Source: Phycisphaerae bacterium (GTDB taxonomy: Bacteria; Planctomycetota; Phycisphaerae; Phycisphaerales; SM1A02). From it: a DNA stretch of 64,000 nucleotides. The stretch is taken from the NCBI GenBank assembly GCA_016795065.1, contig JAEUIU010000002.1, positions 124,001 through 188,000 on the forward strand, given 5' to 3'. Under the pieces are notes generated by a model. The model did no database searches, had not been told where the DNA came from, and saw nothing but the letters and a program-made list of their open reading frames with translations. The position numbers were made by a program, and so were the translations under genes. Positions within the stretch are counted from its first letter, which is position 1; each line of letters starts with the position of its first letter. Below are positions 1-64,000 of the stretch, piece after piece.

Positions 1-272
1 GCAACGGCAAGCGCGGCCCATGGCTGGGCTGCTCAGGCTTCCCGAAGTGTCGGGGTCGTGAGACCTGGTCGAAGGTCGAGGAGGGCCTGCGCAAGCGTCT
101 GGAGCTTGCGCTGGCCAACCATGAGAAGGCCCACCCGCCGGTGGTCATCACCACGTTGGACGGGAAGCCGATTCCCGAGGGCACGCCGATCACCGATCTC
201 GCGCTGCCCGGCGGCGTTCAGGAGTTGTCGATCCATCCGGCGTCGGCCGCACGGGTCAGCAAGGCGAGCTGA
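1..272 (+). CDS. topA: DNA topoisomerase I, C-terminal fragment
   Basis: The gene enters from the left edge in the frame whose codons begin at base 3 and stops with TGA at 270-272. The visible 89 residues open with GKRGPWLGCSGFPKCRGR, the C-terminal half of a topoisomerase DNA-binding C4 zinc ribbon. A short tail ending VSKAS follows. In bacterial topoisomerase I these zinc ribbons follow the catalytic type IA core and help bind the passing strand; the enzyme relaxes negative supercoils. Only the tail is visible, so the identification rests on the zinc ribbon and its family-typical spacing. The next gene begins 85 bp downstream on the same strand. Confidence 0.75.
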   Translation, partial: NGKRGPWLGCSGFPKCRGRETWSKVEEGLRKRLELALANHEKAHPPVVITTLDGKPIPEGTPITDLALPGGVQELSIHPASAARVSKAS

Positions 273-323
273 TTCGCTCGTCGGCAAACACCTGTCGAAC
301 GGTTCGTTGTATCGCTTCGGGGG

Positions 324-338
324 ATCCCCTCGGGGGAT
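324..338 (+). repeat. Small perfect hairpin upstream of the FtsK-like gene
   Basis: ATCCCC (324-329), loop TCG, GGGGAT (333-338), embedded in a longer G/C palindromic stretch (about 319-344). It lies just upstream of the proposed -10 box. It could be the topA terminator stem (there is no T-run) or an operator. Confidence 0.4.
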
Positions 339-345
339 CTCCCCG

Positions 346-351
346 TACACT
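346..351 (+). promoter_or_regulatory. -10-like box TACACT, 6 nt before a GTG start
   Basis: TACACT ends six bases before the proposed GTG start at 358. A transcript initiating 7 nt downstream of the box would begin on the start codon, which is a leaderless arrangement. No ribosome-binding site is visible. The same hexamer occurs before the tRNA gene (8587) and a rhomboid gene (18224). Confidence 0.45.
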
Positions 352-357
352 CTCGGC

Positions 358-3300
358 GTGCCCCACACAGACTCGCCCGAGCACGGGATCTCCGCAGGTC
401 ACCCCGACGCCATCGCCCGAACGGAAGCGCTTCTTCGCGAGCTCCGCGAAGCCGTCGCGACCCGCGCCGCCGAGGAGAAGGCTTGCGCTGACGCGGCCAA
501 GAGCGATCGGGCGAAGAACGAGAAGCTGCATGACCTGACCATGAGCACGATCCGGCAGCGCCGCAGCGACGAGCGGCGGGCCGAGGACGAGCGATTCACG
601 ACCCGCACCACGGCGATCGCCGACGGTTATGGACGCGACCGCGAGGCGATCGACGAAGAGGATCGCTCGACTCGCGAGAGCATCGAGACCCGCGTCGAGG
701 CGAACCTCGATGCAGCGAAGGCAAAGCGCGACGAGGCGATCTGGGTCGCCGAGACCGTGTACGAAGGGGCCGAAGACCAACCCCGCATCGCTTTTGAGAA
801 GGCCCGCGAGAGCGCGACCGTCCAGCGCCAGGAACTGGACGAGTTGGAGAAGCAGGCCCGTCTCTTCGCCCGACGCTGCCGCCAGACGCTTCCGGAGCCG
901 CCGGCCCCCGCACAGGATCGTCTCACCAGCGGCGCGACCCGCGCTGAAGCGGGCCTGACGATGGCCTTAGGGATGGCCCAGGAGCAACTGCGGGTCCTTC
1001 GCGGGCTGAAGCTGCCGCGGGCCTTCGTCGGTGGCATCCCATTCATCGTTCTCGCCATCTTTGGCGGGGCTGGTGTCGGCGTTGGCTATGCCATCTCCCC
1101 GGGAAGCAGCGCATCGATGTGGATGGCGATGAGCGTTGGCGTCGCCCTCTTTCTTGTGGTGGCGGCCGTGCTGTGGAGTTTGGCCCATGGGCACATCAAG
1201 CGATCATGGCTGCCTCTGGCCGAGACCATCGCCGTTGGCCGACACTGTGCGATTGTCGCCATCGAACAGGCGGCGAAAGAACGCGCCGACCTCGAACTGC
1301 GACTCAAGGAAACGCGCGACCGGGATGTCCTGGAGGCCAATGCCCGCTATGGCCCCTTGGCCGAAGAATTCGCTCGCTTGAAGGCCGATCGCTTCGCGAA
1401 GCTGGCCGAAAAGATCCCCGCCATGCGCCGCGAGCTGGAGGCCCGGCGCACCAAGGACATCGCCGACAACGACCTGTTCCACCGGCAGCGTATCGAGGAA
1501 ATCGAGCGGATCTCGGCTGAATCGCTTGTCGCGGAGGAAGCCCGGGTCACGCGTGAGCGCGAGGCGATCACGAACCGCGAGGCCACCCGCTTTGCTGCGC
1601 TTGAACGCTCATGGCATGCGGTGACCTCGCGCGACCTGGCGGCCCTCGAAGCGATCGCATCGGCCGACCGAACCCTCTTCCCTTCGTGGAACGACGCGGC
1701 GTGGCGATCGTGGTCTGGCTCCGCGGTCATTCCCGACGCGATCCGCTTCGGCAGCGTGCATTTCGACCTCGCGGCCTGCGAAGGCGGTCTCTCCACAAAC
1801 CCGCACCTCACGGTCCATCTGCCGACCTCGATTGACGTGCCGGCGAGCCTCGCCTTCCCGCATCGGTCCAGCCTGCTGGTCGAGACCGACGGCGACGGCC
1901 GCAATCAGGCCATCGAACTGGTGCAATCGGTTCTCCTGCGCCTTCTCACGCGCGTGCCGCCAAGCAAGGTGCGCTTGGTCCTCGTCGACCCGGTCGGCCT
2001 GGGCCAGAGCTTCGCGGGCTTCATGCATCTGGCCGACGAGATGGAGGCTCTTGTCGGGGACCGGATCTGGACGGAGCCTCGGCACATCGAGCAGAAGCTC
2101 ACCGATCTCACCGAGCATATGGAGACGGTGATTCAGAAGTACCTCCGCAACGAGTTCGACTCCATCGAGGCCTACAACGAGAAGGCCGGCGAGATCGCCG
2201 AACCGCTGCGCTATCTTGTCATCACCGACTTCCCGGCGAACTTCACCGACATCGCCGCCAAGCGCCTCCAGTCGATTCTGGCCAGTGGCGCCAAATGCGG
2301 CGTCCACACCCTGATCGTCCGCACCGGCAAGGGCGAATTGCCCGCAGGCATCACTAACGAAGACTTGCGTCGCGGCTCGGTGGTCCTCACCAAGACCGCG
2401 GATGGGAGTGCAGCCGGCAGCCTGACGATTTCGGGCGACGAACTCTCCCGCTGGCCCTTCACGCCCGATCCGGCGCCGCCGACGGAACTCCTCATTCCGC
2501 TGGTCCGGCAGGTCGGCAAGGCCGCGAAGGAGGCGGGCCGCGTCGAGGTCCCCTTCTCGATCATCGCCCCGCGCGAGGCGACGCCCGGCAGCACCGACGG
2601 CGAGCAATGGTGGAGCGAGACGAGCGAGAAGCGGGTGCGCGTCCCGTTAGGTCGCTCGGGAGCGACAAAACTCCAGCACCTCATTCTCGGCGAAGGCACC
2701 AGCCAGCACGCCCTGATCGCCGGCAAGACCGGCTCGGGCAAGTCGACGCTGCTGCACGCCCTCATCACCAGCCTTGCCTGCTGGTATTCGCCGGACGAGG
2801 TCGAGTTCTACCTCATCGACTTCAAGAAGGGCGTCGAGTTCCGCACCTACGCCCACCACAAGCTGCCGCACGCCCGAGCGGTGGCGATCGAAAGCGATCG
2901 CGAGTTCGGGCTGAGCGTCCTTCAGGGCCTCGATGTCGAACTCAAGCGCCGCGGCGACCTCTTCCGCGATCTTGGCGTGCAGGACCTCAACGGCTATCGC
3001 CGCGTCCGCCGCGAGAAGCCGGCCCTGGAGCCGATGCCACGCACGCTTCTGATCATTGACGAGTTCCAGGAACTCTTCGTCGAGGACGACAAGGTCGGAC
3101 AGGACGCGGCGCTCCTCCTTGACCGACTCGTCCGGCAGGGCCGTGCCTTCGGCATGCACGTGATCCTCGGCTCGCAGACCCTTGGAGGCGCGTACTCGAT
3201 CGCCCGGGCCACGATGGGCCAGATGGGCGTGCGCATCGCCCTCCAGTGCAGCGAGGCCGACTCGCAACTCATCCTCTCCGACGACAACTCCGCCGCCCGA

Positions 3301-4332
3301 CTTCTCTCCCGACCCGGCGAGGCGATTTACAACGACGCGAGCGGACTGTTAGAGGGCAACTCCCCCTTCCAGGTCGTCTGGCTTCCGGAAGAGGTCCGCG
3401 AGCGCTATTTGGAACGGGCCGCCCGGCTTGCCGTGGAACGCAAGCCTCGCTCGCGCGGAACGATCGTCTTCGAGGGCAACATTCCCGCCGACCAACTGGC
3501 CAACAAGACGATCAACGATCGTCTCGATGCACCGACCTGGAACGATCCGCAGAGGCCCACGCTTCTCTGGCTCGGTGACGCCATCGCCATCAAGCCGCCG
3601 ACCGCGGCGACCTTCCGCCGACAGGCCGCGGCGAACCTCATGGTCGTCGGGCAGCAGGACATCGGCTCGACGGCCCTCATGGCCATGACCATGATGTCGA
3701 TTGCGATGCAGCGTTCTCCGGCTGATGCCCGGATCGTCCTTCTCGACGGCACGCCCGCCGACGACCCGAAGGTGGGCCTCCTTGCCAAGGTCGCCGAGCA
3801 CCTGCCGCATGACATCAAGGTCGTGCCTTATCGCGAAGTCGATGACGCCGTCCGCGGCGTCGCCGAAGAGGTCGTCGCCCGCCAGGGCGGCGGCGACGAT
3901 CGGCAGTCGGTCTTCCTTCTGATCCACGGGCTCCAGCGCTTCCGCCAGCTCCGCCGCAACGAGGACGACTACGGCTTCGGCACCTCGGAGGGTCCCGCGC
4001 CGACCGACAAGCTCTTCGCATCGATCCTCCGCGAGGGCGCGTCGCTGGGCGTGCACGTCATCCTCACCTGCGACACGGTGGCGAGCCTTCAGCGTTCCGT
4101 CGACCGCGCCGGCATGCGCGAGTTCGACTGGCGGGCGATGTTCCAACTCAGCCAGACCGACTCCAGCACGCTCATCGACAGCCCTGCCGCTGCGCGCCTC
4201 GGCCCGCAGCGAGCGTTGCTCTACAGCGAAGAGTTAGGCACGATCGAGAAGTTCCGCCCCTGGCTCCTGCCGACGGAGGAGTTCCTCGAGCGCGTGCGTG
4301 GCGCATTGGCGGCGCGTGCGTCGGTGGTGTGA
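358..4332 (+). CDS. Membrane-anchored FtsK/EssC-like ATPase with three ATPase modules
   Basis: A 1324-residue protein read from GTG at 358. The open frame extends upstream to base 58, but that part overlaps topA. Charged coiled coil (about residues 15-190) precedes two membrane segments (about 222-243 and 254-277), then more coiled coil to about 430. Three FtsK/SpoIIIE-type modules follow. The first has a degenerate P-loop (ETDGDGRNQ, from 509). The second is intact, with Walker A GKTGSGKST at 789-797 and Walker B LLIIDE ending at E902. The third is degenerate (GQQDIGSTA, from 1098). Two N-terminal membrane helices followed by tandem modules with one competent site resemble the EssC/EccC secretion motors more than chromosome-translocating FtsK. 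No gamma DNA-recognition domain is visible. Substrate (DNA or protein) cannot be told from sequence, and no WXG100-type gene lies nearby. Confidence 0.75.
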   Translation: MPHTDSPEHGISAGHPDAIARTEALLRELREAVATRAAEEKACADAAKSDRAKNEKLHDLTMSTIRQRRSDERRAEDERFTTRTTAIADGYGRDREAIDEEDRSTRESIETRVEANLDAAKAKRDEAIWVAETVYEGAEDQPRIAFEKARESATVQRQELDELEKQARLFARRCRQTLPEPPAPAQDRLTSGATRAEAGLTMALGMAQEQLRVLRGLKLPRAFVGGIPFIVLAIFGGAGVGVGYAISPGSSASMWMAMSVGVALFLVVAAVLWSLAHGHIKRSWLPLAETIAVGRHCAIVAIEQAAKERADLELRLKETRDRDVLEANARYGPLAEEFARLKADRFAKLAEKIPAMRRELEARRTKDIADNDLFHRQRIEEIERISAESLVAEEARVTREREAITNREATRFAALERSWHAVTSRDLAALEAIASADRTLFPSWNDAAWRSWSGSAVIPDAIRFGSVHFDLAACEGGLSTNPHLTVHLPTSIDVPASLAFPHRSSLLVETDGDGRNQAIELVQSVLLRLLTRVPPSKVRLVLVDPVGLGQSFAGFMHLADEMEALVGDRIWTEPRHIEQKLTDLTEHMETVIQKYLRNEFDSIEAYNEKAGEIAEPLRYLVITDFPANFTDIAAKRLQSILASGAKCGVHTLIVRTGKGELPAGITNEDLRRGSVVLTKTADGSAAGSLTISGDELSRWPFTPDPAPPTELLIPLVRQVGKAAKEAGRVEVPFSIIAPREATPGSTDGEQWWSETSEKRVRVPLGRSGATKLQHLILGEGTSQHALIAGKTGSGKSTLLHALITSLACWYSPDEVEFYLIDFKKGVEFRTYAHHKLPHARAVAIESDREFGLSVLQGLDVELKRRGDLFRDLGVQDLNGYRRVRREKPALEPMPRTLLIIDEFQELFVEDDKVGQDAALLLDRLVRQGRAFGMHVILGSQTLGGAYSIARATMGQMGVRIALQCSEADSQLILSDDNSAARLLSRPGEAIYNDASGLLEGNSPFQVVWLPEEVRERYLERAARLAVERKPRSRGTIVFEGNIPADQLANKTINDRLDAPTWNDPQRPTLLWLGDAIAIKPPTAATFRRQAAANLMVVGQQDIGSTALMAMTMMSIAMQRSPADARIVLLDGTPADDPKVGLLAKVAEHLPHDIKVVPYREVDDAVRGVAEEVVARQGGGDDRQSVFLLIHGLQRFRQLRRNEDDYGFGTSEGPAPTDKLFASILREGASLGVHVILTCDTVASLQRSVDRAGMREFDWRAMFQLSQTDSSTLIDSPAAARLGPQRALLYSEELGTIEKFRPWLLPTEEFLERVRGALAARASVV

Positions 4333-4383
4333 CGACAGTCGCACGTCGGGCCGAATCGCCACGAGGTCGCTCCACACCTCCAC

Positions 4384-7300
4384 CTACCCCCGTACCTTCT
4401 CCCACGCCGCCTGAAGCCGTTCCGCCGACACGGGCACTGCGGTGCGAAGTTCGCCGGCAAAAAGCTGGACGCGGTACTCCTCGAGCAGCATCCGATACCG
4501 ATCGACCAGTGCCGGCGGCGCCGACAGTGGAATGCCAGTGAGGTGGGCCGTCCAGCGATCGATCTCGGCTTGGAGCTCGCGGTCGCGTTCGACGTTGCCG
4601 GCCAGGCGACGCAATCGCACGCGAACGGCGCTGACGTATCGCGGCAGGTGACGGAGTCGCTCAACGCTCGAGGAGGTGAAGACGTCGGGCGGCACGAGCC
4701 GCTTGAACTCGCGGCGCATCGCGTCGATGGCAAAGGCCCAACTGGGCGGGTGGGCGCCGTCCAGCGCTTTGGCCGTTTCGTGATAGGACCTGAGGAGCGG
4801 TTCGGCGAGCCCCGCCGCCTCGCGGGCCGCGTCGAAGAGGCGCTGTTCGCCGCTAGCGGCCAGAGCCTCAAACGCAACGCTGTCGCGAGGCAAGGACACC
4901 GCCTTGGAAAGGAATCCGATCTCGACCGCGAGGTCGATCAGGGTGCGGGCCAGGAGCGCACTCGCTCCGAGCGGCGCGAAATCGAGGGCGAGCCGCTCGA
5001 AATGCGGGAAGTACTCGACGTGGTGGGCAAGCGCCGAGGCGAATCGCAGGGCTAACAGTCTGCGCACGCCGCGGCGGTGGGATCGCTCGGCGGCGTCGCG
5101 GCGCTCGAGAAGCCGTACCGCGACCGTGTTTCCCTCGTCATGAAGGCAGGGATAGCCGACCAGCGGTACGCCCCCGCGAACGAACGCCACCTCGTCGGGA
5201 AGGGCGTCGCAGGCCCACTCCTTCATGCCGCGCTGGAAGATCCTTGGACGCTCCGCCGTGACGAGGTCGATGCCCGAGGTGAACTCCCGCGCTGCCGCGT
5301 CACGGAAGCGCCGCAGAATCTCCTCGGCATCGCGTCCATCGGCGAGGACCTTCTCCCCGTCGACCACGACGACGCGCATGCGCAGGTGCTGTGGCACGTG
5401 GCTCAAGTCAAAATCGCCCGGCTCGACACGCACGCCGGAGAGGCCGCTCAAGTGTCGAGCCAAAGCCGTGGTCAGGGCACCCTCGCCGAATCGAAGCGTC
5501 TCAGCCGCGCCGCTGGCGAACTCGGCGGCAGGTTGGAAGCGCACCCGAAGGCGCTTCGGCAGTGCTCGCAGAAGTTCGGCCACCTTCTCCTCAAGGAGGC
5601 CCGGCACCAGCCATTCCAAGGCCTCCGGATCCATGCGATTCACCGCCGCGACCGGAATCCGCACGGAAACCCCGTCGTCGGCCTCGCCCGGAGCGTGCCG
5701 ATACGCCAACTCGAGAAGGACGCCGTTGACGGCGATCGTGTCGGGAAAGCGCGATGCCTCCGGAGCTTCGGTGCCTGGCTGGAGCAGATCCTCCGCCCGC
5801 ATGTGCAGCGCGAGCGGCTTCTGCCGTTCGATCTCACGTCGCCACTTCTCGAAGCTCGGCTGGCTGTGAATGTTCGCGGGAACGCGGGCGTCGTAGAAGG
5901 CGTAGCGGGCGGCGGTGTCGACGATCAGGCCACCGTGCCGTCCCTTGGCCTGGAGCAGTTCGATGGACGCGAGCACGTTGGCGTTGTGCTGAAGGAAGGT
6001 ACCGCTGGTGCGCATCTCCCCTTCCACCAGAGCCGCCTGGAGGAAAATGTCCCGCGCCGCCGCCGCGTCGACCGGACCGAAGGGCACGCGCCGCTTTGGG
6101 ACGACCGTGAGCGAACCGATCGCCACCTTCTCCCACGCCGCAACCTGTCCCGCGTCCTTGAGCCAATGCGGTTCGCTGTGGGTGCGCTGCACCATGTGTC
6201 CGGCGATCCGCTCGATCCAATCCGGCTGGATCTTCGCGCAGATCCGGGCGAAGCGCCGCGAGGTCTCGACGATCTCAGCGGCCATCACCCAGTGCGGCGT
6301 TCGCTTGGCGAGAACGCTCGACGGATGGAGGAAGAAGTCGCCGCCCGTCGCGCTGCGATACTCGTTCTTCTCGCCCTTGCTGCCGACGCTTCCGACGAGT
6401 CCGGCCAGGAGCGCCCGATGGATCGCGTTGACGTCGGGCTCGGCGGCGAGGGCCGTCTCGCGCGTTGCCTCGCGGGTCGGCTCGCGGGCTGCCTCGCGCG
6501 GGGGCGGACGTTTCAGGTGCATCGGAAGGATCCGCTCGCGCACCAGTTCGCGAAGTTGGCGATAGATGTCGCCCCACTCCCGCATGCGAAGCCACGAGAG
6601 GAAGTGCTCGCGACACCAACGGCGCAGGGCCGAGCTGCCCAGCTCTTCCGACTTTTCCCGCCACACCTTCCAGAGCTTCAGGAAGCCGAGGAAGTCGCTT
6701 CGCTCGTCGCGGAAGGCGATCTGGGCGAAATCGGCAGCGTTGGCCTTCTCCGCAGGTCGCTCGCGCGGATCCTGAATCGAGAGCGCCGCGGTGATGACCA
6801 GGACCTCCTCGAGGCAGTGCTCGTCGATCGAGGCGAGGATCATGCGTGAGAGCCGCGGGTCGACCGGCAGGACGGCCATGCGCCTGCCAAGTTGGGTCAG
6901 GTCGTGGCGCTTCGTCACCGCTCCGAGTTCGATCAGGGTCTGGTAGCCGGCCAGAATCAGCCGCTGCGAAGGCGGGTCGAGGAAGGGGAATTCGTCCGGC
7001 GCCCCCAGTCCCAACGACGCCATCTGGAGAATGACGCTCGCCAGATTGGTCCGTAGGACCTCGGGCTGGGTGAAGCGGTGCTGTCCGCGGAAGTCCTCTT
7101 CAGAATAGAGTCGTATGCACACGCCCGGACCTGTCCGGCCGCAACGACCCCGCCGCTGGTCGGCGCTGGCCTGAGAGATCCGCTCGATCGGCAGTCGCTG
7201 CACTCGACCGCGCGGGCTGTACCGCGAGACGCGGGCCAGACCCGGATCGATGACCGCATCGATGCCCGGGACGGTGATGGAGGTCTCGGCGACGTTCGTC

Positions 7301-8511
7301 GCCAGGACAATGCGTCGGCGCTGCGACGGACGGAAGACACGGTCCTGCTCGTCGGCGGAAAGTCGGGCGTAGAGCGGGAGAATCTCACTCTCCCGCTGCC
7401 GGCCCTTCAGCGCCTCGGCCGCCTCGCGAATCTCTCGTTCGCCCGACAGGAACAGGAGAATGTCCCGACGGGCATCGCCTCCCGGTCGGGCCGTCGCTCG
7501 GGGCGACGTGTCGATCTCGTCGACAGCGTTGAGAATCGCGTTGAGGAGTTCCGGATCCTCCTCGTCCACGTCCTCGGTCCGCTCGACCGGCCGATAGACG
7601 GTCTCAATGGGATACGTTCGACCTTCCACCGAGATGATCGGGGCGCCGCCGAAGTGGGTGGCGAATCGCTCGGGATCAATCGTCGCGCTGGTAATGACCA
7701 GGCTCAGGTCGCGTCGACGCTGCAGGAGCCGCCGGAGGTATCCGAGGAGAAAGTCGATGTTGAGGCTGCGCTCGTGGGCCTCGTCGACAATGATCGTGTC
7801 GTAGGCCAGCAGGTCGCGATCATGCCGGGTCTCGGCCAGCAGAATCCCGTCGGTCATGACGCTGACCAGCGTGTTGGGGCCGGTCCGATCGTCGAATCGG
7901 GTTTTGACGCCGACGACGCCCCCGAGACTCACCCCCAATTCCTCGGCGACGCGGGCGGCGACGCTGCGGGCCGCGATTCGCCGCGGTTGGGTGTGGGCGA
8001 TCGTGCCAGCAACGCCCCGTCCGGCCTCGAGGCACATCTTCGGAAGCTGGGTGCTCTTGCCCGATCCGGTGTCGCCGCAAATGACCACGACCCGCTCGCG
8101 TCGCAGTGCGGCCACGATCTCCGCTCGCCTCTGGGCGACGGGGAGTTCCGGCGGGTAGGTCGGACTTGGGACGAGGGCAGCTCGGGCCTGACGCTTCGCC
8201 CGACCCTTGGCGACGTCGCGTTCGATGCGCTCGATGGCCTCGCCCAGCCCCCGCCTTTGCGGGTCGCTTCGAAGTGTGTGCCGAAGCCCTCGTATCCGCC
8301 GCTCAAGGCGACGGGCATCGGCCAAGGTGCATTCCGCGGCCAATCGCTCCCACCCTCCCACCAACGCTTCAGGCGGTTCACTGCGGCTCTTCGGGGGAGT
8401 CGAGCGTATGTCTGGGGGCTCCGATCGCGCGCTGGCCTTCCCGCCGCGAATCGCCTCGGCACTCACCTCGTCCGCCGGGGTGGGATGGTCTGTTGGAGTC
8501 GGTTCAGCCAT
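4384..8511 (-). CDS. hrpA: ATP-dependent RNA helicase HrpA (DEAH box)
   Basis: 1375 residues, close to the size of E. coli HrpA. A basic N-terminal extension precedes the helicase core. Motif I GDTGSGKS is at about 146-153, motif II DEAH at about 243-246, motif III SAT follows, and motif VI reads QRRGRCGRTGPG. Helicase-associated and OB-fold regions follow, then the long C-terminal domain typical of HrpA. DEAH/RHA helicases translocate on RNA; HrpA acts in mRNA processing and in rescuing stalled ribosomes. An Arg/Glu/Thr-rich linker (PPREAAREPTREATRET) is encoded by 12-bp imperfect repeats around 6459-6505. The gene converges on the FtsK-like gene with a 51-bp gap. Start ATG 8511 has no clear ribosome-binding site. 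Confidence 0.93.
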   Translation of the reverse strand: MAEPTPTDHPTPADEVSAEAIRGGKASARSEPPDIRSTPPKSRSEPPEALVGGWERLAAECTLADARRLERRIRGLRHTLRSDPQRRGLGEAIERIERDVAKGRAKRQARAALVPSPTYPPELPVAQRRAEIVAALRRERVVVICGDTGSGKSTQLPKMCLEAGRGVAGTIAHTQPRRIAARSVAARVAEELGVSLGGVVGVKTRFDDRTGPNTLVSVMTDGILLAETRHDRDLLAYDTIIVDEAHERSLNIDFLLGYLRRLLQRRRDLSLVITSATIDPERFATHFGGAPIISVEGRTYPIETVYRPVERTEDVDEEDPELLNAILNAVDEIDTSPRATARPGGDARRDILLFLSGEREIREAAEALKGRQRESEILPLYARLSADEQDRVFRPSQRRRIVLATNVAETSITVPGIDAVIDPGLARVSRYSPRGRVQRLPIERISQASADQRRGRCGRTGPGVCIRLYSEEDFRGQHRFTQPEVLRTNLASVILQMASLGLGAPDEFPFLDPPSQRLILAGYQTLIELGAVTKRHDLTQLGRRMAVLPVDPRLSRMILASIDEHCLEEVLVITAALSIQDPRERPAEKANAADFAQIAFRDERSDFLGFLKLWKVWREKSEELGSSALRRWCREHFLSWLRMREWGDIYRQLRELVRERILPMHLKRPPPREAAREPTREATRETALAAEPDVNAIHRALLAGLVGSVGSKGEKNEYRSATGGDFFLHPSSVLAKRTPHWVMAAEIVETSRRFARICAKIQPDWIERIAGHMVQRTHSEPHWLKDAGQVAAWEKVAIGSLTVVPKRRVPFGPVDAAAARDIFLQAALVEGEMRTSGTFLQHNANVLASIELLQAKGRHGGLIVDTAARYAFYDARVPANIHSQPSFEKWRREIERQKPLALHMRAEDLLQPGTEAPEASRFPDTIAVNGVLLELAYRHAPGEADDGVSVRIPVAAVNRMDPEALEWLVPGLLEEKVAELLRALPKRLRVRFQPAAEFASGAAETLRFGEGALTTALARHLSGLSGVRVEPGDFDLSHVPQHLRMRVVVVDGEKVLADGRDAEEILRRFRDAAAREFTSGIDLVTAERPRIFQRGMKEWACDALPDEVAFVRGGVPLVGYPCLHDEGNTVAVRLLERRDAAERSHRRGVRRLLALRFASALAHHVEYFPHFERLALDFAPLGASALLARTLIDLAVEIGFLSKAVSLPRDSVAFEALAASGEQRLFDAAREAAGLAEPLLRSYHETAKALDGAHPPSWAFAIDAMRREFKRLVPPDVFTSSSVERLRHLPRYVSAVRVRLRRLAGNVERDRELQAEIDRWTAHLTGIPLSAPPALVDRYRMLLEEYRVQLFAGELRTAVPVSAERLQAAWEKVRG

Positions 8512-8563
8512 CGGCCGTGGTAGGAGAGGTTCGCCCTGGCCAAGCCGGCATGGCTGGACCGAA

Positions 8564-8592
8564 TTGGGGATTGTACGAAGAACCCGTACACT
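8564..8592 (+). promoter_or_regulatory. Promoter of the tRNA-Val gene
   Basis: TTGGGG (8564-8569), a 17-bp spacer, then TACACT (8587-8592). Expected initiation near 8599 would give a leader of about 60 nt before the mature tRNA 5' end at 8659. The box pair is sigma70-like with a weak -35. Confidence 0.5.
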
Positions 8593-8658
8593 CCCGCTTC
8601 GGAAGCTCTCGTGGCCGGCTCGCTGGGGGCCTGGTTGGTTGTCGGTCCTGACGTCCTC

Positions 8659-8731
8659 GGGCGCTTAGCTCAGCGGCAAGAGCACCGCGATTACACCGCG
8701 GTGGTCACAGGTTCGAATCCTGTAGCGCTCA
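8659..8731 (+). tRNA. tRNA-Val (anticodon UAC)
   Basis: The 73-nt sequence folds as a cloverleaf. Acceptor stem GGGCGCT pairs with AGCGCTC (one G-U), and the discriminator is A. The D arm is GCTC/GAGC. The anticodon stem is CCGCG/CGCGG with loop ATTACAC, giving anticodon TAC. The T arm is ACAGG/CCTGT with loop TTCGAAT. CCA is not encoded. It would read GUA and, depending on modification of U34, other GUN valine codons. Confidence 0.95.
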
Positions 8732-8771
8732 TTCGCCGGTCCTTCCCTGCCCCCTGCGATCGCACCTCCGC

Positions 8772-10763
8772 ATGAACCCCCATCATCCGCGCGCGACATC
8801 CAAGCTCCGGCCATCGCACTTCCAGGCACGCCGGTCCTCTCTTCGCCTCTTGCGAATGGGGCTTTTGGCCGTCGCGGCAGCCCTTGCCCCGATCGGGGTC
8901 TTGATCGGCTGCGGCGAGATTGTCGAACGGGCGACCCCCAAGCCGAAACTCGACAGCCTCAGCACCCGGAACTTCACGCTCGATGTCGAACCGATCATGC
9001 GGGGCACCGTGGCGAGCGAAACGGTGGTGACCGGCTTCGCTCCGACGGTCGTCCGCGGCTATGGCCTCGTGGTCGGGTTGAAGGGAAACGGAAGTCGCCT
9101 CATGCCTGCCGAGGTCCGTTCCCACATGCTCGAGGAAATGCGTCGCCGAGGTGTTGGCAACCCGACGATGAACATGCCAGAGCTGTCGCCCGAACGGATG
9201 CTTGACACCGAGGACTGCGCGGTTGTGGTCGTCGAAGGTGTGATTCCGCCCGGAGCCCCCAAGGGCACCGCGTTCGATGTCCGGGTCTTCTCCCCACAGG
9301 GTATGGGCACGACCAGTCTCGAGGGCGGGCGCCTCTGGTCGACCGACCTGCGGCCGGGTCCACTCGTCACCGGCAACCGGCAGGCGAAGATTCTCGCCCA
9401 AGCTTCGGGTGACATCTTCATCAACCCGTTCGTGGAACCGAGCGCCACGCGGCGTGACGCAGTGAACCGTCTCAGCGGGCGCATCCTGAACGGCGGCTCG
9501 GTCAACAACGACATGCTTCTTCGCCTGCGGATGGCGACGACGTCGCACTCTCGGGCCACGACCATCCAATCCGCCATCAACTCGCTCTTCCCCCAGGAAG
9601 TTGGTCAGAGGGATGACACCGCCCGCGGCCGCTCGGGCGACGCCATCGACATCACCGTGCCGCCGTCTTGGCACACCCGCCCCGACGAGTTTGTCGAGCT
9701 GGTCCAGCACACCCCCATGCTGGTCGAGGCCCCCGAACAGACTGCCATGTACGTCCGCAGGGCGCTGCTCGCGGCCCCGGGTATGGCCGAGGCCGCAGCC
9801 TGGCGTTGGCGAGCGATCGGCCGCAAGGCCGTTCCGATGTTCCAGGATCTGTACACCTACCCCGAAGAGCAGGTCCGGATGGCAGCCTTGGTCGCGGGCG
9901 CGAACCTGAACGACCCGATGACGGTCCAGCCGCTCTTGGAAATGGCCGCCAACACCCAAGCCAGCGAAAGCAAGAACCGCCTCACCGCGATTGACCTGCT
10001 CAGCCACATGGGGATGAACCCAGCCATCGACTTGGGCCTTCGCCCGCTGTTGGACGACGCCGATGTCGACATTCGCCTTTCGGTCTTCGACGCCCTGCTC
10101 CTTCGTCGCGATCCGACGGTCAGCACCCTGAACGTCGATGGCAAGTTCGACCTCATGACGGTCCCAAGCACCCGTCCGCTCATCTACATCGCCCAGACCG
10201 GCCAGCCAAAGATCGTTCTCTTCGGGGCGAAAGTGAATGTCGCCGACTCGATGACATTCGCGGCGTGGTCCAATCGCCTGATGATGAAATCGGACCCCGG
10301 CGACGAGAAGATCCAGGTGTTCTGGCGTCCCAGCGAGGGGGCGGCCCACGAAATCAAGCGCGTCAACCACGATTTGGCTGACATCGTGCCGTTCCTTGGT
10401 CACCAGCGGACGATCGAACAGCCGGCCGAGGGTCTTGGCCTGAGCTATTCCGAGACGATCGGTGCCCTTCATCAATTGTGGAGGCAGGGCTATTTGGGCA
10501 AGACGGACTTCAAGGCCGAGCAGGATCGCATTCTGGCCGCCATTGTGCGGAGCCAGAAGCCTGACGAGGTCCTTGAACGTCCGGAGTTTGACGACCTGGG
10601 TGACACCGTCGAGTCAGGTTCGGGCTCCGGAACGACCGCTCCGATCGACCCGCTGGCGGAGAGCGATCTCGCAAGGATCTCCCCAGACGCCCCCGTCAGC
10701 GGGGCCAGTGGAAGCACCGTGATTGAACGTTCGGGGATTCAACGCGATACTGTGCCGCGTTGA
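8772..10763 (+). CDS. FlgI-like (flagellar P-ring fold) lipoprotein with helical-repeat C-terminal part
   Basis: 663 residues. The signal region contains basic residues, a hydrophobic stretch and a likely lipobox ending in Cys47 (VLIGC). Residues about 60-300 resemble FlgI: GYGLVVGLKGNGSR near the start, then VIPPGAPKGTAFDVRV, then a SLEGGRL motif. In FlgI these belong to the protein that forms the periplasmic P ring around the flagellar rod. Residues about 340-470 look like short alpha-helical (HEAT-like) repeats, followed by another domain and an acidic Ser/Gly-rich tail. A lipid anchor and the added repeats are unlike ordinary FlgI, and no other flagellar gene is in the window. It may have been repurposed for the envelope. 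No ribosome-binding site is visible; Met29 (8856) is a possible alternative start. Confidence 0.65.
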   Translation: MNPHHPRATSKLRPSHFQARRSSLRLLRMGLLAVAAALAPIGVLIGCGEIVERATPKPKLDSLSTRNFTLDVEPIMRGTVASETVVTGFAPTVVRGYGLVVGLKGNGSRLMPAEVRSHMLEEMRRRGVGNPTMNMPELSPERMLDTEDCAVVVVEGVIPPGAPKGTAFDVRVFSPQGMGTTSLEGGRLWSTDLRPGPLVTGNRQAKILAQASGDIFINPFVEPSATRRDAVNRLSGRILNGGSVNNDMLLRLRMATTSHSRATTIQSAINSLFPQEVGQRDDTARGRSGDAIDITVPPSWHTRPDEFVELVQHTPMLVEAPEQTAMYVRRALLAAPGMAEAAAWRWRAIGRKAVPMFQDLYTYPEEQVRMAALVAGANLNDPMTVQPLLEMAANTQASESKNRLTAIDLLSHMGMNPAIDLGLRPLLDDADVDIRLSVFDALLLRRDPTVSTLNVDGKFDLMTVPSTRPLIYIAQTGQPKIVLFGAKVNVADSMTFAAWSNRLMMKSDPGDEKIQVFWRPSEGAAHEIKRVNHDLADIVPFLGHQRTIEQPAEGLGLSYSETIGALHQLWRQGYLGKTDFKAEQDRILAAIVRSQKPDEVLERPEFDDLGDTVESGSGSGTTAPIDPLAESDLARISPDAPVSGASGSTVIERSGIQRDTVPR

Positions 10764-10875
10764 GACAGCACGGAACGACGACGGGCTCCGGGACCGAGGA
10801 TCATGCCGCGCCGCGGCGGGACATCGGAGCACGCTCGTCGTATAGCCCGCCGTCGCGACAGGAGGTCACGGACGG

Positions 10876-13800
10876 ATGCGTCTTGCCAAGCTGACGCTCA
10901 GCGGCTTTAAGAGTTTCGCGGACACCACCGAGTTTCGCTTTGACCACGGCATCATTGGCGTGGTCGGCCCGAATGGTTGCGGAAAGAGCAACGTCGTGGA
11001 TGCGATCAAGTGGGTGCTCGGCGAGCGCAGCGCGAAAAGCCTGCGCGGCGGTGCCATGTTGGACGTCATCTTCGCGGGCTCGGCCTCGCGCAAGCCCTCC
11101 GGTATGGCCGCTGTCACGTTGACCTTTGACAACCCGGTCGTGGACGAAGCGATTGTCAGGGCCGAGCGTGAGAAGGCCTCGGGCGGACTCGACCTTCAGG
11201 GCGACCTCAACCCCGCATCGGCCACAGGAATGGCTACCGAAGTGGGCATCGACGCGGCCATGGCCCGACTCGATGATGTCGAGGCTCTCGGCGACCACGA
11301 ACACTCCATCGTCCGTCGCAACAACGTCACCCACCGCCGACTTCCGATCGACGCCGAGACGGTCGACGTCACGCGCCGTCTCTACGCCGATGGCCGCAGC
11401 GAGTACCTCATCAACGCCAAGAAGGTGCGCCTCCGCGACATCCGCGAGCTCTTTCTCGACACCGGCATCGGCAACGACGCCTACTCGATCATCGAGCAGG
11501 GCAAGGTCGATGCGATGCTCATGGCCAACCCCTTCGAGCGTCGATCGATTCTCGAGGAGGCTGCCGGCGTCGCCAAGTTCCGAGCCCGCAAGATCGAGGC
11601 GGCCCGCAAGCTGGAGCACGCCGAGAAGAACCTCGTCGTGTTGCGCGAGCAGCTTGCCAGCACCGAGCGACGATTGCGCATCGTGCGCGGCCAGGCCGAC
11701 AAGGCCAAGCGCTTCCAGGCGCTCGATGCCCGACGTCGGGAGTTGCGCACCTCGCTTGCGTTCGACCACTATCACGAGCTGCACGAACGGCTGCATGGGC
11801 TGACCAGCGAACTCTCGACGCTCACCGGTGAGCGGGACGCCGCCCACGCCGCCCTCCATGGTCTCGAGGAGTCGAAGCAGGCCGCCGACATCCATCGGCA
11901 CGAGGTGCAGGCGAAGCACCACGCCCTCGAACAGCGGCGTTTGGAGCTGGTTTCGCAGGGCCAGCAGGCCCGACAGCGGGTTGACTTCTCCGAGCGAGCC
12001 TTGGCGGAGGCCCGGCAATCGGTTGCCGACGAGTCCCGACGCCTGGCCGATCTTGAGGCCGGCATCGCCAACCTCACCAGTCGCATCGCCGAGGCCGACC
12101 AGACGATCGCGGCGTGTGCCGAGGCCGCCGCCGATGCCGAGCGTTCGGTCGCCAAAGCAAGCGAGGAACGGGCTCGCGCCAACACCGCAGCCCTCGAGGA
12201 GAAGGCCGCCCACGAGCGCAGCCGGGACGCCCTAGGCGGGCTTGAGCGCGAGCGATCCCAAATGGCCGGTCGCATCGCGAGCCTCGAAGCCCGCGAGCAT
12301 TCCCTTGCCGAACAACGGACCAAGCTTGCCGCGCGGCGCGATCCTTTCGCCCGCGAGCTCGATCAGCACCGCGTCTCGCGGAACGCATCGCGCGTCCGCT
12401 CGCTGGTCGCTGAGGACCAGATCCAGCGCTACCAGCGCGAGCTCGATGAGCGCACCAGCGTGGCCCAGCAGTTGGGCGATCGTCAGACGACCCTCGGGAC
12501 GGAACTCGCCGCGCTGCGCGATGAGCGCACTGGGCTCGAAAGCCGTCGACGCGTGTTGGACGACCTACAGCGAAGCCGCGAGGGACTTGGCGATGCGGTG
12601 AAGGCGATTCTCGCCGAGCGCAGTCGCGAGCCATCCAAGTACCCGGCAATCCGCGGCGTCCTTGCTGACCTCATCGAGACCGATCGCGAACACGCCGATC
12701 TGGTAGAAGCGGCGTTGGGTGAACGGTTGGAGCTCCTTCTCGTCGAGTCGATCGACGGGATCATGCTTTCGCTCCCCCACTTCCGCTCGCTCGAAGGCCG
12801 CGCGGCCTTCGCACCGATCGAACTTCCGAATGTCACCAGCTCACGCAGCGTCTCCCAAGTCGATGGGGCGACGCCGATCCTCGAGTTCGTACGCTGCGAC
12901 ACCACAGCCCGGGGCTGGCTTGAGCGATTGCTCGGCGACACGTTCGTGGTCGACAGTGCCGAGATCGCCGTAACGCTTCTGCGGGGCGCGCTACGGAATT
13001 GTCGCGTGGTCACCCGCAGCGGTGAGCTCTTCGAATCCGACGGAACCCTCGTCCTGCATCCGGCCGAGACTGGCGACGGCGGAGCGGGCTTCGCGGGCGT
13101 GCTCGCCCGACGCGCCGAGTTGGCGGAGCTGGTCGGCACCTTGGGCACACTCGCCTTGCGGATTGCCTCGGTGGAACTCGCCCTCTCCCAAGTGACCAGC
13201 GAATCGGGCCAGCAGAAGGTCCGGGTGCGGGAGCTTTCCGAGCGGCTTCAAGAATCTCGACGCACGCTCATCGACGCGACCTACCAGTCCGAGCGGCTGG
13301 ACCAGCTCATCCGGCGCATCGAGGGCGAATGGACCCGAATCGACGAGGAGGACCGCGAACTGGCCGAGCGGGCCTCGACCGTCACGGTCGAGCGTGAACA
13401 GCTCACTCGACGCCACACGATCGTCGAGGAACAGATCGCGGCCGAGCGAACTCGCGCCGATGCCACCCGCGCCGCCTACGAGAAGTCGGCGGCCACGGTC
13501 ACGCATCTGGGTGAGATGCTCGGCGTGGCCCGCGGCAAGCTCGGAGAGGCCAACGCAAACCTGGAGAATGCCCGCCGCGAGCGGCGTTCGCTGCAAGGCG
13601 CACTTGAGAACAGCCAACGCCAGGTGCAGGCGATGCGTGAGGCCGTCGATCGGCGCTCGGGCCAGATCGCCCGCTTCGAGGAGTCGATCCTCGAGGGCAC
13701 CGAGGCCGTGAACGCCAGCGATGCTGGATTGCAGGCCCTTTCAGGTGACTTCACGTCGATCGAATCGGCGCTCAAAGAGGCCGCGGTCGAGGTCGAGCGG

Positions 13801-14850
13801 GCGTCCGGCGCCTTGGCGACGGGACGCAGCGCCGCGGCGGTCTTCGAGCGAAACTGGCACGCGGTCGAGATGAGCCGGCGAGAGTTGGAGATCAAGCGCG
13901 AGAACCTCGAGGAGAACACGCTCCGTGAGATCGATCTCGATCTTCCCGCACGCTATCCCGGCCATCGCGAGGAACGCGGCGCTGAGGGCTTCATCGCGAT
14001 CGATCGCGAGCTCTCCGACAAGGAAGTCCACGAGCTGACCCAGGAGATCCGTCGACTGGGCAACGTGAACCTCGACTCGATCGACGAGTTGGTCACGCTC
14101 GAGCAGAAGAACATCGAGCTCGACAGCCAACTGAAGGACATCGACGAGGCCAAACTTCAGTTGGAGAGCCTCATCACCAAGCTCGACGACGTCAGCCGTT
14201 CGCGCTTCGAGGAGACCTTCAAGTCGGTGCGCGAGCACTTCGCCAGTAGCGACGGCATGTTCCGTCGTCTCTTCGGCGGCGGCAGCGCCGACCTCTTCCT
14301 CCTGCCTTTGGAGGACGGCCCGCGGGCCGGCCAGACCGATTGGCTCGAGTCAGGCGTCGAAATCCGGGCCAAGCCCCCTGGCAAGGAGCCGCGTGTCATC
14401 AGCCAGCTCTCCGGCGGCGAGAAGACCATGACCGCTGTCGCGCTTCTCATGGCCATCTTCCAGAGCAAGCCGAGCCCCTTCTGTGTGCTGGACGAGGTCG
14501 ACGCGGCGCTGGACGAGGCCAATGTCGAACGTTTCTGCGGGACGCTGAAGCAGTTCCTCGACCGAAGCCACTTCATCGTGATCACCCACCACAAGCGCAC
14601 CATGCAGTCGTGCGACCTTCTCTACGGCATCACGATGCCGCAGCGGGGTGTCAGCAAGCGAGTCGCGGTGCGTTTCGAGGAAGTCGACAGCGACGGGCGC
14701 ATCGCCAAGTCGGCCCAAGAGCGACTTGACACGGAGGAGGCGGTTGGGTCAGCGAATGGGGTGAACCGCCCAATCGTTGAAACCACCTCGGACATCATCG
14801 AAAAGGTCGCCGCTCCATCGTCGGCGATTGCCGATGCGTGGGAGCGATAG
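10876..14850 (+). CDS. smc: Chromosome segregation ATPase SMC
   Basis: 1324 residues, longer than the usual 1150-1200. The N-terminal head starts [14 protein letters not shown], with Walker [10 protein letters not shown] at 31-39. Long coiled coils flank a hinge around residues 560-720. The C-terminal head carries the ABC signature LSGGEK at 1178-1183 and Walker B ending [13 protein letters not shown] (Asp1206). SMC forms a DNA-entrapping ring with ScpA and ScpB and organises the origin region. The head is interrupted at residues 88-155 by about 65 residues between TFDNP and [15 protein letters not shown], where most bacterial SMCs have only a short loop. The start is supported by AGGAGGT nine bases upstream of the ATG. 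The scpA and scpB genes are not in the window. Confidence 0.96.
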
Positions 14851-15191
14851 GCGATGCCTCTGGCTCCGAAGACCATTTTCCGCCCGCGATGTATGCGCGT
14901 TCTGCGTTGCAGACGACGTTGCTTCGCTTGCATGATGACCCACCCCTCGTCACAATGGAACGCGACACGACGACATGCCGATCGGTCCGTGAGCGATGTT
15001 CGCACACGGGCGAGCGTCCTTGATCGTCGGTACCCCGTGAGATGGGCCCCACGCCTTCAGCCGTGGTGAGGCGGATACGTTTCGATTGTGCCAGTGCAGG
15101 CCCTGTCTAGGGTCTTCCCGGGGCGACGAAGCGAGGCCTCATCGCGGTGTGTGCGCCTGTCTCGCGTGCGTCACCCACGAGGTAACAGCCG
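14851..15191 (+). other. Noncoding gap between smc and the LuxR-type gene
   Basis: 341 bp with no convincing gene; the short frames here have unnatural composition. It holds a possible promoter at 15086-15113 and a weak stem (CCACG...CGTGG, about 15048-15065). No T-run terminator follows smc. Confidence 0.5.
15086..15113 (+). promoter_or_regulatory. Possible promoter for the LuxR-type regulator
   Basis: TTGTGC (15086-15091), a 16-bp spacer, TAGGGT (15108-15113). It would give a leader of about 70 nt. The boxes are weak matches, so this is tentative. Confidence 0.25.
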
Positions 15192-15944
15192 GTGGAATTG
15201 CCCAACCTGGTTCGAACGATTTCGGAAGACACGGGCGCCGTTGTCGTTTGCTTTGACGACGCCAAGCGCGTCAGTTTCGCGACCCCCTCTTGGCTTGATG
15301 CGTCCTTCGGGAAGTCGCTTTCTACCTCGGTCGGATGCTCTATGGAGGAGCTCTTTCCGCCAGAGGTCGTTCGGCTTGGTGGCATCCTGTTGGAGCGGAT
15401 CATCGGCGGTGAGGAACGCGTTCGGCGGATCGGCTTCTTCTTCGGACGCCTCGCAACGCTGACCCTTCGGCGGCACGTGTGCGAGGACGACGTCAGCCGC
15501 TGCCTGGTCATCGCCAGCTTGCGTCCCATCCGCTCACGACGCGAGTACGAAGCGGCCATCTCCGAGCCGGGCACCGAGACGGCGCAGATCAACGACCGCG
15601 GCCTGCTTGGACGGTTGACCACGCGGCAGGCGGAAGTCCTCACCCTTGTCGCTCAAGGCCTTCCGGGGCCGCAGATCGCCAGAGCGCTCCACCGTACACC
15701 GAAGGCCATCGAGTTCCACCGACAGTCAATCAAAGAGAAACTCGGCTTCGGTTCGGTCGCCGAGCTCACCAATCTTGCGGTCGAGAGCGGTCTCTTTGTG
15801 TTGCAGGTCGACGAGGTTGGCTTCTGGTGGCGACGGGGTGGCGATCGCGGGCGGGGCAACACACACCTCGCGCCGCGTCACAGCAAGCACCCGACGACCG
15901 AGGCCGAGGGAACAACCGTGTCGACGTCTGATGTCGAAGCCTGA
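15192..15944 (+). CDS. LuxR/FixJ-type HTH transcriptional regulator with PAS-like sensor region
   Basis: 250 residues from GTG. The C-terminal third (about 135-200) is a LuxR-type DNA-binding domain: LTTRQAEVLTLVAQGLPGPQIA, then the recognition region RTPKAIEFHRQSIKEKL. The first about 120 residues look like a PAS-type ligand or redox sensing fold (VVVCFDDAKRVSFATPSWLD). No receiver-domain aspartate pocket is evident, so it is probably not a phosphorylated response regulator. A disordered tail follows the HTH. It stands alone and converges on the small lipoprotein gene with 17 bp between them. Its ligand and targets are unknown. Confidence 0.8.
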   Translation: MELPNLVRTISEDTGAVVVCFDDAKRVSFATPSWLDASFGKSLSTSVGCSMEELFPPEVVRLGGILLERIIGGEERVRRIGFFFGRLATLTLRRHVCEDDVSRCLVIASLRPIRSRREYEAAISEPGTETAQINDRGLLGRLTTRQAEVLTLVAQGLPGPQIARALHRTPKAIEFHRQSIKEKLGFGSVAELTNLAVESGLFVLQVDEVGFWWRRGGDRGRGNTHLAPRHSKHPTTEAEGTTVSTSDVEA

Positions 15945-15961
15945 CGGTCTCGACTCTCTCG

Positions 15962-16711
15962 TCAGTCGAGTCGCCGCACGCGGTTCGTGGCCGCCGGAGG
16001 CAGCCCGCGCGTCTCTTTGGGGAGCCAGGTCTGAACGACGTACCCGTCCTGATCACGGTCGATCTCGTCGTACCAACCATTGGCCCAAGTCAGGCGGGCA
16101 ATGCGTCCGCCTGAGCGGCCCGGGGTCGGGACACTGGTCCAGCAACCATAGCGGTAGTCGCCGACGCTCTTGAAGATCATGCCATCCGACTGGATGGCGA
16201 CATAGATCACCGGTGGGTCGCCAGGCAGGACGCCGCGCATCTGCCAGACCCCAACGAACTCAGCCATCTCGTCCCGGATCGGCACGGCCATGCCGAAGGT
16301 GGTCGGAAGGCCGGAACGGTCAGCGCCCGGGCTCCAGGACCATTGCTCGATGCCCATCAAGCCGATGGCGATCGTGTCCTGCCAGCCGGTGTCCCATTCA
16401 ATGACCGCGCGCCCGTCGACGAGCGTCCACCGTCCGCGCTCTCCGATGGATCCGCTCGGTCCGGCCGACCACGTGCTGACGGCTGTGCCGTCGGCGGCCA
16501 GGCGGATGTTGAAGGTCGAATTGCGTCGGTCGGTCAACGCCCACACCCCGACGACTTCCGCCGGGGTCAGGGCCCCTTGCGGCCGAGCGCTCATCTCGGG
16601 CGTGGACGATCGATTCGCACTGCCACCGCCAGCACACCCGATGAGTGTGCCCGTCATCACGGAAAGAACGATGACTCGAAGCCAGTTGCGGTGCAGATTG
16701 CCGACCATCAT
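15962..16711 (-). CDS. Hypothetical lipoprotein
   Basis: 249 residues starting MMVGNLHRNWLRVIVLSVMTGTLIGC, a clear lipoprotein signal with lipobox Cys at about residue 26. A Gly/Ser-rich linker follows. Two similar beta-rich segments come next, each opening with a phrase like VVGVWAL or FVGVWQM and containing W-rich strands. This suggests an internal duplication of a small beta-sandwich or lipocalin-like unit. I do not recognise the family. It lies 23 bp downstream of citrate synthase on the same strand and could be co-transcribed. GGGGGTGG upstream of the ATG could be its ribosome-binding site. The frame stays open upstream into gltA, but the signal peptide fixes the start. Confidence 0.75.
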   Translation of the reverse strand: MMVGNLHRNWLRVIVLSVMTGTLIGCAGGGSANRSSTPEMSARPQGALTPAEVVGVWALTDRRNSTFNIRLAADGTAVSTWSAGPSGSIGERGRWTLVDGRAVIEWDTGWQDTIAIGLMGIEQWSWSPGADRSGLPTTFGMAVPIRDEMAEFVGVWQMRGVLPGDPPVIYVAIQSDGMIFKSVGDYRYGCWTSVPTPGRSGGRIARLTWANGWYDEIDRDQDGYVVQTWLPKETRGLPPAATNRVRRLD

Positions 16712-16734
16712 CCATCCACCCCCACAAGAACGGA

Positions 16735-17913
16735 TCAACGCTCGGCGATTGGAACGTACTTCGCCGCATGCGGCCCGATGTAGCTCGCTTGCGGGCGGAT
16801 CAGGCGGTTGTCGCGCAACTGCTCGATGCAGTGGCCGCTCCAACCGGCCATCCGGCTCATGGCGAACATCGGCGTGAAGAGATCCAGACGCAGGCCGAGC
16901 GAGTGATAGGTCGTCGCCGAATAGAAATCGACGTTCGGCCAGATGCCCTTGCTGCCAACTTCGGCGGCCATCAGATCCTCGATCGTGCGCGACATCTCGT
17001 AGAGCTTTTCGTTGCCGGTGTCGGTGGCGACTTGCTTGGAGAAGGTCTTGAGGTAGGTCGCTCGCGGATCGGTGGTCTTGTAGACGCGGTGACCGAAGCC
17101 CATCACCAGTTCCTTCTTGGCGAGTTTGGCCTTCACGAAGGCGTCGACGCGATCGATCGTGCCGATCTCGTTGAGCATCACCATGACCTCTTCGTTGGCA
17201 CCACCGTGGAGCGGACCCTTGAGGGTGCCGACTGCGGTGGTCATGGCCGAGTACATGTCGGAGAGGGTCGCGATCGTGACGCGGGCGGCGAAGGTCGAGG
17301 CATTCAGACCGTGGTCGGCGTGGAGAATCAGGCAAACATCCAAGGCCCGGTTCATCGCGTCCGTCGGCTTCTGACCGGTGAGCATGGTCAGGAAGGAGCC
17401 GGCGATGTTCTGGCTGGCATCCGGTTTCGCGAAGGGCTTGCCGCTTCGGTGGCGGTCGAAGTTCGCGATGAGGGCCGGGGTCTTGGCGACGAGCTTGAGG
17501 GCCTTGAGCTGGCTGCCCTCGATGGAGTGGTCGTCAGCCGTCGGATCGACCGTCGCCAAGGCCGAAACGAGCGTCCGCAAGGCATGCATCGGCGTGGTCG
17601 ACTTTGGAAGCGTCGCAATTAGGTTGTAGATCTCCGGAGCGAGTTCGTATTCGGCCCGTAGAGCCCGCTCGAACGCGGCCAGTTCGTCCTTCTTCGGAAG
17701 GCGCCGATTCCAAAGGAGGAACACCGTTTCCTCGTATGTCGAGTTTCGGGCGAGTGAATCAATGTCGATGCCCACGTACTCGAGAATGCCCTTGCCGCCG
17801 TCGATGAACGACATTTCCGTCTCGGCAGCAATGGTGTTGGCAAGCCCCTTGTCCCAAGCGGGCTTTGCCGAGCCGGAAGGAGATGGGGTCGAGGGGACAG
17901 CGGTAGCGGTCAT
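16735..17913 (-). CDS. gltA: Citrate synthase
   Basis: 392 residues. It condenses oxaloacetate with acetyl-CoA to citrate, the entry step of the TCA cycle. All three catalytic residues of the family are visible: His236 in GPLHGGAN, His275 in MGFGHRVYK and Asp329 in NVDFYSA. The conserved HADHGLN stretch is at 198-204. The length fits the short citrate synthases found in Gram-positives and many other bacteria, without the NADH-regulated N-terminal domain of E. coli GltA. 2-methylcitrate synthase is a close relative and cannot be excluded by motifs alone. A candidate promoter lies about 95-125 bp upstream. Confidence 0.92.
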   Translation of the reverse strand: MTATAVPSTPSPSGSAKPAWDKGLANTIAAETEMSFIDGGKGILEYVGIDIDSLARNSTYEETVFLLWNRRLPKKDELAAFERALRAEYELAPEIYNLIATLPKSTTPMHALRTLVSALATVDPTADDHSIEGSQLKALKLVAKTPALIANFDRHRSGKPFAKPDASQNIAGSFLTMLTGQKPTDAMNRALDVCLILHADHGLNASTFAARVTIATLSDMYSAMTTAVGTLKGPLHGGANEEVMVMLNEIGTIDRVDAFVKAKLAKKELVMGFGHRVYKTTDPRATYLKTFSKQVATDTGNEKLYEMSRTIEDLMAAEVGSKGIWPNVDFYSATTYHSLGLRLDLFTPMFAMSRMAGWSGHCIEQLRDNRLIRPQASYIGPHAAKYVPIAER

Positions 17914-18009
17914 GACATGGCTCCGAAAGACGATCGCCGCGAAGGCGACCGGAGTGGGCGGGCTAGATCATTCGGACCGTCCCCGAGGGCGGTTTCCGAG
18001 GAATTCAGC

Positions 18010-18039
18010 ATCGTAGAGGTTCTCGCGCTCGTGGTGCAA
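18010..18039 (-). promoter_or_regulatory. Candidate gltA promoter
   Basis: On the minus strand, TTGCAC (18039-18034), an 18-bp spacer and TACGAT (18015-18010). Initiation near 18003 would give a 5' leader of about 90 nt before gltA, unlike the leaderless arrangement seen at several other genes here. Confidence 0.5.
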
Positions 18040-18157
18040 TCCACGGGGCGATTCGCCACCGCCCAACGGTCGGAACCATGCACGAACGACATGGTGGACG
18101 TCCCGGAACCCGTCGCCGGAACCACCACCCACCCCTCGGCCTCCACGCGAGCACAGG

Positions 18158-18178
18158 TTGGGTGAACTCTTCACCCAA
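18158..18178. promoter_or_regulatory. Perfect 9-bp inverted repeat (possible operator)
   Basis: TTGGGTGAA (18158-18166), centre CTC, TTCACCCAA (18170-18178). There is no T-run after it, so it is unlikely to be a terminator. It sits 60 bp upstream of the rhomboid start in the 325-bp divergent gltA/rhomboid region, a typical place for a dimeric repressor site. The regulator is unknown. Confidence 0.5.
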
Positions 18179-18223
18179 GGGGCATTCGCCCCGCATCGGG
18201 CCGTCGGCCCTCGCCGCTCGCCC

Positions 18224-18229
18224 TACACT
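18224..18229 (+). promoter_or_regulatory. -10-like box TACACT before the rhomboid gene
   Basis: TACACT ends 9 nt before the ATG at 18239, predicting a leader of only about two or three bases. No ribosome-binding site is present. Confidence 0.45.
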
Positions 18230-18238
18230 CCGTGACCC

Positions 18239-19564
18239 ATGATCGTGCCCCTCGGGACAGATCGCGACGGAAGGCGACCGGCACACGCGGTGCGTCTCCT
18301 TATCGCCCTAAACGCCTTTGTTGCATGGGCGATGTACACAGGCGGAGCCCGCTGGATCTGCACGCCCGGCGAGTTACAGGCGGCCAATGAACGGGCCCAG
18401 TTCCTGAGCGACGGCAACACGACGGGCCAGTTCGCGGAACGGCTCGCGTTCACGGCGAAGCTCACCCTCGTCCCCGGCGAATCGCCGTGGTGGACCTGGA
18501 TCACCGCCCTCTTCACGCACGACCCGACGTCGCTCCTTCACCTCCTCGGAAACATGCTCTTTCTTTGGGCATTCGGAAAGTCGATCGAGAGCCATTTGGG
18601 CTTCTGGCGATTCCTGACGCTCTACATCCTCGGAGGTCTCGCCGGCTGGGCGGGCCATTGGATGGTCGACGGCGGTGCGGTGATCGGGGCCAGTGGTGCC
18701 ACTGCATCGGTCGCCTGCCTCTTCGTCGCCTTCTTCCCGCGCAGCCAGTCGCGCATCTTCGTGATGCTGGGCATGATGGTCATGATGGTCCCCAGCGCCT
18801 GGCTCATTGGGGCGTTCTTCGCCATCGACCTGCTGCAGCTGCTTTTCAGCCGAACCGGCGCTGTGTCCACCGACGTCGCCGTCGGCGCCCATCTCGGTGG
18901 CTCGCTCTTCGGTCTCGGGGCGGGGCTTCTGCTTCTTCGTCTTGGGTGGGCACCACGAGGCGAATGGGACATGCTCTACCTCCTCCGCCAATCCTGGCGC
19001 CGTCGGGCGTTGCGCGCCGCTATGCGCGAAGGGACGATGGTGATCGGCAACAAGGGCCCGATCGTCACCCCCTCCACGCAGCCGCCACCGCGCCCCACGC
19101 CCTTCGCGGCCGCGTCGGCTGCCCCCGTCAGTTCCGAGGCCTCAGCGACTCGATCCGCCCATCGAAACAAGGTGCTTGAGGCCCTGAAACGTGAGGACCC
19201 TGACGCGGTCTGCGCCGCGCTGAGGACCATGCTGGCAACGAGTCCCCATGAGTCGCTTCCGCCCGACGCCCAACTCAGCGCCGGCAACTTCGCCCTCCAA
19301 CGCGGCGAGGCCGCCCTTGCGGCCCACACGTACGCCAACTTCCTCGCCCTCTTTCCCGCCGACTCGAAGGCGACCGAAGTTCGCCTGCTGCTCGCATCGC
19401 TCTACTCGCGGCGGTTACAACGCCGCGATGAGGCTCGGGCCTTGTTGACCGGGATCCTCGATCGCCTTCGCGATCCGGATCAACGTTCCCTCGCCGAATC
19501 GCTCATCGCCGAGTGCGCTGCCCCGCAAGCGCCGGCCTCCCTCCGGAAGAACGCCGCCCCGTGA
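18239..19564 (+). CDS. Rhomboid-family intramembrane serine protease with a TPR-like C-terminal domain
   Basis: 441 residues with about six membrane helices in the first 240. Rhomboid hallmarks are present: HLLGN at 101-105 in the second helix region, catalytic Ser152 in GASG, and His208 in VGAHLGG. Rhomboids cleave membrane proteins inside the bilayer. The cytoplasmic half (about 300-430) is helical and repeat-like (LSAGNFALQRGEAALAAHTYANFLALFPAD), resembling tetratricopeptide repeats that could present substrates or partners. The stop overlaps the trpF start as TGATG, so the two are translationally coupled despite unrelated functions. Confidence 0.88.
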   Translation: MIVPLGTDRDGRRPAHAVRLLIALNAFVAWAMYTGGARWICTPGELQAANERAQFLSDGNTTGQFAERLAFTAKLTLVPGESPWWTWITALFTHDPTSLLHLLGNMLFLWAFGKSIESHLGFWRFLTLYILGGLAGWAGHWMVDGGAVIGASGATASVACLFVAFFPRSQSRIFVMLGMMVMMVPSAWLIGAFFAIDLLQLLFSRTGAVSTDVAVGAHLGGSLFGLGAGLLLLRLGWAPRGEWDMLYLLRQSWRRRALRAAMREGTMVIGNKGPIVTPSTQPPPRPTPFAAASAAPVSSEASATRSAHRNKVLEALKREDPDAVCAALRTMLATSPHESLPPDAQLSAGNFALQRGEAALAAHTYANFLALFPADSKATEVRLLLASLYSRRLQRRDEARALLTGILDRLRDPDQRSLAESLIAECAAPQAPASLRKNAAP

Positions 19565-20223
19565 TGCATGCGCCCACTCCGAATCCCGATCCGCTCCCGA
19601 GCCCCGAGCATGTCCAGCTCCAGGTGCAGATCAAGATCTGCGGAGTCACCCATGAAGAGCACATCAAGGCCGCGGCCGAGTGCGGCGCGGACCTGATCGG
19701 TTTGGTGCTCTGGCCCGGGAGCAGTCGACACGTTTCGTTGGACCGAGCGTTGCAACTGGCCGAGACGGTTCGGCGCGAGGGACTCGAGTCCGTGGCCCTG
19801 GTGGTCGACGCCGGGCCGGAGTTCGACGCCCACGCCGGTCACTTCGATCGCGTTCAGTTCCACGGCCAGGAATCGTGCGAGCGCCTTGCCGGGTGTCCGC
19901 GACCGACCATCCGCGGATTCGGCTTTTCACCCGAAGCCATCGATCGCTGGTGCACCTGCCCGCATGTCGCGTGGCTTCTCATCGACAGCCCGCACGGCGG
20001 AAGCGGCGAGGCCTTTGATCATGACGCGATGCTGCCCCACCGCGACCGGATCACCAAGCCGTGGTTCATTGCCGGCGGGTTGCGCAGCGAGTCGGTGGCC
20101 GGCGTCATCGCCAAGCTCCGACCCGATGGCGTCGACGTGTCCAGCGGCGTCGAACGGTCGCGCGGCGTCAAGGATCCCGAACTCATCCGCCGCTTCTGCG
20201 AGAGCGTGCGAGCGAACGGCTAG
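19564..20223 (+). CDS. trpF: Phosphoribosylanthranilate isomerase
   Basis: 219 residues, a single TIM barrel. It converts N-(5-phosphoribosyl)anthranilate to the 1-deoxyribulose form in tryptophan synthesis. KICG at 24-27 carries the general base Cys26, and Asp141 in WLLIDS with GGSGE just after matches the general acid and phosphate loop. The C-terminal GVDVSSGVE phosphate-binding motif is present. The start ATG overlaps the preceding stop (TGATG). No other trp gene is nearby. The first about 20 residues are a Pro-rich extension relative to most homologues. Confidence 0.93.
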   Translation: MHAPTPNPDPLPSPEHVQLQVQIKICGVTHEEHIKAAAECGADLIGLVLWPGSSRHVSLDRALQLAETVRREGLESVALVVDAGPEFDAHAGHFDRVQFHGQESCERLAGCPRPTIRGFGFSPEAIDRWCTCPHVAWLLIDSPHGGSGEAFDHDAMLPHRDRITKPWFIAGGLRSESVAGVIAKLRPDGVDVSSGVERSRGVKDPELIRRFCESVRANG

Positions 20224-20243
20224 ACAGAGCTTCGTCAATCCCG

Positions 20244-21911
20244 TCACCCAGCGCTCCAGGCTCCGAGCAGAATTGCGAGGTCCGCGCTCGTCACCGAGCC
20301 GTCGCCATCGAAGTCCTCGGCGCACTCCACGCACGCTCCCCAGACGCCCAGAAGCAGAGCCAGGTCGGCCCCGTCGACAACGCCGTCGCCGCTGAGGTCA
20401 CCCAACCCCGGCGCCACGCTCCCAAACTCGTACGCGCCGCGATCGACCGAGGCACCTGCGACGCGGAGCAGCCCGTCGCGATCGAGTCCTGCGGTCCCCG
20501 GAAGGAGCGACGTCAGCCCCGCGTCGATGCACACCGAACTGGGCTTGAGGTGCAGGTCGGGTGACACCCCTCCTGCCACGAATCCGGGTGACCCGAAGTG
20601 CGACGCGGCGTCCTGCCCGGTTCCGGACTGCCAGGCGGCGAACCCGGTGTACTCGACGTTGTTGAGGGCATACAGCGCAGCCGCCGCGCCAGCAGGCGTG
20701 TGGTGCTGGTTGTTGTTGATGACCACGTTCTGGGTGTGCGTGAATGGGTTTGACACGATGACCGCCTGAGTGCCGGCGGTCAGGATGTTGTTCCGCACAA
20801 CGCAGTCGCTGACGTCGTCCTGGAGCATCAGCTCGCCCGAGCCGGTGAGGTCGGAGTCGTTGCGGTAGAGGCTGTTGTTGACGACCGTGACCAGCCTGGC
20901 TCCACCCACGTTGGTGTCGTATCCGCCAAGAGAGATCCCCGCGACGTGACAGCCGTGGACGATGTTGTTGGTGATCACGACCTCCTCGGAGTAGAGACCC
21001 TCGTGCTCGCTGGCGATCTCGATGCCGAGGTTGGCGTGATGGACGGTGTTGCGGTCGATCTCGATGCAACAGCCGCCGTCGACGTAGATGCCATCCGCGG
21101 AACGCTCGCCGCCGTAGGCCGGATTGGCGAGCGAGTCGATGGTAAAGACGACGTTGTTCTCGACCCGTCCGTTGCGGGCCCGGTCAAGGGCCGGTTGGGG
21201 GGCGGTCCCTTCGCCGCCGATCATGACGATTCCGATGTTGTCGCAGTCATGCACGAGATTGTCGATGACCAGGAAGCCATCGACGTTGCCGTTGATGGCC
21301 ATCGCTTCGCTTGAACCAAGCTTGCAGGAGTGGATCTCGTTGCCATCAAGCACCAGCGAGGTCACGGGCGCGACCGCGTCGGCGTAGATCGCGATGCCGT
21401 GGGCGTTGCCGTTGGCATTGGTCGTGGTGATGTCGTGGATCAGGTTGTCGCGCAGGGTGATGTGCTCGGCGGCGCCGCGGATATGGATTGCGATCGGGGT
21501 GCGAGCGGCGGTCGCAGTGGTCAGGTTGCGGAACTCAAACCCCTCGATGGTGATCCAGTCGCGGCCATCGATGAAGAAGAAGCCGATGTCGGCGTTTGGG
21601 ACCGTCACGCCGGTGCCGTCGAAGATCGCCACCTCGCCCGGGAACGGGCGAAAGACGACAGGCCCCGCCGTGGCGTTTCCCGAAACGGTCACCGTCACCA
21701 ATTCCTTGTAGATCCCGGCTCGCACCTCGACCAGGCTGCCGGAGGGGACCACATTCGCGGCGTGTTGGATCGTCTTCCACGGCTGGGCAATGGTCCCCGG
21801 GTTGGCGTCATTTCCGTTGGGCGCCACGACGAAGGTCGCACCGGCGACCGGAGCAGCGAACCACAGCGTCAGTCCACACGCGCCGACGGCCTTGCACGTC
21901 CTACGTTTCAT
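20244..21911 (-). CDS. Secreted parallel beta-helix protein with C-terminal dockerin-like domain
   Basis: 555 residues. A Sec signal peptide ends at about residue 25 (APVAGA). It is followed by the DUF1565-like phrase VAPNGNDANPGTIAQPWKTI, typical of the N-cap of right-handed parallel beta-helices. Many N-rich helix rungs then run to about 490 (repeated NNIVHG, NNSLYRND, NNILTAG). The end carries two EF-hand-like loops, GDLSGDGVVDGADLALLLG and DFDGDGSVTSADLAILLG. This is the pattern of the dockerin-like anchors common on secreted planctomycete proteins. Such helices are often polysaccharide lyases or hydrolases, or adhesins; no catalytic residues can be assigned. A -10-like TACGAT lies 6 nt before the ATG. 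Confidence 0.85.
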   Translation of the reverse strand: MKRRTCKAVGACGLTLWFAAPVAGATFVVAPNGNDANPGTIAQPWKTIQHAANVVPSGSLVEVRAGIYKELVTVTVSGNATAGPVVFRPFPGEVAIFDGTGVTVPNADIGFFFIDGRDWITIEGFEFRNLTTATAARTPIAIHIRGAAEHITLRDNLIHDITTTNANGNAHGIAIYADAVAPVTSLVLDGNEIHSCKLGSSEAMAINGNVDGFLVIDNLVHDCDNIGIVMIGGEGTAPQPALDRARNGRVENNVVFTIDSLANPAYGGERSADGIYVDGGCCIEIDRNTVHHANLGIEIASEHEGLYSEEVVITNNIVHGCHVAGISLGGYDTNVGGARLVTVVNNSLYRNDSDLTGSGELMLQDDVSDCVVRNNILTAGTQAVIVSNPFTHTQNVVINNNQHHTPAGAAAALYALNNVEYTGFAAWQSGTGQDAASHFGSPGFVAGGVSPDLHLKPSSVCIDAGLTSLLPGTAGLDRDGLLRVAGASVDRGAYEFGSVAPGLGDLSGDGVVDGADLALLLGVWGACVECAEDFDGDGSVTSADLAILLGAWSAG

Positions 21912-21917
21912 GCCGAC

Positions 21918-21923
21918 ATCGTA
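21918..21923 (-). promoter_or_regulatory. -10-like box TACGAT before the beta-helix gene
   Basis: On the minus strand TACGAT is followed by six bases and then the ATG at 21911, the same leaderless geometry as at base 346. No ribosome-binding site is present. Confidence 0.45.
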
Positions 21924-21945
21924 CGGACGGCTCCCATCGCTTCGG

Positions 21946-22893
21946 TCACGGCGTGCCGGCGGAAATCCGAACGTCGCCTGAGGCTGCCGACGCGGTGATC
22001 GCTGCCCCGCTGCCGGTCAGCGTTGCCCCCCGCTTGCTGGTCGTGCCGGGCACGCCGAGCTTGATCTCCCCCGAAGCGGTGGTGATGGCGCCCGAGGGGG
22101 CCGCTCCGCTGGGAAGTCGAATGACAATGTCGCCAGAGGCCGTTTCAACGGCGGTCACGGCCGATGCCGGGAATTCGACGAAGGTGACGTCGACATCGCC
22201 CGAGGCAACGCTGATCGTGAGCGGGCCGGCCATGCCACGAAGCGAGACGTCCCCGCTGGCCGAGGCGAGCTTCGCCTTGGCGATGGAGGGAGCCGAGATG
22301 GCAATGTCGCCCGAAGCCGTATCGCACTCGACCATCGTCACCGGATGGCGAAGCGCGACCTTCGTGTCGCCGCTAGCCGATTCGCTCACGAAGCTGCCCA
22401 CGCCGAGGTCGCCGTTGACATCCCCGCTGGCTACCTGCAGCACCGCCGCCACCGATCCAAAATCGCCGTTCATGGCGACGTTTCCCGACGCGGTGGAGAT
22501 GCGGAAGGGAACATCGGCAGGCAGAGCCACCTTGAGGAAGCCGCTTCCGGAATAGGACGAGACGCTCAGCCGTTCGTCCTTCTTCCCTTGTCGGATGTAG
22601 AGGGTGTCTCCCTCGCGCTCCACACGCACCACACACTTCTCGATTTCACGCTCGGCGGTCTCGTTGCCGCCATTGGTCTTGAGGATCACCTTGGCATCGA
22701 TCGCCACCATCGCGTCCTTGGCGACGCTTAGGTCGACATCGAGAAATCGGGCCTCGATCACCAACTGGCTCGGCTTGGCCTCGCTCGCCGTGAAGCTCCG
22801 CTCCGCCTTGCCGTCCAGCGGAATGCACGCGGTCAGGCCAGCGGTCGAGAGTGCGATCACGGAGACGAGGAGGGTCTGAAGCGAGCGTCGCAT
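21946..22893 (-). CDS. DUF4097-type beta-repeat lipoprotein
   Basis: 315 residues. The signal peptide ends at a lipobox (LSTAGLTAC, Cys at about 23). The C-terminal two thirds consist of short beta repeats built around the phrase xSASGDVxx (TASGNVAM, VASGDVNG, SASGDTKV, TASGDIAI, SASGDVSL, VASGDVDV, TASGDIVI, TASGEIKL, AASGDVRI). This is the pattern of DUF4097/DUF2807-type beta-solenoids. Their role is mostly unknown; some relatives sit in putative sensory or anti-sigma contexts. AAGGA about eight bases upstream of the ATG supports this start. It is divergent from STAS gene 1, with 208 bp between. Confidence 0.82.
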   Translation of the reverse strand: MRRSLQTLLVSVIALSTAGLTACIPLDGKAERSFTASEAKPSQLVIEARFLDVDLSVAKDAMVAIDAKVILKTNGGNETAEREIEKCVVRVEREGDTLYIRQGKKDERLSVSSYSGSGFLKVALPADVPFRISTASGNVAMNGDFGSVAAVLQVASGDVNGDLGVGSFVSESASGDTKVALRHPVTMVECDTASGDIAISAPSIAKAKLASASGDVSLRGMAGPLTISVASGDVDVTFVEFPASAVTAVETASGDIVIRLPSGAAPSGAITTASGEIKLGVPGTTSKRGATLTGSGAAITASAASGDVRISAGTP

Positions 22894-23101
22894 AGTTGGT
22901 TCCTTGGAGACGTGGCCGCGGCGTTCACACCCGGCTGCTCCTCACAGAGGTGCTTTGGGGGAATGGGTCGCTGCGTTTCGCCAAATTCCCGGTGCAGTCT
23001 AACGACGGACCGGTGGGACTCCACCCCTCTCCGCCCGGCCCCAGGGGACGACGCGAGGCCTTCTCAACCGAATCTGAACAGCAAAGCCGTAGTCTTCGAA
23101 C

Positions 23102-23554
23102 ATGGAAAGCGATCGGCCCAACGACATGTCGAGCCCCTCAAGCCCGAGGAGCTCGCACCCGACGGACGGAACACCCGCAGCGAGCGGAGCCACGCTCACG
23201 GTTGTGCGCGCCGACGACAGTGTGACCCATGTGGCCATCACCGGCTCGCTGGATCTCCTCGGCACCCAACGACTTGAGATGGCGTTCACCTCGACCGTCA
23301 CGTCACGTCGCTCCCCCACGATCATCGATCTCTCCGGCCTCGACTTCGTGTCATCGTTGGGCATCGGCATGCTGGTCGCCGCGTCAAGGGGGAACCGTCT
23401 CCGCAACCAACCTTTCGTCCTCTTGGGAGCCAAACCGGAGGTGGAAGCGATTCTCCGGGGTACCCGCCTCCATCAGGTCATGTCGATCGTGTCAACGTTG
23501 GATGAGGCCATGGCCATCGTCGACGCGGTCCGCGCCAAGCCTGCGTCGTCCTGA
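23102..23554 (+). CDS. STAS-domain protein 1 (anti-sigma factor antagonist type)
   Basis: 150 residues. After a Ser/Pro-rich head, residues about 38-145 form a STAS domain: ITGSLDLLGTQRLEMAF, IIDLSGLDFVSSLGIGMLV, then LGAKPEVEAILRGTRLHQVM. The DFVSS stretch is where SpoIIAA-type antagonists carry the phosphorylatable serine, so control by an anti-sigma kinase is plausible though none is in the window. It is clearly paralogous to the STAS gene at 25174. TAGTCT lies six bases before the ATG and no ribosome-binding site is seen. The stop is followed immediately by the 15-mer repeat described at 23553. Confidence 0.85.
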   Translation: MESDRPNDMSSPSSPRSSHPTDGTPAASGATLTVVRADDSVTHVAITGSLDLLGTQRLEMAFTSTVTSRRSPTIIDLSGLDFVSSLGIGMLVAASRGNRLRNQPFVLLGAKPEVEAILRGTRLHQVMSIVSTLDEAMAIVDAVRAKPASS

Positions 23555-23567
23555 ACGAATCGTTAGC
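23553..23567 (+). repeat. 15-mer GAACGAATCGTTAGC, copy 1
   Basis: It starts inside the STAS1 stop codon and spans the stop of the convergent RdgC-like gene. An identical copy in inverse orientation lies at 44693-44707. It contains CGAAYYGTTAGS, which also describes the six 12-mers CGAACTGTTAGG. Confidence 0.6.
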
Positions 23568-24918
23568 CCGCGTCACGGGCCTGCGTCGCGAATTCCCCGT
23601 GCGGCTCGGCCACAGGCTTCACCTCGGCGAACGCCTTGCCGCGTCGGCCGTCAGTCGCAGTGCCCGACTGCGAAGACGTGCGGCGGCCTCCCATCGCGGC
23701 GATCCAGGCCCGCAACTGGCCGGCCCGCGTCTCCCACGACCGACCAAAGCGGTCGTTGAGGAAGGCCTCGTAGAGCAGGACCAAGATCCGATCGAATGTC
23801 AGGACCGCGTCGATCCGCTGTTCGAGCACTTGCCGAGGCGTGAGGCGGTTCTCTTCCTCCGGCTTGGCGAGGCTGAGGCCGGAGACGGCGAACTGGTCCC
23901 CTTGCAAGGCGCAACGGAACTCCTGTCCGTGGGCAGCCACCGTCAGTCCGAGCTTGCGCGGCCACTTGCCTGACTGGAGCGCCTTGCCGGCCTCGATCAC
24001 CTTCGTCGGCGTCTCGCCGCGGAGGCTCTGCTTGCCGGTCACGCCCCACGCGCATTCCATGTCGAGGAGGCGATCGATCATGATCGCCACCGTCGCTCCG
24101 CTGGTTTCGATCAGGCCCTCGCGCTCGTCGCAGTGCCACCAGAGCCAGAGGAGAAAGACATTGCCGAGGAAGTCGTTTGGTTCGCCGCCCGCCTGCACCC
24201 ACGGCACCTCCGGCCGACCGGCGGCTCGGAAGTGGGCAGCGGCCGGCGCCTCGCCATCCTCACCGTCTTGGGCCGGCCCCTCCGGGCGATCGACCAACGC
24301 ATCGGGCAAGGCATCCTCCAACACGGCGGTGCGACCACGCTGACTGAGAAGGTCCAGCGCCACCGTGCCGGCGCTGCGGCGATCAAGGCGAAGTCCGAAG
24401 GCCACATCGAAGAGGGACTTCAGTTCCTGGAAGTGCGCGTCGCTTGCCGCAGGCGTCAGGAGGAGCCCGCTGGGAAGGTCCCAGAGGAACGGGACCATCG
24501 AGAGCTTTCGGTACTTGCCGTCTGCCAAGTCCTTGCGGCAGCGTTCCTCGGCCTCTTCCTTGGCCTCCTTTCGCGAGGCCCGGGAAAGCGCCGCGACCCC
24601 GTCCGTGTCGCGGCCACGACGGGCATCCTCGGCCATCGCCCGGTAGGCCCGCTTGATCTCGCTGGGCACCTTGGCAACATCAACCCGCATCGCCGCCAGA
24701 AGCGACGCCCCGAACCCGCAGGCGTCGTATTGGAAGGCGGTATCGAAAACGTGCCGGCCGGTGCAGAAGCCACTGGCCAGTTCCTTCGGCTCCCCGATCG
24801 AGGGCGGTCGAACGAGATGCTCGCCCATCGCCGTGAACAGGCTCTCATCCGGGGCGGCGACAACATCGCCGGTCACGGAGAAACGGGAGTATCCGATGGC
24901 GCCAGAGCGGAAGGGCAT
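23563..24918 (-). CDS. RdgC-like recombination-associated protein (divergent)
   Basis: 451 residues from the ATG at 24918. The ORF continues upstream, but MPFRSGAIGYSRFSV looks like the true N-terminus, and GGAGG lies 13 nt before it. Features resemble the RdgC family: a beta-rich N-terminus; GFCTGRHVFDTAFQYDACGFGASLLAAMRVDVAKVP; KYRKLSMVPFLWDLPSGLLL; then PNDFLGNVFLLWLWWHCDE and GETPTKVIEAGKALQSGKWPRKLGL. RdgC forms a DNA-encircling dimer that restrains RecA, but this is recalled from family character, not a search. The gene is longer than the about 300 residues of gamma-proteobacterial RdgC. It lies between two STAS paralogues. Alternative: an uncharacterised planctomycete family. Confidence 0.5.
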   Translation of the reverse strand: MPFRSGAIGYSRFSVTGDVVAAPDESLFTAMGEHLVRPPSIGEPKELASGFCTGRHVFDTAFQYDACGFGASLLAAMRVDVAKVPSEIKRAYRAMAEDARRGRDTDGVAALSRASRKEAKEEAEERCRKDLADGKYRKLSMVPFLWDLPSGLLLTPAASDAHFQELKSLFDVAFGLRLDRRSAGTVALDLLSQRGRTAVLEDALPDALVDRPEGPAQDGEDGEAPAAAHFRAAGRPEVPWVQAGGEPNDFLGNVFLLWLWWHCDEREGLIETSGATVAIMIDRLLDMECAWGVTGKQSLRGETPTKVIEAGKALQSGKWPRKLGLTVAAHGQEFRCALQGDQFAVSGLSLAKPEEENRLTPRQVLEQRIDAVLTFDRILVLLYEAFLNDRFGRSWETRAGQLRAWIAAMGGRRTSSQSGTATDGRRGKAFAEVKPVAEPHGEFATQARDAG

Positions 24919-24997
24919 AGACCGGTCATCCTCCGGGGGAGGGCGTTCGGCCGGGGGGCGTTGGAAGGAAACCCACAACGCGGCCTCGCCAGAGGCT

Positions 24998-25010
24998 GCC
25001 AAGTCTTGGC
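24998..25010. promoter_or_regulatory. Palindrome GCCAAG-T-CTTGGC between divergent genes
   Basis: A perfect 6-bp inverted repeat with a one-base centre, located between the RdgC-like start (24918) and the second STAS gene (25174). It could be an operator shared by both; a chance palindrome is possible. Confidence 0.3.
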
Positions 25011-25173
25011 GTCTGCAATGAAGGTTTGCGCCCCAAAGGCCTGGATCCCGTTGACGGGGGTGCGGGGCGAGATGGCAAACGCACGTCCGCCCCTTGATTC
25101 CCCCAGCCTCGCCTTGCTCTGCCTCAATGGGGGGGGCGCCGCCCGATTTTCACGCCAGACAGGATGTCTCCCT

Positions 25174-25599
25174 ATGACGTCGGATTCTTCCTCCGCCCCC
25201 CTCGCATGCGCCACGGCTTCGGCGTCCACCCAGTCCCTGGCCGAACTCCGCATCCTTCGCTTCGACGAGGAGCGAAGCCACATCGCCCTTCGCGGTGCCT
25301 TGGACGTCTCGGGCACGCGCCGGGTCGAGATGCTCTTCACCTCGATCGTCACCGCCCGGCGACTGCCAGCGATCATCGAACTCCAGCACCTGACCTTCCT
25401 CTCCTCCTATGCCATGTGCATGTTGATCATGGCATCACGGGCAATCCGATTGCGAGGTCGATTGCTGGTGCTCGTCGCGCCGCAGCCTGAGATCGAAAAG
25501 GTGCTGCGGGCGACGCGACTCCATCAGCTCATACCGGTCGCCGCAACCGTGGCCGAAGCGGAAGCCCTGATTGCGGCCCATCCGGTCACGACAGCGTGA
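25174..25599 (+). CDS. STAS-domain protein 2 (paralogue of STAS 1)
   Basis: 141 residues from ATG at 25174; the frame is open far upstream, but only this part has STAS character. IALRGALDVSGTRRVEMLFTSIVTARR and LTFLSSYAMCMLIMASRAIRLRG align along their length with the STAS gene at 23102, as does ATRLHQLIPVAATVAEA. The Ser-Ser pair (FLSS) sits where antagonists are phosphorylated. It is likely a duplicate that diverged in the phosphorylation loop. The last 14 bases overlap the convergent glycosidase gene. Confidence 0.82.
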   Translation: MTSDSSSAPLACATASASTQSLAELRILRFDEERSHIALRGALDVSGTRRVEMLFTSIVTARRLPAIIELQHLTFLSSYAMCMLIMASRAIRLRGRLLVLVAPQPEIEKVLRATRLHQLIPVAATVAEAEALIAAHPVTTA

Positions 25600-28500
25600 T
25601 CTCCAGCCGCTCGTCGGGCCGAACGATCACCGGGGTGTCGAGCCGGACGGTGATACGGCCTAGCTCGCCTGGCACAGGCGTTGGCCGGATGGTCGTACGA
25701 ATCGCCGTCGTTCCGAGCTTCACCTGCACGTCTCCTCGGAGCGAGCCCTTCGCTTCCAGCGCGATCGTCGCGACCCTCACTTGGCCATGCGCTACCGACA
25801 GGGCACACCGAAGCGATCCGCCCGCGGGGCCTGCCGTCCGCTGTTGAGTGATCGTCCCCCAGCCCTCAGCGGCGGTAAAGGCCGCCGAGAAGTTGTCGGG
25901 GCGAACGCGCGGGGCGATGCCGACATGTCCCGCCGGACCGTCGTACTCCCATCCGCACGCGGCCAGATACGCACCGTAGCTGGCCATTGCCCGAGCATAA
26001 TGGTCCGAGCACTCGACCTCGTTGTAGGGATTGCGGCGGTGTGGATGGTAGCGATCGTGAACCGATCGGATGACCGCCAGCCCTTCGAGCACCATTCCCT
26101 CCCAGATCATGTGGGCACCGACCTGATGCTCGAAGCCTGACATGCACTCGTTGAAGTACATCGCCGACCAGGCCCCCGGACCGCCGAACGCCGGCGGCTT
26201 CTCGAAGGGGAAACTGGCCATGATCGTGCCGGCCTCGCCCGGCACCGCGTACCAGCGTCCGGCCTTCTGCACGCTGCGAAACGGCCCGACATCAACGAGG
26301 TAGTTGTGCTTCCAGATGGCCCCAAGGGCAGCAAGCGTCTGTTCGCGATCGGTGATGCGGCCGAGCCCGACCTGATGGCACCACGCCTGACCGAGCACCT
26401 GATCGATGTGGCAGCCCTCGAAGACGCCGATCGTGCCGTCGCGCGGCCCGTCGAACACGTGAATGAAGTAGCCATGCTTGCGACTGAAAGTCATCAATGG
26501 AAGCGTTCGCCGACCGCTGGCAAGGATTCGCTTGCATCGCTCGGCGAAGACCGTGTCGCCGACTCGCTCCGCCATCGCCTCGCCGGCCCGCAGTCCCGCG
26601 TGATACATGTTGACCAGCCACGGGACGACGCCCGGCCAATCGGCATCGAGGGTGTTGTGCAGCGGCCCGGTGACGATCCCCTCTTCCGCCGGATCATGGG
26701 CGATCATCGCCTCGATCGAGCGGCGCACGCGAAGCCAGATCCTGCGCAGGAAGGCGTCGTCAGCCGACATGAGATGCTCGCGATAGGCCCGCAGGACCGT
26801 GCCCGCCTGACCGTCGATGGCAAACGTATTGTTATGTTCGGCCCGGAAGCGAATGACGCCGGTATCGGTTGCGAAGGCGACGCCATAGTCCACACGCTCC
26901 CGCTGGTCGCGCTCGAGTTCAGGGAAGATCCGCCCCATCGCCTGGGCGTAGTGCCAAACGTGGGTGCAGGTGCCTGCGCAACAGCCCACGCCCTCCCACG
27001 CCCAGAATCGTCCGTCCTGCCAGCGCTGGCAGGTCGCGGTCGCTAGGGTTGAGGTGTTGGCGAAACTGCGGTCAAGCAGCCAATGGGGAAGAGTCGAATG
27101 GTCGTAGAACGTCTCGCGCCAAAGGCGCACCAAGCGCTCGGTCTCGCCGAGCGATCCTAACAGTTCGTTCACGACGGCAGCCGCATCGGGCCAGCGGGAG
27201 GCATACCAGCGCCCGACGCGCCCCTTGCCCTGGACCTCGAGATTCGGGAAGTGCCACCCGATCACGAACCGACGGGTCAGCGACGCCCCAGCGGCGAGAG
27301 TGAACGGAGCAGCGATGCCGGCATGGAGTTGCTCGGCCAACATCGCCCGCCCGCGGTCGCTGGTGGCCGGCGAGAGTGATGCCTTCCCGTCCTCGACCCT
27401 CGCGGCAAGGTCGGCGATCCCGACCCCCTCGCACCCGATGGCCATCGTCCCGAAGTCGCGAAGACCTTCGAAGCTGGCCGCGGCATCGGGCTCATCGGTC
27501 TGGCGGATCTCGCCCACTCCCACATGACCCCACGCCCCGCGCTCGCGGTCGGCGATGCGCATCGTGACCGTCGTCGACGCGAGGTCGCGCACATCGATCG
27601 CCACCTGGGTCATGCGGTTGTCGTTGCGGCCACTCACCCGCCGAACCACCGCCCCATCGCGGAGGAGTTCAAACGAGGTGCCTTCGTGCGATCCCCCGCC
27701 GATCCAGAGCGAAAGGAAATCGCGCTCGATGGTGATCGCCCGGGTGAGGCTCCCGACGCAGGCATCGCGGCCTAGCACGTCGTTGGCGGGAGCCGCGGCG
27801 TGAGCGTTGGCGACGCGTTTGGTCGGTCCGCCGACATCCCCCTGATAGGCGGGGATCGCACTTCGTTCGATCGGGCCATCACCGAACGATGTCCCCTCGA
27901 CCGTCCATCCGGCGAACCCATCGGCGGTCCAGTCCTCGACCACGAGTTCCTCGCGGGGGTCCGGCCGTTCAGGCTGCCACGGAACCGCCCTCAGAAGGAT
28001 GGCGGTCTGTCCCGCGGCGGAGCGAAGGACGTTCTCGCGCGTGCCGAGCATGCTTCGGCTGTGATGGCAGGCCGCGTTCTCAAGCCACCCGTCAATCGAA
28101 CCGGTGATCTCGTCGGACGACGTGTTCTCCACGGTGATGACAACGATGGTCGCCGGGCAACTCGATCGGTCGGCATCCAACGGCACGAAGGGCGTGAAGG
28201 CCTCCAACGTCACCGCCAGCGGCGTCCGTTCATCGCGATAGGTCACCCGGCCGATCGGATACTGACCGACGAAGGCAACGTCGCGCCAGTCGCGGGCATC
28301 GAGCCGAGCCGCCCCCTGATCGCTCCCCCGCTTCCAGCGCAGTGTGAAGCCCTGACCGACTTCCGAGCCGGTGCCGATCGCGGCGCTCGGTGGTGCGACA
28401 TAGCTCGAGCCTTCGATCGGCCCGAGGTTCCCTCCGGCGTAGGGGGCTGGCGTCGAACAGATTCCCAGCCGTTCCTGGTTGAAGATGTCCCAGTGCCAAA

Positions 28501-28834
28501 GGCGTCCATCGCCCGAGAGGTAGACCGTGCCGGCGCCGATGCCGCCGATCGGCATGCCGATCCGTTGGAGATCCTCGCCACGCACAACGAGCGGCTCGCC
28601 TCGCTCGAGGAGACTTGCCACCCAACCCGTATCCAGGCGCTTGTTGAGCGGTCCATCGTTGGGGTCATCGACTGGAGGGAAGGAACAGGCCGCGCCGAAG
28701 AGTCGCGTCGGCGAGAGGATCGCCGCGACCGCCGCCGAGCGAAGAAACGTCCGACGGGCGAATCCGCCATCGGCCGGTTCGCTTCCATCGGAGGTCGTCC
28801 CACCATCGTCACGGCGTTCCTTCGACTGGCGCAT
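25586..28834 (-). CDS. GH116-like glycosidase (GBA2/bile-acid beta-glucosidase family), Tat-exported
   Basis: 1082 residues from the ATG at 28834, with GGAAG nine bases upstream; an upstream Met at 28891 is less likely. A twin-arginine signal (ARRTFLRSAAVAAIL) indicates folded export. The family signature GMPIGGIGAGTVYLSGDGRLWHWDIFNQ follows soon after. The catalytic half contains WEGVGCCAGTCTHVWHYAQ, whose Glu aligns with the GH116 nucleophile, and NTLDADWPG, whose Asp aligns with the acid/base. GH116 enzymes hydrolyse beta-glucosides, including glucosylceramide, and some act on xylosides or N-acetylglucosaminides; the substrate here is unknown. It is divergent from an FAD oxidoreductase with a 76-bp gap and contains one copy of the 12-mer CGAACTGTTAGG. 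Confidence 0.85.
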   Translation of the reverse strand: MRQSKERRDDGGTTSDGSEPADGGFARRTFLRSAAVAAILSPTRLFGAACSFPPVDDPNDGPLNKRLDTGWVASLLERGEPLVVRGEDLQRIGMPIGGIGAGTVYLSGDGRLWHWDIFNQERLGICSTPAPYAGGNLGPIEGSSYVAPPSAAIGTGSEVGQGFTLRWKRGSDQGAARLDARDWRDVAFVGQYPIGRVTYRDERTPLAVTLEAFTPFVPLDADRSSCPATIVVITVENTSSDEITGSIDGWLENAACHHSRSMLGTRENVLRSAAGQTAILLRAVPWQPERPDPREELVVEDWTADGFAGWTVEGTSFGDGPIERSAIPAYQGDVGGPTKRVANAHAAAPANDVLGRDACVGSLTRAITIERDFLSLWIGGGSHEGTSFELLRDGAVVRRVSGRNDNRMTQVAIDVRDLASTTVTMRIADRERGAWGHVGVGEIRQTDEPDAAASFEGLRDFGTMAIGCEGVGIADLAARVEDGKASLSPATSDRGRAMLAEQLHAGIAAPFTLAAGASLTRRFVIGWHFPNLEVQGKGRVGRWYASRWPDAAAVVNELLGSLGETERLVRLWRETFYDHSTLPHWLLDRSFANTSTLATATCQRWQDGRFWAWEGVGCCAGTCTHVWHYAQAMGRIFPELERDQRERVDYGVAFATDTGVIRFRAEHNNTFAIDGQAGTVLRAYREHLMSADDAFLRRIWLRVRRSIEAMIAHDPAEEGIVTGPLHNTLDADWPGVVPWLVNMYHAGLRAGEAMAERVGDTVFAERCKRILASGRRTLPLMTFSRKHGYFIHVFDGPRDGTIGVFEGCHIDQVLGQAWCHQVGLGRITDREQTLAALGAIWKHNYLVDVGPFRSVQKAGRWYAVPGEAGTIMASFPFEKPPAFGGPGAWSAMYFNECMSGFEHQVGAHMIWEGMVLEGLAVIRSVHDRYHPHRRNPYNEVECSDHYARAMASYGAYLAACGWEYDGPAGHVGIAPRVRPDNFSAAFTAAEGWGTITQQRTAGPAGGSLRCALSVAHGQVRVATIALEAKGSLRGDVQVKLGTTAIRTTIRPTPVPGELGRITVRLDTPVIVRPDERLEITLS
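27156..27167 (-). repeat. 12-mer CGAACTGTTAGG, copy 1
   Basis: It lies inside the GH116-like gene, read as codons GAA CTG TTA GG(A) for Glu-Leu-Leu-Gly. TTA is otherwise rare in this window. Confidence 0.6.
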
Positions 28835-28895
28835 GTCCGGATCTTCCGACGGTCGCGCGTGCTCCGCAACAGGAGCCGCGCCGGCCCACATCGGC

Positions 28896-28901
28896 TACGC
28901 T
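28896..28901 (+). promoter_or_regulatory. -10-like box TACGCT before the FAD oxidoreductase gene
   Basis: TACGCT ends nine bases before the ATG at 28911, and there is no ribosome-binding site. Confidence 0.4.
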
Positions 28902-28910
28902 CCGCTGGCG

Positions 28911-30128
28911 ATGAGCCCCCCCGCCCCAGGTCGTCTGGACGCCACCATCGTTGGCGGCGGTATCGCTGCCCTGTGGCTCCTGGACGCTCTCGACGAGGCC
29001 GGGTACGCAGCCTGCCTGCTCGAACCTGGAGCCTTGGGCCAGGGTCAGACGCTGTCGAGCCAAGGCATCATCCACGGCGGGCTGAAGTACACCCTGCGGG
29101 GGCTCTTCAACCAAAGCGCCAAGGCTGTCAGCGCCATGCCTGGCCGCTGGCGAGACTCGCTCGCCGGAACGCGTCGACCGAACCTGCGAGCGGTGACGGT
29201 GCGCAGTCCCTGGACCTGGATGTGGCGAAGCGAATCGCTCAGCTCACAACTGGCCATGCTGGGCGCTCGAGCTGGCCTTCAGACCAGACCGATGGAGGTG
29301 AGCGCGAGTGAGCGACCTGCGATCCTCGCCGCGGCGCCAGGCAAGGTTTATCGCGTCGACGAACCGGTGCTGGACACGCTCTCCCTCGTGCAGGCGTTTC
29401 GGGCCATGCATGGGGAGCGCATGCTCGCCACCGGCGGATTGGACGCCCTCGACATTTGCCCAGAGTCGGATGGATTCCGCGTCGCCTTCGGCACGGGGGC
29501 GACGTCCCAATCGCTCTCGACCCGGGCGGTGATTCTTGCCGCCGGAGCGTGGAACGAACCACTTCGCCAGACGTGCGGCCTGTCCGACGGGGTCATGCAA
29601 CGGCGGCCGCTCCACATGACGCTCCTTCGCGGGTTGCTGCCCGAGTTGCATGGTCATTGCGTCGATGGTGCGGCGACGCGCGTCACGATTACCACCTCGA
29701 CTGCCGCTGATGGGGCGACCATCTGGCAGGTCGGAGGCCAGCTTGCCGAACGAGGCGTCGAACTGAGCGGCGAGTCACTGCTGCAACGGGCAAGAACCGA
29801 GTTGGAAGATTCGCTTGGCTTGCGCGCCCGCGGTCGTGGGCTCGATCTTGGCGCGGTGCAGTGGGCGACCTACCGGATCGATCGGGCCGAGCGGGCGACC
29901 CGCGCCGCCGGCCGCCCTGAGGATGCCCACGTGTTGTGCGACGGACCTCCCGGCCTCATCACGGTTTGGCCGACGAAGCTCGCCCTCGCCCCTCGCGCCG
30001 CCGAGGCGGTGCTGGACGCCTTGCGGCAGGCAGGCATTGGTGCGAGCGGCCCCGTGACGATGGACGGCATCCGGCCTTCGATCGGATTGCCACCATGGGA
30101 AGGGATCGAATGGAGGTCACTCCCATGA
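28911..30128 (+). CDS. FAD-dependent oxidoreductase (glycerol-3-phosphate dehydrogenase/D-amino-acid oxidase superfamily)
   Basis: 405 residues from ATG 28911; the open frame upstream overlaps the divergent glycosidase and is not used. The N-terminal Rossmann motif IVGGGIAALWLLDAL binds the ADP part of FAD, followed by EPGALGQGQTLSSQGIIHGGLKY, which resembles the DAO-fold flavin contact loop. RAVILAAGAWNEPL is the conserved second FAD segment. The C-terminus closes the nucleotide fold (GPVTMDGIRPSIGLPPW). The substrate cannot be named. Its stop overlaps the next start (ATGA), so it is probably in an operon with the aldo-keto reductase, suggesting a shared oxidative pathway. Confidence 0.82.
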   Translation: MSPPAPGRLDATIVGGGIAALWLLDALDEAGYAACLLEPGALGQGQTLSSQGIIHGGLKYTLRGLFNQSAKAVSAMPGRWRDSLAGTRRPNLRAVTVRSPWTWMWRSESLSSQLAMLGARAGLQTRPMEVSASERPAILAAAPGKVYRVDEPVLDTLSLVQAFRAMHGERMLATGGLDALDICPESDGFRVAFGTGATSQSLSTRAVILAAGAWNEPLRQTCGLSDGVMQRRPLHMTLLRGLLPELHGHCVDGAATRVTITTSTAADGATIWQVGGQLAERGVELSGESLLQRARTELEDSLGLRARGRGLDLGAVQWATYRIDRAERATRAAGRPEDAHVLCDGPPGLITVWPTKLALAPRAAEAVLDALRQAGIGASGPVTMDGIRPSIGLPPWEGIEWRSLP

Positions 30129-30898
30129 CCTCGATGACTTCGCGACGAATCGGGGCCCGCGGGCCGCTGGTGTCGCCGATTGGATTTGGGGCCTTCAAGA
30201 TCGGCCGCAACGAAGGGATCAAGTACGAGAGAGGCTACGACCTGCCCAGCGAGCGTGCGGCGATCGACCTGGTGCGAGCGGTGTGCGAGTCGGGCGTGAC
30301 CCTCCTCGACACCGCACCGGCGTATGGTCTGAGCGAGGAGCGCGTCGGACTGGCCATCGCGGGGCTGCGATCACCCGTGGTGCTCTCGACAAAAGTCGGC
30401 GAGACCTTTGAGGCGGGCCGATCCCACTTCGACTTCTCCCTCGCTGGCATCGAGTCGAGCATCGCCCGCAGCCTCGGCCGACTGGGTGTGGCTCGGATTG
30501 ACCTGCTTTTTCTTCACTCCGACGGGAACGACCTGGCGATCCTCGACGATGGAGAGGCCACGCGGGTGATGCGGAAGCTGCGCGAGCGAGGGACCATTGG
30601 CCTGATGGGCTTCTCCGGCAAGAGCGTCGAAGGCCATCGCCAGGCGATCCGGGAGGGATTCGATGTCCTGATGGTGGAGTACCACCCGCTCGACGTCAGC
30701 CAACGGCCAGCGCTCGAGGAAGCCGCAGCACGAGGAGTTGGCGTTCTCGTGAAGAAGCCGCTCGCTGCCGGCCGACTCGCGCCTGCCGACGCGATTCCCT
30801 TCGCTCTCGCGGCGCCAGCGGTTGCCAGCGCCGTCATCGGGTCGCTGAGCGCCGCCAACATCGCCGAGTGCGTGCGTGTAGCGTCAACGAACTGTTAG
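30125..30898 (+). CDS. Aldo/keto reductase family oxidoreductase
   Basis: 257 residues, slightly short for the family. The family tetrad is recognisable: Asp and Tyr in LLDTAPAYG, Lys in VLSTKVG, and His in LLFLHSDGND. The TIM-barrel C-terminal motif GVGVLVKKPLAAGRL and the NADPH-site region AVIGSLSAANI are present. The start ATG overlaps the upstream stop, with GGAGG eight bases before it, so it is translationally coupled to the FAD enzyme. The TAG stop lies inside the 12-mer CGAACTGTTAGG and overlaps the convergent LysM gene's TAA. The substrate is unknown. Confidence 0.87.
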   Translation: MTSMTSRRIGARGPLVSPIGFGAFKIGRNEGIKYERGYDLPSERAAIDLVRAVCESGVTLLDTAPAYGLSEERVGLAIAGLRSPVVLSTKVGETFEAGRSHFDFSLAGIESSIARSLGRLGVARIDLLFLHSDGNDLAILDDGEATRVMRKLRERGTIGLMGFSGKSVEGHRQAIREGFDVLMVEYHPLDVSQRPALEEAAARGVGVLVKKPLAAGRLAPADAIPFALAAPAVASAVIGSLSAANIAECVRVASTNC

Positions 30899-30899
30899 G
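30888..30899 (+). repeat. 12-mer CGAACTGTTAGG, copy 2
   Basis: It contains the TAG stop of the aldo/keto reductase and, on the other strand, the TAA stop of the LysM gene. The reading frame differs from the coding copies, so codon choice alone does not explain it. Confidence 0.65.
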
Positions 30900-32010
30900 T
30901 GGAGGGCTTCGGCTTCGACTCTGCCTTGGTCTCTGCCGGCTTCGCCGGAATGACCAGCTTCATGCCAACCTTGAGGTCGGCCGGGTCGTCGCCGATGACT
31001 TTTCGGTTCGCGTCGTAAATCAGCTCCCAGAGTGTGTCCTTGCCGTAGTACTTCCGGGAGAGCGAAATGAGCGTCTCACCGGTGGCAACCGTGTGACTGG
31101 ATCCGCCGGAACCTGCGATCGGCGTGGTCCCGGCGGGCGCGTTCGCCGGTGCGGGCTTCGCATCGGCGGGCTTGGCCGGAATGACCAGCTTCATGCCGAT
31201 GGCCATGCGGGCCGGGTCGATCAGCGGATTCGCTTTGGCGATCAGCTCCCACTTGTTCTTGTCGCCGTAGTACTTCTCGGCGATCACGCTCATCGTCTCG
31301 CCGTTGGCGACGACGTGTTCGCGTTTGCCGTCGGCGGAGGGCGTCGAAGGCGGCGTCACAGGCTTCACCGGCGTCGGACCGCCATCGGCGGGCTTCGGAC
31401 CGGGATGCTGCGGGTTGGCCGGTTGCGGATCATTGGGCTTGGGCGTGTTCGCCGGCGGCGCGGACGGGTTGGTTCCACTGCCGGCGGGGTTGCCAACCGG
31501 ATTCGTCGGAACACTGCTCGGATTCGCGTTCGTCCCTGGCGTCGGAGAGGTCCCTGATCCTGCGCCCAAACCGGGCGTGGTGCCCGGCCCAGAAGCCGGC
31601 CCAGAAGCCGGACCAGAAGCCGGACCAGAAGCCGGCGCCGCACTGCCATCACCCTTGCCACCCGACTGCTTCGGAGCGTTCGGGTCGACGGCGGGACGAT
31701 TGGTGTCGCGGGCATCCTTGCCAGCCGGCGTCATCGGATCACTCACCGCAGGACGCGGTTCGATGTTCCCTGACAGCGCCGGCGGCGTGACCGGAGCCGG
31801 AGCGGGAACGACCGGCTTCGGCTGGTTCACAATCGGGGCTTCGGTCCGGCCGGCTCCTGCCGGTGGTGCGCTTGGCTTGGGGCTCACTCCCGGAACGATG
31901 GACTTTCCGGTATCCGGGGTGGCGGCGGGCGAAACGAACGCGAAGTAGATGACGACGCTCCCGAAGAGGGCGACGATCACCGCGATGATGATCTTGGTTC
32001 CAGTGGGCAT
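30895..32010 (-). CDS. LysM-domain membrane protein
   Basis: 371 residues. An N-terminal membrane helix (KIIIAVIVALFGSVVIYFAFV) is followed by about 200 residues of Pro/Ala/Gly-rich linker containing an (ASGP)4 tandem repeat. Two LysM modules come next (HVVANGETMSVIAEKYYGDKNKWELIAKAN and HTVATGETLISLSRKYYGKDTLWELIYDAN), each ending GMKLVIPAKPA. LysM binds N-acetylglucosamine-containing glycans such as peptidoglycan, so this is likely a membrane-tethered periplasmic protein reaching the cell wall. It is 92 bp downstream of secDF. The box TAAGGT six bases before the ATG could be a -10 or, through its AAGG, a ribosome-binding site. Confidence 0.88.
   Translation of the reverse strand: MPTGTKIIIAVIVALFGSVVIYFAFVSPAATPDTGKSIVPGVSPKPSAPPAGAGRTEAPIVNQPKPVVPAPAPVTPPALSGNIEPRPAVSDPMTPAGKDARDTNRPAVDPNAPKQSGGKGDGSAAPASGPASGPASGPASGPGTTPGLGAGSGTSPTPGTNANPSSVPTNPVGNPAGSGTNPSAPPANTPKPNDPQPANPQHPGPKPADGGPTPVKPVTPPSTPSADGKREHVVANGETMSVIAEKYYGDKNKWELIAKANPLIDPARMAIGMKLVIPAKPADAKPAPANAPAGTTPIAGSGGSSHTVATGETLISLSRKYYGKDTLWELIYDANRKVIGDDPADLKVGMKLVIPAKPAETKAESKPKPST
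31585..31636 (-). repeat. 12-bp in-frame tandem repeat encoding (ASGP)n
   Basis: About four units of CCGGCCCAGAAG (variant CCGGACCAGAAG) within the LysM gene linker. The units are nearly identical, which suggests recent slippage. Confidence 0.7.
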
Positions 32011-32042
32011 CGGAAGACCTTACTGAGCTATTGGGTGATCGG

Positions 32043-32088
32043 CCGGTCCGACTCTCCCTCGTCCGCTTCGGGCGAGGGAACGGGCCGG
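32043..32088 (-). terminator. Stem-loop after secDF (terminator-like, no T-run)
   Basis: The inner stem is CCCTCG/CGAGGG (32056-32061 with 32073-32078), continued by a T-G pair and CCG/CGG around loop CTT. The outer arms CCGGTCCG (32043-32050) and CGGGCCGG (32081-32088) pair with one G-T wobble. It lies 15-60 nt past the secDF stop. There is no T-run, so it may slow polymerase or protect the mRNA 3' end rather than terminate fully before the LysM gene. Confidence 0.45.
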
Positions 32089-32095
32089 GGACAAG

Positions 32096-32107
32096 CGAAC
32101 TGTTAGG
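32096..32107 (+). repeat. 12-mer CGAACTGTTAGG, copy 3
   Basis: It contains the TAA stop of secDF (minus strand); read antisense to the gene. Confidence 0.65.
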
Positions 32108-35100
32108 GCGTGGCGGCGCTGGAGGAAACCAACGCGGTGGAATGCTCGATGGAGGCCCGACGGCGTTCCTCTTCCTCTTCCCGACGGCTGTAGATCATCG
32201 GGGCGGCGATGATGACCGACGAAATGGTTCCGGCGACCAGGCCGATGAAGAAGGTGTAGGCAAACGGCCGGATGCCCGTTCCGCCCAGAGCGATCAGGAT
32301 GACCGCCGTAGCGAACGTCGAGCCGCCGGTGAGCACCGTTCGGCTAAAGGTCTGGTTGATCGAGTTGTTGACGCACTCGCGAGTTGCGAACGGCAGCTTG
32401 CCCTTGTTCTCGCGAATGCGGTCGAGGATGACGATGGTGTCGTTGATGGCGTAGCCGACGATCGTGAGGAGGGCGGCGACCACGTTCAGGTCGATGCGGA
32501 ACTCCTCGACGAAGAGCGCCTTGCCGAACGACGTGTGGGCAAGCCACGGTGCCGCAGCCAGGAATCCGAGGCAGCACGTCACGTTGAAGACGAGGGCCAC
32601 AACGGCTGCCGAGGAGTAACGGAACGAACCGAACCGAACCCAGATGTAGATCAACATGCCGATGAGGCTGAGAATGACGGCGATGACGGCCGTCGCCGCG
32701 AGGTTCTCGGCGACGATTGGCGAGAAGCTGGCGATCTCGCGCATGCTCTCCGAAGCCTTGAAGGCCGATCGGACGACCAGCCACTCGCTGCGGGCAAGCT
32801 GCTTGTCCCACGCCTCGAACTCGGCGCTCTGCGAGTTCACACCGGGGTCGCTGACCATGACCGCGACGGAGGTGAATCCCTTCGAAGGGTCACTCGGGTC
32901 GGCCGGGGTCAGGCCGACGACGCGCGACCGGCGCCCTGCCGTGTCAGAGAAGTCCGGCTGCGAACGGAGCCGCATGATGCGGTCTTGAAGTTCGGCCGTC
33001 GTGGCTGGCGGGGTGATGCCGTCGACCACCACCGCAACACCGCCTCGGTAGTCGCCAACAGGCTCCTTGATCTCCGGACGGCCGATGGCCGCCCCCAAGA
33101 GGTCCTTCTCGAGTTGATAGGTTCGCTTGGTGTGGTCCAACGCCGCGGTTGCGTCTTCCGGGCGGTCGCTGGAACCGTCGAACGCGAGCGAGAGCCGCGT
33201 GTTCATGTCGCGAGCGAATTCGCCAGCGATGGCCGCCTTGACCTTGGTCGTGATCTCCGACTCGTTCTCGATGGCGATGGGCGGGTTGCCGACGCGAATC
33301 TGGAAACTCGACGACTCGACTGACGAGCCGGACTCGCCAACGGTGAGGACGTTAGCGGCGCGAAGTTCGTTCAGGATCGGATCGTCCTTACCGAGCCGGT
33401 CGCCGATTGCCCGCACCCGCTCTTCCACATCGGCTCGCGTCAACAGGAGGTTCCCCTCCTTGTCGGACTTCTCGCCACTTGCGGCCTTGCGCGTGTCGAG
33501 CGTCATTTGGACGCCGCCGCGGAACTCGGTCTCGAAGATGTCGCGGCCCCGGCTCACAACGAGACCAAGGGCGACGACGCTCACCGCAATGCAGCCTCCC
33601 CACAGGACGGTGCGGATGCGGACCCAGTCGGTCGACGGGGTGAGCATCCGCGTCACCGCCGGGAAGACGGTTGGGAGCATTGGCACCGACCGCATACCCA
33701 GCCAATCCATGCAGACCATGAAGAGCGTTCGGGTCACATAGAGGCTTGCGAAGAGGGCCGTCGCGACGCCAATGAGCATCGTCAGGGCGAAGCCCTTCAC
33801 TTCCGTCGCACCGAACTGGTACAGCACGATGACGACGATGAGGTTGGTGACGTTGCCGTCGATGATGGCAGGCAACGCCCGGCCGTAACCAAGCTGGAGC
33901 GCCGCACGCAGCGATTCGCCGCGATTGACGATTTCCTCCCGCATGCGTTCGTAAATCAGGACGTTGGCGTCGACGGCCATGGCGACCGAGAGGGCGATAC
34001 CTGCAAGGCCCGGCAGCGTGAACGTGCCATCGATGATGGCCATGATGCCGAAGATCATGATCGCGTGAATCGCCAGACCGATGTTGGCGATCATGCCTGC
34101 GAGGAAGTAGTAGGCGAGCATCAGGAGGCCGGTGAAAGCCACCGACATGTAGATCGCCTCAGCTCCGAGGGCGAGGTTCTCCGCACCGATCGACGGTCCG
34201 AGGACGTTCATCGAGATCGGGTCGGGCGAGAGGCTTGCTTCGAGCGAGCCCGCGGTCAGGACGCGAACCAGATATGCGATTTCCGCATCGCTGAACTTGC
34301 CGGAGATCACGCCGGAGTCGCTGATGGCGCTGTTCAGGTTCGGGGCGCTGTAGACCTGGTTGTCCAGAACGATCGCCATCGGCTGTTGGACGTGCGGCGT
34401 GGTGAGGCGGGCCATGCGGGCACCGCCGGTTGGATCAAGTTGGAAGCCGACAGCGGGCGTTCCGAGCCGCTGGTCGACGGTTCGGAAGACCTGTCGAACT
34501 GACCACTTGTCGCCGGTGGCGTGGGTCAGCGCCTTGGCGTCACTGGTGTAGAGCAGAAGGTAGTAGCTACCCGCGTAGCCGGCACCAACGAGATCTCGGC
34601 CAGCGAAATAGCCGATCGGGTCGCGCTGAAGGGCATCGCGTTGGGCGGCCGATTCCGTCCACTGCTTGACGTCGTTGATCTCGTACCAGCGAGCCACGGC
34701 ACTGTCGGTGTTTCGCGGTCCGCGCTTGGCCAACTGCTCGCGCAGGTCGGCGACGTCGACATCGGCGCCGGAAGCCCGCACCGCAATGTGGAACTCGAGA
34801 ACGCCGGCGCCGCGGAGGAGGCGGATGAGATCTTCCGGATCGTCGAGGCCGGTGCGCTTCGCGAAGTAGGCGTCGTGGGCCGCGACCAGGGGCTCGACCT
34901 GCGGAGCGAGGTGCGGGAATTCCACGCGGATCGCGTCCAACTCTCGCTGACGCGGCGCCGGAAGCATGAGCGGCTTCTTCGCCTCGTCGTAGCGCTGCTT
35001 GAGCGTCACCGGATCGATGTCGGGCTGGGGTTGCACCGAGAGGCCGAGGGCCTTGACCACGCGCGTCTCGCTGAGCGTGGCTCCGAGGATCTTCGAACGA

Positions 35101-35669
35101 AGTCTTGACTCGTCGATGTCGGCCTTGACGAAAGCGTCTTCGATCGGTCCCAGTTCGGTTGCCGGCGCTCCGGCTGCCTTCTTCGCGTCCAACTCCGCCT
35201 TGGCGGCGACGCGGGCGTTGTACGCAGTTTGGAGGGCCTTGAGATCGTCCCCACGCGTGCCAGAGGAGCCGAAGCTCTCGGCGGCCTTGCCAGCGACCAG
35301 AGCCTGCTCCAGTTCGGTCGGGCTGACCATCGCCTGGCGCATGAAGTCCGCCAGGAGGTTCTTGTACGCCCGCTGGAGCTCACGTACTTCGGCGCTGGGC
35401 AGCGGCATCACGACCTCGATGCGGTCGAGGCCTTGGGGCTGCATCGCGATATCAAGAACGCCGGTCGGGTTCACCCGGTTCTTGAGGACCTCGATCATCT
35501 GACCGAGGGATTCCTCCGCTCGGGCGGTCGAAGGGATTTTCACCGAGTAGATGAGGCTCACGCCACCTCGAAGGTCCTTGCCGAGGCGGACAGGCTTCTC
35601 AAGGATGGCCCAAACGCAGATCGCGGTGAGAACGGCGATGAGGGCGAGTCGTGCGGTGATGCTCTTCAT
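32103..35669 (-). CDS. secDF: Protein translocase SecD-SecF fusion
   Basis: 1188 residues with about 12 membrane helices in two six-helix blocks. The SecD half starts KSITARLALIAVLTAICVWAI, has a long periplasmic P1 region (about 30-450) and DLRGGVSLIYS near the start. The core carries VAFTGLLMLAYYFLAG and MAVDANVLIYERMREE, the conserved proton-path region. The SecF half begins about residue 680 with EFRGGVQM and ends with YAINDTIVILDRIRENKG and FIGLVAGTISSVIIAAP. SecDF uses the proton gradient to pull proteins through SecYEG. The P1 region is unusually large, with helical charged insertions (about 130-260). It follows tgt and yajC on the same strand, the classic cluster. Confidence 0.96.
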   Translation of the reverse strand: MKSITARLALIAVLTAICVWAILEKPVRLGKDLRGGVSLIYSVKIPSTARAEESLGQMIEVLKNRVNPTGVLDIAMQPQGLDRIEVVMPLPSAEVRELQRAYKNLLADFMRQAMVSPTELEQALVAGKAAESFGSSGTRGDDLKALQTAYNARVAAKAELDAKKAAGAPATELGPIEDAFVKADIDESRLRSKILGATLSETRVVKALGLSVQPQPDIDPVTLKQRYDEAKKPLMLPAPRQRELDAIRVEFPHLAPQVEPLVAAHDAYFAKRTGLDDPEDLIRLLRGAGVLEFHIAVRASGADVDVADLREQLAKRGPRNTDSAVARWYEINDVKQWTESAAQRDALQRDPIGYFAGRDLVGAGYAGSYYLLLYTSDAKALTHATGDKWSVRQVFRTVDQRLGTPAVGFQLDPTGGARMARLTTPHVQQPMAIVLDNQVYSAPNLNSAISDSGVISGKFSDAEIAYLVRVLTAGSLEASLSPDPISMNVLGPSIGAENLALGAEAIYMSVAFTGLLMLAYYFLAGMIANIGLAIHAIMIFGIMAIIDGTFTLPGLAGIALSVAMAVDANVLIYERMREEIVNRGESLRAALQLGYGRALPAIIDGNVTNLIVVIVLYQFGATEVKGFALTMLIGVATALFASLYVTRTLFMVCMDWLGMRSVPMLPTVFPAVTRMLTPSTDWVRIRTVLWGGCIAVSVVALGLVVSRGRDIFETEFRGGVQMTLDTRKAASGEKSDKEGNLLLTRADVEERVRAIGDRLGKDDPILNELRAANVLTVGESGSSVESSSFQIRVGNPPIAIENESEITTKVKAAIAGEFARDMNTRLSLAFDGSSDRPEDATAALDHTKRTYQLEKDLLGAAIGRPEIKEPVGDYRGGVAVVVDGITPPATTAELQDRIMRLRSQPDFSDTAGRRSRVVGLTPADPSDPSKGFTSVAVMVSDPGVNSQSAEFEAWDKQLARSEWLVVRSAFKASESMREIASFSPIVAENLAATAVIAVILSLIGMLIYIWVRFGSFRYSSAAVVALVFNVTCCLGFLAAAPWLAHTSFGKALFVEEFRIDLNVVAALLTIVGYAINDTIVILDRIRENKGKLPFATRECVNNSINQTFSRTVLTGGSTFATAVILIALGGTGIRPFAYTFFIGLVAGTISSVIIAAPMIYSRREEEEERRRASIEHSTALVSSSAATP

Positions 35670-35889
35670 GAGAGGTCGTGCGTGGTTCGGGCGATCCGCC
35701 GCTTGGCTTCCGAGACGCGGGCCATCGGATGGCTCGGAGGTCGACGGGAGGGATACCCAAACGTGGGTGGCCGGCAGTGTTCCGGTGTCGAGCCGGCGTT
35801 CGTCGTATTCGTTGAGATCGGGGAGTGCCTACATTCGGTCGACGACCGACCGTCGCTGCGCCCCCGTGAGAGGCTAAAGGGTTCGATGG

Positions 35890-36375
35890 CTACCGCTGGG
35901 CCGGAGCCGTCGGGGTTGACGCGTCGGGTGCGGCTTCCTTGACGACGCCTACTACGGAGCTGCGGGCGAAGGTCACGCGCGTGTTGGAGTTCTCGTCGAC
36001 CTTCAACACCACGACGTCGGGCTTCAATTCGACGATCGCCCCGATGATGCCGCCGACTGTTTGCACGCGATCGTTCTTCTTGAGGCTTTCAAGAAGCGAC
36101 TGCTTCCGCTTCGTTTCACGGCGATTGCCGAGGAAGATGAAGAGGATGAAGGCCCCCATCACTGCGAAAAGAAGGATGGACGGGAACGGCGATTGAGCCG
36201 CGCTGGGCCCGGCCCCCGTGCCCGTTGCACCTGTCGCTGCCCCACCCGATGTCGCCGCTCCGCCCGTGGGCGCTGCTCCGGCCGCGGGTGAACCGCTCAG
36301 TGGCGGCGCGGTCTGGGCGAGCGTCTGATTGAGGGAAAAGGTCGCCATCCACGTCAGGTCCGAAGGTGAATCCAT
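35890..36375 (-). CDS. yajC: Preprotein translocase accessory subunit YajC
   Basis: 161 residues from ATG 36375; ATG 36348 is an alternative. An Ala/Gly/Thr-rich head precedes the single membrane helix (ILLFAVMGAFILFIFLGN). The family core RRETKRKQSLLESLKKNDRVQTVGGIIGAIVELKPDVVVLKVDENSNTRV follows. YajC associates with SecDF at the translocon. The N-terminal low-complexity extension of about 60 residues is longer than in most YajC. It is flanked by tgt upstream and secDF downstream, 220 bp away. That gap holds the palindrome CGGTCG-A-CGACCG (35836-35848) and may contain a separate secDF promoter. Confidence 0.92.
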   Translation of the reverse strand: MDSPSDLTWMATFSLNQTLAQTAPPLSGSPAAGAAPTGGAATSGGAATGATGTGAGPSAAQSPFPSILLFAVMGAFILFIFLGNRRETKRKQSLLESLKKNDRVQTVGGIIGAIVELKPDVVVLKVDENSNTRVTFARSSVVGVVKEAAPDASTPTAPAQR

Positions 36376-36569
36376 GTCTGGTCTCAAGGGAACGCCCCTG
36401 GAGGGGGTCGTTCAAGAAAACGTACGGGGACACGTTCGAGGATTCGGCGCGTCGTTCGGGCACGCCGACGACGCCCGTTCCACCGCGCCCATGCTTGCAT
36501 ACGGCATCGACACCCCTCCAGCGCGAACGGTTGCCCGAAGAGACCTTCCCCGGTGGGAGGATCCCTCGG

Positions 36570-37790
36570 TCACTCGGCGCTCAGGACGGGCCAGGCCCGC
36601 AGGAAAGCGGACCACGCATCATCCGTGATCGCGCGGCGAATGTCCAGCATCAGGCGCTGGTAGTGCCGGAGGTTGTGAAGGGAGACCAGAATCGGCCCGA
36701 GCATCTCTTCGGCCATGAAGAGGTGACGGAGGTAGGCCCGCGAAAAACCCCCTTGGCAGGCCACACAATCGCACGTGGGGTCGAGCGGCTCTTGGGAGAG
36801 GGTGTGGCAGGCGTTTCGGAGTCGATGGGGGCCGGTTCGGGTGAAAGCGAAGCCGTTTCGGCCGTTCCGGGTGGGCAGAACGCAGTCGAACATGTCCACC
36901 CCTGCCGCCACGGCCATCACGATGTCGCGTTCGTACCCGACACCCATCAGGTATCGGGGCTTTGAATCGGGCAACCGGGGGGCTGTGAACTCGACCACCC
37001 GCCGGATTTCCTCGGTCCCCTCCCCAACCGCGACCCCTCCGATGGCATAGCCTGGCAGTTCCACCGCACACACGCTTTCCATGCTTCGCTGACGCAGGGC
37101 CAGATCGGTCCCCCCTTGGACGATTCCAAAGAGCGCCTGCCGGTCGGGATGGGCGTGATGTCGGACGCATTCGGAGAGCCACCGGGAGGTCCGATCGAGG
37201 GCCTCAATCACTCGGGCTCGGTACCGCTCCGGATCGGTCGAGGGCCGACGGGTCGCCATGGGACGCGCCGGGCCTGCGTCATCGGCCTTCGCCTCGTCAT
37301 CCTCCGAGGCTCCCCCTGCCGAGCCGCCCGACGGGCTTGGCGGGCAGTCGTCGAAGGCCATGATGATGTCCGCGCCGATCGCGTTCTGGATCGCCATCGA
37401 CTCCTTCGGGCCGAGCCGGACCGAGGAGCCATCGACGAAACTTCGAAAGGTGACGCCGCCCTCGTCGACCTTGTTGATGTCGCTCATCGAGTAGGCCTGA
37501 TAGCCCCCCGAGTCCGTGAGCATCGGACCGTCCCAGCGCATGAAGCGGTGTGAGCCCCCGAGTGCGGTCATGCGCTCGACACCCACGCGTAACAGAAGGT
37601 GATAGGCGTTGTTGAGGATGATCTGGGCGCCGCACTCGCGCACCTGACTCGGCAGGATGCCCTTCATCGCGGCGGCGGTGGCGACCGGCATGAACGCCGG
37701 CGTGTCGAAGCTGCCGTGGAGCGTCGTCACCCGGCCAAGTCGGGCCTGATTGCACGACAAGCGCTTGAGGATGTCAAAGCGAATGGCCAT
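36570..37790 (-). CDS. tgt: tRNA-guanine transglycosylase (queuine/preQ1)
   Basis: 406 residues. It exchanges guanine-34 in GUN anticodons for preQ1 on the way to queuosine. Family hallmarks: an N-terminus ending FMPVATAAAMKG, the catalytic region DSGGYQ, FDCVLPTR with the nucleophile Asp, and the zinc ligands C-D-C-V-A-C with a later His. An acidic/Gly-rich insertion of about 30 residues follows MAFDDCPP (SGGSAGGASEDDEAKADD), likely a surface loop. The start overlaps the rhomboid stop by one base (TGATG), so translation is coupled. queA, the next enzyme, is far away at 62.4 kb. Confidence 0.95.
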   Translation of the reverse strand: MAIRFDILKRLSCNQARLGRVTTLHGSFDTPAFMPVATAAAMKGILPSQVRECGAQIILNNAYHLLLRVGVERMTALGGSHRFMRWDGPMLTDSGGYQAYSMSDINKVDEGGVTFRSFVDGSSVRLGPKESMAIQNAIGADIIMAFDDCPPSPSGGSAGGASEDDEAKADDAGPARPMATRRPSTDPERYRARVIEALDRTSRWLSECVRHHAHPDRQALFGIVQGGTDLALRQRSMESVCAVELPGYAIGGVAVGEGTEEIRRVVEFTAPRLPDSKPRYLMGVGYERDIVMAVAAGVDMFDCVLPTRNGRNGFAFTRTGPHRLRNACHTLSQEPLDPTCDCVACQGGFSRAYLRHLFMAEEMLGPILVSLHNLRHYQRLMLDIRRAITDDAWSAFLRAWPVLSAE

Positions 37791-38932
37791 CAGTCGCGTG
37801 AAGCCTGCCGCAGAATCGCCCGTTCGCGCTCGGTCAGGCTCTGGATGCCGTGCTGCTGGACCTTGTCGAGGATCGCGTCGACTTCCATGCGAACGACCGC
37901 CATCCGCTTCTGCTCGCGACGTGTCCGATTCGTGCGCGACGTCGGATCAACGCGACCGAGGATGTTGAAGAAGTTGTTCAGGACATGCGGCTTGCGGATG
38001 AAGAAGAGTCCCGCCATGGCCCCGCCGAGGTGGGCGGCCTGCCCGCCCGCATTCGAGGTCTGGGCGAAGAGGGCAAAGAGCGCGGTGGCAATCATGATGA
38101 CGGCCAGGGTGCGCAAGCGCATCGGGATGATCCCGAACAGATCGACGACGTCATCCGGCGCCAGGCACGCTCCGGCGATGATCACGCCGTAGACCGAGCC
38201 AGAGGCGCCGATCAGCGGCAGCCAGACGTTGTTGGGAAGAAAGGGCCGTACCCAAGGCGAGTCGCTGGCGACGAGCGCCACGCCGCCGGCATTGAGAACC
38301 ATGTAGACGAGTGCGCCGAAGAACCCGCAGACGAGGTAGAAGGCAAGGAACCTCTTGCGGCCGAGGAAACGCTCAACCTCCAGCCCGAAGAACCAGAGGC
38401 CCATCATGTTGAGGAGAACGTGCAACCAATCCGCGTGGAGGAATTGGTAGCCAAAGAAGCGCCAGAACTGAAAGCCCACCAGCCCCTTGGTCGCTGAAGG
38501 GAACATGAGGGCTTGGGCCGTTGTGAAGTGCAGGTACTTCTGCATCGGCGGGACGAAGAGCACCCGCTCGCTGGCGATCGGAATGGCAGTGTTGCTGCCG
38601 GTCGGTCGGTACAGGAGAACTCGCTCCCCCACCGGCGAGTTTGGGGTGGCGCGAGAGAGCACATCGGCCCGGTCCGACTCGGGAATCCGGTCGTACTCCT
38701 GGAATAGCTCAGGGTTGATGATCGCGTACTCACCCAGCGGCACGTAGGTGTTCGGCCAGCCCCGCTGCAGCACGCGATCCAGGAAGAAGACCGCCACGCA
38801 AATCACGATCAGCCAGGTGGTGACACTCCAGCTTCGGGCGGCGAAGCCGCGTCCTCCTCCAAAGACGGTGCCGGCGTCGCCGTACTCCGGGCGTGGACGG
38901 TTCCGAAGGTAGTCTCGATCCGCAAGTCCCAT
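37790..38932 (-). CDS. Rhomboid-family intramembrane serine protease with a DUF6576-like tail
   Basis: 380 residues. The rhomboid core includes HVLLN (161-165), catalytic Ser244 in GASGSVYG, and His291 in QAAHLGG. A long loop of about 90 residues separates the first helix (about 38-55) from the core. The cytoplasmic C-terminus reads EVDAILDKVQQHGIQSLTERERAILRQASRD. This motif is also present at the end of the adjacent M50 protease and on other bacterial rhomboids (DUF6576-type). It overlaps tgt and lies 72 bp downstream of the M50 gene. Confidence 0.9.
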   Translation of the reverse strand: MGLADRDYLRNRPRPEYGDAGTVFGGGRGFAARSWSVTTWLIVICVAVFFLDRVLQRGWPNTYVPLGEYAIINPELFQEYDRIPESDRADVLSRATPNSPVGERVLLYRPTGSNTAIPIASERVLFVPPMQKYLHFTTAQALMFPSATKGLVGFQFWRFFGYQFLHADWLHVLLNMMGLWFFGLEVERFLGRKRFLAFYLVCGFFGALVYMVLNAGGVALVASDSPWVRPFLPNNVWLPLIGASGSVYGVIIAGACLAPDDVVDLFGIIPMRLRTLAVIMIATALFALFAQTSNAGGQAAHLGGAMAGLFFIRKPHVLNNFFNILGRVDPTSRTNRTRREQKRMAVVRMEVDAILDKVQQHGIQSLTERERAILRQASRD

Positions 38933-39004
38933 GGAGTGGTCACGCTCGGCGAAAGAAGGGAGCGAAGTGTACTCGTCGTTTGAGCGGCCTGTTCGCTCGG
39001 CGTT

Positions 39005-40186
39005 TCACGCCCCCCGGCGGCGGCGATCCGTTTCGCGTTCAAGCACGCGTCGCTCCGCCGCGGTGAGGCTCTGCATGCCCGAGACCCGAATCTTGTCGAG
39101 GATCCGATCGAACTCGGCCGCCTCGCGGGCCTGCACCTCGGCGACCTTCGCCTGCTGGCGTTCCTCGTCCTCGCGTGCCTTGCGTTCCGCCTCGGATTCT
39201 CGATCCGGCGACCATTGCGCCGAGCGGGCGATCTCGCTCCCCTCGCTGTCCTCGTAGCCGAGCGCCTCCTCGGTGAAGCTCAACTGCTGGAGCGTCCGCA
39301 CGCAGGTCACCCCACCAAAGAAAGCGATGGCGACGAGGGACATGTTGGCGACGATCGCTCCAGCCAGCAGGAGTCCGATCGCCCCGACGAAGCCGAGTCG
39401 GCAGGCATACCGCACGGAGCGGGCGTATCCCACCTTGGGCCAGAAGAGGGCTTGGGCGATGCGACCGCCGTCCAGGGGATAGAGCGGGATCAGGTTGAAC
39501 AGAAGGAGCACCAGCGAGAACTGGTGAAATGCGTAGAGGACGAAAAGCCCCGTGTTGTCGCGAAGGGAGAAGGGTGGATCGAAGACGAACGGGTTTGGGA
39601 ATGCAACGCGCATCCACTCGCCAGTGATGATGCCCAATGACGGGATCGTGACGCAGAGGATGAGCACGTTGACCATCGGGCCACCGATGGCCGTGGCCAG
39701 ATGTGCCTTCCAAGCATGAGGCGGGGCGCAATAGGCCAGGCCGCCGAGGGGCCACATGAGAATCTCTTCGGATGCCCCGCCCCACCGTCGACACGTGAGG
39801 GCGTGTCCGAACTCATGGAGAAGGACGATCGAGAAGACCGCCCCGATCCGAATCACCGTGTAGAGGAGCCCCAACCGAACATTCGCCCCGTCGGCGGCGG
39901 GAAGGACTGCCTCCAAAACCTGCCAAGCGATGAGGATCAGGAAGAAGAGGTGGATCCTGATGTCGATGCCAAGCACGCGAAAGAGCGGCAGCGACCAACT
40001 CATCGGACTGTCGAAACTCGGGCGGGTGCGCGACCACGAGCCGGTGAAGCCTTGCCGCAGGGCAGCATCGGGATCGCGATCGCCTTCCCAAGCGGGCTGA
40101 TCGAAGCCGTCGTCGCCGTCACCGCCGTTGCCACGGCTGGAACCGGAACTGTTGTCTCGAGGAGTGCGCCGCACGGGTCCGGACAT
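39005..40186 (-). CDS. Site-2-protease-like M50 zinc metalloprotease
   Basis: 393 residues. A hydrophilic Gly/Asp-rich head of about 60 residues precedes the membrane core. HEFGH at 124-128 provides two zinc ligands and the catalytic Glu; NLIPLYPLDGGRI supplies the third ligand Asp. About six membrane helices. S2P-type proteases cleave membrane-bound anti-sigma factors and signal-peptide remnants. No PDZ or CBS domain is visible. The cytoplasmic tail FDRILDKIRVSGMQSLTAAERRVLERE matches the tail of the downstream rhomboid, suggesting a shared partner. It heads the minus-strand run M50-rhomboid-tgt-yajC-secDF-LysM. Confidence 0.9.
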   Translation of the reverse strand: MSGPVRRTPRDNSSGSSRGNGGDGDDGFDQPAWEGDRDPDAALRQGFTGSWSRTRPSFDSPMSWSLPLFRVLGIDIRIHLFFLILIAWQVLEAVLPAADGANVRLGLLYTVIRIGAVFSIVLLHEFGHALTCRRWGGASEEILMWPLGGLAYCAPPHAWKAHLATAIGGPMVNVLILCVTIPSLGIITGEWMRVAFPNPFVFDPPFSLRDNTGLFVLYAFHQFSLVLLLFNLIPLYPLDGGRIAQALFWPKVGYARSVRYACRLGFVGAIGLLLAGAIVANMSLVAIAFFGGVTCVRTLQQLSFTEEALGYEDSEGSEIARSAQWSPDRESEAERKAREDEERQQAKVAEVQAREAAEFDRILDKIRVSGMQSLTAAERRVLERETDRRRRGA

Positions 40187-40230
40187 GTCCTATTCGAAGT
40201 GGCGAGAAAGCGGGAACGTGGGAGCGAAGG

Positions 40231-40836
40231 TCAGACGGTGTTTCGGTGGCCTGTTCGGGCCTGCCAGAGCATGAGAGCGCCCAATGTCTTACCGTCGCGG
40301 ACCTCACCGGAGGCGACGCGCCCGAGGAGTTCCTCAAGCGTACAGGTCTCGACGTCGATCTCCTCGCCTGGTTCCAGACGTCGCTCGACCGGCTGGAGGC
40401 CACTGGCCAGGAAGACGAACATCCGTTCATCGGCGAAACCGGGCGATGTATAGAACATCCCCAACGGCTCCACCCGCGAAGCCCGAAATCCGCACTCCTC
40501 TTCCAGCTCCCGCCCGGCGGCGGCGGCGGGGTCTTCACCCGGCTCGAGCTTGCCGGCACAGAATTCCAGCAGCCGCTCTGCCACGGCGAGGCGTTCGTTG
40601 CGGATCACCACCAGCCGCCCGTCCTCCAGAACCGGAATGACCGTCACCGCGCCGGGATGCCGGACGATGTCGCGGCGGGCGATCCGGCCGGTGCGGTCCA
40701 CGATCTCGCACTGCTCGACCCGAAAGACCGGACCGGTATGGGTGATCGCGATGGAGCGGGTCTGCTGGCCAAACGCCTGGCCGGTCTGGGGACCTGGCGG
40801 GGTGTTGTGGGGCAAATGGGAGGCAGGGCTTGTCAC
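40231..40836 (-). CDS. Nudix hydrolase (ADP-ribose pyrophosphatase-like)
   Basis: 201 residues from GTG 40836; the open frame upstream overlaps the divergent ABC gene. The full Nudix box is present: GKLEPGEDPAAAAGRELEEECGF (G-x5-E-x7-RE-U-x-EE-x-G-U). The Pro-containing approach to the catalytic helix and the downstream PGFADERMFVFLA resemble ADP-ribose/ADP-sugar pyrophosphatases. These hydrolyse ADP-ribose to AMP and ribose-5-phosphate; specificity is inferred. A minus-strand TATCAT at 40872-40867 could be its -10 box, 30 bp before the start. Confidence 0.88.
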   Translation of the reverse strand: MTSPASHLPHNTPPGPQTGQAFGQQTRSIAITHTGPVFRVEQCEIVDRTGRIARRDIVRHPGAVTVIPVLEDGRLVVIRNERLAVAERLLEFCAGKLEPGEDPAAAAGRELEEECGFRASRVEPLGMFYTSPGFADERMFVFLASGLQPVERRLEPGEEIDVETCTLEELLGRVASGEVRDGKTLGALMLWQARTGHRNTV

Positions 40837-40880
40837 GGGCGGCTTGCGGTGAGGATCGCGAGCCCGATGATACGGCCCCC

Positions 40881-41774
40881 GTGAACGAGGTCCCAGCCGA
40901 TCCGACGAATGCTCTCCAACCCGATTCCTCGGGCCAAGGGCACCATTCTCCGGGAAGCGGCCTCGGAGGTCCGTCGCCGGGTGACCCATCCGACGCGGTG
41001 GTCCGGATCGAGGGGCTCGAAAAGCGGTTCGGCTTTCAGCACGTCCTGAAAGGTGTCACTCTGGCATTTCCCCGCGGTAAGACCACCGTGGTCCTGGGGC
41101 CCTCCGGATGCGGCAAGAGCGTGATGCTGAAGCACCTCGTCGGGCTCCTCAAGCCAGACCGAGGCCGCATTTACTTCGAGGATCAACGCATCGACACGCT
41201 CGCCGAGCATCAACTCGGACCGATTCGCCGACGCTTCGGGTTCCTCTTTCAGCAGGGTGCCCTCTTTGACTCGATGTCGGTGGGCGACAACGTTCGGTTT
41301 CCCCTGCGCGAGGCCGGCGTTCCCGACGACGAGTGGTCCATCCAGCGAGTCCGTCACGTGTTGAACATGGTTGGACTCGAGCAGTCGATCGACAAGATGC
41401 CTGCCGAGCTCTCAGGCGGTCAGCAGAAACGCGTCGCTCTTGCTCGGGCGATCGTCCTCGAACCGCAAGTGATTCTCTACGACGAACCGACCACGGGGCT
41501 CGACCCGATTCGCTCGGACGTGATCAACGAACTCATCCTGAAGCTCGCCCGTCAATTGGAGGTCACCAGCATCGTGGTCACCCACGATTTGGCCAGCGCC
41601 TTCAAGGTTGCCGACCGCATGGTCATGCTGCACGAGGGCCACGTGATCCTCGAGGGCCTCCCGGAAGAGTTCCGTAAGGCCACCGATCCTGTGGTACGCC
41701 GATTCCTGCGCGGCGAGGCAAGCGACGAGGAGCTCGCCGCCATCCGCGCGGCGGGCACCCCCCGTCGCTCATAG
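40881..41774 (+). CDS. ABC transporter ATPase, MlaF-like (MCE-associated)
   Basis: 297 residues from GTG 40881, chosen to avoid overlap with the divergent Nudix gene; a start at 40830 is possible. Walker A GPSGCGKS, Q-loop FLFQQGALFDSMSV, signature LSGGQQKRVALARA, Walker B VILYDEPTTGLDP and H-loop VVTHDL are all intact. The FQQGALFDSMSV(G)DNV phrase and the C-terminal PEEFRKATDPVVRRFLRGE are typical of MlaF/Ttg2A, which power phospholipid transport between the membranes. An MCE (MlaD-like) protein is encoded 1.2 kb downstream, but no MlaE-type permease is in the window. Confidence 0.88.
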   Translation: MNEVPADPTNALQPDSSGQGHHSPGSGLGGPSPGDPSDAVVRIEGLEKRFGFQHVLKGVTLAFPRGKTTVVLGPSGCGKSVMLKHLVGLLKPDRGRIYFEDQRIDTLAEHQLGPIRRRFGFLFQQGALFDSMSVGDNVRFPLREAGVPDDEWSIQRVRHVLNMVGLEQSIDKMPAELSGGQQKRVALARAIVLEPQVILYDEPTTGLDPIRSDVINELILKLARQLEVTSIVVTHDLASAFKVADRMVMLHEGHVILEGLPEEFRKATDPVVRRFLRGEASDEELAAIRAAGTPRRS

Positions 41775-41822
41775 CGTGGCGTTCGAAAATCCGACGAGCT
41801 TCAACGTGGCTTCAGACTGGCA

Positions 41823-42806
41823 TTAGGCGGGCACTGGCACCCGAAGCAGCCTGACGAGCTCCACAAGTTCGATGGTCGCTGGGTGTCCACCTGGATTGAC
41901 CACCGCATGCCTTGGGCCCTCGGGCTCGACCAAGAGCGCATCGATGAGTTCGGCGAGCTTGTCTCGCTGCACCGGCCCAACGCGCGGCCTGGCATCCTTG
42001 GCTGCTTCACCCACAACCCTCTGGAAAGCACGGACCGCCGCGTCGGAATGGGTGGCGACGACCAGATACTTCTTGTCGGCGTCGACGGCAACCAACGGCA
42101 TGTTCGCGCCGCCCGGATCAGCAGGAAGCCACCACGTCCGAATCGCCGAGAATCGACGGCCCAAGCGAGCCCACGCCTGAGAGTGGTTGGCATCCTGCAC
42201 GGACTTGATATAGCCGTCCCAAAGTCCATCGGGGAGCCGATCGAGAACCCACTCATACAGGGCCGGGAGACTCTGGATCGGCTGGTAGGCCACGTTGACG
42301 TTCGAGCGCCGGTTGACCACGATGTCACTCACCCTGTCAGCCGGAATGGAAAGAAGCCAGCGAATCGCGTCCGGCACGGGCATGGTGAGGATCGCCGCCG
42401 GCGGCAAGTCACTATCCTTCGTCTCTGGCGTCGCGTTGTGGATCTGCCGGTGTGTCTCCATCGCCGCAGACTCGGACGTGAAGACGCCGACCATCGTCTT
42501 GTCGTTGATCCGCCACAGGAGCGGTTGGGGAGCAACCTGCTGTCGATCGGCCTCAGGCTTCTCGATCTCGGCCTTCACCGGGTCGGCATTGCACAGGAAG
42601 CACCAGTTCGGCCGGTCCATCACTGCGCGCCAATACTCACGCTGGGCACCAGGAGCACCCGACTGAGCCGAGTTGAGAATGCGGTCCAAGGCCGCCGTGG
42701 TATCCACGGAGGCGCCGATCGGGCCAGCGAGTCCGGGGACGTTCCGCCCAAGATTGGGGGTGCCCATCGAGCCACCCGACGATCCGCCATAGACGCTCCA
42801 AGCCAT
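41823..42806 (-). CDS. Hypothetical protein with SseB-like N-terminal region
   Basis: 327 residues from ATG 42806, preceded by GGAGG five to nine bases upstream; the longer frame to 42890 lacks support. After a Gly/Ser-rich head, RPNWCFLCNADPVKAEIEKP, then PLLWRINDKTMVGVFTSESAAMETHRQI, looks like the SseB N-terminal fold (a phrase such as VFTS followed by A/A is typical). The rest is unassigned. There is no signal peptide or membrane helix. It is transcribed against, and lies between, the MlaF-like and MlaD-like genes. Moderately confident as a gene, weakly as a family. Confidence 0.6.
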   Translation of the reverse strand: MAWSVYGGSSGGSMGTPNLGRNVPGLAGPIGASVDTTAALDRILNSAQSGAPGAQREYWRAVMDRPNWCFLCNADPVKAEIEKPEADRQQVAPQPLLWRINDKTMVGVFTSESAAMETHRQIHNATPETKDSDLPPAAILTMPVPDAIRWLLSIPADRVSDIVVNRRSNVNVAYQPIQSLPALYEWVLDRLPDGLWDGYIKSVQDANHSQAWARLGRRFSAIRTWWLPADPGGANMPLVAVDADKKYLVVATHSDAAVRAFQRVVGEAAKDARPRVGPVQRDKLAELIDALLVEPEGPRHAVVNPGGHPATIELVELVRLLRVPVPA

Positions 42807-42974
42807 CGTTCCCTCCGCCCTTCGAGCAGGCGCAAACCTTTCGAGCCATCCGGTCAGCCAGGTACGACCCACGTCGCACCTCGGTGCCATCAGGAACGGG
42901 AATTCATACCATCCCCGTGCCTTTCATGCTCCTGTCGCGAATCAGCGACGGCCCGCATAGGCTCCCTCATCGGC

Positions 42975-42980
42975 GACAAT
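42975..42980 (+). promoter_or_regulatory. -10-like box GACAAT before the MCE gene
   Basis: GACAAT ends eight bases before the ATG at 42989. Only five of six positions fit TANNNT-type boxes, so this is weaker than the others. Confidence 0.3.
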
Positions 42981-42988
42981 TCCCCTCC

Positions 42989-44020
42989 ATGCGAGAGAAC
43001 GTCCGCAACTTCTCGATCGGGATCGTCAGTGCCACCGCGCTGGGCGGATTGGCATTCCTGCTGTTGAAATTCGGCGAATTGACCGGATTTCTGGAGCAAC
43101 GAACCCCTGTTTTGGTCGCCCTCAATGCGGCCGGGGGGCTTCGAGAAGGGAGCTTGGTCACGTTGCACGGGGTTCCCGTTGGGCTTGTCGAGGCGATCGG
43201 TTTCTCCTCCGACGATGCCGCTTTCCCCGTCCGTGTTCAAATCCTGGTCGATCGCGACACCCCCATTCCAATCTCCTCAGCGCCCGTCGTGGAGTCTTCC
43301 TTGCTGGGCTCCGGCGCCAAGCTGGAGTTGCATGCAGGCTCGACACTTCCGGGAACCTCGGCGTACCCGATCGATCGGGTACCCCTTCTCAAGGGGAGCT
43401 TCCAGCCCTTTGACGTCAAGATCATTGCCGCCGTCGATGAGCGATTGGGATCCCTTCGCACCTCGCTGGAAGAGTCGCTCGCTGATTTCCGCACCTTTGC
43501 CACCACCTACACGGCGATTGGGCGAAACATCAACGACCTGATCAAGCCAGTCGATCCGGCCTCGCCGGACGCGGAAGGGAATCTTCGAACCACCGTCGCA
43601 CGCCTCAACCAGGCGCTGACGGACGCCCGAGACGCGATCCGTCTTGCCCGCGAATGGCTCAACGACGATGCCCTGCGTGCCAACGTTCGGATGGCCGTCG
43701 ACAACGCCAACGAGCTCCTCCTGCGGGCAACGGACGCGATGAACGCAATCAACGGATTCGCCACCAATCTCGATGCCGATCGCTCGGTCCTGGTGGCACG
43801 ATTGACCCCAGTGTTCGATGAGGCCCGGGGAGCGATGAGCGACGTCCGTCGACTCCTGAACGTCGCGACGACCGGCGACGGGACGATCGGACGGCTCCTC
43901 AACGACCCTGCCCTGTACAAAGATCTCAGCGAGAGTGCCTGCCACCTGACGGCTACCCTCGACGCGCTCCAAGCCGTCGCGGAGAAGCTCAAGGCCGAAG
44001 GCATCATCCTCCAGTTTTGA
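42989..44020 (+). CDS. MCE-domain (MlaD-like) lipid-transport protein
   Basis: 343 residues from ATG 42989. One N-terminal membrane helix (FSIGIVSATALGGLAFLLLKF) precedes the MCE domain (about 35-125): VLVALNAAGGLREGSLVTLHGVPVGLVEAIGF, with ESSLLGSGAKLELHAG near its end. The remainder is amphipathic helix (about 150-340), as in MCE proteins that form a hydrophobic tunnel or needle across the periplasm. It would work with the ABC ATPase at 40881 to move lipids. Unusually, an antisense gene separates the two and no permease is adjacent. Confidence 0.88.
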   Translation: MRENVRNFSIGIVSATALGGLAFLLLKFGELTGFLEQRTPVLVALNAAGGLREGSLVTLHGVPVGLVEAIGFSSDDAAFPVRVQILVDRDTPIPISSAPVVESSLLGSGAKLELHAGSTLPGTSAYPIDRVPLLKGSFQPFDVKIIAAVDERLGSLRTSLEESLADFRTFATTYTAIGRNINDLIKPVDPASPDAEGNLRTTVARLNQALTDARDAIRLAREWLNDDALRANVRMAVDNANELLLRATDAMNAINGFATNLDADRSVLVARLTPVFDEARGAMSDVRRLLNVATTGDGTIGRLLNDPALYKDLSESACHLTATLDALQAVAEKLKAEGIILQF

Positions 44021-44043
44021 GGCGAATCCACCTCTCCTTTCCG

Positions 44044-44049
44044 TACAAT
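44044..44049 (+). promoter_or_regulatory. -10-like box TACAAT before the ECF sigma gene
   Basis: TACAAT ends seven bases before the ATG at 44057, only 23 bp past the MCE stop. It is close to a consensus -10 and predicts a leaderless transcript. Confidence 0.5.
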
Positions 44050-44056
44050 CCGAGGC

Positions 44057-44689
44057 ATGCCGGACCCGGAGCGACCCTCCATACCTAACCAAGCCGAGCC
44101 GCAGCAAACCACCGCCCTTCTTCGCCGACTTCGAGCGGATGGCAGCCAGAGCGAGGATGAGCGGGCGGATGCGGCGCGGCAACTCCTCCATTTCCTGTAT
44201 GGGGAGTTGCGCGCACTGGCCGGTTCCTTCTTCCGAGGTCAAGCCGCGTCCCACACGCTCCAACCGACCGCACTGGTCCATGAGGCGTGGCTTCGCATGA
44301 TCGACAGCACCTCGATGGACGTACGGGATCGAGCCCACTTCCTGGCATTGGCCGGCACCGCCATGCGGCACATTCTGGTCGACCACGCTCGGGCCAAGTC
44401 GGCAGCGAAGCGCGGTGGGGCTCGCGAACGGGTCCAGATCGAGACGGATTGGGGCCATCTGGAGCCCGCGAGCGGCGAGGATCCCGCGGACGTCGTCGCC
44501 CTTGACGATGCGCTCTCCCGGCTCGCAGAGCTGGATGGACGTCAGGCACGCATCGTCGAGATGCGCGTCTTCGCGGGCATGACGGTGGACGAGACGGCCG
44601 AGGCGCTGGGCGTCTCGCCGCGAACCGTCGACCTGGACTGGCGCATGGCCAGGGCGTGGCTCTCGCGCGAACTGAACGCCCAGGACTGA
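44057..44689 (+). CDS. ECF-family RNA polymerase sigma factor (TIGR02999-like)
   Basis: 210 residues. The sigma2 region is ADAARQLLHFLYGELRALAGSFFRGQAASHTLQPTALVHEAWLRMID, and the sigma4 HTH is IVEMRVFAGMTVDETAEALGVSPRTVDLDWRMARAWLSRELN. The ALVHEAWLR and FLALAGTAMRHILVDHARAKSAAKRGG phrases are typical of the sigma group expanded in planctomycetes and acidobacteria, often tied to surface or signalling functions through kinases. No anti-sigma gene is adjacent. The lipoprotein/PhoD/papain-like trio downstream is a possible target. Confidence 0.9.
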   Translation: MPDPERPSIPNQAEPQQTTALLRRLRADGSQSEDERADAARQLLHFLYGELRALAGSFFRGQAASHTLQPTALVHEAWLRMIDSTSMDVRDRAHFLALAGTAMRHILVDHARAKSAAKRGGARERVQIETDWGHLEPASGEDPADVVALDDALSRLAELDGRQARIVEMRVFAGMTVDETAEALGVSPRTVDLDWRMARAWLSRELNAQD

Positions 44690-44692
44690 ACA

Positions 44693-44707
44693 GCTAACGA
44701 TTCGTTC
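44693..44707 (-). repeat. 15-mer GAACGAATCGTTAGC, copy 2
   Basis: On the minus strand, starting four bases after the ECF sigma stop; identical to 23553-23567. Both copies mark gene 3' ends. Confidence 0.6.
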
Positions 44708-44883
44708 GGTGCCGATCGCTGGCTCCCATTGACCGAGTATGGCAGACTCGCTTTCGCGATCGCCACATGTCTCTTTCGCACTTTCGCGCGTGCACAGATC
44801 GCTTCGTTTACGGTGAATGCTCAGGCGACCCTTCGCAATGACGTGTCGTTTCCTCACGCGCCGACCTACCTCTAGGAGCCCCC

Positions 44884-45993
44884 GTGCGACATCACCAATG
44901 GACCAGGACCTTTGGGACCGGCGAACGCTGCGTGCGATGCCGCCTTCCCATGCTTCGCGCTTCTCTCGTCGCTTCGGCCATGGTGTTCGCCATCATTGCC
45001 CCCGGTTGTGACTCTCTCGCCCGTTCGCAAGGGAAGTTCCCGGTGGCAAGCGCCTTTGGGCCAACGGCCATTGCAGCCTATGGCGAGCCATCGGATCCGC
45101 GCCTCTACGCGACGCCCATGGACGTTCGGGACGGAAAGCCTGTTCCGCTGGTGCGAATCGCCTATCGCTCGCCATGGGATGGCGACGTGATCAACACGCC
45201 CGATGCCAAGACCGGCTGGTCGGCCGAGAGCTACTACATGGTGATCGACGTGACGAATGCCATCAAGCATCCGTCCTTCGGCACGTCGACGCCGGCCGAA
45301 TACCGAGCGAAGCTCGCCCTCATCGCCGAGATGCTCCTGACCGCCGCCGATTGGAATGGTGAGGTCTATTGGCGTCATCTCACCACGTTCCTTGAAACCT
45401 ACGACGCGCTGGACGCCGCGGCCCGCGCCGCGTTCGGGGCGTCCATTGCCGGGGCGTTCATCTCGCCGGTGCTCGGCGCTTCACTCGCTGGCGGCGCTCT
45501 CCTGGTCGACACCTTCGTCGGCGAGTACACCAGCAATCTCAATGTCGACGAGTACGCAGCGCTGCGAGACGCGGCGTCGACCTATCGACAGAAGCTCAAG
45601 GGCGAGATCCTGCAGTCGATCGAGGCAGCGAGGCCCGGCAGCACCGCGTTCAATACCGTCCTGCACAAGTCCTACGACTATGCCTTCACCTACTCGATCA
45701 AGGGAGCCATTCACGCTGCCCAGCAGCAGAATGCCCAACTGAAGAACCTGCTCATTTCTGGCGAGTCCTCCTGGAAGCAGTACTTCAAGGACGAGATCGA
45801 CGGGCACCTCAAGCAGAAGCTGCGCGAGAATCCCAGCTCGGGTCACCTTGAGGGCCTCAAGAAGGAGATGCAAAGCGAGGATCGCCAACGGCTCAATGAG
45901 ATGGAAGCGTCAGAACGGGAAAGCGCCCGCCAGCCGTCTCCGCTGCCTCCCGACGCGACCCCGCCCGTTGGCTCGCCCTCTGACGACGCATGA
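44884..45993 (+). CDS. Hypothetical lipoprotein
   Basis: 369 residues from GTG 44884, supported by AGGAG five bases upstream; Met23 (44950) is an alternative. The hydrophobic core VASAMVFAIIAPGC gives a lipobox. The body has a middle hydrophobic Ala/Gly-rich stretch (FGASIAGAFISPVLGASLAGGALLVDTFVG) that could insert into a membrane or form an amphipathic pore-like hairpin. Its C-terminus is coiled coil (about 300-345) with an acidic/Pro-rich tail. I do not recognise the family. Its stop overlaps the PhoD-like start (ATGA), and a papain-like gene follows, so the three form one probable operon behind the ECF sigma gene. Confidence 0.7.
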   Translation: MRHHQWTRTFGTGERCVRCRLPMLRASLVASAMVFAIIAPGCDSLARSQGKFPVASAFGPTAIAAYGEPSDPRLYATPMDVRDGKPVPLVRIAYRSPWDGDVINTPDAKTGWSAESYYMVIDVTNAIKHPSFGTSTPAEYRAKLALIAEMLLTAADWNGEVYWRHLTTFLETYDALDAAARAAFGASIAGAFISPVLGASLAGGALLVDTFVGEYTSNLNVDEYAALRDAASTYRQKLKGEILQSIEAARPGSTAFNTVLHKSYDYAFTYSIKGAIHAAQQQNAQLKNLLISGESSWKQYFKDEIDGHLKQKLRENPSSGHLEGLKKEMQSEDRQRLNEMEASERESARQPSPLPPDATPPVGSPSDDA

Positions 45994-47411
45994 TGCTCGT
46001 CCCAGGCCATCTCTCCGACTCGCACCTCTCGGCGTGGATGCTTCTCCCCCCGGGCGCCTCCGCCCCGAACCTCCGGGCCCGGGCTTTGGCCACCCAAGCG
46101 GTCGTCGACGCCACGCTTGGTCCGCCTCGAACGCTCCCCGAGTCGCTCTCGGGCTGGCGCTGGCACGTCGCGATGTTCACGGGGCTGACTGGCGATCGGG
46201 AGTACGTGATCGAATCACTGCAACCCGGCGCCGCCTGGAAGGACGAGTGTGTCGCCCGAACGTTGCCGTCGGCGCTTCCCGCCGAGGGCCTGACCTTCGC
46301 GATCGGTTCCTGTTTCTACAAGGAGAACGATCAGGGCGTCGGCGCTGCGTTTCGTCGCTTGGCCAGTTCGCATCGCCCTCGCTTCAAGCTTCTCCTTGGA
46401 GACCAGGTCTACGCCGACGTCCCTTGGCACGCAGGCTCACCGATGGATCGCATGCGGCGAGACTACTTCGAACGGTATCTGGAGTACTGGCGTCATGGTT
46501 CCTATGCGGGGTGGCTGCAGTCGACGCCGAACATGACCACCTTCGACGACCATGAGTACTGGAACAACTTCCCGGAGCGAGCCATCTGGCTGAGCCGTTC
46601 GTCCGCCGCGAACGCGCCGCTGACCCGGGCGGCAGCGCTCGAGGCCCTCGAGACATTTCAGATCCCGCTCAATCCGCCCTCGCCAAGACATCAGACCTGG
46701 TACTCCTTCGAGGCGGCAGGCCTTCCCTTCATGGTCGCCGACGTGCGCTCCTGGCGCGACGCCTTCGGGACGACGGCACAGCCGGGCTTTCTCGGGGCGG
46801 GCAGACAACTCGCCGACATCGAGCGTTGGTGTTCCAGCTTGCGCACGCCGGGAGTGCTCGTCCTCGGCCAGCCGCTTCTCCAGAGTCCCGCGGGGTCCTT
46901 CCAGAGTCGCATCGCTGATGCGGCCCTGGCCGACTTCCCCGAGCAATACGCGGCACTGTGGCGTGCCATCGCCAGAGCCCCTTGGGACGTCCTTGTCCTC
47001 AGCGGCGACATCCATTGCGGCCGACTCGCCGTCGCCAGTTGCCTCGTGGACGGCCGGGTGCGCGACATCCACGAGTTCATCGCCTCACCCTTGAGTCTCG
47101 TAGCGAGCATGCCATTTGGCGGATCGGGAAGTCGGGGATCGTTTGAAGCGATCCTCCCCACGAGGGTTGACATCGCCGTCACCCCCGCCGAGCGGATCGG
47201 TCCGGTGGTCTATGAAACGAAGGGCGGAACCTGCCGCGACAACGTCGGCCTCATCACCGTGGCGCCCGATCCGAACCAGCCGCCCTCCTCTCGCGGCGTC
47301 GAGGTGCACTGCCGGTTGATCGACATCGCGACCGGCTCGATTGCCGAGGCGGAAGATGGTCCGCACGGCGCTCGTTGCGACTGGACCTACAAACTGCGAC
47401 GTCGATTCTGA
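45990..47411 (+). CDS. PhoD-like metallophosphatase
   Basis: 473 residues. The metal-site motifs of the PhoD/DUF2183-type calcineurin-like family are visible: FAIGSCF, LLLGDQVYAD, TFDDHEYWNN and VLSGDIHCGRLA. PhoD enzymes hydrolyse phosphomono- or diesters, often of cell-wall teichoic acids or nucleotides. No Tat or Sec signal is present; the N-terminus runs straight into a beta-rich domain (residues 1-95), unlike most exported PhoD proteins. Coupled by ATGA overlap to the preceding lipoprotein. Confidence 0.82.
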   Translation: MMLVPGHLSDSHLSAWMLLPPGASAPNLRARALATQAVVDATLGPPRTLPESLSGWRWHVAMFTGLTGDREYVIESLQPGAAWKDECVARTLPSALPAEGLTFAIGSCFYKENDQGVGAAFRRLASSHRPRFKLLLGDQVYADVPWHAGSPMDRMRRDYFERYLEYWRHGSYAGWLQSTPNMTTFDDHEYWNNFPERAIWLSRSSAANAPLTRAAALEALETFQIPLNPPSPRHQTWYSFEAAGLPFMVADVRSWRDAFGTTAQPGFLGAGRQLADIERWCSSLRTPGVLVLGQPLLQSPAGSFQSRIADAALADFPEQYAALWRAIARAPWDVLVLSGDIHCGRLAVASCLVDGRVRDIHEFIASPLSLVASMPFGGSGSRGSFEAILPTRVDIAVTPAERIGPVVYETKGGTCRDNVGLITVAPDPNQPPSSRGVEVHCRLIDIATGSIAEAEDGPHGARCDWTYKLRRRF

Positions 47412-47468
47412 TGTCATCCACACCCGGCGCCGCCTCGCGCGGCCCCCGCCCTTCCGACGGAAGTTCCC

Positions 47469-48383
47469 ATGCGAAGCTCCAACGCGTTTCAGTTCTCGAT
47501 CGCTCCCGTGGCTCCTGCCGCTTCCGACGTCGCACCCACCGGCGGCGACAATCTCGCCTTCCTCAAGGTGCTGGCGGAGGAACTCACCAAGGAGGAACGT
47601 CGGCTCGCCCCGAAGAGCCCAACGCGGGCACGCCGAGCCACCACGCGAGCGAAAGCAACGCCCGACGCCGCTCGTCCCCTGACCTTGGATGGTGGACGCG
47701 CTGCGGTTCTCCTGGTGGGCGGGAGCGACGTCTTCTCGCGCCACCTTCGGCAGGCTCAGGCGATCGTGCGCTGGGATCGCGAGGCGAGTCACTGGTCGCA
47801 CGCTCTCCTTCTTGTGGATCCCATCACCAACGATGCCCCGATCGCGTCCGCCCGCATCCTCGAGTGCTCGATCACGCATCCGGAATCGACGCTTGAACCG
47901 AACGGCTTACCCATGCCCTCGCTCAACGGCGTTCGCCTCGGCACGCTCGGCCAATATGCCTCGACGGCGGCGTGGCCCCATATGGCGCTCCTGGCATTCG
48001 CCCTTCCCGCTGGCGAACACGCCCGCATCGTGGAACGTGCCTCGATGCCCAACCTCGATCGGGCCCGCTATCCGTTGTGGGACCTCTTGGGTATGTGGCG
48101 CGCCTATGCCTGGGGCCTCGGCACAGTGACCAATCCGCTTCTCGAGGGACGGGCGATGCCATCGGCAGCCTTCTGTGACTTCGCCTACGAGGCCGCCCAC
48201 ATCGATCTCATTCCGGCCGCGGAAGAGCGCACTACCTGCCCCGAGTACCTGTGGAATGCCGGCCGGTGGTGGCAGCGACAGTATGCCGAGCAGGGTCGAC
48301 CAGTCCATCTCTGGCATCGCCTCGGCAACGACCAGCATCGCAAGTCGGGCGATACGCCGAACCAGATTGATCTTGCAGGCTGA
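47469..48383 (+). CDS. Probable permuted papain-like (NlpC/P60-related) hydrolase
   Basis: 304 residues, with GGAAG five bases before the ATG. After a basic linker (about 45-65), residues 80-240 show a His-first, Cys-last order: SHWSHALLLVD (His108/His111), ILECSI (Glu132), and later PSAAFCDFAYEAA (Cys236). This matches circularly permuted papain folds of the YaeF/YiiX type, which cleave peptide or lipid bonds. The domain order is seen; the catalytic assignment is inferred. It has no signal peptide. Third gene of the lipoprotein-PhoD-papain trio. Confidence 0.6.
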   Translation: MRSSNAFQFSIAPVAPAASDVAPTGGDNLAFLKVLAEELTKEERRLAPKSPTRARRATTRAKATPDAARPLTLDGGRAAVLLVGGSDVFSRHLRQAQAIVRWDREASHWSHALLLVDPITNDAPIASARILECSITHPESTLEPNGLPMPSLNGVRLGTLGQYASTAAWPHMALLAFALPAGEHARIVERASMPNLDRARYPLWDLLGMWRAYAWGLGTVTNPLLEGRAMPSAAFCDFAYEAAHIDLIPAAEERTTCPEYLWNAGRWWQRQYAEQGRPVHLWHRLGNDQHRKSGDTPNQIDLAG

Positions 48384-48424
48384 TGTCGTACGCGAGAATC
48401 CCTCGCCACGGCTCGCTCAAAAAC

Positions 48425-48460
48425 TGCCAAGGAGCCCGACGATGGTCGGACTCCTTGGCA
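48425..48460 (-). terminator. Intrinsic terminator of the OmpA-like gene
   Basis: A 10-bp perfect stem TGCCAAGGAG/CTCCTTGGCA (48425-48434 with 48451-48460), one mismatch, then CCGAC/GTCGG and loop GATG. On the minus strand the hairpin is followed by GTTTTTG. It begins about 90 bp past the OmpA stop. The clearest textbook terminator in the window, placed between convergent genes. Confidence 0.85.
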
Positions 48461-48547
48461 TGATCGAGTCAGCCATGCCGCAGGCGTCGTGCGCGGCGAT
48501 CGACCGAGAAGCGGTCGGGGCCGGGCGTTGCTGCGCTGGGTTTGGAC

Positions 48548-49273
48548 TTACTGGGCGTCGACGATCGCGAGCTCGACGCGTCGCGATTCCTTCTTCGAGT
48601 TCTTCGGGTCGGTCGCGCCGTAGCTAACGTAACGGAACTGCGACTCGGAGAAGCCCTTCGTGCCGAGGTACTTGCCGACGGCGCGAGCTCGCTCGTACGC
48701 GAGTTCCCAGTTGTCGGCCCACTTGCTCTTCTTGATCGGATCGACGTCGGTGAAACCCTCCACCGAGATTCGCTTGCTCGGGTAGCTGTTCTTGATGCTC
48801 TTCGCGACGGCATCCAAGGTCTTCTTGGCGTCGGTCTTGAGCACCGCCTTGCCGCTGTCGAAAAGGACATCGCCCGGGACGTCGATGATGACGGTGTTTC
48901 CTTCGGCTCGGGCAGTCACGCCCGCCGGAAGGTCCTTGGGCAGTTCGGGACCGCCGCCGGCGCCCGAGCCAGCTCCCGGATTCGCTGCGGCGGCGTCGGC
49001 CGCGGCGCGAAGTCGGGCATTCTCTTCCTCAAGCGCCCGACGCGAGGTCTCGCTGCCGTCGAGAGCGCCCTTGGTGGTGTCGATCTCCGACTGGAGCTGG
49101 GCGTTCTTGTCCTTCAGGATCGCGTTCTCGTCCTTCTCCTTGTTGTTGCAGCCGGTGAGGAACACGGCGGCGCCGACAAGCAAGCCGGCAAGGCGAAGGG
49201 AAGAACGAAGGCGAGACGATGGGCTGGTTATCGTGTGCATCGGAAGCATCGGAAGCAATTGGGGCGTGGGCAT
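48548..49273 (-). CDS. OmpA-family lipoprotein with coiled coil
   Basis: 241 residues from ATG 49273, with AAAGGA about twelve bases upstream. Signal peptide with lipobox at Cys42 (AVFLTGC). A short coiled coil (about 44-85: ILKDKNAQLQSEIDTTKGAL) leads to a Gly/Ala linker. The peptidoglycan-binding OmpA C-terminal domain (about 110-240) contains VLFDSGKAVLKTDAKKTLDAVAKSI and ISVEGFTDVDPIKKSKWADNWELAYERARAVGKYL. It likely tethers the outer membrane to the cell wall, like Pal. Its gene is followed by an intrinsic terminator. Confidence 0.9.
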   Translation of the reverse strand: MPTPQLLPMLPMHTITSPSSRLRSSLRLAGLLVGAAVFLTGCNNKEKDENAILKDKNAQLQSEIDTTKGALDGSETSRRALEEENARLRAAADAAAANPGAGSGAGGGPELPKDLPAGVTARAEGNTVIIDVPGDVLFDSGKAVLKTDAKKTLDAVAKSIKNSYPSKRISVEGFTDVDPIKKSKWADNWELAYERARAVGKYLGTKGFSESQFRYVSYGATDPKNSKKESRRVELAIVDAQ

Positions 49274-49426
49274 TGGTGCGAGTCCTTTCTCACCGGAAGA
49301 GCCCCTGCGGACCGGACGCTGGAAGGCGCCGCCGAGAGGCATGGAGCGCATTTCATGGTGAGGCGAGGAAAAAGGCAAGCGGGACGCCGCTGGCCCCTTC
49401 GTCCAAACGGGACGGCCGCTCGGGGG

Positions 49427-50803
49427 TTAGAAGCCCGTCTTGATCCGGAACCCCTGCCACGCCGCCGAGAAAACGTCCGCCAGTGTGGGATCGAACGAGC
49501 GGAGGGTCGGTGTCAGGAGCAGGGTCAGGATCGCCGCAAAGGCAAGGTGCGGCCCCAACGGCAGTTCGCGGATGGGGAGTCGTATGAAGGGTCGCACGCA
49601 AAAGGCCAGAAAGGCATACCCAAGCGAGACGGGAAGGCTGAGGGCGAAGGTCCAGACGGCTGCTTTCCAACCCAGCACCATGCCGACGGACGCCAAGAGG
49701 TGGACATCTCCGAGTCCCATGGCCTCACGACCGAAACCGAGCGTGCCCAGGATTCTGACCATCCAGAGGGTCGCTCCGCCGATCAGGAAGCCAAACAGGG
49801 CCGACGCCACCGAGCCAAGCCACACCGGGGGCTGACTCTCCGACCACTGCGAGGCGACCCAGCCGCCGATCAGGCCGCAGGCGATCGTCGGCAAGAGGTA
49901 GACGATCTCGCGAAGGGTCTCGCGGCGGGCGAATGGGTACGACGAACGGGGGTCGTCGGGCTTCACGTAGGCGTCGTAATCGGCGTAGCTGTAGCGAAGG
50001 ACGCCGGTCTTGAGCAGAATCGTGGCGATGAGGAGGCCGAAGCAAGCGCCGAGGGCAACCCCACAGGTCGTCGGTGCGACCTGCTCGATCGGCGGCGTGA
50101 GCAGTCGAGCCCGGCCGGAGACTGGGAAGAAGGGTTGGACCGCCGCTGCAGCCAGCCCGATTCCGCTCATCGTCCAGGTGATCTCGCCGGGAATGATGAA
50201 GTGCCGCGCGTCAATGATGGTCGAGGCGACGAGCCCGGCGACCAGCAACAACACCGCGACAAAGAGCGGCCAGGACCAGGCGAAGCCTTGGGCCTTCCAC
50301 CATGGCAGCACCAGAGCCGAGAGCCACGAGCCATTCCCTCCCGTTGTCGAGTGGTTCCCGGGCAGGATGTAGAAATGCAGGTAGAGGAGGGCGAAGACGA
50401 TGCCGATCGCGGCCTCGATGAGCGGGTACTGGATCGAGATCGGTTGGCGGCAGAAGCGGCACTTTCCCCGCAACAGGAGCCAGCCGAGCACAGGGAGGTT
50501 CTCGCGCCATGTCAGCCGCCCGCCGCAGGTCGGACAGCGGCTCGGCGGCGTCACCACCGAGAGCCCCGCCGGGATGCGATAGACGACCACGTTCAGGAAA
50601 CTGCCGACGCAAGCTCCGAACGCAAAGAGAAAGAGGCAACTGATGAGGCGCCCGACAAACTCCAGCGTCGCGAGCGATCCGCCGTAGGCGGTGAGGTCAA
50701 CGCTCGCCAACCGACTCGCCACGGAGGGAGCCGTAGAGACATCGAGGAAGCCTCCAACGGTCGCCCCCAAGCCGAACAGATGCTGAGCGATCTCAAGAGG
50801 CAC
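49427..50803 (-). CDS. Type IV prepilin peptidase (A24 family)
   Basis: 458 residues from GTG 50803, about 60% longer than PilD. It has the methyltransferase-region zinc site CPTCGG...CRFCRQ. The two catalytic aspartates lie in STIIDARHFIIP and GLGDVHLL. About eight membrane helices, plus an N-terminal helix before FACGSFLN-like GACVGSFLNVVVYRIP. It cleaves leader peptides of type IV pilins and type II secretion pseudopilins. A cytoplasmic loop (about 270-310: DYDAYVKPDDPRSSYPFARRETLRE) is an insertion. No pilin genes are in the window. Confidence 0.92.
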   Translation of the reverse strand: MPLEIAQHLFGLGATVGGFLDVSTAPSVASRLASVDLTAYGGSLATLEFVGRLISCLFLFAFGACVGSFLNVVVYRIPAGLSVVTPPSRCPTCGGRLTWRENLPVLGWLLLRGKCRFCRQPISIQYPLIEAAIGIVFALLYLHFYILPGNHSTTGGNGSWLSALVLPWWKAQGFAWSWPLFVAVLLLVAGLVASTIIDARHFIIPGEITWTMSGIGLAAAAVQPFFPVSGRARLLTPPIEQVAPTTCGVALGACFGLLIATILLKTGVLRYSYADYDAYVKPDDPRSSYPFARRETLREIVYLLPTIACGLIGGWVASQWSESQPPVWLGSVASALFGFLIGGATLWMVRILGTLGFGREAMGLGDVHLLASVGMVLGWKAAVWTFALSLPVSLGYAFLAFCVRPFIRLPIRELPLGPHLAFAAILTLLLTPTLRSFDPTLADVFSAAWQGFRIKTGF

Positions 50804-50899
50804 GGTGTGATGGCAGCCAGGAGCGTGAAGAAGGCGGAGTCAGGTCCGTTCCGTTTCGGGCGTCACGAAGTAACGACGTTGGGTCACGGCGAGGCGGAA

Positions 50900-51277
50900 T
50901 CACGATTCGTCGTCATCCTGGGAGCCATCGCTCCGGCCGGACGCACCGCCCTCGGCGGATCGTTCGAGGTCCGCCAGCGACAGGCGACGGATCTCCTGTT
51001 CAGCGGTGTCGAGAATGCCCTGGCAACGGCGAAGGAGCGCCCGACCACGGCGATACTCATCGAGCGTCTCTTCGAGACCGATCTCGCCATGCTCGACCCG
51101 TTCGATGATCGACTCGAGCCGTTCGAGGGCATCTTCGTACTTGAGGGCGGCGACCTCGCGATCGAGCGGGTCGTCCTTCGGGTCCAGAGGCGTGGCGGGC
51201 GAAGAACCTCGCCCTGCCGCGGAGCTGCGTGACCGCTTGCGCTTCTCGCTCTGCCCGGATTCCTCGTCGGAACTCAT
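50900..51277 (-). CDS. xseB: Exodeoxyribonuclease VII small subunit
   Basis: 125 residues. The family core KYEDALERLESIIERVEHGEIGLEETLDEYRRGRALLRRCQGILDTAEQEI (about 46-96) is a pair of helices that bundle around the large subunit. Disordered Ser/Arg-rich and acidic extensions flank it, making it longer than the usual 70-80 residues. It starts 9 bp after xseA, clearly in one operon. Confidence 0.93.
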   Translation of the reverse strand: MSSDEESGQSEKRKRSRSSAAGRGSSPATPLDPKDDPLDREVAALKYEDALERLESIIERVEHGEIGLEETLDEYRRGRALLRRCQGILDTAEQEIRRLSLADLERSAEGGASGRSDGSQDDDES

Positions 51278-51286
51278 CGCCGCACT

Positions 51287-52828
51287 CTACTGCGCTTCGC
51301 CGAAGAGGTCGAATGTCCCAGAGCCGGCTGCGGGACCGCGTCCCTTCGGGCTCGACACACCTGTCGGGCGACTCGGTCGAGCCGGCAATGCCCCGTGTTC
51401 TTCCACGCGCGAACGCACGGTGCCATCCACAAGTCTGGTTTCGAGCAAGGTTCCGGTCGGCGCGTCGGCGACGTGGCGCACCAATCGCCCGTCCGTGGTC
51501 ATCGTGTAGGAGTACCCCCGGGCAAGCACCCGCTCAGGCGCGACCGCCTCGAGTTGGCGGCGCATCGATTCGGTCCGCTCGGCCGCCCGACGGAGCCGTT
51601 CGAACGCCGCCCGCTCCAGTCGGCGGGCCTGGTCGGCCAGGTCCTGCCGGGCGCGTGCCATGGTGAGCGCCGGTCGAAGGCTCTCCAACATCGTGCGGCC
51701 CCGCTCGAGGGCGCCTCGTCCAACCACTACACGCGACTGAGTCGCCCGTACCAGGCGCTGCCTGACCTCCTCAAGGCGGCGGCGGCGTTCCACCAGCGGC
51801 GCCAGCGGCGAGCGCAGGAAGGCATGCCGGGCCGTGCGGGCCAACAGCTCGCGCCGTTCACGCACTGAGCGGCGAAGCGAACTCACCAGGCGATCAGCAA
51901 GCGACTCGACCTGTTCGGCAAGCTCTGCCCGATCAGGAGTCAAAAGCATCATCGCCTGGGTCGGCGTCGACGCCCGACGGTCCGCGACCAGTTCCACGAT
52001 GGTCGTGTCCGACTCGTGACCGATGGCCGCGACGATCGGAACGCGTCGACGGGCGAAGACGGCATCGGCGACCTCGCGTTCGTTGAAGGCCCAGAGGTCC
52101 TCGATCGAACCGCCGCCGCGGGTGACGAGGATCGCGTCGATACCCAATGCTGCCGCGTGCCTGTCTAGGAGTGTCACCGCCCGGGCGACCTCCTTCGCCG
52201 ATCCGTCGCCCTGCACGCGGACGTCGACCAATACCAGCCCCACCGCAGGACAGCGATGGGCGGCGGTGCGCAGGCAATCGTGGATCGCCGCACCGGTCGC
52301 GCTGGTGACAATCGCCACGCGGCGCGGGAAACTCGGCAGCGGCCGCTTGCGGGATTCCTCGAAGTAGCCAAGGCCACGCAGCTCGCGGCAGAGGGCTTCG
52401 TAGCGCTCTTGCAGCGACCCGACGCCCACACGTTCGATCGATCGCACATAGAACTGGGCCCGCCCCTGCTTGGCGAAGAACGAGACGCTGCCGGTGGCGA
52501 CGACCGCATCGCCCTCTTTCGGCGTCCAGCCGACTCGTCGGGCCTGTTCCTGCCACATCGCACAACCGACCACGGCTCCCTCGTCCTTGAGCGAGAAGTA
52601 CCAATGCCCCTTGTCGAGGAAGTTCGAGATCTCGCCGCGCACGCGAATCGGGTCGCCCAGCGACTCCAGCGCACCCTTGATGCGGGCCGCCAACTGCGTG
52701 ACGGACTCGCTCGGCGGACCGTTCGCGGGGCGCGGCGGGTCGCCGCCCGTGCCATGTGCGCTCCCGCTGCCGCCCGCCCCGCCGAACAGGCGCATCGCAT
52801 CGCTGAAGCTCACCGTTCGTCGTGCCAC
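51287..52828 (-). CDS. xseA: Exodeoxyribonuclease VII large subunit
   Basis: 513 residues from GTG 52828. An N-terminal OB fold (IRVRGEISNFLDKGHWYFSLKDEGAVVGCAMW) precedes the catalytic core with the family motifs RVAIVTSATGAAIHDCL, GGGSIEDLWAFNEREVADAV and AAIGHESDTTIVELVADRRASTPTQA. A long C-terminal coiled coil follows. Exo VII degrades single-stranded DNA from both ends. The start is set by the 22-bp gap to divergent recG: a TATAGT box lies 7 nt upstream, with no ribosome-binding site. Confidence 0.95.
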   Translation of the reverse strand: MARRTVSFSDAMRLFGGAGGSGSAHGTGGDPPRPANGPPSESVTQLAARIKGALESLGDPIRVRGEISNFLDKGHWYFSLKDEGAVVGCAMWQEQARRVGWTPKEGDAVVATGSVSFFAKQGRAQFYVRSIERVGVGSLQERYEALCRELRGLGYFEESRKRPLPSFPRRVAIVTSATGAAIHDCLRTAAHRCPAVGLVLVDVRVQGDGSAKEVARAVTLLDRHAAALGIDAILVTRGGGSIEDLWAFNEREVADAVFARRRVPIVAAIGHESDTTIVELVADRRASTPTQAMMLLTPDRAELAEQVESLADRLVSSLRRSVRERRELLARTARHAFLRSPLAPLVERRRRLEEVRQRLVRATQSRVVVGRGALERGRTMLESLRPALTMARARQDLADQARRLERAAFERLRRAAERTESMRRQLEAVAPERVLARGYSYTMTTDGRLVRHVADAPTGTLLETRLVDGTVRSRVEEHGALPARPSRPTGVSSPKGRGPAAGSGTFDLFGEAQ

Positions 52829-52835
52829 GCGATCC

Positions 52836-52843
52836 ACTATATT
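52836..52843. promoter_or_regulatory. Overlapping bidirectional -10 boxes of xseA and recG
   Basis: The octamer ACTATATT supplies TATATT on the plus strand (52838-52843) and TATAGT on the minus strand (52841-52836). Each box ends exactly 7 nt before a GTG start (recG 52851, xseA 52828). Both transcripts would begin on or next to their start codons, and polymerases could not bind both ways at once. Confidence 0.65.
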
Positions 52844-52850
52844 CGCTTCC

Positions 52851-55004
52851 GTGGCCGAGGAACCGATCAGACTCTCCTCCGACGTCGGCACCCTGCCCGG
52901 CATCGGTCCGCGCTCGCGGCCGCACTTTGTGCATTTGGGCATCGCGACCGTCGGTGACCTCATCAAGCACCTGCCGCTTCGCTACGCCCGGCACTTGGAC
53001 GAGAGCTCGATCCGCGACGCCGACCAGCTCGTCCCCATGCAGGACGGTGCGAAGTCGCAAGGCGTCATCGCAGTGCGCGGAGAAATCGCGGCTTTGCGGG
53101 CGCCGCCCGGACCGCAGCGTGGCGGCCGCTCGCGGATCGAGGCGACGCTCGAGGACGACTCGGGCCGCGTGCGTTTGGTCTGGTTCAACGCCCCATGGCT
53201 CAAGCAGAAGCTCCATCCGGGCTCCCGCGGCCTGGCCCAAGGCGAGGCCAAGCGCTTCCACGGCTACTTGGAGATGATCAACCCCAAGTGGACGCCGCTT
53301 GAGGAGGACGAGGCCCCCTCGGCCGTCACCGCCGCGTTGCGGCCGGTCTATCCGGCGAGTGAGGACCTCTCGAGCCAGAAGATCGAGAAGGCCGTCGCGG
53401 CCATCCTCGACAGCGCCGTCCCCCTCATCGTCGACGCCCTTCCCGAGCCGATCCGCCACGCCCGCGGGCTCCTTCCGCTGGGCGAAAGCTATCGGCGAAT
53501 GCATCGACCGAGCTCCGAGGCGGAAGCGAAGGAAGCTCGCCATCGCCTTGCCTACGACGAACTCTTCCTCCTGCAGTTGGGGGTGATGCTGAAACGATGG
53601 CACCTGCGAACGACCGCCAGCGCCACGGCCCTGGCGATGTCCGCAACGATTGACGAACGCATTCGTCGACGACTCCCCTTCACGCTGACGCCCGACCAGA
53701 GTCGCGTCTGTGCGGAGATCGCGAAGGACCTGGGGCAAACGACGCCGATGAACCGCTTGCTGCAGGGCGACGTCGGCAGCGGCAAGACCGCGGTCGCGGC
53801 GTACGCGATGCTGACCGCCGCCGCCCACGGCGCCCAGGCCGCCCTGCTCGCCCCGACCGAGATCCTCGCCGAGCAGCACGTCACGAATCTCCGGGCCATG
53901 CTCGCATCGAGCGACGTGCGGATCGAGCTCTTCACCGGCGGACGCAAGACGAAGGAACGAGCCGCGGCGCTCGAACGGCTGGCAGCGGGCGAGGTGGACC
54001 TGGCGATCGGCACCCATGCGCTCCTCGCCGAGGGCGTGCACTTCAAGAACCTCGCCGTCGTCGTGATCGACGAGCAGCATCGCTTCGGCGTCGCCCAGCG
54101 AGCGGTGCTTCGCGAACGCTCCTCGCGCCGCGAGGGCGAGAAGGCCCAAAGTCCGCACGTCCTGGTCATGACGGCGACGCCCATCCCGCGCACGCTGGCC
54201 CTGACGGTCTTCGGCGATCTCGACGTCTCGACGATTCGCCACGGCCCGCCCGGCCGTTCGCCGGTGACCACGAAATGGGTGCCGCCGCAGGCCGCGGGCG
54301 AGGTCTACCGCTGGCTCGCCCCGAAACTCGCCGCGGGCGAACGTGCCTTCATCGTCGTGCCGGCGATTGATCCACAGGGCCCGGACACCGAGATGGTCCT
54401 GGCCGATGTGCAGACGCATCTGGAGATGCTCAGCCGCGGCCCGCTCGCCGGACACCGCCTCGCGGCGATGCATGGCCGACTGCCAGCCGCTGAGCGCGAT
54501 GAGGTCATGGGTCGCTTTCGACGGGGAGAGCTGGACGCGATCGTGGCCACCACCGTGATCGAGGTCGGCGTCGATGTCCCCGAAGCGACGGTCATGATCG
54601 TCGAGCACGCCGAGCGATTCGGCCTCGCCCAGCTTCACCAGTTGCGCGGCCGTGTCGGGCGCGGCTCGCAACCGGGCACGTGCATCCTGATCGGCGAGGC
54701 GGTCACCGACGAGGCCCAACGGCGGCTTCAGGCCCTCGTCGACACCACCGACGGTTTCCGTGTTGCCGAGATGGACCTTGAGATCCGCGGACCCGGCGAA
54801 TTGGTCGGGGCCCGCCAATCGGGCCTCCCGCCCTTCCGCGTGGCCGACCTGATGGCCGATCTGGACCTCCTCCGCCTCGCCCGCCAAGATGCATCGGAGC
54901 TGGTGGCGGGCGACCCGGCATTGACCCGGCCTGAACACCAACTCATCCGAAAGAAACTCCTGCACAGCTACGGCGAGGCCCTCGGCCTTGCGGATGTCGG
55001 CTGA
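52851..55004 (+). CDS. recG: ATP-dependent DNA helicase RecG
   Basis: 717 residues from GTG 52851. The N-terminal wedge/OB domain (about 1-250) carries LPGIGPRSRPHFVHLGIATVGDLIKHLPLRYA. Helicase motifs follow: NRLLQGDVGSGKT (Walker A), LLAPTEILAEQH, VVIDEQHRFGV (DEQH box), MTATPIPRTLALT and the C-terminal TVIEVGVDVPEATVMIVEHAERFGLAQLHQLRGRVGRG. RecG remodels stalled forks and branched DNA. polX follows 23 bp downstream on the same strand, forming a repair operon facing xseAB. Confidence 0.96.
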   Translation: MAEEPIRLSSDVGTLPGIGPRSRPHFVHLGIATVGDLIKHLPLRYARHLDESSIRDADQLVPMQDGAKSQGVIAVRGEIAALRAPPGPQRGGRSRIEATLEDDSGRVRLVWFNAPWLKQKLHPGSRGLAQGEAKRFHGYLEMINPKWTPLEEDEAPSAVTAALRPVYPASEDLSSQKIEKAVAAILDSAVPLIVDALPEPIRHARGLLPLGESYRRMHRPSSEAEAKEARHRLAYDELFLLQLGVMLKRWHLRTTASATALAMSATIDERIRRRLPFTLTPDQSRVCAEIAKDLGQTTPMNRLLQGDVGSGKTAVAAYAMLTAAAHGAQAALLAPTEILAEQHVTNLRAMLASSDVRIELFTGGRKTKERAAALERLAAGEVDLAIGTHALLAEGVHFKNLAVVVIDEQHRFGVAQRAVLRERSSRREGEKAQSPHVLVMTATPIPRTLALTVFGDLDVSTIRHGPPGRSPVTTKWVPPQAAGEVYRWLAPKLAAGERAFIVVPAIDPQGPDTEMVLADVQTHLEMLSRGPLAGHRLAAMHGRLPAAERDEVMGRFRRGELDAIVATTVIEVGVDVPEATVMIVEHAERFGLAQLHQLRGRVGRGSQPGTCILIGEAVTDEAQRRLQALVDTTDGFRVAEMDLEIRGPGELVGARQSGLPPFRVADLMADLDLLRLARQDASELVAGDPALTRPEHQLIRKKLLHSYGEALGLADVG

Positions 55005-55027
55005 CGAACCGAGGCAACGAGCACCCC

Positions 55028-56764
55028 ATGGCCAGCAACGCAGACCTGAGTGCCCTCTTCGAGGAATTCGCCTCGATCCTGGAGATCCTCGGGGCGAACA
55101 AGTTCAAGGTGATCGCGTTCCAGAAGGTCGCCCGCGCCCTGGACGCGATGGCCGACGACGCGGCAACGCTGGCCGCCACCAAGGGCGCTCTCGAGGCGAT
55201 CGAGGGAATCGGGGCGTCGAGCGCCGCAAAGATCCGCGAGTATGTCGAGACTGGCACGATCGCAGAGCTGGATGAGCTCCGCTTCCAGGTGCCGCCGGGG
55301 TTGCGCGAACTGTTAGGGATCTCCGGCATCGGACCGAAGACGATCTCCCTCCTCTGGAAGGAACGGGGCGTCACCGACAAGACCACGCTGAAGGCCAAGC
55401 TCGCCACAGGCGAACTCGCCGGCATCAAGGGGTTCGGCGAGAAGAAGCTGCAGAACATCGCCGAGGCCCTGACCCTCGCCGAACAGTCCGCGGGGCGCAT
55501 CCGCCTTGGAGCGGCCCTCCCGATCGCCGAGGCGGTCGTGGAGCGGATGGAGCGCGTTCCGGGTGTCCAGCGCGTCGCCTACGCCGGCAGCCTGCGCCGC
55601 GGCAAGGAGACGATCGGCGACGTCGACATCCTCTGCGCCTCGAGTGACCCGCCCTCGGCCCACGCGGTGTTTCGGTCGATGCCGGAGATCGTCAAGGTGC
55701 TCGTTTCGGGCGACACCAAGACGAGCGTCATCACGAGCCGCGGCGTGCAGATCGACCTGCGCACCCTACCGCTGGCCAGCTTCGGCGCAGCCCTCATGTA
55801 CTTCACCGGCAGCAAGGAACACAACGTCCGCCTGCGCGAACGGGCGATCTCGATGGGCTACCGCCTCAACGAGTACGGCCTCTTCGTCGACGACGGCAAG
55901 GAAGGCCCGCAGCACCGCGGGATTGAGCCGGTCGTCAGCGCGACTGAAGAGGAGGTCTTTGCGAAGCTCGGGCTTCCGTGGGTGCCCCCCGAGTTGCGCG
56001 AGGACCGGGGCGAACTCGCCCAGGCGATGCCGAAGCTCATCGAGCTCGGCGACCTCAAGGCCGAGCTCCACGCCCACACCCGGGCGAGCGACGGCTCGAT
56101 GACCATCGACGAGCTGATCCTCGCCGCCCAGGCGAAGGGCTTCCACACCGTCGCGATCACCGATCACTCGAAATCAAGCTTCCAGGCCAACGGCCTCTCC
56201 CCGGAGCGGCTGCGTGAGCACATCAAGGCCGTCCACGAGGCCGCGGCACGCCATCCCACCATGACCGTTCTCGCCGGCAGCGAGGTCGACATCCTCATCG
56301 ATGGGCGACTCGACTACGAGGACGAACTGTTAGGTAAGCTCGACATCGTCGTGGCCAGTCCGCACGCCTCGCTCCGACAGGAGACGGCGGTGGCCATGAA
56401 GCGATTGCTCAAGGCGATCGAGCATCCCTCGGTGCGAATCCTCGGCCACCCGAGCGGCCGGATCGTGAACGGACGAAGCGGACTCGATCTGGACGTCCGG
56501 GAGCTGGTGGCCGCCGCGAAGGAACACGACGTTGCCCTGGAGATCAACGCCAACCCGCTTCGGCTGGACCTCCGGGACAGCCACGTAAAGGCGGCGATGG
56601 AGGGCGGTGCGCTCCTGGCGATCAACTGCGACAGCCACGAGCGCGACAACCTCGACCTCGCCCGCTATGGCGTCCTGACCGGCCGGCGCGGATGGCTGAC
56701 CGCGGAGCGTTGCGTGAACACCTGGGACCGTGAGCGGCTCCGCCGCTGGCTCAAGCGAGGGTGA
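55028..56764 (+). CDS. polX: DNA polymerase/3'-5' exonuclease PolX
   Basis: 578 residues. Helix-hairpin-helix segments (LEAIEGIGASSAAKI, ELLGISGIGPKTI, IKGFGEKKLQNIAEA) precede the family X palm with AGSLRRGKETIGDVDIL (catalytic aspartates GDVD). The C-terminal PHP domain has metal motifs ELHAHTRASDGSM, VAITDHS, GSEVDI, VVASPHASL, LGHPSGR and NCDSHERDN. This pairing fills gaps and proofreads in bacterial base-excision repair. It contains two copies of the 12-mer CGAACTGTTAGG (55306 and 56323), each spelling Glu-Leu-Leu-Gly. Confidence 0.95.
   Translation: MASNADLSALFEEFASILEILGANKFKVIAFQKVARALDAMADDAATLAATKGALEAIEGIGASSAAKIREYVETGTIAELDELRFQVPPGLRELLGISGIGPKTISLLWKERGVTDKTTLKAKLATGELAGIKGFGEKKLQNIAEALTLAEQSAGRIRLGAALPIAEAVVERMERVPGVQRVAYAGSLRRGKETIGDVDILCASSDPPSAHAVFRSMPEIVKVLVSGDTKTSVITSRGVQIDLRTLPLASFGAALMYFTGSKEHNVRLRERAISMGYRLNEYGLFVDDGKEGPQHRGIEPVVSATEEEVFAKLGLPWVPPELREDRGELAQAMPKLIELGDLKAELHAHTRASDGSMTIDELILAAQAKGFHTVAITDHSKSSFQANGLSPERLREHIKAVHEAAARHPTMTVLAGSEVDILIDGRLDYEDELLGKLDIVVASPHASLRQETAVAMKRLLKAIEHPSVRILGHPSGRIVNGRSGLDLDVRELVAAAKEHDVALEINANPLRLDLRDSHVKAAMEGGALLAINCDSHERDNLDLARYGVLTGRRGWLTAERCVNTWDRERLRRWLKRG
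55306..55317 (+). repeat. 12-mer CGAACTGTTAGG, copy 4
   Basis: Inside polX, in the phase GAA CTG TTA GGG (ELLGI of a helix-hairpin-helix motif). Confidence 0.6.
56323..56334 (+). repeat. 12-mer CGAACTGTTAGG, copy 5
   Basis: Inside polX, about 1 kb after copy 4, phase GAA CTG TTA GGT (DELLGKLD). Confidence 0.6.
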
Positions 56765-56767
56765 CCG

Positions 56768-58006
56768 TCATCGCCCGACGGATGTCGCCAACGGCCTGGC
56801 GATCTGGCCGGGTCGCAGCTCCTCGCCCGCTCCCTCGATGAGCGTGCACTGGCTCTTCTTCGCGTCAACGCTCACGACCTCGATGACCGCAAGCATGCGC
56901 TCCGCCTGCCCCAGGCTCTCGCCGGTGTCCGGATCAACGACCTCCATGCCGCCGCCGCGCACCTGAAGGCGCATGCCCGGTTCGAGTCGGCCCGTTCCGC
57001 GGTTCAGCCAGATCGTGTTGCCGTCGACCAGCGCGACCTTGATCGGCGCGACGTTCTCGACGACGGCCCCGACGAGGGCCATCGACATCTCGTCGTCGAG
57101 GGCGATGAGCGTTCCCGATGCGTCCGGGGTCCCGCCGCCGAACATCCGACTCAGTTGGGAGTGGTCGAAGCCGATCCGCAGCGTGTCAGCCCAGGTGATC
57201 GCACCGGTTTGGACATCCAGGAGTCGGGCAGCCACCGACATGCCCGCGTACGAACGCGAGAAGGAGTACCCCGAGGCTTCCACCGTCTGGCTGGTCGTCT
57301 CGAGTCCGGCGGTCTCGATCGAACCGACCAGGAGGAGATCCGCCCCGAGCATCTTGCCGAAGCGGGCCAGCTCCTCGGGCGTCCGACCGTAGAGTTCGAC
57401 GAAGTTCCGCTCCTTGGCGACCTCGTCGATGTGCTGCCGATCGAGGACCGTCAGGACGCCGGTCTGGACCATCCGCTCGGTCGTCTTGTCGGCGAGCGTG
57501 CGGGCGAGGTCAATGCCCTGCACCGGGCTTCCGCCGAAGGAGAAGGTCGAACTGGCCGGACGGAAGGCCATCACCGCGATCGACTTTCGCGTGGCCAGCC
57601 GCGTCTCGAAGATCGCGACGCCGACCAGCGCGCTCACTTCGCGTTCAGGCGCCACGTCCCGCTGCTCGAGAATCGTGACGCGGTCGACCAGCCCTCTGCT
57701 CAAGAGACGGATGTTGGTTGCGATGGAACCGACGGCCAGGTCCGGAGCGGACAGGGCCGCATCGAGGTCGCGCAACGAATCCTCGAAGCGCTGGGTGCGC
57801 GTGGCGTCACCGGCGATCAACGGACCGTTCACGGATCGCGCCGCGTCAGCGATCGCCCGTCGCAGGGCCATCTCCGCGGTCGGTGCCTTCGCCTTCACCT
57901 GCATCTCGACGATCCGGCTCGGCGAACCTGCCGATTGGGCAACAGCGGAACCGATCGACATCATTACGGTCAGCAGGACAACGAGCGTCTGAACGAGTGT
58001 GCGCAC
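56768..58006 (-). CDS. CsgG-like (curli-assembly type) exported protein
   Basis: 412 residues with a Sec signal (VVLLTVMMSIGSAVAQ). The middle (about 140-300) has the CsgG/HfaB-type core: SIAVMAFRPASSTFSFGGSPVQGIDLARTLADKTTERMVQTGVLTVLDRQHIDEV, followed by GADLLLVGSI and AARLLDVQTGAITWADTL. The C-terminal about 100 residues carry a FlgT/LpoB-type beta domain (VNVGAVEN-like, then RGTGRLEPGMRLQVRGGG). CsgG proteins form outer-membrane secretion pores. It lacks a lipobox cysteine, unlike CsgG. Last gene of the COG3014-YcfL-LpoB-CsgG cluster; it converges on polX with 3 bp between. Confidence 0.78.
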   Translation of the reverse strand: MRTLVQTLVVLLTVMMSIGSAVAQSAGSPSRIVEMQVKAKAPTAEMALRRAIADAARSVNGPLIAGDATRTQRFEDSLRDLDAALSAPDLAVGSIATNIRLLSRGLVDRVTILEQRDVAPEREVSALVGVAIFETRLATRKSIAVMAFRPASSTFSFGGSPVQGIDLARTLADKTTERMVQTGVLTVLDRQHIDEVAKERNFVELYGRTPEELARFGKMLGADLLLVGSIETAGLETTSQTVEASGYSFSRSYAGMSVAARLLDVQTGAITWADTLRIGFDHSQLSRMFGGGTPDASGTLIALDDEMSMALVGAVVENVAPIKVALVDGNTIWLNRGTGRLEPGMRLQVRGGGMEVVDPDTGESLGQAERMLAVIEVVSVDAKKSQCTLIEGAGEELRPGQIARPLATSVGR

Positions 58007-58079
58007 GGGAGAACCTCCGGAAGTCGATGTCTCAACATTCGCGCCGCATGCGCGGTCCGTCGTGGCTGACCCGCGGTCG

Positions 58080-58700
58080 TTACTGCACCTTCCCGACGGT
58101 GTTCGAGAAGCCTTCCCACACCGTCTCGCCGGTGCGAAGGTCGACCACGTACATGCGCATCTCGTAGTTGCGCTGCCGTGCGGTCTGGGTCCGCTGCACC
58201 GCGGAGAGGATCTCGCAGTTGACCGAGAGGTTCGGCACCGACGCCGTCCCCTGGGCGGTCTTCTCCGCGACCTGCTGCTGGTTGAACATCGGGTCGTTGG
58301 TCAGCTCGCGGTTTTCGCGAACCGCCTCGTCGCGGGCGTCCGAGCCGAGCGTGGCCACGAAGCGGACGCGGTTGTCCTTGCGGAGGTTCGAGCGGATCCG
58401 ACCGAGGACCATCTCGGTGTTGATGTCAGGGATCGAGGTCTTGTTCTTCACCGTGCTCACCTGCATGAGCACCGGCTTTTGGTAGTTCTCGAGGTAGCCG
58501 TCGTTGAGCATCTCTTGGGTCAGGCTGTCGGCCCATTCGCGGAGATCGCTGTAGTCAAGCTGGTTCGTCGTGATCGCCTCGGGCCCGGTCGGGTCGATGC
58601 GGCGCGGCGGCGAGTTGCAGCCGCCAAGCGTGGAGACGATCGGGGTAAGCAGCACGGCAGCAGCGAGAGATGTCCAGATCGGGCGGGAGAGCATGTTCAT
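58080..58700 (-). CDS. Penicillin-binding-protein activator LpoB-like lipoprotein
   Basis: 206 residues. Lipoprotein signal with lipobox Cys at about 28 (VSTLGGC). The fold resembles LpoB (PF13036): YSDLREWADSLTQEMLNDGYLENYQKPVLMQVSTVKNKTSIPDINTEMVLGRIRSNLRKDNRVRF, then LSVNCEILSAVQRTQTARQRNYEMRMYVVDLRTGETVWEG. LpoB is an outer-membrane lipoprotein that stimulates the synthase PBP1b in gamma-proteobacteria. GGAG lies seven bases before the ATG. It sits in the middle of a four-gene envelope cluster. Confidence 0.85.
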   Translation of the reverse strand: MNMLSRPIWTSLAAAVLLTPIVSTLGGCNSPPRRIDPTGPEAITTNQLDYSDLREWADSLTQEMLNDGYLENYQKPVLMQVSTVKNKTSIPDINTEMVLGRIRSNLRKDNRVRFVATLGSDARDEAVRENRELTNDPMFNQQQVAEKTAQGTASVPNLSVNCEILSAVQRTQTARQRNYEMRMYVVDLRTGETVWEGFSNTVGKVQ

Positions 58701-58769
58701 TGTGGCTCCGTTGGGGAGTGGCCTTTGGGGGAGTAGCCTGCGGTTCGAAGGGCGATTGGGCGTGGCAGA

Positions 58770-59210
58770 TCACTTGTCCCAAGGACGGATCTCGAGACGC
58801 CAATCGACGGCGTTCTTGGTCGGTGCGAGACCCGGGACTTCCCCGGAAGCGCCTGCGTTCAGTTCGCGCCGCGTCCAGAAGTCGTGGTTGTTGCCGATCT
58901 TCAGGCCCGAGCTGTCGAACCAGGTGAATGCGTACATGTACTGGGCGTTGCCGCCGCTCTTGTTCTGGATGTTGCACTGCACGCGCAACACGCCATCGGG
59001 CGTCTGGCCCACATAACAACTCGTCACGTCCAGCCGACCCTTGAGGAAGGGGTTGGAGATCTTCGAGTCGAACTCGATCGCGTTCGGCCGGGCGTTGGTC
59101 GTCTCGTAGACGTTGCTTGAGTTGCAGCCGCCGAGGTGGGCGGCGATGAGCAGGCCGGAGGCGGCGAGGACAAGGGCGGTCGGGGTGGTGCGTCGCAGAC
59201 GTCGCATCAT
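58770..59210 (-). CDS. YcfL-like (DUF1425) lipoprotein
   Basis: 146 residues with lipobox Cys (LLIAAHLGGC). The compact beta domain GRLDVTSCYVGQTPDGVLRVQCNIQNKSGGNAQYMYAFTWFDSSGLKI matches the YcfL family, which neighbours lpoB in enterobacteria. Two cysteines could form a disulfide. Its function is not established. The start overlaps the stop of the COG3014-like gene (ATGA-type), and LpoB follows 69 bp on. Confidence 0.82.
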   Translation of the reverse strand: MMRRLRRTTPTALVLAASGLLIAAHLGGCNSSNVYETTNARPNAIEFDSKISNPFLKGRLDVTSCYVGQTPDGVLRVQCNIQNKSGGNAQYMYAFTWFDSSGLKIGNNHDFWTRRELNAGASGEVPGLAPTKNAVDWRLEIRPWDK

Positions 59211-60712
59211 GAATCTCCGTTGGAGGGTTGTTTCGGTGTGGTCTCTTCGGCGCTCTCGTTCGGCTCCGGCTGGCTTTCGTCGGCGGCGCCCTTGGGGACT
59301 TCGTAACTGGCCTGGAGCGGCGCCGCCCGGACCAAGAGCTGTCCCGGCACCGCGGCGCGGGCCCAGACCAAGGTCACTGGCACCTGAGGCAGGTCAACGC
59401 GGGTCGAACCGAATCCTACGCCGCTTGGGCTCACCAGCGAGAGGTTCAGGACGCCGTCGGCGGGTCGCGCCAATTGACCGATCTGGACCTCGGCCGGGAT
59501 GCTTCGCCAGGTGCGGAGGTCGGACTTGTTGGTCGTCGCCTTGTAGATGCTCGCCCCGATCAGGACCGCGATCTCGCCGATCGCGGCGCCATCGCTCCCG
59601 CCGCGGCGCCGCTGGCGAAGCGGCTCGGTGGCCGCGAAGGTCGCCGCTTCCTTGGCCGCCACCATGACCACGGTGCGGAGGATGATCTCGGGCAGGCGCT
59701 GCTTGAAGTCCCGTTCCCAGATCGCGTCGTAGTCGGCTAGCGTCTCGGAGCGAACGGTCGAGCCGCCGCCGCTGGCCTCGATGGCGAAGGCCGGCCTGGG
59801 GATGCGCCGCTGCCGCGGATACGGGATCGTGCTCAGGCCCAACCACGGCGTGATGAGCGGGATCGTTTCTTGGTCGAGCCTTGGGGCAAGGCCGTTCTCG
59901 AAGAGGACGATCACTTGCGGCTGGCCGTCGCGGGCGAGGTCGTAGGGATTGCGTTCCACCTGGGCCAGCAGCGTCTTGTTGTCGGGCACCATCGCCAGGG
60001 CCCGGCGAAGCTCGGTCTCGCCTCGCTGCCGGTCGTTTCCGTCGCCGGTCGAACACTGCAGGATGCCCGAGAGCCATGACCCCAGCGGATTCAGGTAGGC
60101 CGCGTAGGCCGTCGAGAGGTCCACGCCCTCGCGGGCTAACAGTTGGTTCACCGAGCTGGTGCCGCCGCGCTTGGCGATCTCGTCATTCACCTGCTTGATG
60201 CGCCTGGCCTGCTCGACCTCGGCATCCTTCTGCCGTTCGGCGATCCGCTTCGCCGCGGTCGCGGCGCCGAGCGCGTCACCCCTGGACAGCGCCGCGATGA
60301 CCCGGGCGTTCTCCAAGGCAATTCGGTCCGCGTAGGAGCCGCGGAAGACCCGCAGCCGATCGTTGACCGCCACCGAGCCGAGCTCTTCGCCCACCGACGT
60401 GGTCGCCCACTCCAGATCGAACCGGTCGGCAAGCTGGCTCGCCTCGGTGAGCGTCGTCCAGCTCTCCTCGAAGTGGCCGGAATCCTGGGCCATCTTCCCC
60501 TGCTCCAGCCGCCAGAGGAGCCCGTCGCGGGTCTCGTCGCGCAGCGAGCCCTCCCCCGCCAGGAGTTGGTACGCCGCTTCCGGATTCCCGCTCGCGTGGG
60601 TTTCCTGGGCCTGCTCGATCCGCTCTCGCGCGGCGCCGCAGCCGACCATGAGGAAGAGCGCGACGAGCCCCGCGGGACGGGCGAGGCGAGGATGAGCGAA
60701 CGATCTCAGCAT
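59207..60712 (-). CDS. COG3014-like TPR lipoprotein
   Basis: 501 residues from ATG 60712; the frame is open further upstream. Signal peptide with lipobox (ALFLMVGC). The first half is helical repeat (AQETHASGNPEAAYQLLAGEGSLRDETRDGLLWRLEQGKMAQDSGHFEESWTTLTEASQLA). The second half has VIVLFENGLAPRLDQETIPLITPW and WRSIPAEVQIGQLARP, typical of COG3014 proteins. COG3014, YcfL, LpoB and a CsgG/FlgT-like protein occur together in other bacteria; here the same four are arranged on one strand. The function is likely in envelope assembly. Confidence 0.78.
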   Translation of the reverse strand: MLRSFAHPRLARPAGLVALFLMVGCGAARERIEQAQETHASGNPEAAYQLLAGEGSLRDETRDGLLWRLEQGKMAQDSGHFEESWTTLTEASQLADRFDLEWATTSVGEELGSVAVNDRLRVFRGSYADRIALENARVIAALSRGDALGAATAAKRIAERQKDAEVEQARRIKQVNDEIAKRGGTSSVNQLLAREGVDLSTAYAAYLNPLGSWLSGILQCSTGDGNDRQRGETELRRALAMVPDNKTLLAQVERNPYDLARDGQPQVIVLFENGLAPRLDQETIPLITPWLGLSTIPYPRQRRIPRPAFAIEASGGGSTVRSETLADYDAIWERDFKQRLPEIILRTVVMVAAKEAATFAATEPLRQRRRGGSDGAAIGEIAVLIGASIYKATTNKSDLRTWRSIPAEVQIGQLARPADGVLNLSLVSPSGVGFGSTRVDLPQVPVTLVWARAAVPGQLLVRAAPLQASYEVPKGAADESQPEPNESAEETTPKQPSNGDS

Positions 60713-60928
60713 GATCTCAGGACGGCGCGGCGGCCGTTCGACCCGGCCCGCGCCGGAACGATTCCACTGTAACGCAGGCTTCGCTTCAGACCGTCGGCCG
60801 CCCCATGGCCCGAACGGGTCGCTACGATGCCAACCGGTCAAGCCCCGACCCGGTCATCCACTGGTCGGCGCTGTCTGTTGCGCCCAGCGGATAGTGCCCT
60901 TCTTCCGCCCACAGCCCACGAGGTTTCC

Positions 60929-62425
60929 GTGTTTGAGAATCTGAGCGAACGGTTCGGCGAGTTCTTCCGCAAGGTGAGCGGCCGCGGCACGATCACCGAA
61001 GCCAACGTTCGCGAGGCGATGGCTGACGTCCGGACCGCCCTGCTGGAGGCCGACGTTCACCAGGATGTCGTCGCCAGCTTCAGCGAGGACGTCCTCCGCG
61101 AGTCCGTCGGCCGCGACGTCACCAAGAGCCTGAAGCCGGGTCAGGAGATGATCGGCATCATCCATGACCGGTTGGTCACCCTGATGGGCGGCGACCCGGC
61201 CCATCCTGACCAGCGCACGGAACCGATCGAGTTTGTCGCCCCAGGGCCCACCGTCATCATGATGTGCGGCCTTCAGGGTTCGGGAAAAACGACCACCTGT
61301 GGAAAGATCGCGGCGTGGTGTCGCCGGCGCGGCCTGAACGTCCTCGTCGCTGCAGCCGACCTTCAGCGGCCCGCGGCAGTCGAACAGTTGCGACAGGTCG
61401 TCGACACGGTGAAGGCCGAGGCGCCCGGCGGCTCGCGGGTCGAGTTCTACGGCGAACCGGACAAGTGCGCCGAGTACGGCAAGGCGGTCGGTGTCGCGAT
61501 CAGCGTCTGCCAGCGGGCGTGGAAGACCGCTCGGGACGGGCGCTACGACGTCCTGCTCCTCGACACCGCCGGACGCCTGCACATCAATGACGACCTGATG
61601 AAGGAACTCCAGGGAGTCAAGTCCGCGGTCCAGCCGCACCAGATCCTCCTCGTCGTCGACTCGATGACCGGGCAGGACGCGCTCCGCAGCGCGAAGGCTT
61701 TCCACGAGCGACTGCACGTCGACGGGCTCATCCTGACCAAGTTCGACTCCGAGTCGCGCGGCGGCGCGGCCCTCAGCGCGAAGTTCGTCACCGGGGCTCC
61801 GGTCCGCTTCGTCGGCACGGGCGAGAAGTGGGACGCCCTCGAGGAGTTTCATCCCGAGCGCGTTGCCGGACGCATCCTGGGGATGGGCGACGTCGTCTCC
61901 CTGGTCGAGAAGGCCAAGCAGGAAGTGAGTGAGGAAGAGGCGGAAAAGCTCGCCAACAAGATGGCAGCGGGCCGCCTCACGGTCGACGACTTCATTAGTC
62001 AGATGAAGTCGATTCGTCGCATGGGACCTCTCAAGTCGCTCATGGCGATGCTTCCCGGCGTCGGTGCCGCCCTCAAGAACGTCAACATCGACGACAAGCA
62101 GATCGATCACATTGAGGCGATCGGCGCGTCGATGACCCAGGCGGAGCGCGACAACGTCAAGATCGTCAGCAAGAGCCGGTCGCGGCGCATCTGCAGCGGC
62201 TCCGGCACCAAGGAACACGAGGTCAACCGCTTCGTCGACAGCTTCCTCCAGATGCAGAAGCTCACCCAGCAGATGGCGTCCGGCGGGCTTTCCGCGAATC
62301 TCAAGGCCGCCAAGGAGATGGCCAAGTCCGGCGCCCTCCCGGGCATGGGCTCGATGCCCGGTGTGAACACCAAGGGTTCGTCGGCGACGGTCAGCCCCAA
62401 GGCGAAGTTTAAGAAGCGGAAGTGA
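60929..62425 (+). CDS. ffh: Signal recognition particle protein Ffh
   Basis: 498 residues from GTG 60929, with GAGG five to eight bases upstream. N domain (about 1-90), then the G domain with GLQGSGKTTTCGKIA (P-loop), DTAGR, LTKFDSESRGG and GTGEKWDALEEFHPERVAGRILGMGD. The M domain ends with the RNA-binding helix SKSRSRRICSGSGT and a Met-rich signal-binding groove, then a lysine-rich tail. It targets nascent membrane proteins to SecYEG, working with the 4.5S RNA, which I did not find here. Divergent from the COG3014-like gene. Confidence 0.96.
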   Translation: MFENLSERFGEFFRKVSGRGTITEANVREAMADVRTALLEADVHQDVVASFSEDVLRESVGRDVTKSLKPGQEMIGIIHDRLVTLMGGDPAHPDQRTEPIEFVAPGPTVIMMCGLQGSGKTTTCGKIAAWCRRRGLNVLVAAADLQRPAAVEQLRQVVDTVKAEAPGGSRVEFYGEPDKCAEYGKAVGVAISVCQRAWKTARDGRYDVLLLDTAGRLHINDDLMKELQGVKSAVQPHQILLVVDSMTGQDALRSAKAFHERLHVDGLILTKFDSESRGGAALSAKFVTGAPVRFVGTGEKWDALEEFHPERVAGRILGMGDVVSLVEKAKQEVSEEEAEKLANKMAAGRLTVDDFISQMKSIRRMGPLKSLMAMLPGVGAALKNVNIDDKQIDHIEAIGASMTQAERDNVKIVSKSRSRRICSGSGTKEHEVNRFVDSFLQMQKLTQQMASGGLSANLKAAKEMAKSGALPGMGSMPGVNTKGSSATVSPKAKFKKRK

Positions 62426-62428
62426 CAG

Positions 62429-63571
62429 TCAGAGGATGAGCATCGCGTCGCCGTAGCTGTAGAAGCGATATCGCTCGGCGGTGGCGATCGCGTAGACACG
62501 CTTCAGTTCGTCCAGGCCGATGAGCGCCGCGACGAGGGCCAGCAGCGTCGATCGCGGCAGGTGGAAGTTGGTGAGCAGCGCATCGACATGCCGGAAGCGA
62601 TGGCCCGGGGCGATCAGGATGTTCGTGTCCCAGACCAACGGCCCTTTGCCCAACAGTGAATCGGGCAATGGATCGGGCAGCGGGTCGGGCAACGGATCGG
62701 GCAGCGACTCGAGGGTGCGAACGCTGGTCGTGCCCACAGCGACGATGCGCCGCTTGGCCTGCTTCGCGGCGCGAAGGGCCGCGAGCGAGCGATCGCTCAT
62801 CACGCAGCGCTCGGTGTGCATCGGATGGTCCTCCAGGCGCGGCGTCTCGACCGGCTTGAAGGTCCCGGCGCCGACCTGAAGCGAGACGCAGATCCGCTCG
62901 ACGCCGCGGGAAGCCAGCTTTCCTAACAGTTCGTCCGTGAAATGGAGTCCCGCGGTCGGCGCGGCGACGCTCGGAGCGTCGGTCGGAGCGGCGAAGACCG
63001 TCTGATAGCGGCGGCGGTCGGCGTCGTCCTCCTCGCCCTCTGGATGCACTTCCTGGCCCCCCACCGCTCGCGACCTGGCCTTGAGGATGTAGGGCGGCAA
63101 GGGCGTCCAGCCGAGCGTCGCGAGCACTTCGTCGGCGCTTGCCCCCCCCTCAACCTCGACGATGGCCCCCTCTCCCTCGCGAGCGATGAAACGGAGCGTT
63201 CCAGTCAGCGACGAGGGATGCGGGCCAACAAGCCGAAGTCCCTCTCCGGGCTTCACACGCTTCGCGTTCTTCAGGAGAGCGAGCCAGGTTCGGGGCCCGC
63301 GGCGCTCGAGGAGGAGCCCCTCGATGTGGGCGCCGTCTCCTCCTTTGGACGCGGACCGGATCGCTTTGAAGCGGGCCGGGGCAACAGTCGTCTCGTTCAC
63401 GACCAGCATGTCACGGGCGTCGAGTTCCTCCGGCAGGTCCGCCACACGGCGATGGTCCAATTCGCCGGTGGCTCGACGGTAGACAAGAAGCCGGGCACTG
63501 TCCCGTGGCTCGGCAGGCGTCTTGGCGACGAGCGATTCGTCGAAGGGATAGTCCAAGTCGTCGGTGCGCAT
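62429..63571 (-). CDS. queA: S-adenosylmethionine:tRNA ribosyltransferase-isomerase QueA
   Basis: 380 residues from the Met at 63571, which aligns with other QueA N-termini (MRTDDLDYPFDESLVA); Met 63589 is an alternative. Conserved DSARLLVYRRATGELDHRRVADLPEEL, then VAAPTAGLHFTDELL and the C-terminal NFHLPRSTLLALVAALIG are present. It transfers the ribosyl of SAM to preQ1-tRNA, giving epoxyqueuosine, the step after Tgt. An in-frame (LPDP)n repeat of four 12-bp units (62659-62706) sits in the loop before the C-terminal motif. A copy of the 12-mer at 62922-62933 lies in DELLGK. Confidence 0.95.
   Translation of the reverse strand: MRTDDLDYPFDESLVAKTPAEPRDSARLLVYRRATGELDHRRVADLPEELDARDMLVVNETTVAPARFKAIRSASKGGDGAHIEGLLLERRGPRTWLALLKNAKRVKPGEGLRLVGPHPSSLTGTLRFIAREGEGAIVEVEGGASADEVLATLGWTPLPPYILKARSRAVGGQEVHPEGEEDDADRRRYQTVFAAPTDAPSVAAPTAGLHFTDELLGKLASRGVERICVSLQVGAGTFKPVETPRLEDHPMHTERCVMSDRSLAALRAAKQAKRRIVAVGTTSVRTLESLPDPLPDPLPDPLPDSLLGKGPLVWDTNILIAPGHRFRHVDALLTNFHLPRSTLLALVAALIGLDELKRVYAIATAERYRFYSYGDAMLIL
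62659..62706 (-). repeat. 12-bp in-frame tandem repeat encoding (LPDP)n in queA
   Basis: Four units of GATCGGGCARCG with one or two changes each. A variable-number repeat in an otherwise conserved enzyme. Confidence 0.75.
62922..62933 (-). repeat. 12-mer CGAACTGTTAGG, copy 6
   Basis: Inside queA, read as GAA CTG TTA GGA (DELLGK). Confidence 0.6.
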
Positions 63572-63749
63572 CGGCGCTGTGGCATCCAATCAACACATGA
63601 GGCGATTTGGCGTCGCGCCCGCACGACCCTCCTGACGGTCTGAGGGCAGGCCGATCCGCCAACCGTCGCGGCGACGCGCGGCGGGGCATCTTATCGGGAT
63701 CGACGGAACGATCCGACGCCTGGCACACCTCTCGCGACGGTGATCCGCG

Positions 63750-64000
63750 ATGCCAGTCAACGGAATAGCAGGCGGAATGGGTAGCGGTCTCATCGGCTTC
63801 GGCGGTAGCACCGGCGCAGGTCACGGAGCAACCGCGACACCACCAGCAAGCGGCCCAGGAAGCTCAAGCTCAGCCGGCACTGGCAGCACCGGCACAACGT
63901 CAGGCGACCCCTCAACGCCGTCGGGCGGCGGCGTCACCTTCGGTACCTACGTCTCGTTCGCAAACTACGGCTCGACCCCCTGGATCTACCCCGGGAACAA
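63750..64000 (+). CDS. Gly/Ser/Thr-rich protein, N-terminal fragment
   Basis: The frame opens at ATG 63750 and runs off the right edge (about 84 residues seen). The N-terminus MPVNGIAGGMGSGLIGFGGS is Gly-rich, followed by a Ser/Thr/Gly/Pro low-complexity stretch, then a more ordered TFGTYVSFANYGSTPWIYPGN. There is no signal peptide. The Gly-rich start recalls the head of the SseB-like protein at 42806, but the sequences do not align. I do not recognise a family. Met at 63777 is an alternative start. Confidence 0.5.
   Translation, partial: MPVNGIAGGMGSGLIGFGGSTGAGHGATATPPASGPGSSSSAGTGSTGTTSGDPSTPSGGGVTFGTYVSFANYGSTPWIYPGN

Follow-up and report, generated by a model that had tools for sequence, protein, structure and literature searches.

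A DUF6576 tail shared by neighbouring rhomboid and site-2-type proteases of Planctomycetota is retained in an exchange of the catalytic body between two congeneric genomes

In the Phycisphaerae bacterium studied here, a rhomboid protease and an M50 zinc protease encoded side by side end in the same short tail, DUF6576, and in two congeneric genomes one and the same gene differs by an in-frame exchange of its catalytic body in front of a preserved tail. We favour, at a probability of about 60%, the reading that DUF6576 is a cytosolic docking module by which exchangeable membrane-embedded bodies are plugged into one conserved partner. Little is established about substrate recognition by rhomboids and site-2 proteases in bacteria. 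The window, i.e. the whole stretch of 64,000 nucleotides that was analysed, contains the following features around the two genes.

40231..40989, minus strand: NUDIX hydrolase (PF00293; synteny)
39005..40186, minus strand: M50 (site-2-type) zinc protease with DUF6576 tail, 393 amino acids (PF02163, E 1.5e-13)
39035..39139, minus strand: DUF6576 tail of the M50 protease (PF20216, E 5.2e-9; 2.1e-9 in the genome search)
38903..38932, minus strand: N-terminal motif MGLADRDYLR of the rhomboid (motif comparison with relatives)
37790..38932, minus strand: rhomboid intramembrane serine protease with DUF6576 tail, 380 amino acids (PF01694, E 9.6e-29)
37796..37891, minus strand: DUF6576 tail of the rhomboid (PF20216, E 1.9e-9; 8.1e-10 in the genome search)
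36570..37790, minus strand: tgt, queuine tRNA-ribosyltransferase (PF01702)
35890..36387, minus strand: yajC (PF02699)
32103..35669, minus strand: secDF fusion (PF02355 and PF22599)

According to Pfam matches and reading frames, the genes follow each other on one strand in the order NUDIX, M50, rhomboid, tgt, yajC, secDF, and the start of tgt overlaps the stop of the rhomboid gene. The order from M50 to secDF had been read correctly in an earlier note on this DNA, which also placed the two proteases in a putative operon with tgt-yajC-secDF. Among the loci compared, tgt was present in 29 of 31 loci with the window's gene order and in 0 of the 81 other loci listed for the class. The link is limited to the window's own order and therefore provides no general clue.

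Both window proteins retain their catalytic residues. In the rhomboid, alignment columns place the dyad at S244 (codon 38201-38203) and H301 (codon 38030-38032; both codon positions derived by hand), and the AlphaFold2 (AF2) model resembles GlpG (Foldseek E 3.5e-5). With the domain and the Ser-His dyad in place, the protein is a predicted S54 rhomboid protease. The M50 protein carries HEFGH at 39803-39817 (H124-E-x-x-H128) and D239 at codon 39470-39472, with H124, E125, H128 and D239 invariant across the nine M50 sequences aligned, and its AF2 model resembles the Methanocaldococcus jannaschii site-2 protease (Foldseek 3b4r, E 1.3e-9). HExxH and a distal Asp in this fold identify it as an M50 site-2 protease. 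While it shares body and fold with the M. jannaschii enzyme and SpoIVFB, sequence matches to these structures do not reach the tail, the best one covering residues 62-290 of 393. Profile searches of the genome returned four rhomboid matches and eight M50-family matches, the latter within four open frames.

The common C-terminal motif proposed in the earlier note was borne out: the ends of the rhomboid (ILDKVQQHGIQSLTERERAIL...) and of the M50 protease (ILDKIRVSGMQSLTAAERRVL...) match PF20216 (DUF6576) with 37.9 and 36.5 bits, respectively, above the curated cut-off of 27.3 bits. When the two proteins were compared by BLASTP, the tail alone was significant (E 5e-6, with 18 of 45 residues identical), the second-ranking stretch having E 4.9, and its likeness is therefore neither due to chance nor to overall homology. 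A profile search of the genome found DUF6576 in these two proteins only, with no match in the three other rhomboids, so that the tail is not widespread on membrane proteins here, the circumstance that the earlier note had named as speaking against its idea. Both tails are predicted by AF2 as helix-turn-helix, with pLDDT values of 86-97 in blocks of rhomboid residues 341-380. A search of solved structures with the tail profile gave nothing (best E 0.29), and no paper on DUF6576 or PF20216 was found in the literature library searched. DUF6576 is annotated as a domain of unknown function; its M50, SRP M and small-protein hosts and the body exchange are described here.

Near-invariant D, L, K, G, S, L, T/S, E, K/R and L are common to 135 rhomboid and 70 M50 tails collected by profile, a procedure that favours conserved columns. 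The identity between rhomboid and M50 tails (0.457) is similar to that among rhomboid tails (0.466) and among M50 tails (0.464), and body identity within each kind is lower (0.28-0.29). For this identity test the tails were cut by a pattern fixing L, K, G, L, E/Q/D and L, which matched 225 of 236 tails; since such a pattern imposes columns of 100%, conservation was taken from the 135 and 70 profile-found tails. A regular expression proved too strict for assigning tails and catalytic motifs, which were assigned by profiles and alignments. In 32 genomes, the rhomboid and M50 tails of one genome were no closer to each other than when partners were shuffled within the family (p 0.48; p 0.09 to 0.96 by single family). 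Equal identities across kinds and the lack of a same-genome excess point to a common constraint rather than recent copying, and recent gene conversion between neighbours as source of the tail was rejected on the basis of the shuffling test. In the four rhomboid/M50 pairs besides G393/G419 (see below) that have a NUDIX identity of 0.65-0.75, tail identity was 0.52 (same-kind pairs 0.56, background 0.46), a comparison that weighs neither way.

The exchange of the body was observed between the congeneric, single-contig genomes G393 and G419, the one genome pair from which the swap is known at base resolution. The locus flanks are 82-85% identical in DNA on both sides, and within the gene both the tail and the six initial codons are preserved, whereas the bodies between them are unrelated, a rhomboid in one genome and an M50 protease in the other. 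The catalytic body has thus been exchanged in frame, with the breakpoint at the tail start. A genome search found no match to the rhomboid body anywhere in G419, and G393 has a sole M50 match, of 41% identity, at a place distant from its single DUF6576 hit. That the body was swapped while the tail stayed suggests that the tail, and not the cutting chemistry, connects the enzymes to a partner.

DUF6576 was detected in 364 of 392 genomes of the phylum sample (Planctomycetota) and also in Bacteroidota and Verrucomicrobiota; in Bacillus subtilis it was absent at E ≤ 0.001, with weak matches only at E ≤ 10. No tail was detected in L070, nor in L316 of the named scan, and two weak matches were dropped as chance, one in L328 (15.6 bits) and one in L068 in a protein that we take to be ChaN-like. 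Rhomboids (158) and M50 proteases (78) make up 236 of the 246 tailed frames examined. The 91 genomes of the class divide into 52 with a tailed rhomboid only, 22 with a tailed M50 only, 16 with both and one with neither. The co-occurrence of the two kinds, which the earlier note had proposed to test, is thus found in 16 genomes, while 74 of the 91 carry one kind alone; 27 tandem rhomboid/M50 gene pairs were seen. In family f95 the tailed protease was an M50 in 13 of 13 genomes, and in family f97 seven genomes had a tailed rhomboid, six a tailed M50 and none both. Within the class, a NUDIX gene often lies directly upstream of the slot for the tailed protease, and along a NUDIX tree of 77 rows the next gene changed kind at least 10 times, showing that either protease kind can occupy one and the same locus. 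By the criterion set here, the upstream NUDIX gene is missing in the class sample for 32 of the 69 rhomboids and 11 of the 39 M50s that bear the tail; the shared slot is therefore common but not universal. Three rows of the tree of M50 bodies appeared untailed, namely a cut copy of the window's M50, a frameshifted tailed M50 and one real outgroup, and with this single outgroup on a long branch the tree cannot prove a single origin of the tailed M50s.

According to alignments, 24 of 158 tailed rhomboids and 6 of 78 tailed M50s lack catalytic residues. All members were found through their tail, and a statement that the tail outlasts catalysis therefore has no tail-less comparison. The tail was furthermore found on a free-standing SRP M (signal-peptide-binding) domain in all seven f23 genomes of the sample, a fusion confined to this family; the M domain was confirmed by Pfam in six, and DUF6576 exceeded the cut-off in two of these six Pfam-tested proteins.

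Beyond the finding of the earlier note, a search for a longer shared element gave an N-terminal motif. The rhomboid-type motif is present on most M50s of M50-only relatives and not on the window's M50; it occurs on 20 of 27 M50s in genomes without a tailed rhomboid versus 4 of 51 where both kinds are present.

We propose that DUF6576 would form a two-helix hairpin acting as a docking module on the cytosolic side, that the docked body would handle transmembrane or signal segments, and that evolution would exchange the body while retaining the module. The two proteases of the window would then join the putative partner in parallel, as alternative cutters. A cytosolic position of the tail is probable in view of the six-TM folds, the basic linkers and the SRP-domain host. 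The earlier note had concluded from the tail on a common partner. A common function of the tail is supported, beyond what that note could draw on, by the occupation of the same locus by either protease and by the in-frame body exchange; from these we infer the partner itself, which probably binds both tails and may belong to membrane-protein quality control or biogenesis, either as an AAA+ protease such as FtsH or on the SRP/Sec side.

The further suggestion of the earlier note, that the tail may unite two proteases cutting one substrate in sequence, agrees with the window, where the genes are adjacent on one strand and both proteins have intact catalytic residues. An obligatory sequence is unsupported because most class genomes carry one kind only; in addition, rhomboid and M50 replace each other at the slot, and in some genomes with both kinds one of the two lacks catalytic residues. 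Sequential cleavage is possible within genomes having both kinds, but as the general explanation we consider it very improbable. An oligomerisation module, forming rhomboid-M50 complexes where both occur and homo-oligomers elsewhere, is rather unlikely. The helical hairpin predicted in both window proteins and the 27 tandem pairs would suit it, as would the intact tailed protease beside the residue-lacking member in 15 of 30 genomes; however, the other 15 show no intact partner, only one kind is present in 74 of the 91 genomes of the class, tails of one genome lack pair-specific similarity, and the tail is also hosted by the SRP M domain. Moreover, oligomerisation was not supported when tested for the similar-looking but separate SHOCT domain by its authors (PMC3581485).

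A stability or topology element without specific partner, such as a C-terminal cap or turnover signal, would be consistent with a short C-terminal tail that also occurs on members without catalytic residues. The conserved polar columns, the restriction to two matching proteins in a genome with three unmatched rhomboids, and the SRP host make this distinctly unlikely. Least credible is that the tail is shared merely as a side effect of evolution, its coding DNA serving as a homology block for recombination between neighbouring genes: the one fresh swap does break at the tail start, but conservation throughout the sample is higher in the tail than in the bodies, and at many loci the only tailed gene lacks a tailed neighbour as recombination partner.

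The preferred docking module has partial counterparts among known systems. Bacillus subtilis YqgP, a rhomboid adaptor of FtsH whose adaptor role is described as independent of its catalysis (PMC7231995), resembles the tailed rhomboids in having an extra cytosolic domain; its domain, however, is N-terminal and metal-binding, whereas DUF6576 is C-terminal, and YqgP-type FtsH adaptors are suggested here by analogy only. SHOCT (PF09851) is likewise a short module of two helices that occurs on unrelated proteins, mostly at the C-terminus (PMC3581485). Membership of the tail in SHOCT was rejected, since none of 15 tails had a listed PF09851 match at E ≤ 10 in a HMMER sequence-profile search whose filters drop most matches above about 0.1. 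We know of no metalloprotease alternative to Derlins or RHBDL4 in ERAD. These eukaryotic proteins use motifs other than DUF6576 but similarly combine a (pseudo)rhomboid with a cytosolic element recruiting a soluble machine, the SHP box of Derlin recruiting Cdc48/p97 (PMC12615303).

More tentatively, and at less than even odds, the Planctomycetota may possess a plug-in system as counterpart of ERAD recruitment, in which the hairpin would define the pathway and the body would be an interchangeable cartridge: a rhomboid, active or dead, a site-2 protease, or even the signal-peptide-binding domain of SRP. All cartridges would deliver transmembrane or signal segments to one cytosolic machine, and the rhomboid-type N-terminal motif would accompany the hairpin at the shared slot. 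Since one catalytic chemistry has naturally replaced another while the tail stayed constant, targeting can be studied apart from catalysis and becomes directly testable through whatever binds the tail. The finding thus offers a handle on DUF6576 and may provide a parallel in bacteria to recruitment of the Derlin type.

The window encodes two neighbouring intramembrane proteases that end in the same C-terminal domain, DUF6576 (Pfam PF20216, cut-off 27.3 bits; here called the tail). They follow a NUDIX gene on the minus strand, which also encodes tgt, yajC and a secDF fusion:

40231-40989, minus strand, NUDIX
39005-40186, minus strand, M50 protease
37790-38932, minus strand, rhomboid protease

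The C-terminal motif written out in the earlier note could be read at the end of both proteins, and both termini score above the Pfam cut-off. The tail is the sole BLASTP match between the two (E 5e-6). Both sets of catalytic residues are intact, and by Foldseek the predicted bodies resemble GlpG (rhomboid) and the site-2 protease of M. jannaschii (M50). A second rhomboid in the window (18236-19561, plus strand) lacks the tail and provides a natural negative control. Even at E <= 10, the genome (4.99 Mb, 89 contigs) holds only two DUF6576 matches, namely these two proteins, versus four rhomboid matches and eight M50-family matches in four open frames; the tail is therefore not widespread among membrane proteins in this genome, the possibility that the earlier note had raised against itself. 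The window's arrangement recurs at the named loci L242 and L297, and the best-scoring named rhomboid (L272) is from Phycisphaerae; on these grounds the window probably belongs to Planctomycetota, Phycisphaerae.

Evidence on the relation between tail and body came from two single-contig genomes of one genus, G393 and G419. Their loci L078 and L072 share 81.8% DNA identity across 5.0 kb upstream and 84.9% and 85.4% downstream. The upstream identity spans the end of NUDIX and runs into ATGAGCTGGGAGCATCGGGA (M-S-W-E-H-R), after which a rhomboid follows in G393 and an M50 protease in G419; high identity returns at A-S-L-Q-x-E-V-D-R-I-L-E-K-V and continues past the tail and the stop codon. The last 59 residues of the two proteins are 76% identical, and outside them no BLASTP match was obtained at E <= 1e-3. 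Identity is 95% between the tails, over 43 residues, and 94% between the NUDIX proteins. No match to the G393 rhomboid body was found in the G419 genome, and the single M50 match of G393 is 41% identical and lies away from its one DUF6576 match. Because flanks, start and tail match while the bodies are unrelated and the rhomboid body is unmatched in G419, the catalytic body has been exchanged in frame with start and tail retained. The new body may have been imported from a relative, or the two species may have lost alternative members of a tandem ancestor. In older rhomboid/M50 pairs, tail divergence is too great to show a swap.

The co-occurrence check proposed in the earlier note gave, for 91 genomes of the class, a tail on a rhomboid only in 52, on an M50 only in 22, on both in 16 and on neither in one. 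Family f95 carries it on M50 only (13/13 genomes), and family f97 on seven rhomboids and six M50s, with both in no genome. NUDIX lies directly upstream of 37 of the 69 tailed rhomboids and 28 of the 39 tailed M50s in the class sample, and along a quick NUDIX tree of 77 rows, in which 26 of 74 inner branches are weak, the kind of the next gene switches at least 10 times. Among the tandem pairs in all fetched loci, the M50 precedes the rhomboid in 19 and follows it in 8; one further pair consists of two rhomboids. At locus L049 (G181), NUDIX is followed by two tailed rhomboids in place of rhomboid and M50. With 5-6 kb viewed on each side and some loci ending at contig ends, tgt comes next at 29 of the 31 loci with the window's own order and at none of the 81 other class loci listed. 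The strict N-terminal pattern M-x-x-x-D-R-D-Y opens 96 of 158 sampled rhomboids; among M50s it occurs in 20/27 from genomes without a tailed rhomboid and 4/51 from genomes with both (Fisher p 3e-9, rows phylogenetically non-independent), which fits M50 bodies inserted in a rhomboid frame. The window's M50, a tandem member, lacks it.

DUF6576 was found in 90/91 genomes of the class sample (completeness >= 85%) at E <= 0.01 and in 364 of 392 genomes of the phylum sample (completeness >= 80%) at E <= 0.001, above cut-off in 358. Among 14 control genomes, Bacteroides alone matches at E 0.001; at E <= 10 nine match, one above cut-off. A degenerate-pattern scan of named genomes gave at least 117 loci in Bacteroidota, Verrucomicrobiota, Ignavibacteria, Planctomycetota and a few others. 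Among those listed, the tail is absent at one locus; its hosts are at least 104 rhomboid frames, at least 8 M50 frames, all 8 from Planctomycetota by record title, and 7 frames that are neither, 6 of them cut by the stretch end. From the loci listed, the rhomboid is therefore probably the older host and M50 a planctomycete addition. The seventh of these, a Kordia protein of about 85 residues (L264:4980-5258), has one hydrophobic stretch by eye, a strong DUF6576 tail (73 bits) and no protease. Among the open-access papers listed, none dealt with DUF6576 or a rhomboid/site-2 protease pairing, in Planctomycetes/PVC or elsewhere, judging by title or abstract start.

We classed 246 tailed frames from chosen, non-exhaustive loci, every one found via the tail and many from fragmented genomes: 158 rhomboids, 78 M50s and 10 others (six family f27 proteins, one frameshifted M50, one SRP M domain and two chance matches). 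Tail columns are identical on both main hosts (135 rhomboid and 70 M50 tails). By alignment, Ser and His are present in 133 of the rhomboids and missing in 24 (one is cut), and 72 M50s have HExxH and Asp, counting those with an alignment gap at the Asp position, while six lack them. Tailed rhomboids or M50s without catalytic residues occur in 30 genomes. An intact tailed protease is also present in 15 (G312, G444, G005, G163, G109, G018, G142, G099, G034, G041, G043, G060, G149, G161 and G451, the last with two tailed M50s, one HExxR). None was seen in the other 15: the eight f27 genomes examined, G036, G106, G136, G183, G165, G441 (HExxR M50 only) and G204 (second tailed gene a frameshifted M50). 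An obligatory intact partner would hold in only half of these genomes, and since tailed members without catalytic residues occur and 15 of 30 genomes showed no intact partner, the tail is, on sequence grounds, not bound to proteolysis everywhere. All eight f27 genomes have a tailed rhomboid without catalytic dyad, and six a second tailed membrane protein (loci L318, L319, L320, L321, L322, L324; L018, L019, L035, L038, L179, L198, L323, L325). These six look like very degenerate rhomboids, but only by weak own-profile scores; the two searched against Pfam had no rhomboid hit.

A third host is a short ORF combining the SRP signal-peptide-binding domain (PF02978) with a C-terminal tail, found in all seven sampled genomes of family f23 as a free-standing SRP54 M domain:

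L349:3088-3723, minus strand
L374:1414-2049, minus strand
L361:967-1611
L365:673-1620
L370:1462-2232, minus strand
L382:826-1611
L390

Pfam finds both domains in six (G109, G139, G152, G124, G016, G094), with DUF6576 above cut-off in G152 and G016; the seventh, G078, was assigned by similarity only. Every one of the seven genomes carries a further Ffh-like match, a long one: it is a same-strand near neighbour in three, lies nearby on the opposite strand in one and sits on a different contig in three. Among the matches listed for 392 genomes, no further short frame reaches the tail region.

AlphaFold2 (26 input sequences for the rhomboid, nine for the M50) predicts that the tail of both proteases consists of two helices, the first of them long, joined by a short turn at the conserved glycine. 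These helices span 331-361 and 368-379 in the rhomboid (pLDDT in ten-residue blocks 58 at 331-340, 86-97 beyond) and 332-369 and 376-392 in the M50 (76 at 331-340, then 85-92, final three residues 65). Between M50 body and tail, the motif FGYDFSxGY(T/S)SL occurs in five of nine aligned M50s (L214:5751-6794, L258:2333-3472, L280:4456-5856, L301:6843-7922, L310:616-1869) and is not intact in the window's M50.

Recognition of hydrophobic segments is common to rhomboids, site-2 proteases and SRP M domains. Given that the tail sits on three hosts, also without catalysis, and is retained through body exchange, the best explanation of the constant hairpin is that it serves to dock its host to a single partner, which would be shared by all three host kinds. 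Precedents are YqgP, which acts as an FtsH adaptor even when catalytically dead (PMC7231995), and the Derlins, whose SHP box recruits Cdc48/p97 (PMC12615303). By inference, the common partner may be FtsH or another AAA+ protease, or may lie on the SRP/Sec side.

What the first reader, a model, noticed from the sequence alone, without database searches (positions are those of the whole stretch)
52829..52850. 22-bp divergent promoter with two overlapping -10 boxes, each 7 nt from a GTG start (xseA/recG)
ACTATATT gives TATATT toward recG and TATAGT toward xseA, with perfectly symmetric 7-nt spacing to the start codons. Both messages would be leaderless, and the shared box makes the two DNA-repair operons (xseAB and recG-polX) mutually exclusive in initiation. 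It is a very compact regulatory switch.
Basis: partly seen in the sequence, partly recalled or inferred. Interest (0 to 1): 0.65.

Follow-up and report, generated by a model that had tools for sequence, protein, structure and literature searches.

The report
Shared promoter for two leaderless genes
Two DNA-repair genes that point away from each other (xseA and recG) appear to start from one tiny, nearly symmetric promoter, so that each message probably begins at its own start codon; the layout is real and kept in many related Phycisphaerales (Planctomycetota) bacteria, but nothing shows that it works as a switch.

Summary
The gap at 52829-52850 (22 nt) holds TATATT (toward recG) and TATAGT (toward xseA), each 7 nt from a GTG. 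N-termini of relatives support both GTGs. Divergent xseA/recG is conserved in almost the whole family (order Phycisphaerales, inferred). Of 131 genomes, 111 have TANNNT 5-9 nt before an xseA start (66 at 6 nt, 29 at 7 nt; background about 2 per spacing). In 96 of those 111 a forward TANNNT overlaps the xseA box, against 5 of 49 other leaderless-type boxes (31 of 41 genera against 5/49, p=2e-10). In one genus (17 genomes) the gap is 17-19 nt around TATCGTA; with a 17-nt gap the start codons lie 18 bp apart, the commonest spacing of bidirectional promoters. The double pattern is absent from 750 kb of control sequence. Best reading: a conserved bidirectional promoter with a shared -10, leaderless for xseA across the family and for recG in a subset that includes this genome. 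The 'mutually exclusive switch' is not supported: published tests of such promoters in E. coli find no competition at basal activity. All is inferred from sequence; no transcript was mapped.

The parts
52829..52850 (.). 22-nt gap between the divergent start codons of xseA and recG (GCGATCCACTATATTCGCTTCC)
52838..52843 (+). predicted -10 box TATATT for recG, 7 nt before its GTG
   Evidence: recG spacing peak at 6-7 nt in relatives
52836..52841 (-). predicted -10 box TATAGT for xseA, 7 nt before its GTG; overlaps the recG box by 4 bp
   Evidence: xseA spacing peak at 6-7 nt in relatives
52851..55004 (+). recG, start GTG 52851, predicted leaderless
   Evidence: Pfam RecG wedge, DEAD, Helicase_C; N-terminus matches relatives
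51287..52828 (-). xseA (exonuclease VII large subunit), start GTG 52828, predicted leaderless
   Evidence: Pfam Exonuc_VII_L; N-terminus matches relatives
50900..51277 (-). xseB (exonuclease VII small subunit), 9 nt downstream of xseA, probable operon
   Evidence: coordinates; Pfam Exonuc_VII_S
55028..56764 (+). polX-type DNA polymerase with PHP domain, 23 nt downstream of recG, probable operon
   Evidence: coordinates; Pfam DNA_pol_B_thumb, HHH_8, PHP

Best explanation
The 22-nt gap is a bidirectional sigma70-type promoter. Near-symmetry of the -10 motif (A at -11 and T at -7 recurring on both strands) lets RNA polymerase load in either direction on the same few base pairs. Transcription probably starts at or within one base of each GTG, so both mRNAs are leaderless and are translated without a Shine-Dalgarno sequence. 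Each polymerase covers the other gene's first codons, so the two loading events exclude each other in time; at ordinary promoter strength this should place the two repair operons under common control rather than switch between them. Shown: geometry, conservation of gene order, spacing peaks, excess of symmetric boxes. Inferred: that the boxes are used, the exact start sites, leaderless translation, and the benefit of co-expression.
For: Geometry. Both starts fit the N-termini of relatives. xseA: TANNNT at spacing 6 in 66 and at 7 in 29 of 131 genomes, about 2 at other spacings; recG: 15 and 18 against about 3. Among 93 genomes whose XseA N-terminus is recognisable, 76 have the box 6-12 nt upstream, 42 of them at 6 only. 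An overlapping forward box is present in 96 of 111 leaderless-type xseA genes, almost always by 5 or 2 bp, against 5 of 49 other leaderless-type boxes; by genus 31/41, Fisher p=2e-10. Genus g54: TATCGTA shared, gap 17-19, xseA box 6 nt and recG box 6-8 nt from the start; with a 17-nt gap the starts are 18 bp apart, the preferred distance of bidirectional start sites (PMC10268837; PMC12825309). Four g61-type genomes: ATCGTACGAT, gap 22-23, matching the 23-bp class. Leaderless-type spacing is also a genome-wide signal: 19 and 9 candidates at spacings 6 and 7 against about 2; the profile is similar in relatives.
Against: No transcript was mapped. The window's own register (4-bp overlap) is the only one of its kind among 111. 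The sister species keeps the box for xseA, but its recG starts 26 nt beyond TATAAA. recG has a leader of 10 nt or more in many relatives with an overlapping forward box, so recG leaderlessness is not a family trait. No conserved -35 was found. TANNNT is a loose motif, and the two common overlap registers each need only one extra A or T, so part of the overlaps could arise by composition (about 30% by my rough arithmetic at 34% A+T); the control boxes show about 10%.
Confidence: 0.72

Rival explanations
1. Only xseA uses this box (leaderless). recG is transcribed from elsewhere, for example from inside xseA, and its TATATT is a by-product of the symmetric motif.
For: The xseA signal is much stronger and more widespread than the recG signal; recG starts at variable distances from the box in relatives and 26 nt away in the sister species.
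Against: recG has its own spacing peak at 6-7 nt; in genus g54 and parts of g61, g36, g14, g11, g21 and g18 the forward box sits 6-9 nt from the recG start; symmetric boxes are far more common here than at other leaderless genes.
Confidence: 0.15
2. One reading: the shared box makes xseAB and recG-polX alternatives, so that expressing one shuts off the other.
For: Overlapping boxes cannot bind two opposing polymerases at once (stated in PMC12825309).
Against: Weakening one direction did not raise the other at five tested E. coli bidirectional promoters; competition appeared only after strong activation. No conserved -35 was seen for xseA.
Confidence: 0.06
3. The symmetric sequence is mainly an operator (palindrome) for a repressor of both genes, and its likeness to -10 boxes is secondary.
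For: The sequence is a near-palindrome in many genomes, e.g. ATCGTACGAT and TATCGTA.
Against: The core changes between genera (TATCAT, TACGAT, TATCGT, TACTAT, TATAGT) while the TA...T positions and the 6-7 nt distance to xseA persist, as expected of a -10 and not of one operator.
Confidence: 0.05

Closest known systems
Prokaryotic bidirectional promoters with a shared, near-symmetric -10 (Grainger group; PMC12825309, PMC10268837)
   Same: Overlapping -10 boxes on opposite strands; predicted start sites about 18 or 23 bp apart in relatives, 21-23 bp here; two mRNAs of functionally related genes.
   Different: Both messages appear leaderless, so the start codons themselves are the predicted start sites; conserved across a family with drifting box sequence; start sites not measured.
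Leaderless bacterial genes with a -10 box about 7 nt before the start codon (e.g. the leaderless transcriptome of M. tuberculosis, PMC3898074, seen by title and abstract only; survey PMC5397173)
   Same: TANNNT 6-7 nt from ATG/GTG, no Shine-Dalgarno, many genes in the genome.
   Different: Here two leaderless genes share one box; occurrence in this Planctomycetota family is inferred from sequence.

Membership tests
Bidirectional promoter (shared -10) | -10 elements on opposite strands overlap | tested here: met
   4-bp overlap at 52838-52841; overlap in 96 of 111 relatives with a leaderless-type xseA
Bidirectional promoter (shared -10) | divergent start sites typically 10, 18 or 23 bp apart | tested here: inconclusive
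   Predicted 21-23 bp here, 18-20 bp in genus g54, 23-24 bp in four g61-type genomes; start sites not measured
Bidirectional promoter (shared -10) | RNA is made in both directions | not testable with these tools
   needs start-site mapping or in vitro transcription
Leaderless gene | -10 box 6-7 nt before the start codon, conserved | tested here: met
   xseA: spacing peak, 66 genomes at 6 and 29 at 7 of 131. recG: smaller peak, 15 and 18 genomes, and not met in the sister species
Leaderless gene | no Shine-Dalgarno before the start | tested here: met
   none of GGAG/GAGG/AGGA/GGGA before recG in the 27 leaderless-class genomes including this one; none before xseA GTG 52828 by eye
Leaderless gene | transcript 5' end at the start codon | not testable with these tools
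   no expression data
Mutually exclusive transcription switch | activity in one direction lowers the other at natural strength | not testable with these tools
   literature on five E. coli cases finds no such effect at basal level

The most novel reading that the evidence does not exclude
A family-wide conserved bidirectional promoter in which both start codons are the transcription start sites, so that in the tightest form (17-nt gap, genus g54) each gene's start codon lies at position -18 of the other gene's promoter, and start codon, start site and promoter of two genes are fused into about 23 bp under joint selection.
Probability: 0.5. Interest if true: 0.65.

Novelty: new variant of a known kind. 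Interest (0 to 1): 0.5.

Why it matters
It joins two known but separately studied features, symmetric bidirectional promoters and leaderless mRNAs, in a conserved, evolving series. With many species showing 2-, 4- or 5-bp overlaps, leaderless or leadered recG, and in some cases split boxes, the locus would let one test how bidirectional promoters arise and split, and whether co-expression of two repair functions (exonuclease VII and RecG) is what is selected. It also suggests that leaderless initiation is common in this poorly studied group.

Tried and rejected
A named-genome scan with the RecG protein found nothing; the scan with an alignment found only more distant named Phycisphaerae and others, and the one of these with XseA nearby (L195) holds only its C-terminal half. 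I tested whether leadered recG genes carry a Shine-Dalgarno instead: only 9 of 63 do, so that idea was dropped. An alternative xseA start at GTG 52837-52835 with GGAAG upstream was rejected because the N-terminal length matches the sister species from GTG 52828 and the similar upstream GTG is out of frame there. No conserved -35 was found for xseA. Of 27 divergent pairs listed in this genome's sample none shares a leaderless box (that caller did not list the xseA/recG pair itself because its ORFs overlap).

Full report
What is there. The 22 nt between the two start codons read GCGATCCACTATATTCGCTTCC. On the + strand TATATT (52838-52843) ends 7 nt before GTG 52851, the start of recG. On the - strand TATAGT (52841-52836) ends 7 nt before GTG 52828, the start of xseA. 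The two hexamers share 4 bp. xseA is followed 9 nt later by xseB, and recG 23 nt later by a family X polymerase with PHP domain.

Are the starts right? Neither ORF has an in-frame stop just upstream, so this had to be tested. The sister species (G001, RecG 65% identical) has an xseA N-terminus of the same length (VVEKKRTFVDAM against VARRTVSFSDAM) and a recG N-terminus one residue shorter. G038 recG begins MAEEPIQL against VAEEPIRL here, and XseA of many relatives begins M/V-x-R-x-PFDP, in line with VARR here. Both GTGs are therefore well supported.

Chance. The double pattern occurs once in the window, at this place, and 0 times in 750 kb of other sequence from this genome and 20 relatives.

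Comparison. RecG was found in 61 of 61 genomes searched in the order, and XseA in 165 of 181 of the family at E <= 1e-20. Divergent adjacency holds in nearly all of the family examined; the genomes of other families of the order lack it except G038. The collection's names point to Phycisphaerales, phylum Planctomycetota (nearest named records are Phycisphaera, Phycisphaeraceae and Phycisphaerales MAGs); the family name was not available.

xseA is leaderless by conserved geometry. For all in-frame ATG/GTG candidates in 131 genomes, TANNNT falls at spacing 6 in 66 genomes and at spacing 7 in 29, against about 2 at other spacings. The hexamers vary: TATCAT, TACGAT, TATCGT, TACCAT, TACTAT. recG shows a smaller peak, 15 and 18 genomes at 6 and 7 against about 3.

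The box is symmetric far beyond the control. Of 111 genomes with a leaderless-type xseA, 96 have a forward TANNNT overlapping its box, by 5 bp, by 2 bp or by both, and once, here, by 4 bp. At 49 other leaderless-type boxes in this genome and relatives, 5 do. By genus it is 31 of 41 against 5 of 49 (Fisher p=2e-10; relatedness between genera is not corrected for). The two common registers are those that the symmetry of TA...T favours, and they give predicted start sites 18 and 23 bp apart, distances reported as common for bidirectional promoters (PMC10268837; PMC12825309). In genus g54 the whole promoter is TATCGTA in a 17-19-nt gap; where the gap is 17 nt the first bases of the two start codons lie exactly 18 bp apart.

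How this genome differs. Its register (4-bp overlap, 21-23 bp between predicted starts) is unique in the set, and its sister species keeps xseA's box but has recG 26 nt beyond TATAAA. So the shared box looks old, while recG leaderlessness comes and goes: 27 genomes are leaderless from the shared box, and in 63 with an overlapping box the nearest recG start lies further away, only 9 of them with a Shine-Dalgarno-like motif. In the outgroup G038 the two boxes are 45 bp apart.

Genome background. TANNNT at 6-7 nt before candidate starts is enriched genome-wide: 19 and 9 candidates against about 2 per spacing, among 199 ORFs. Published work already lists Planctomycetes among phyla with few Shine-Dalgarno genes and a leaderless/S1-type bias, from one species (PMC5397173).

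Mechanism. The simplest account is a bidirectional -10 promoter that serves two leaderless genes. The claim of a switch is not supported: steric exclusion is expected, but the basal bidirectional promoters tested in E. coli do not compete. Joint expression of two repair operons is the likelier benefit; that is inference.

Limits. No transcript evidence; a loose motif; simple ORF calling for controls; related genomes are not independent. I found no paper in the held library that describes a bidirectional bacterial promoter with both messages leaderless (judged from titles and abstracts), but that library is partial.

Noticed in passing
L118, L119, L122, L123, L127, L128, L129 (genus g61): In these genomes xseA (MKRPPFDP) has no TANNNT at leaderless distance; several keep CGTACGATAC further upstream, followed by an A/G-rich leader. 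The same genus also has leaderless members, so the initiation mode seems to have changed within it.
   Followed up: partly
L053 (G004): About 740 bp lie between xseA and recG and encode a small protein that looks, by eye and unsearched, like a carboxymuconolactone decarboxylase/AhpD-type protein.
   Followed up: no
L173-L192 and window (this genome), L273-L292 (relatives): Leaderless-type -10 boxes 6-7 nt before start codons appear common genome-wide in this family, with only weak Shine-Dalgarno enrichment.
   Followed up: partly
L183:5335 (-) and L183:5407 (+): Another divergent pair in this genome in which both genes have a leaderless-type box (TAGACT, TACACT), with 71 nt between the starts and boxes not shared.
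   Followed up: no
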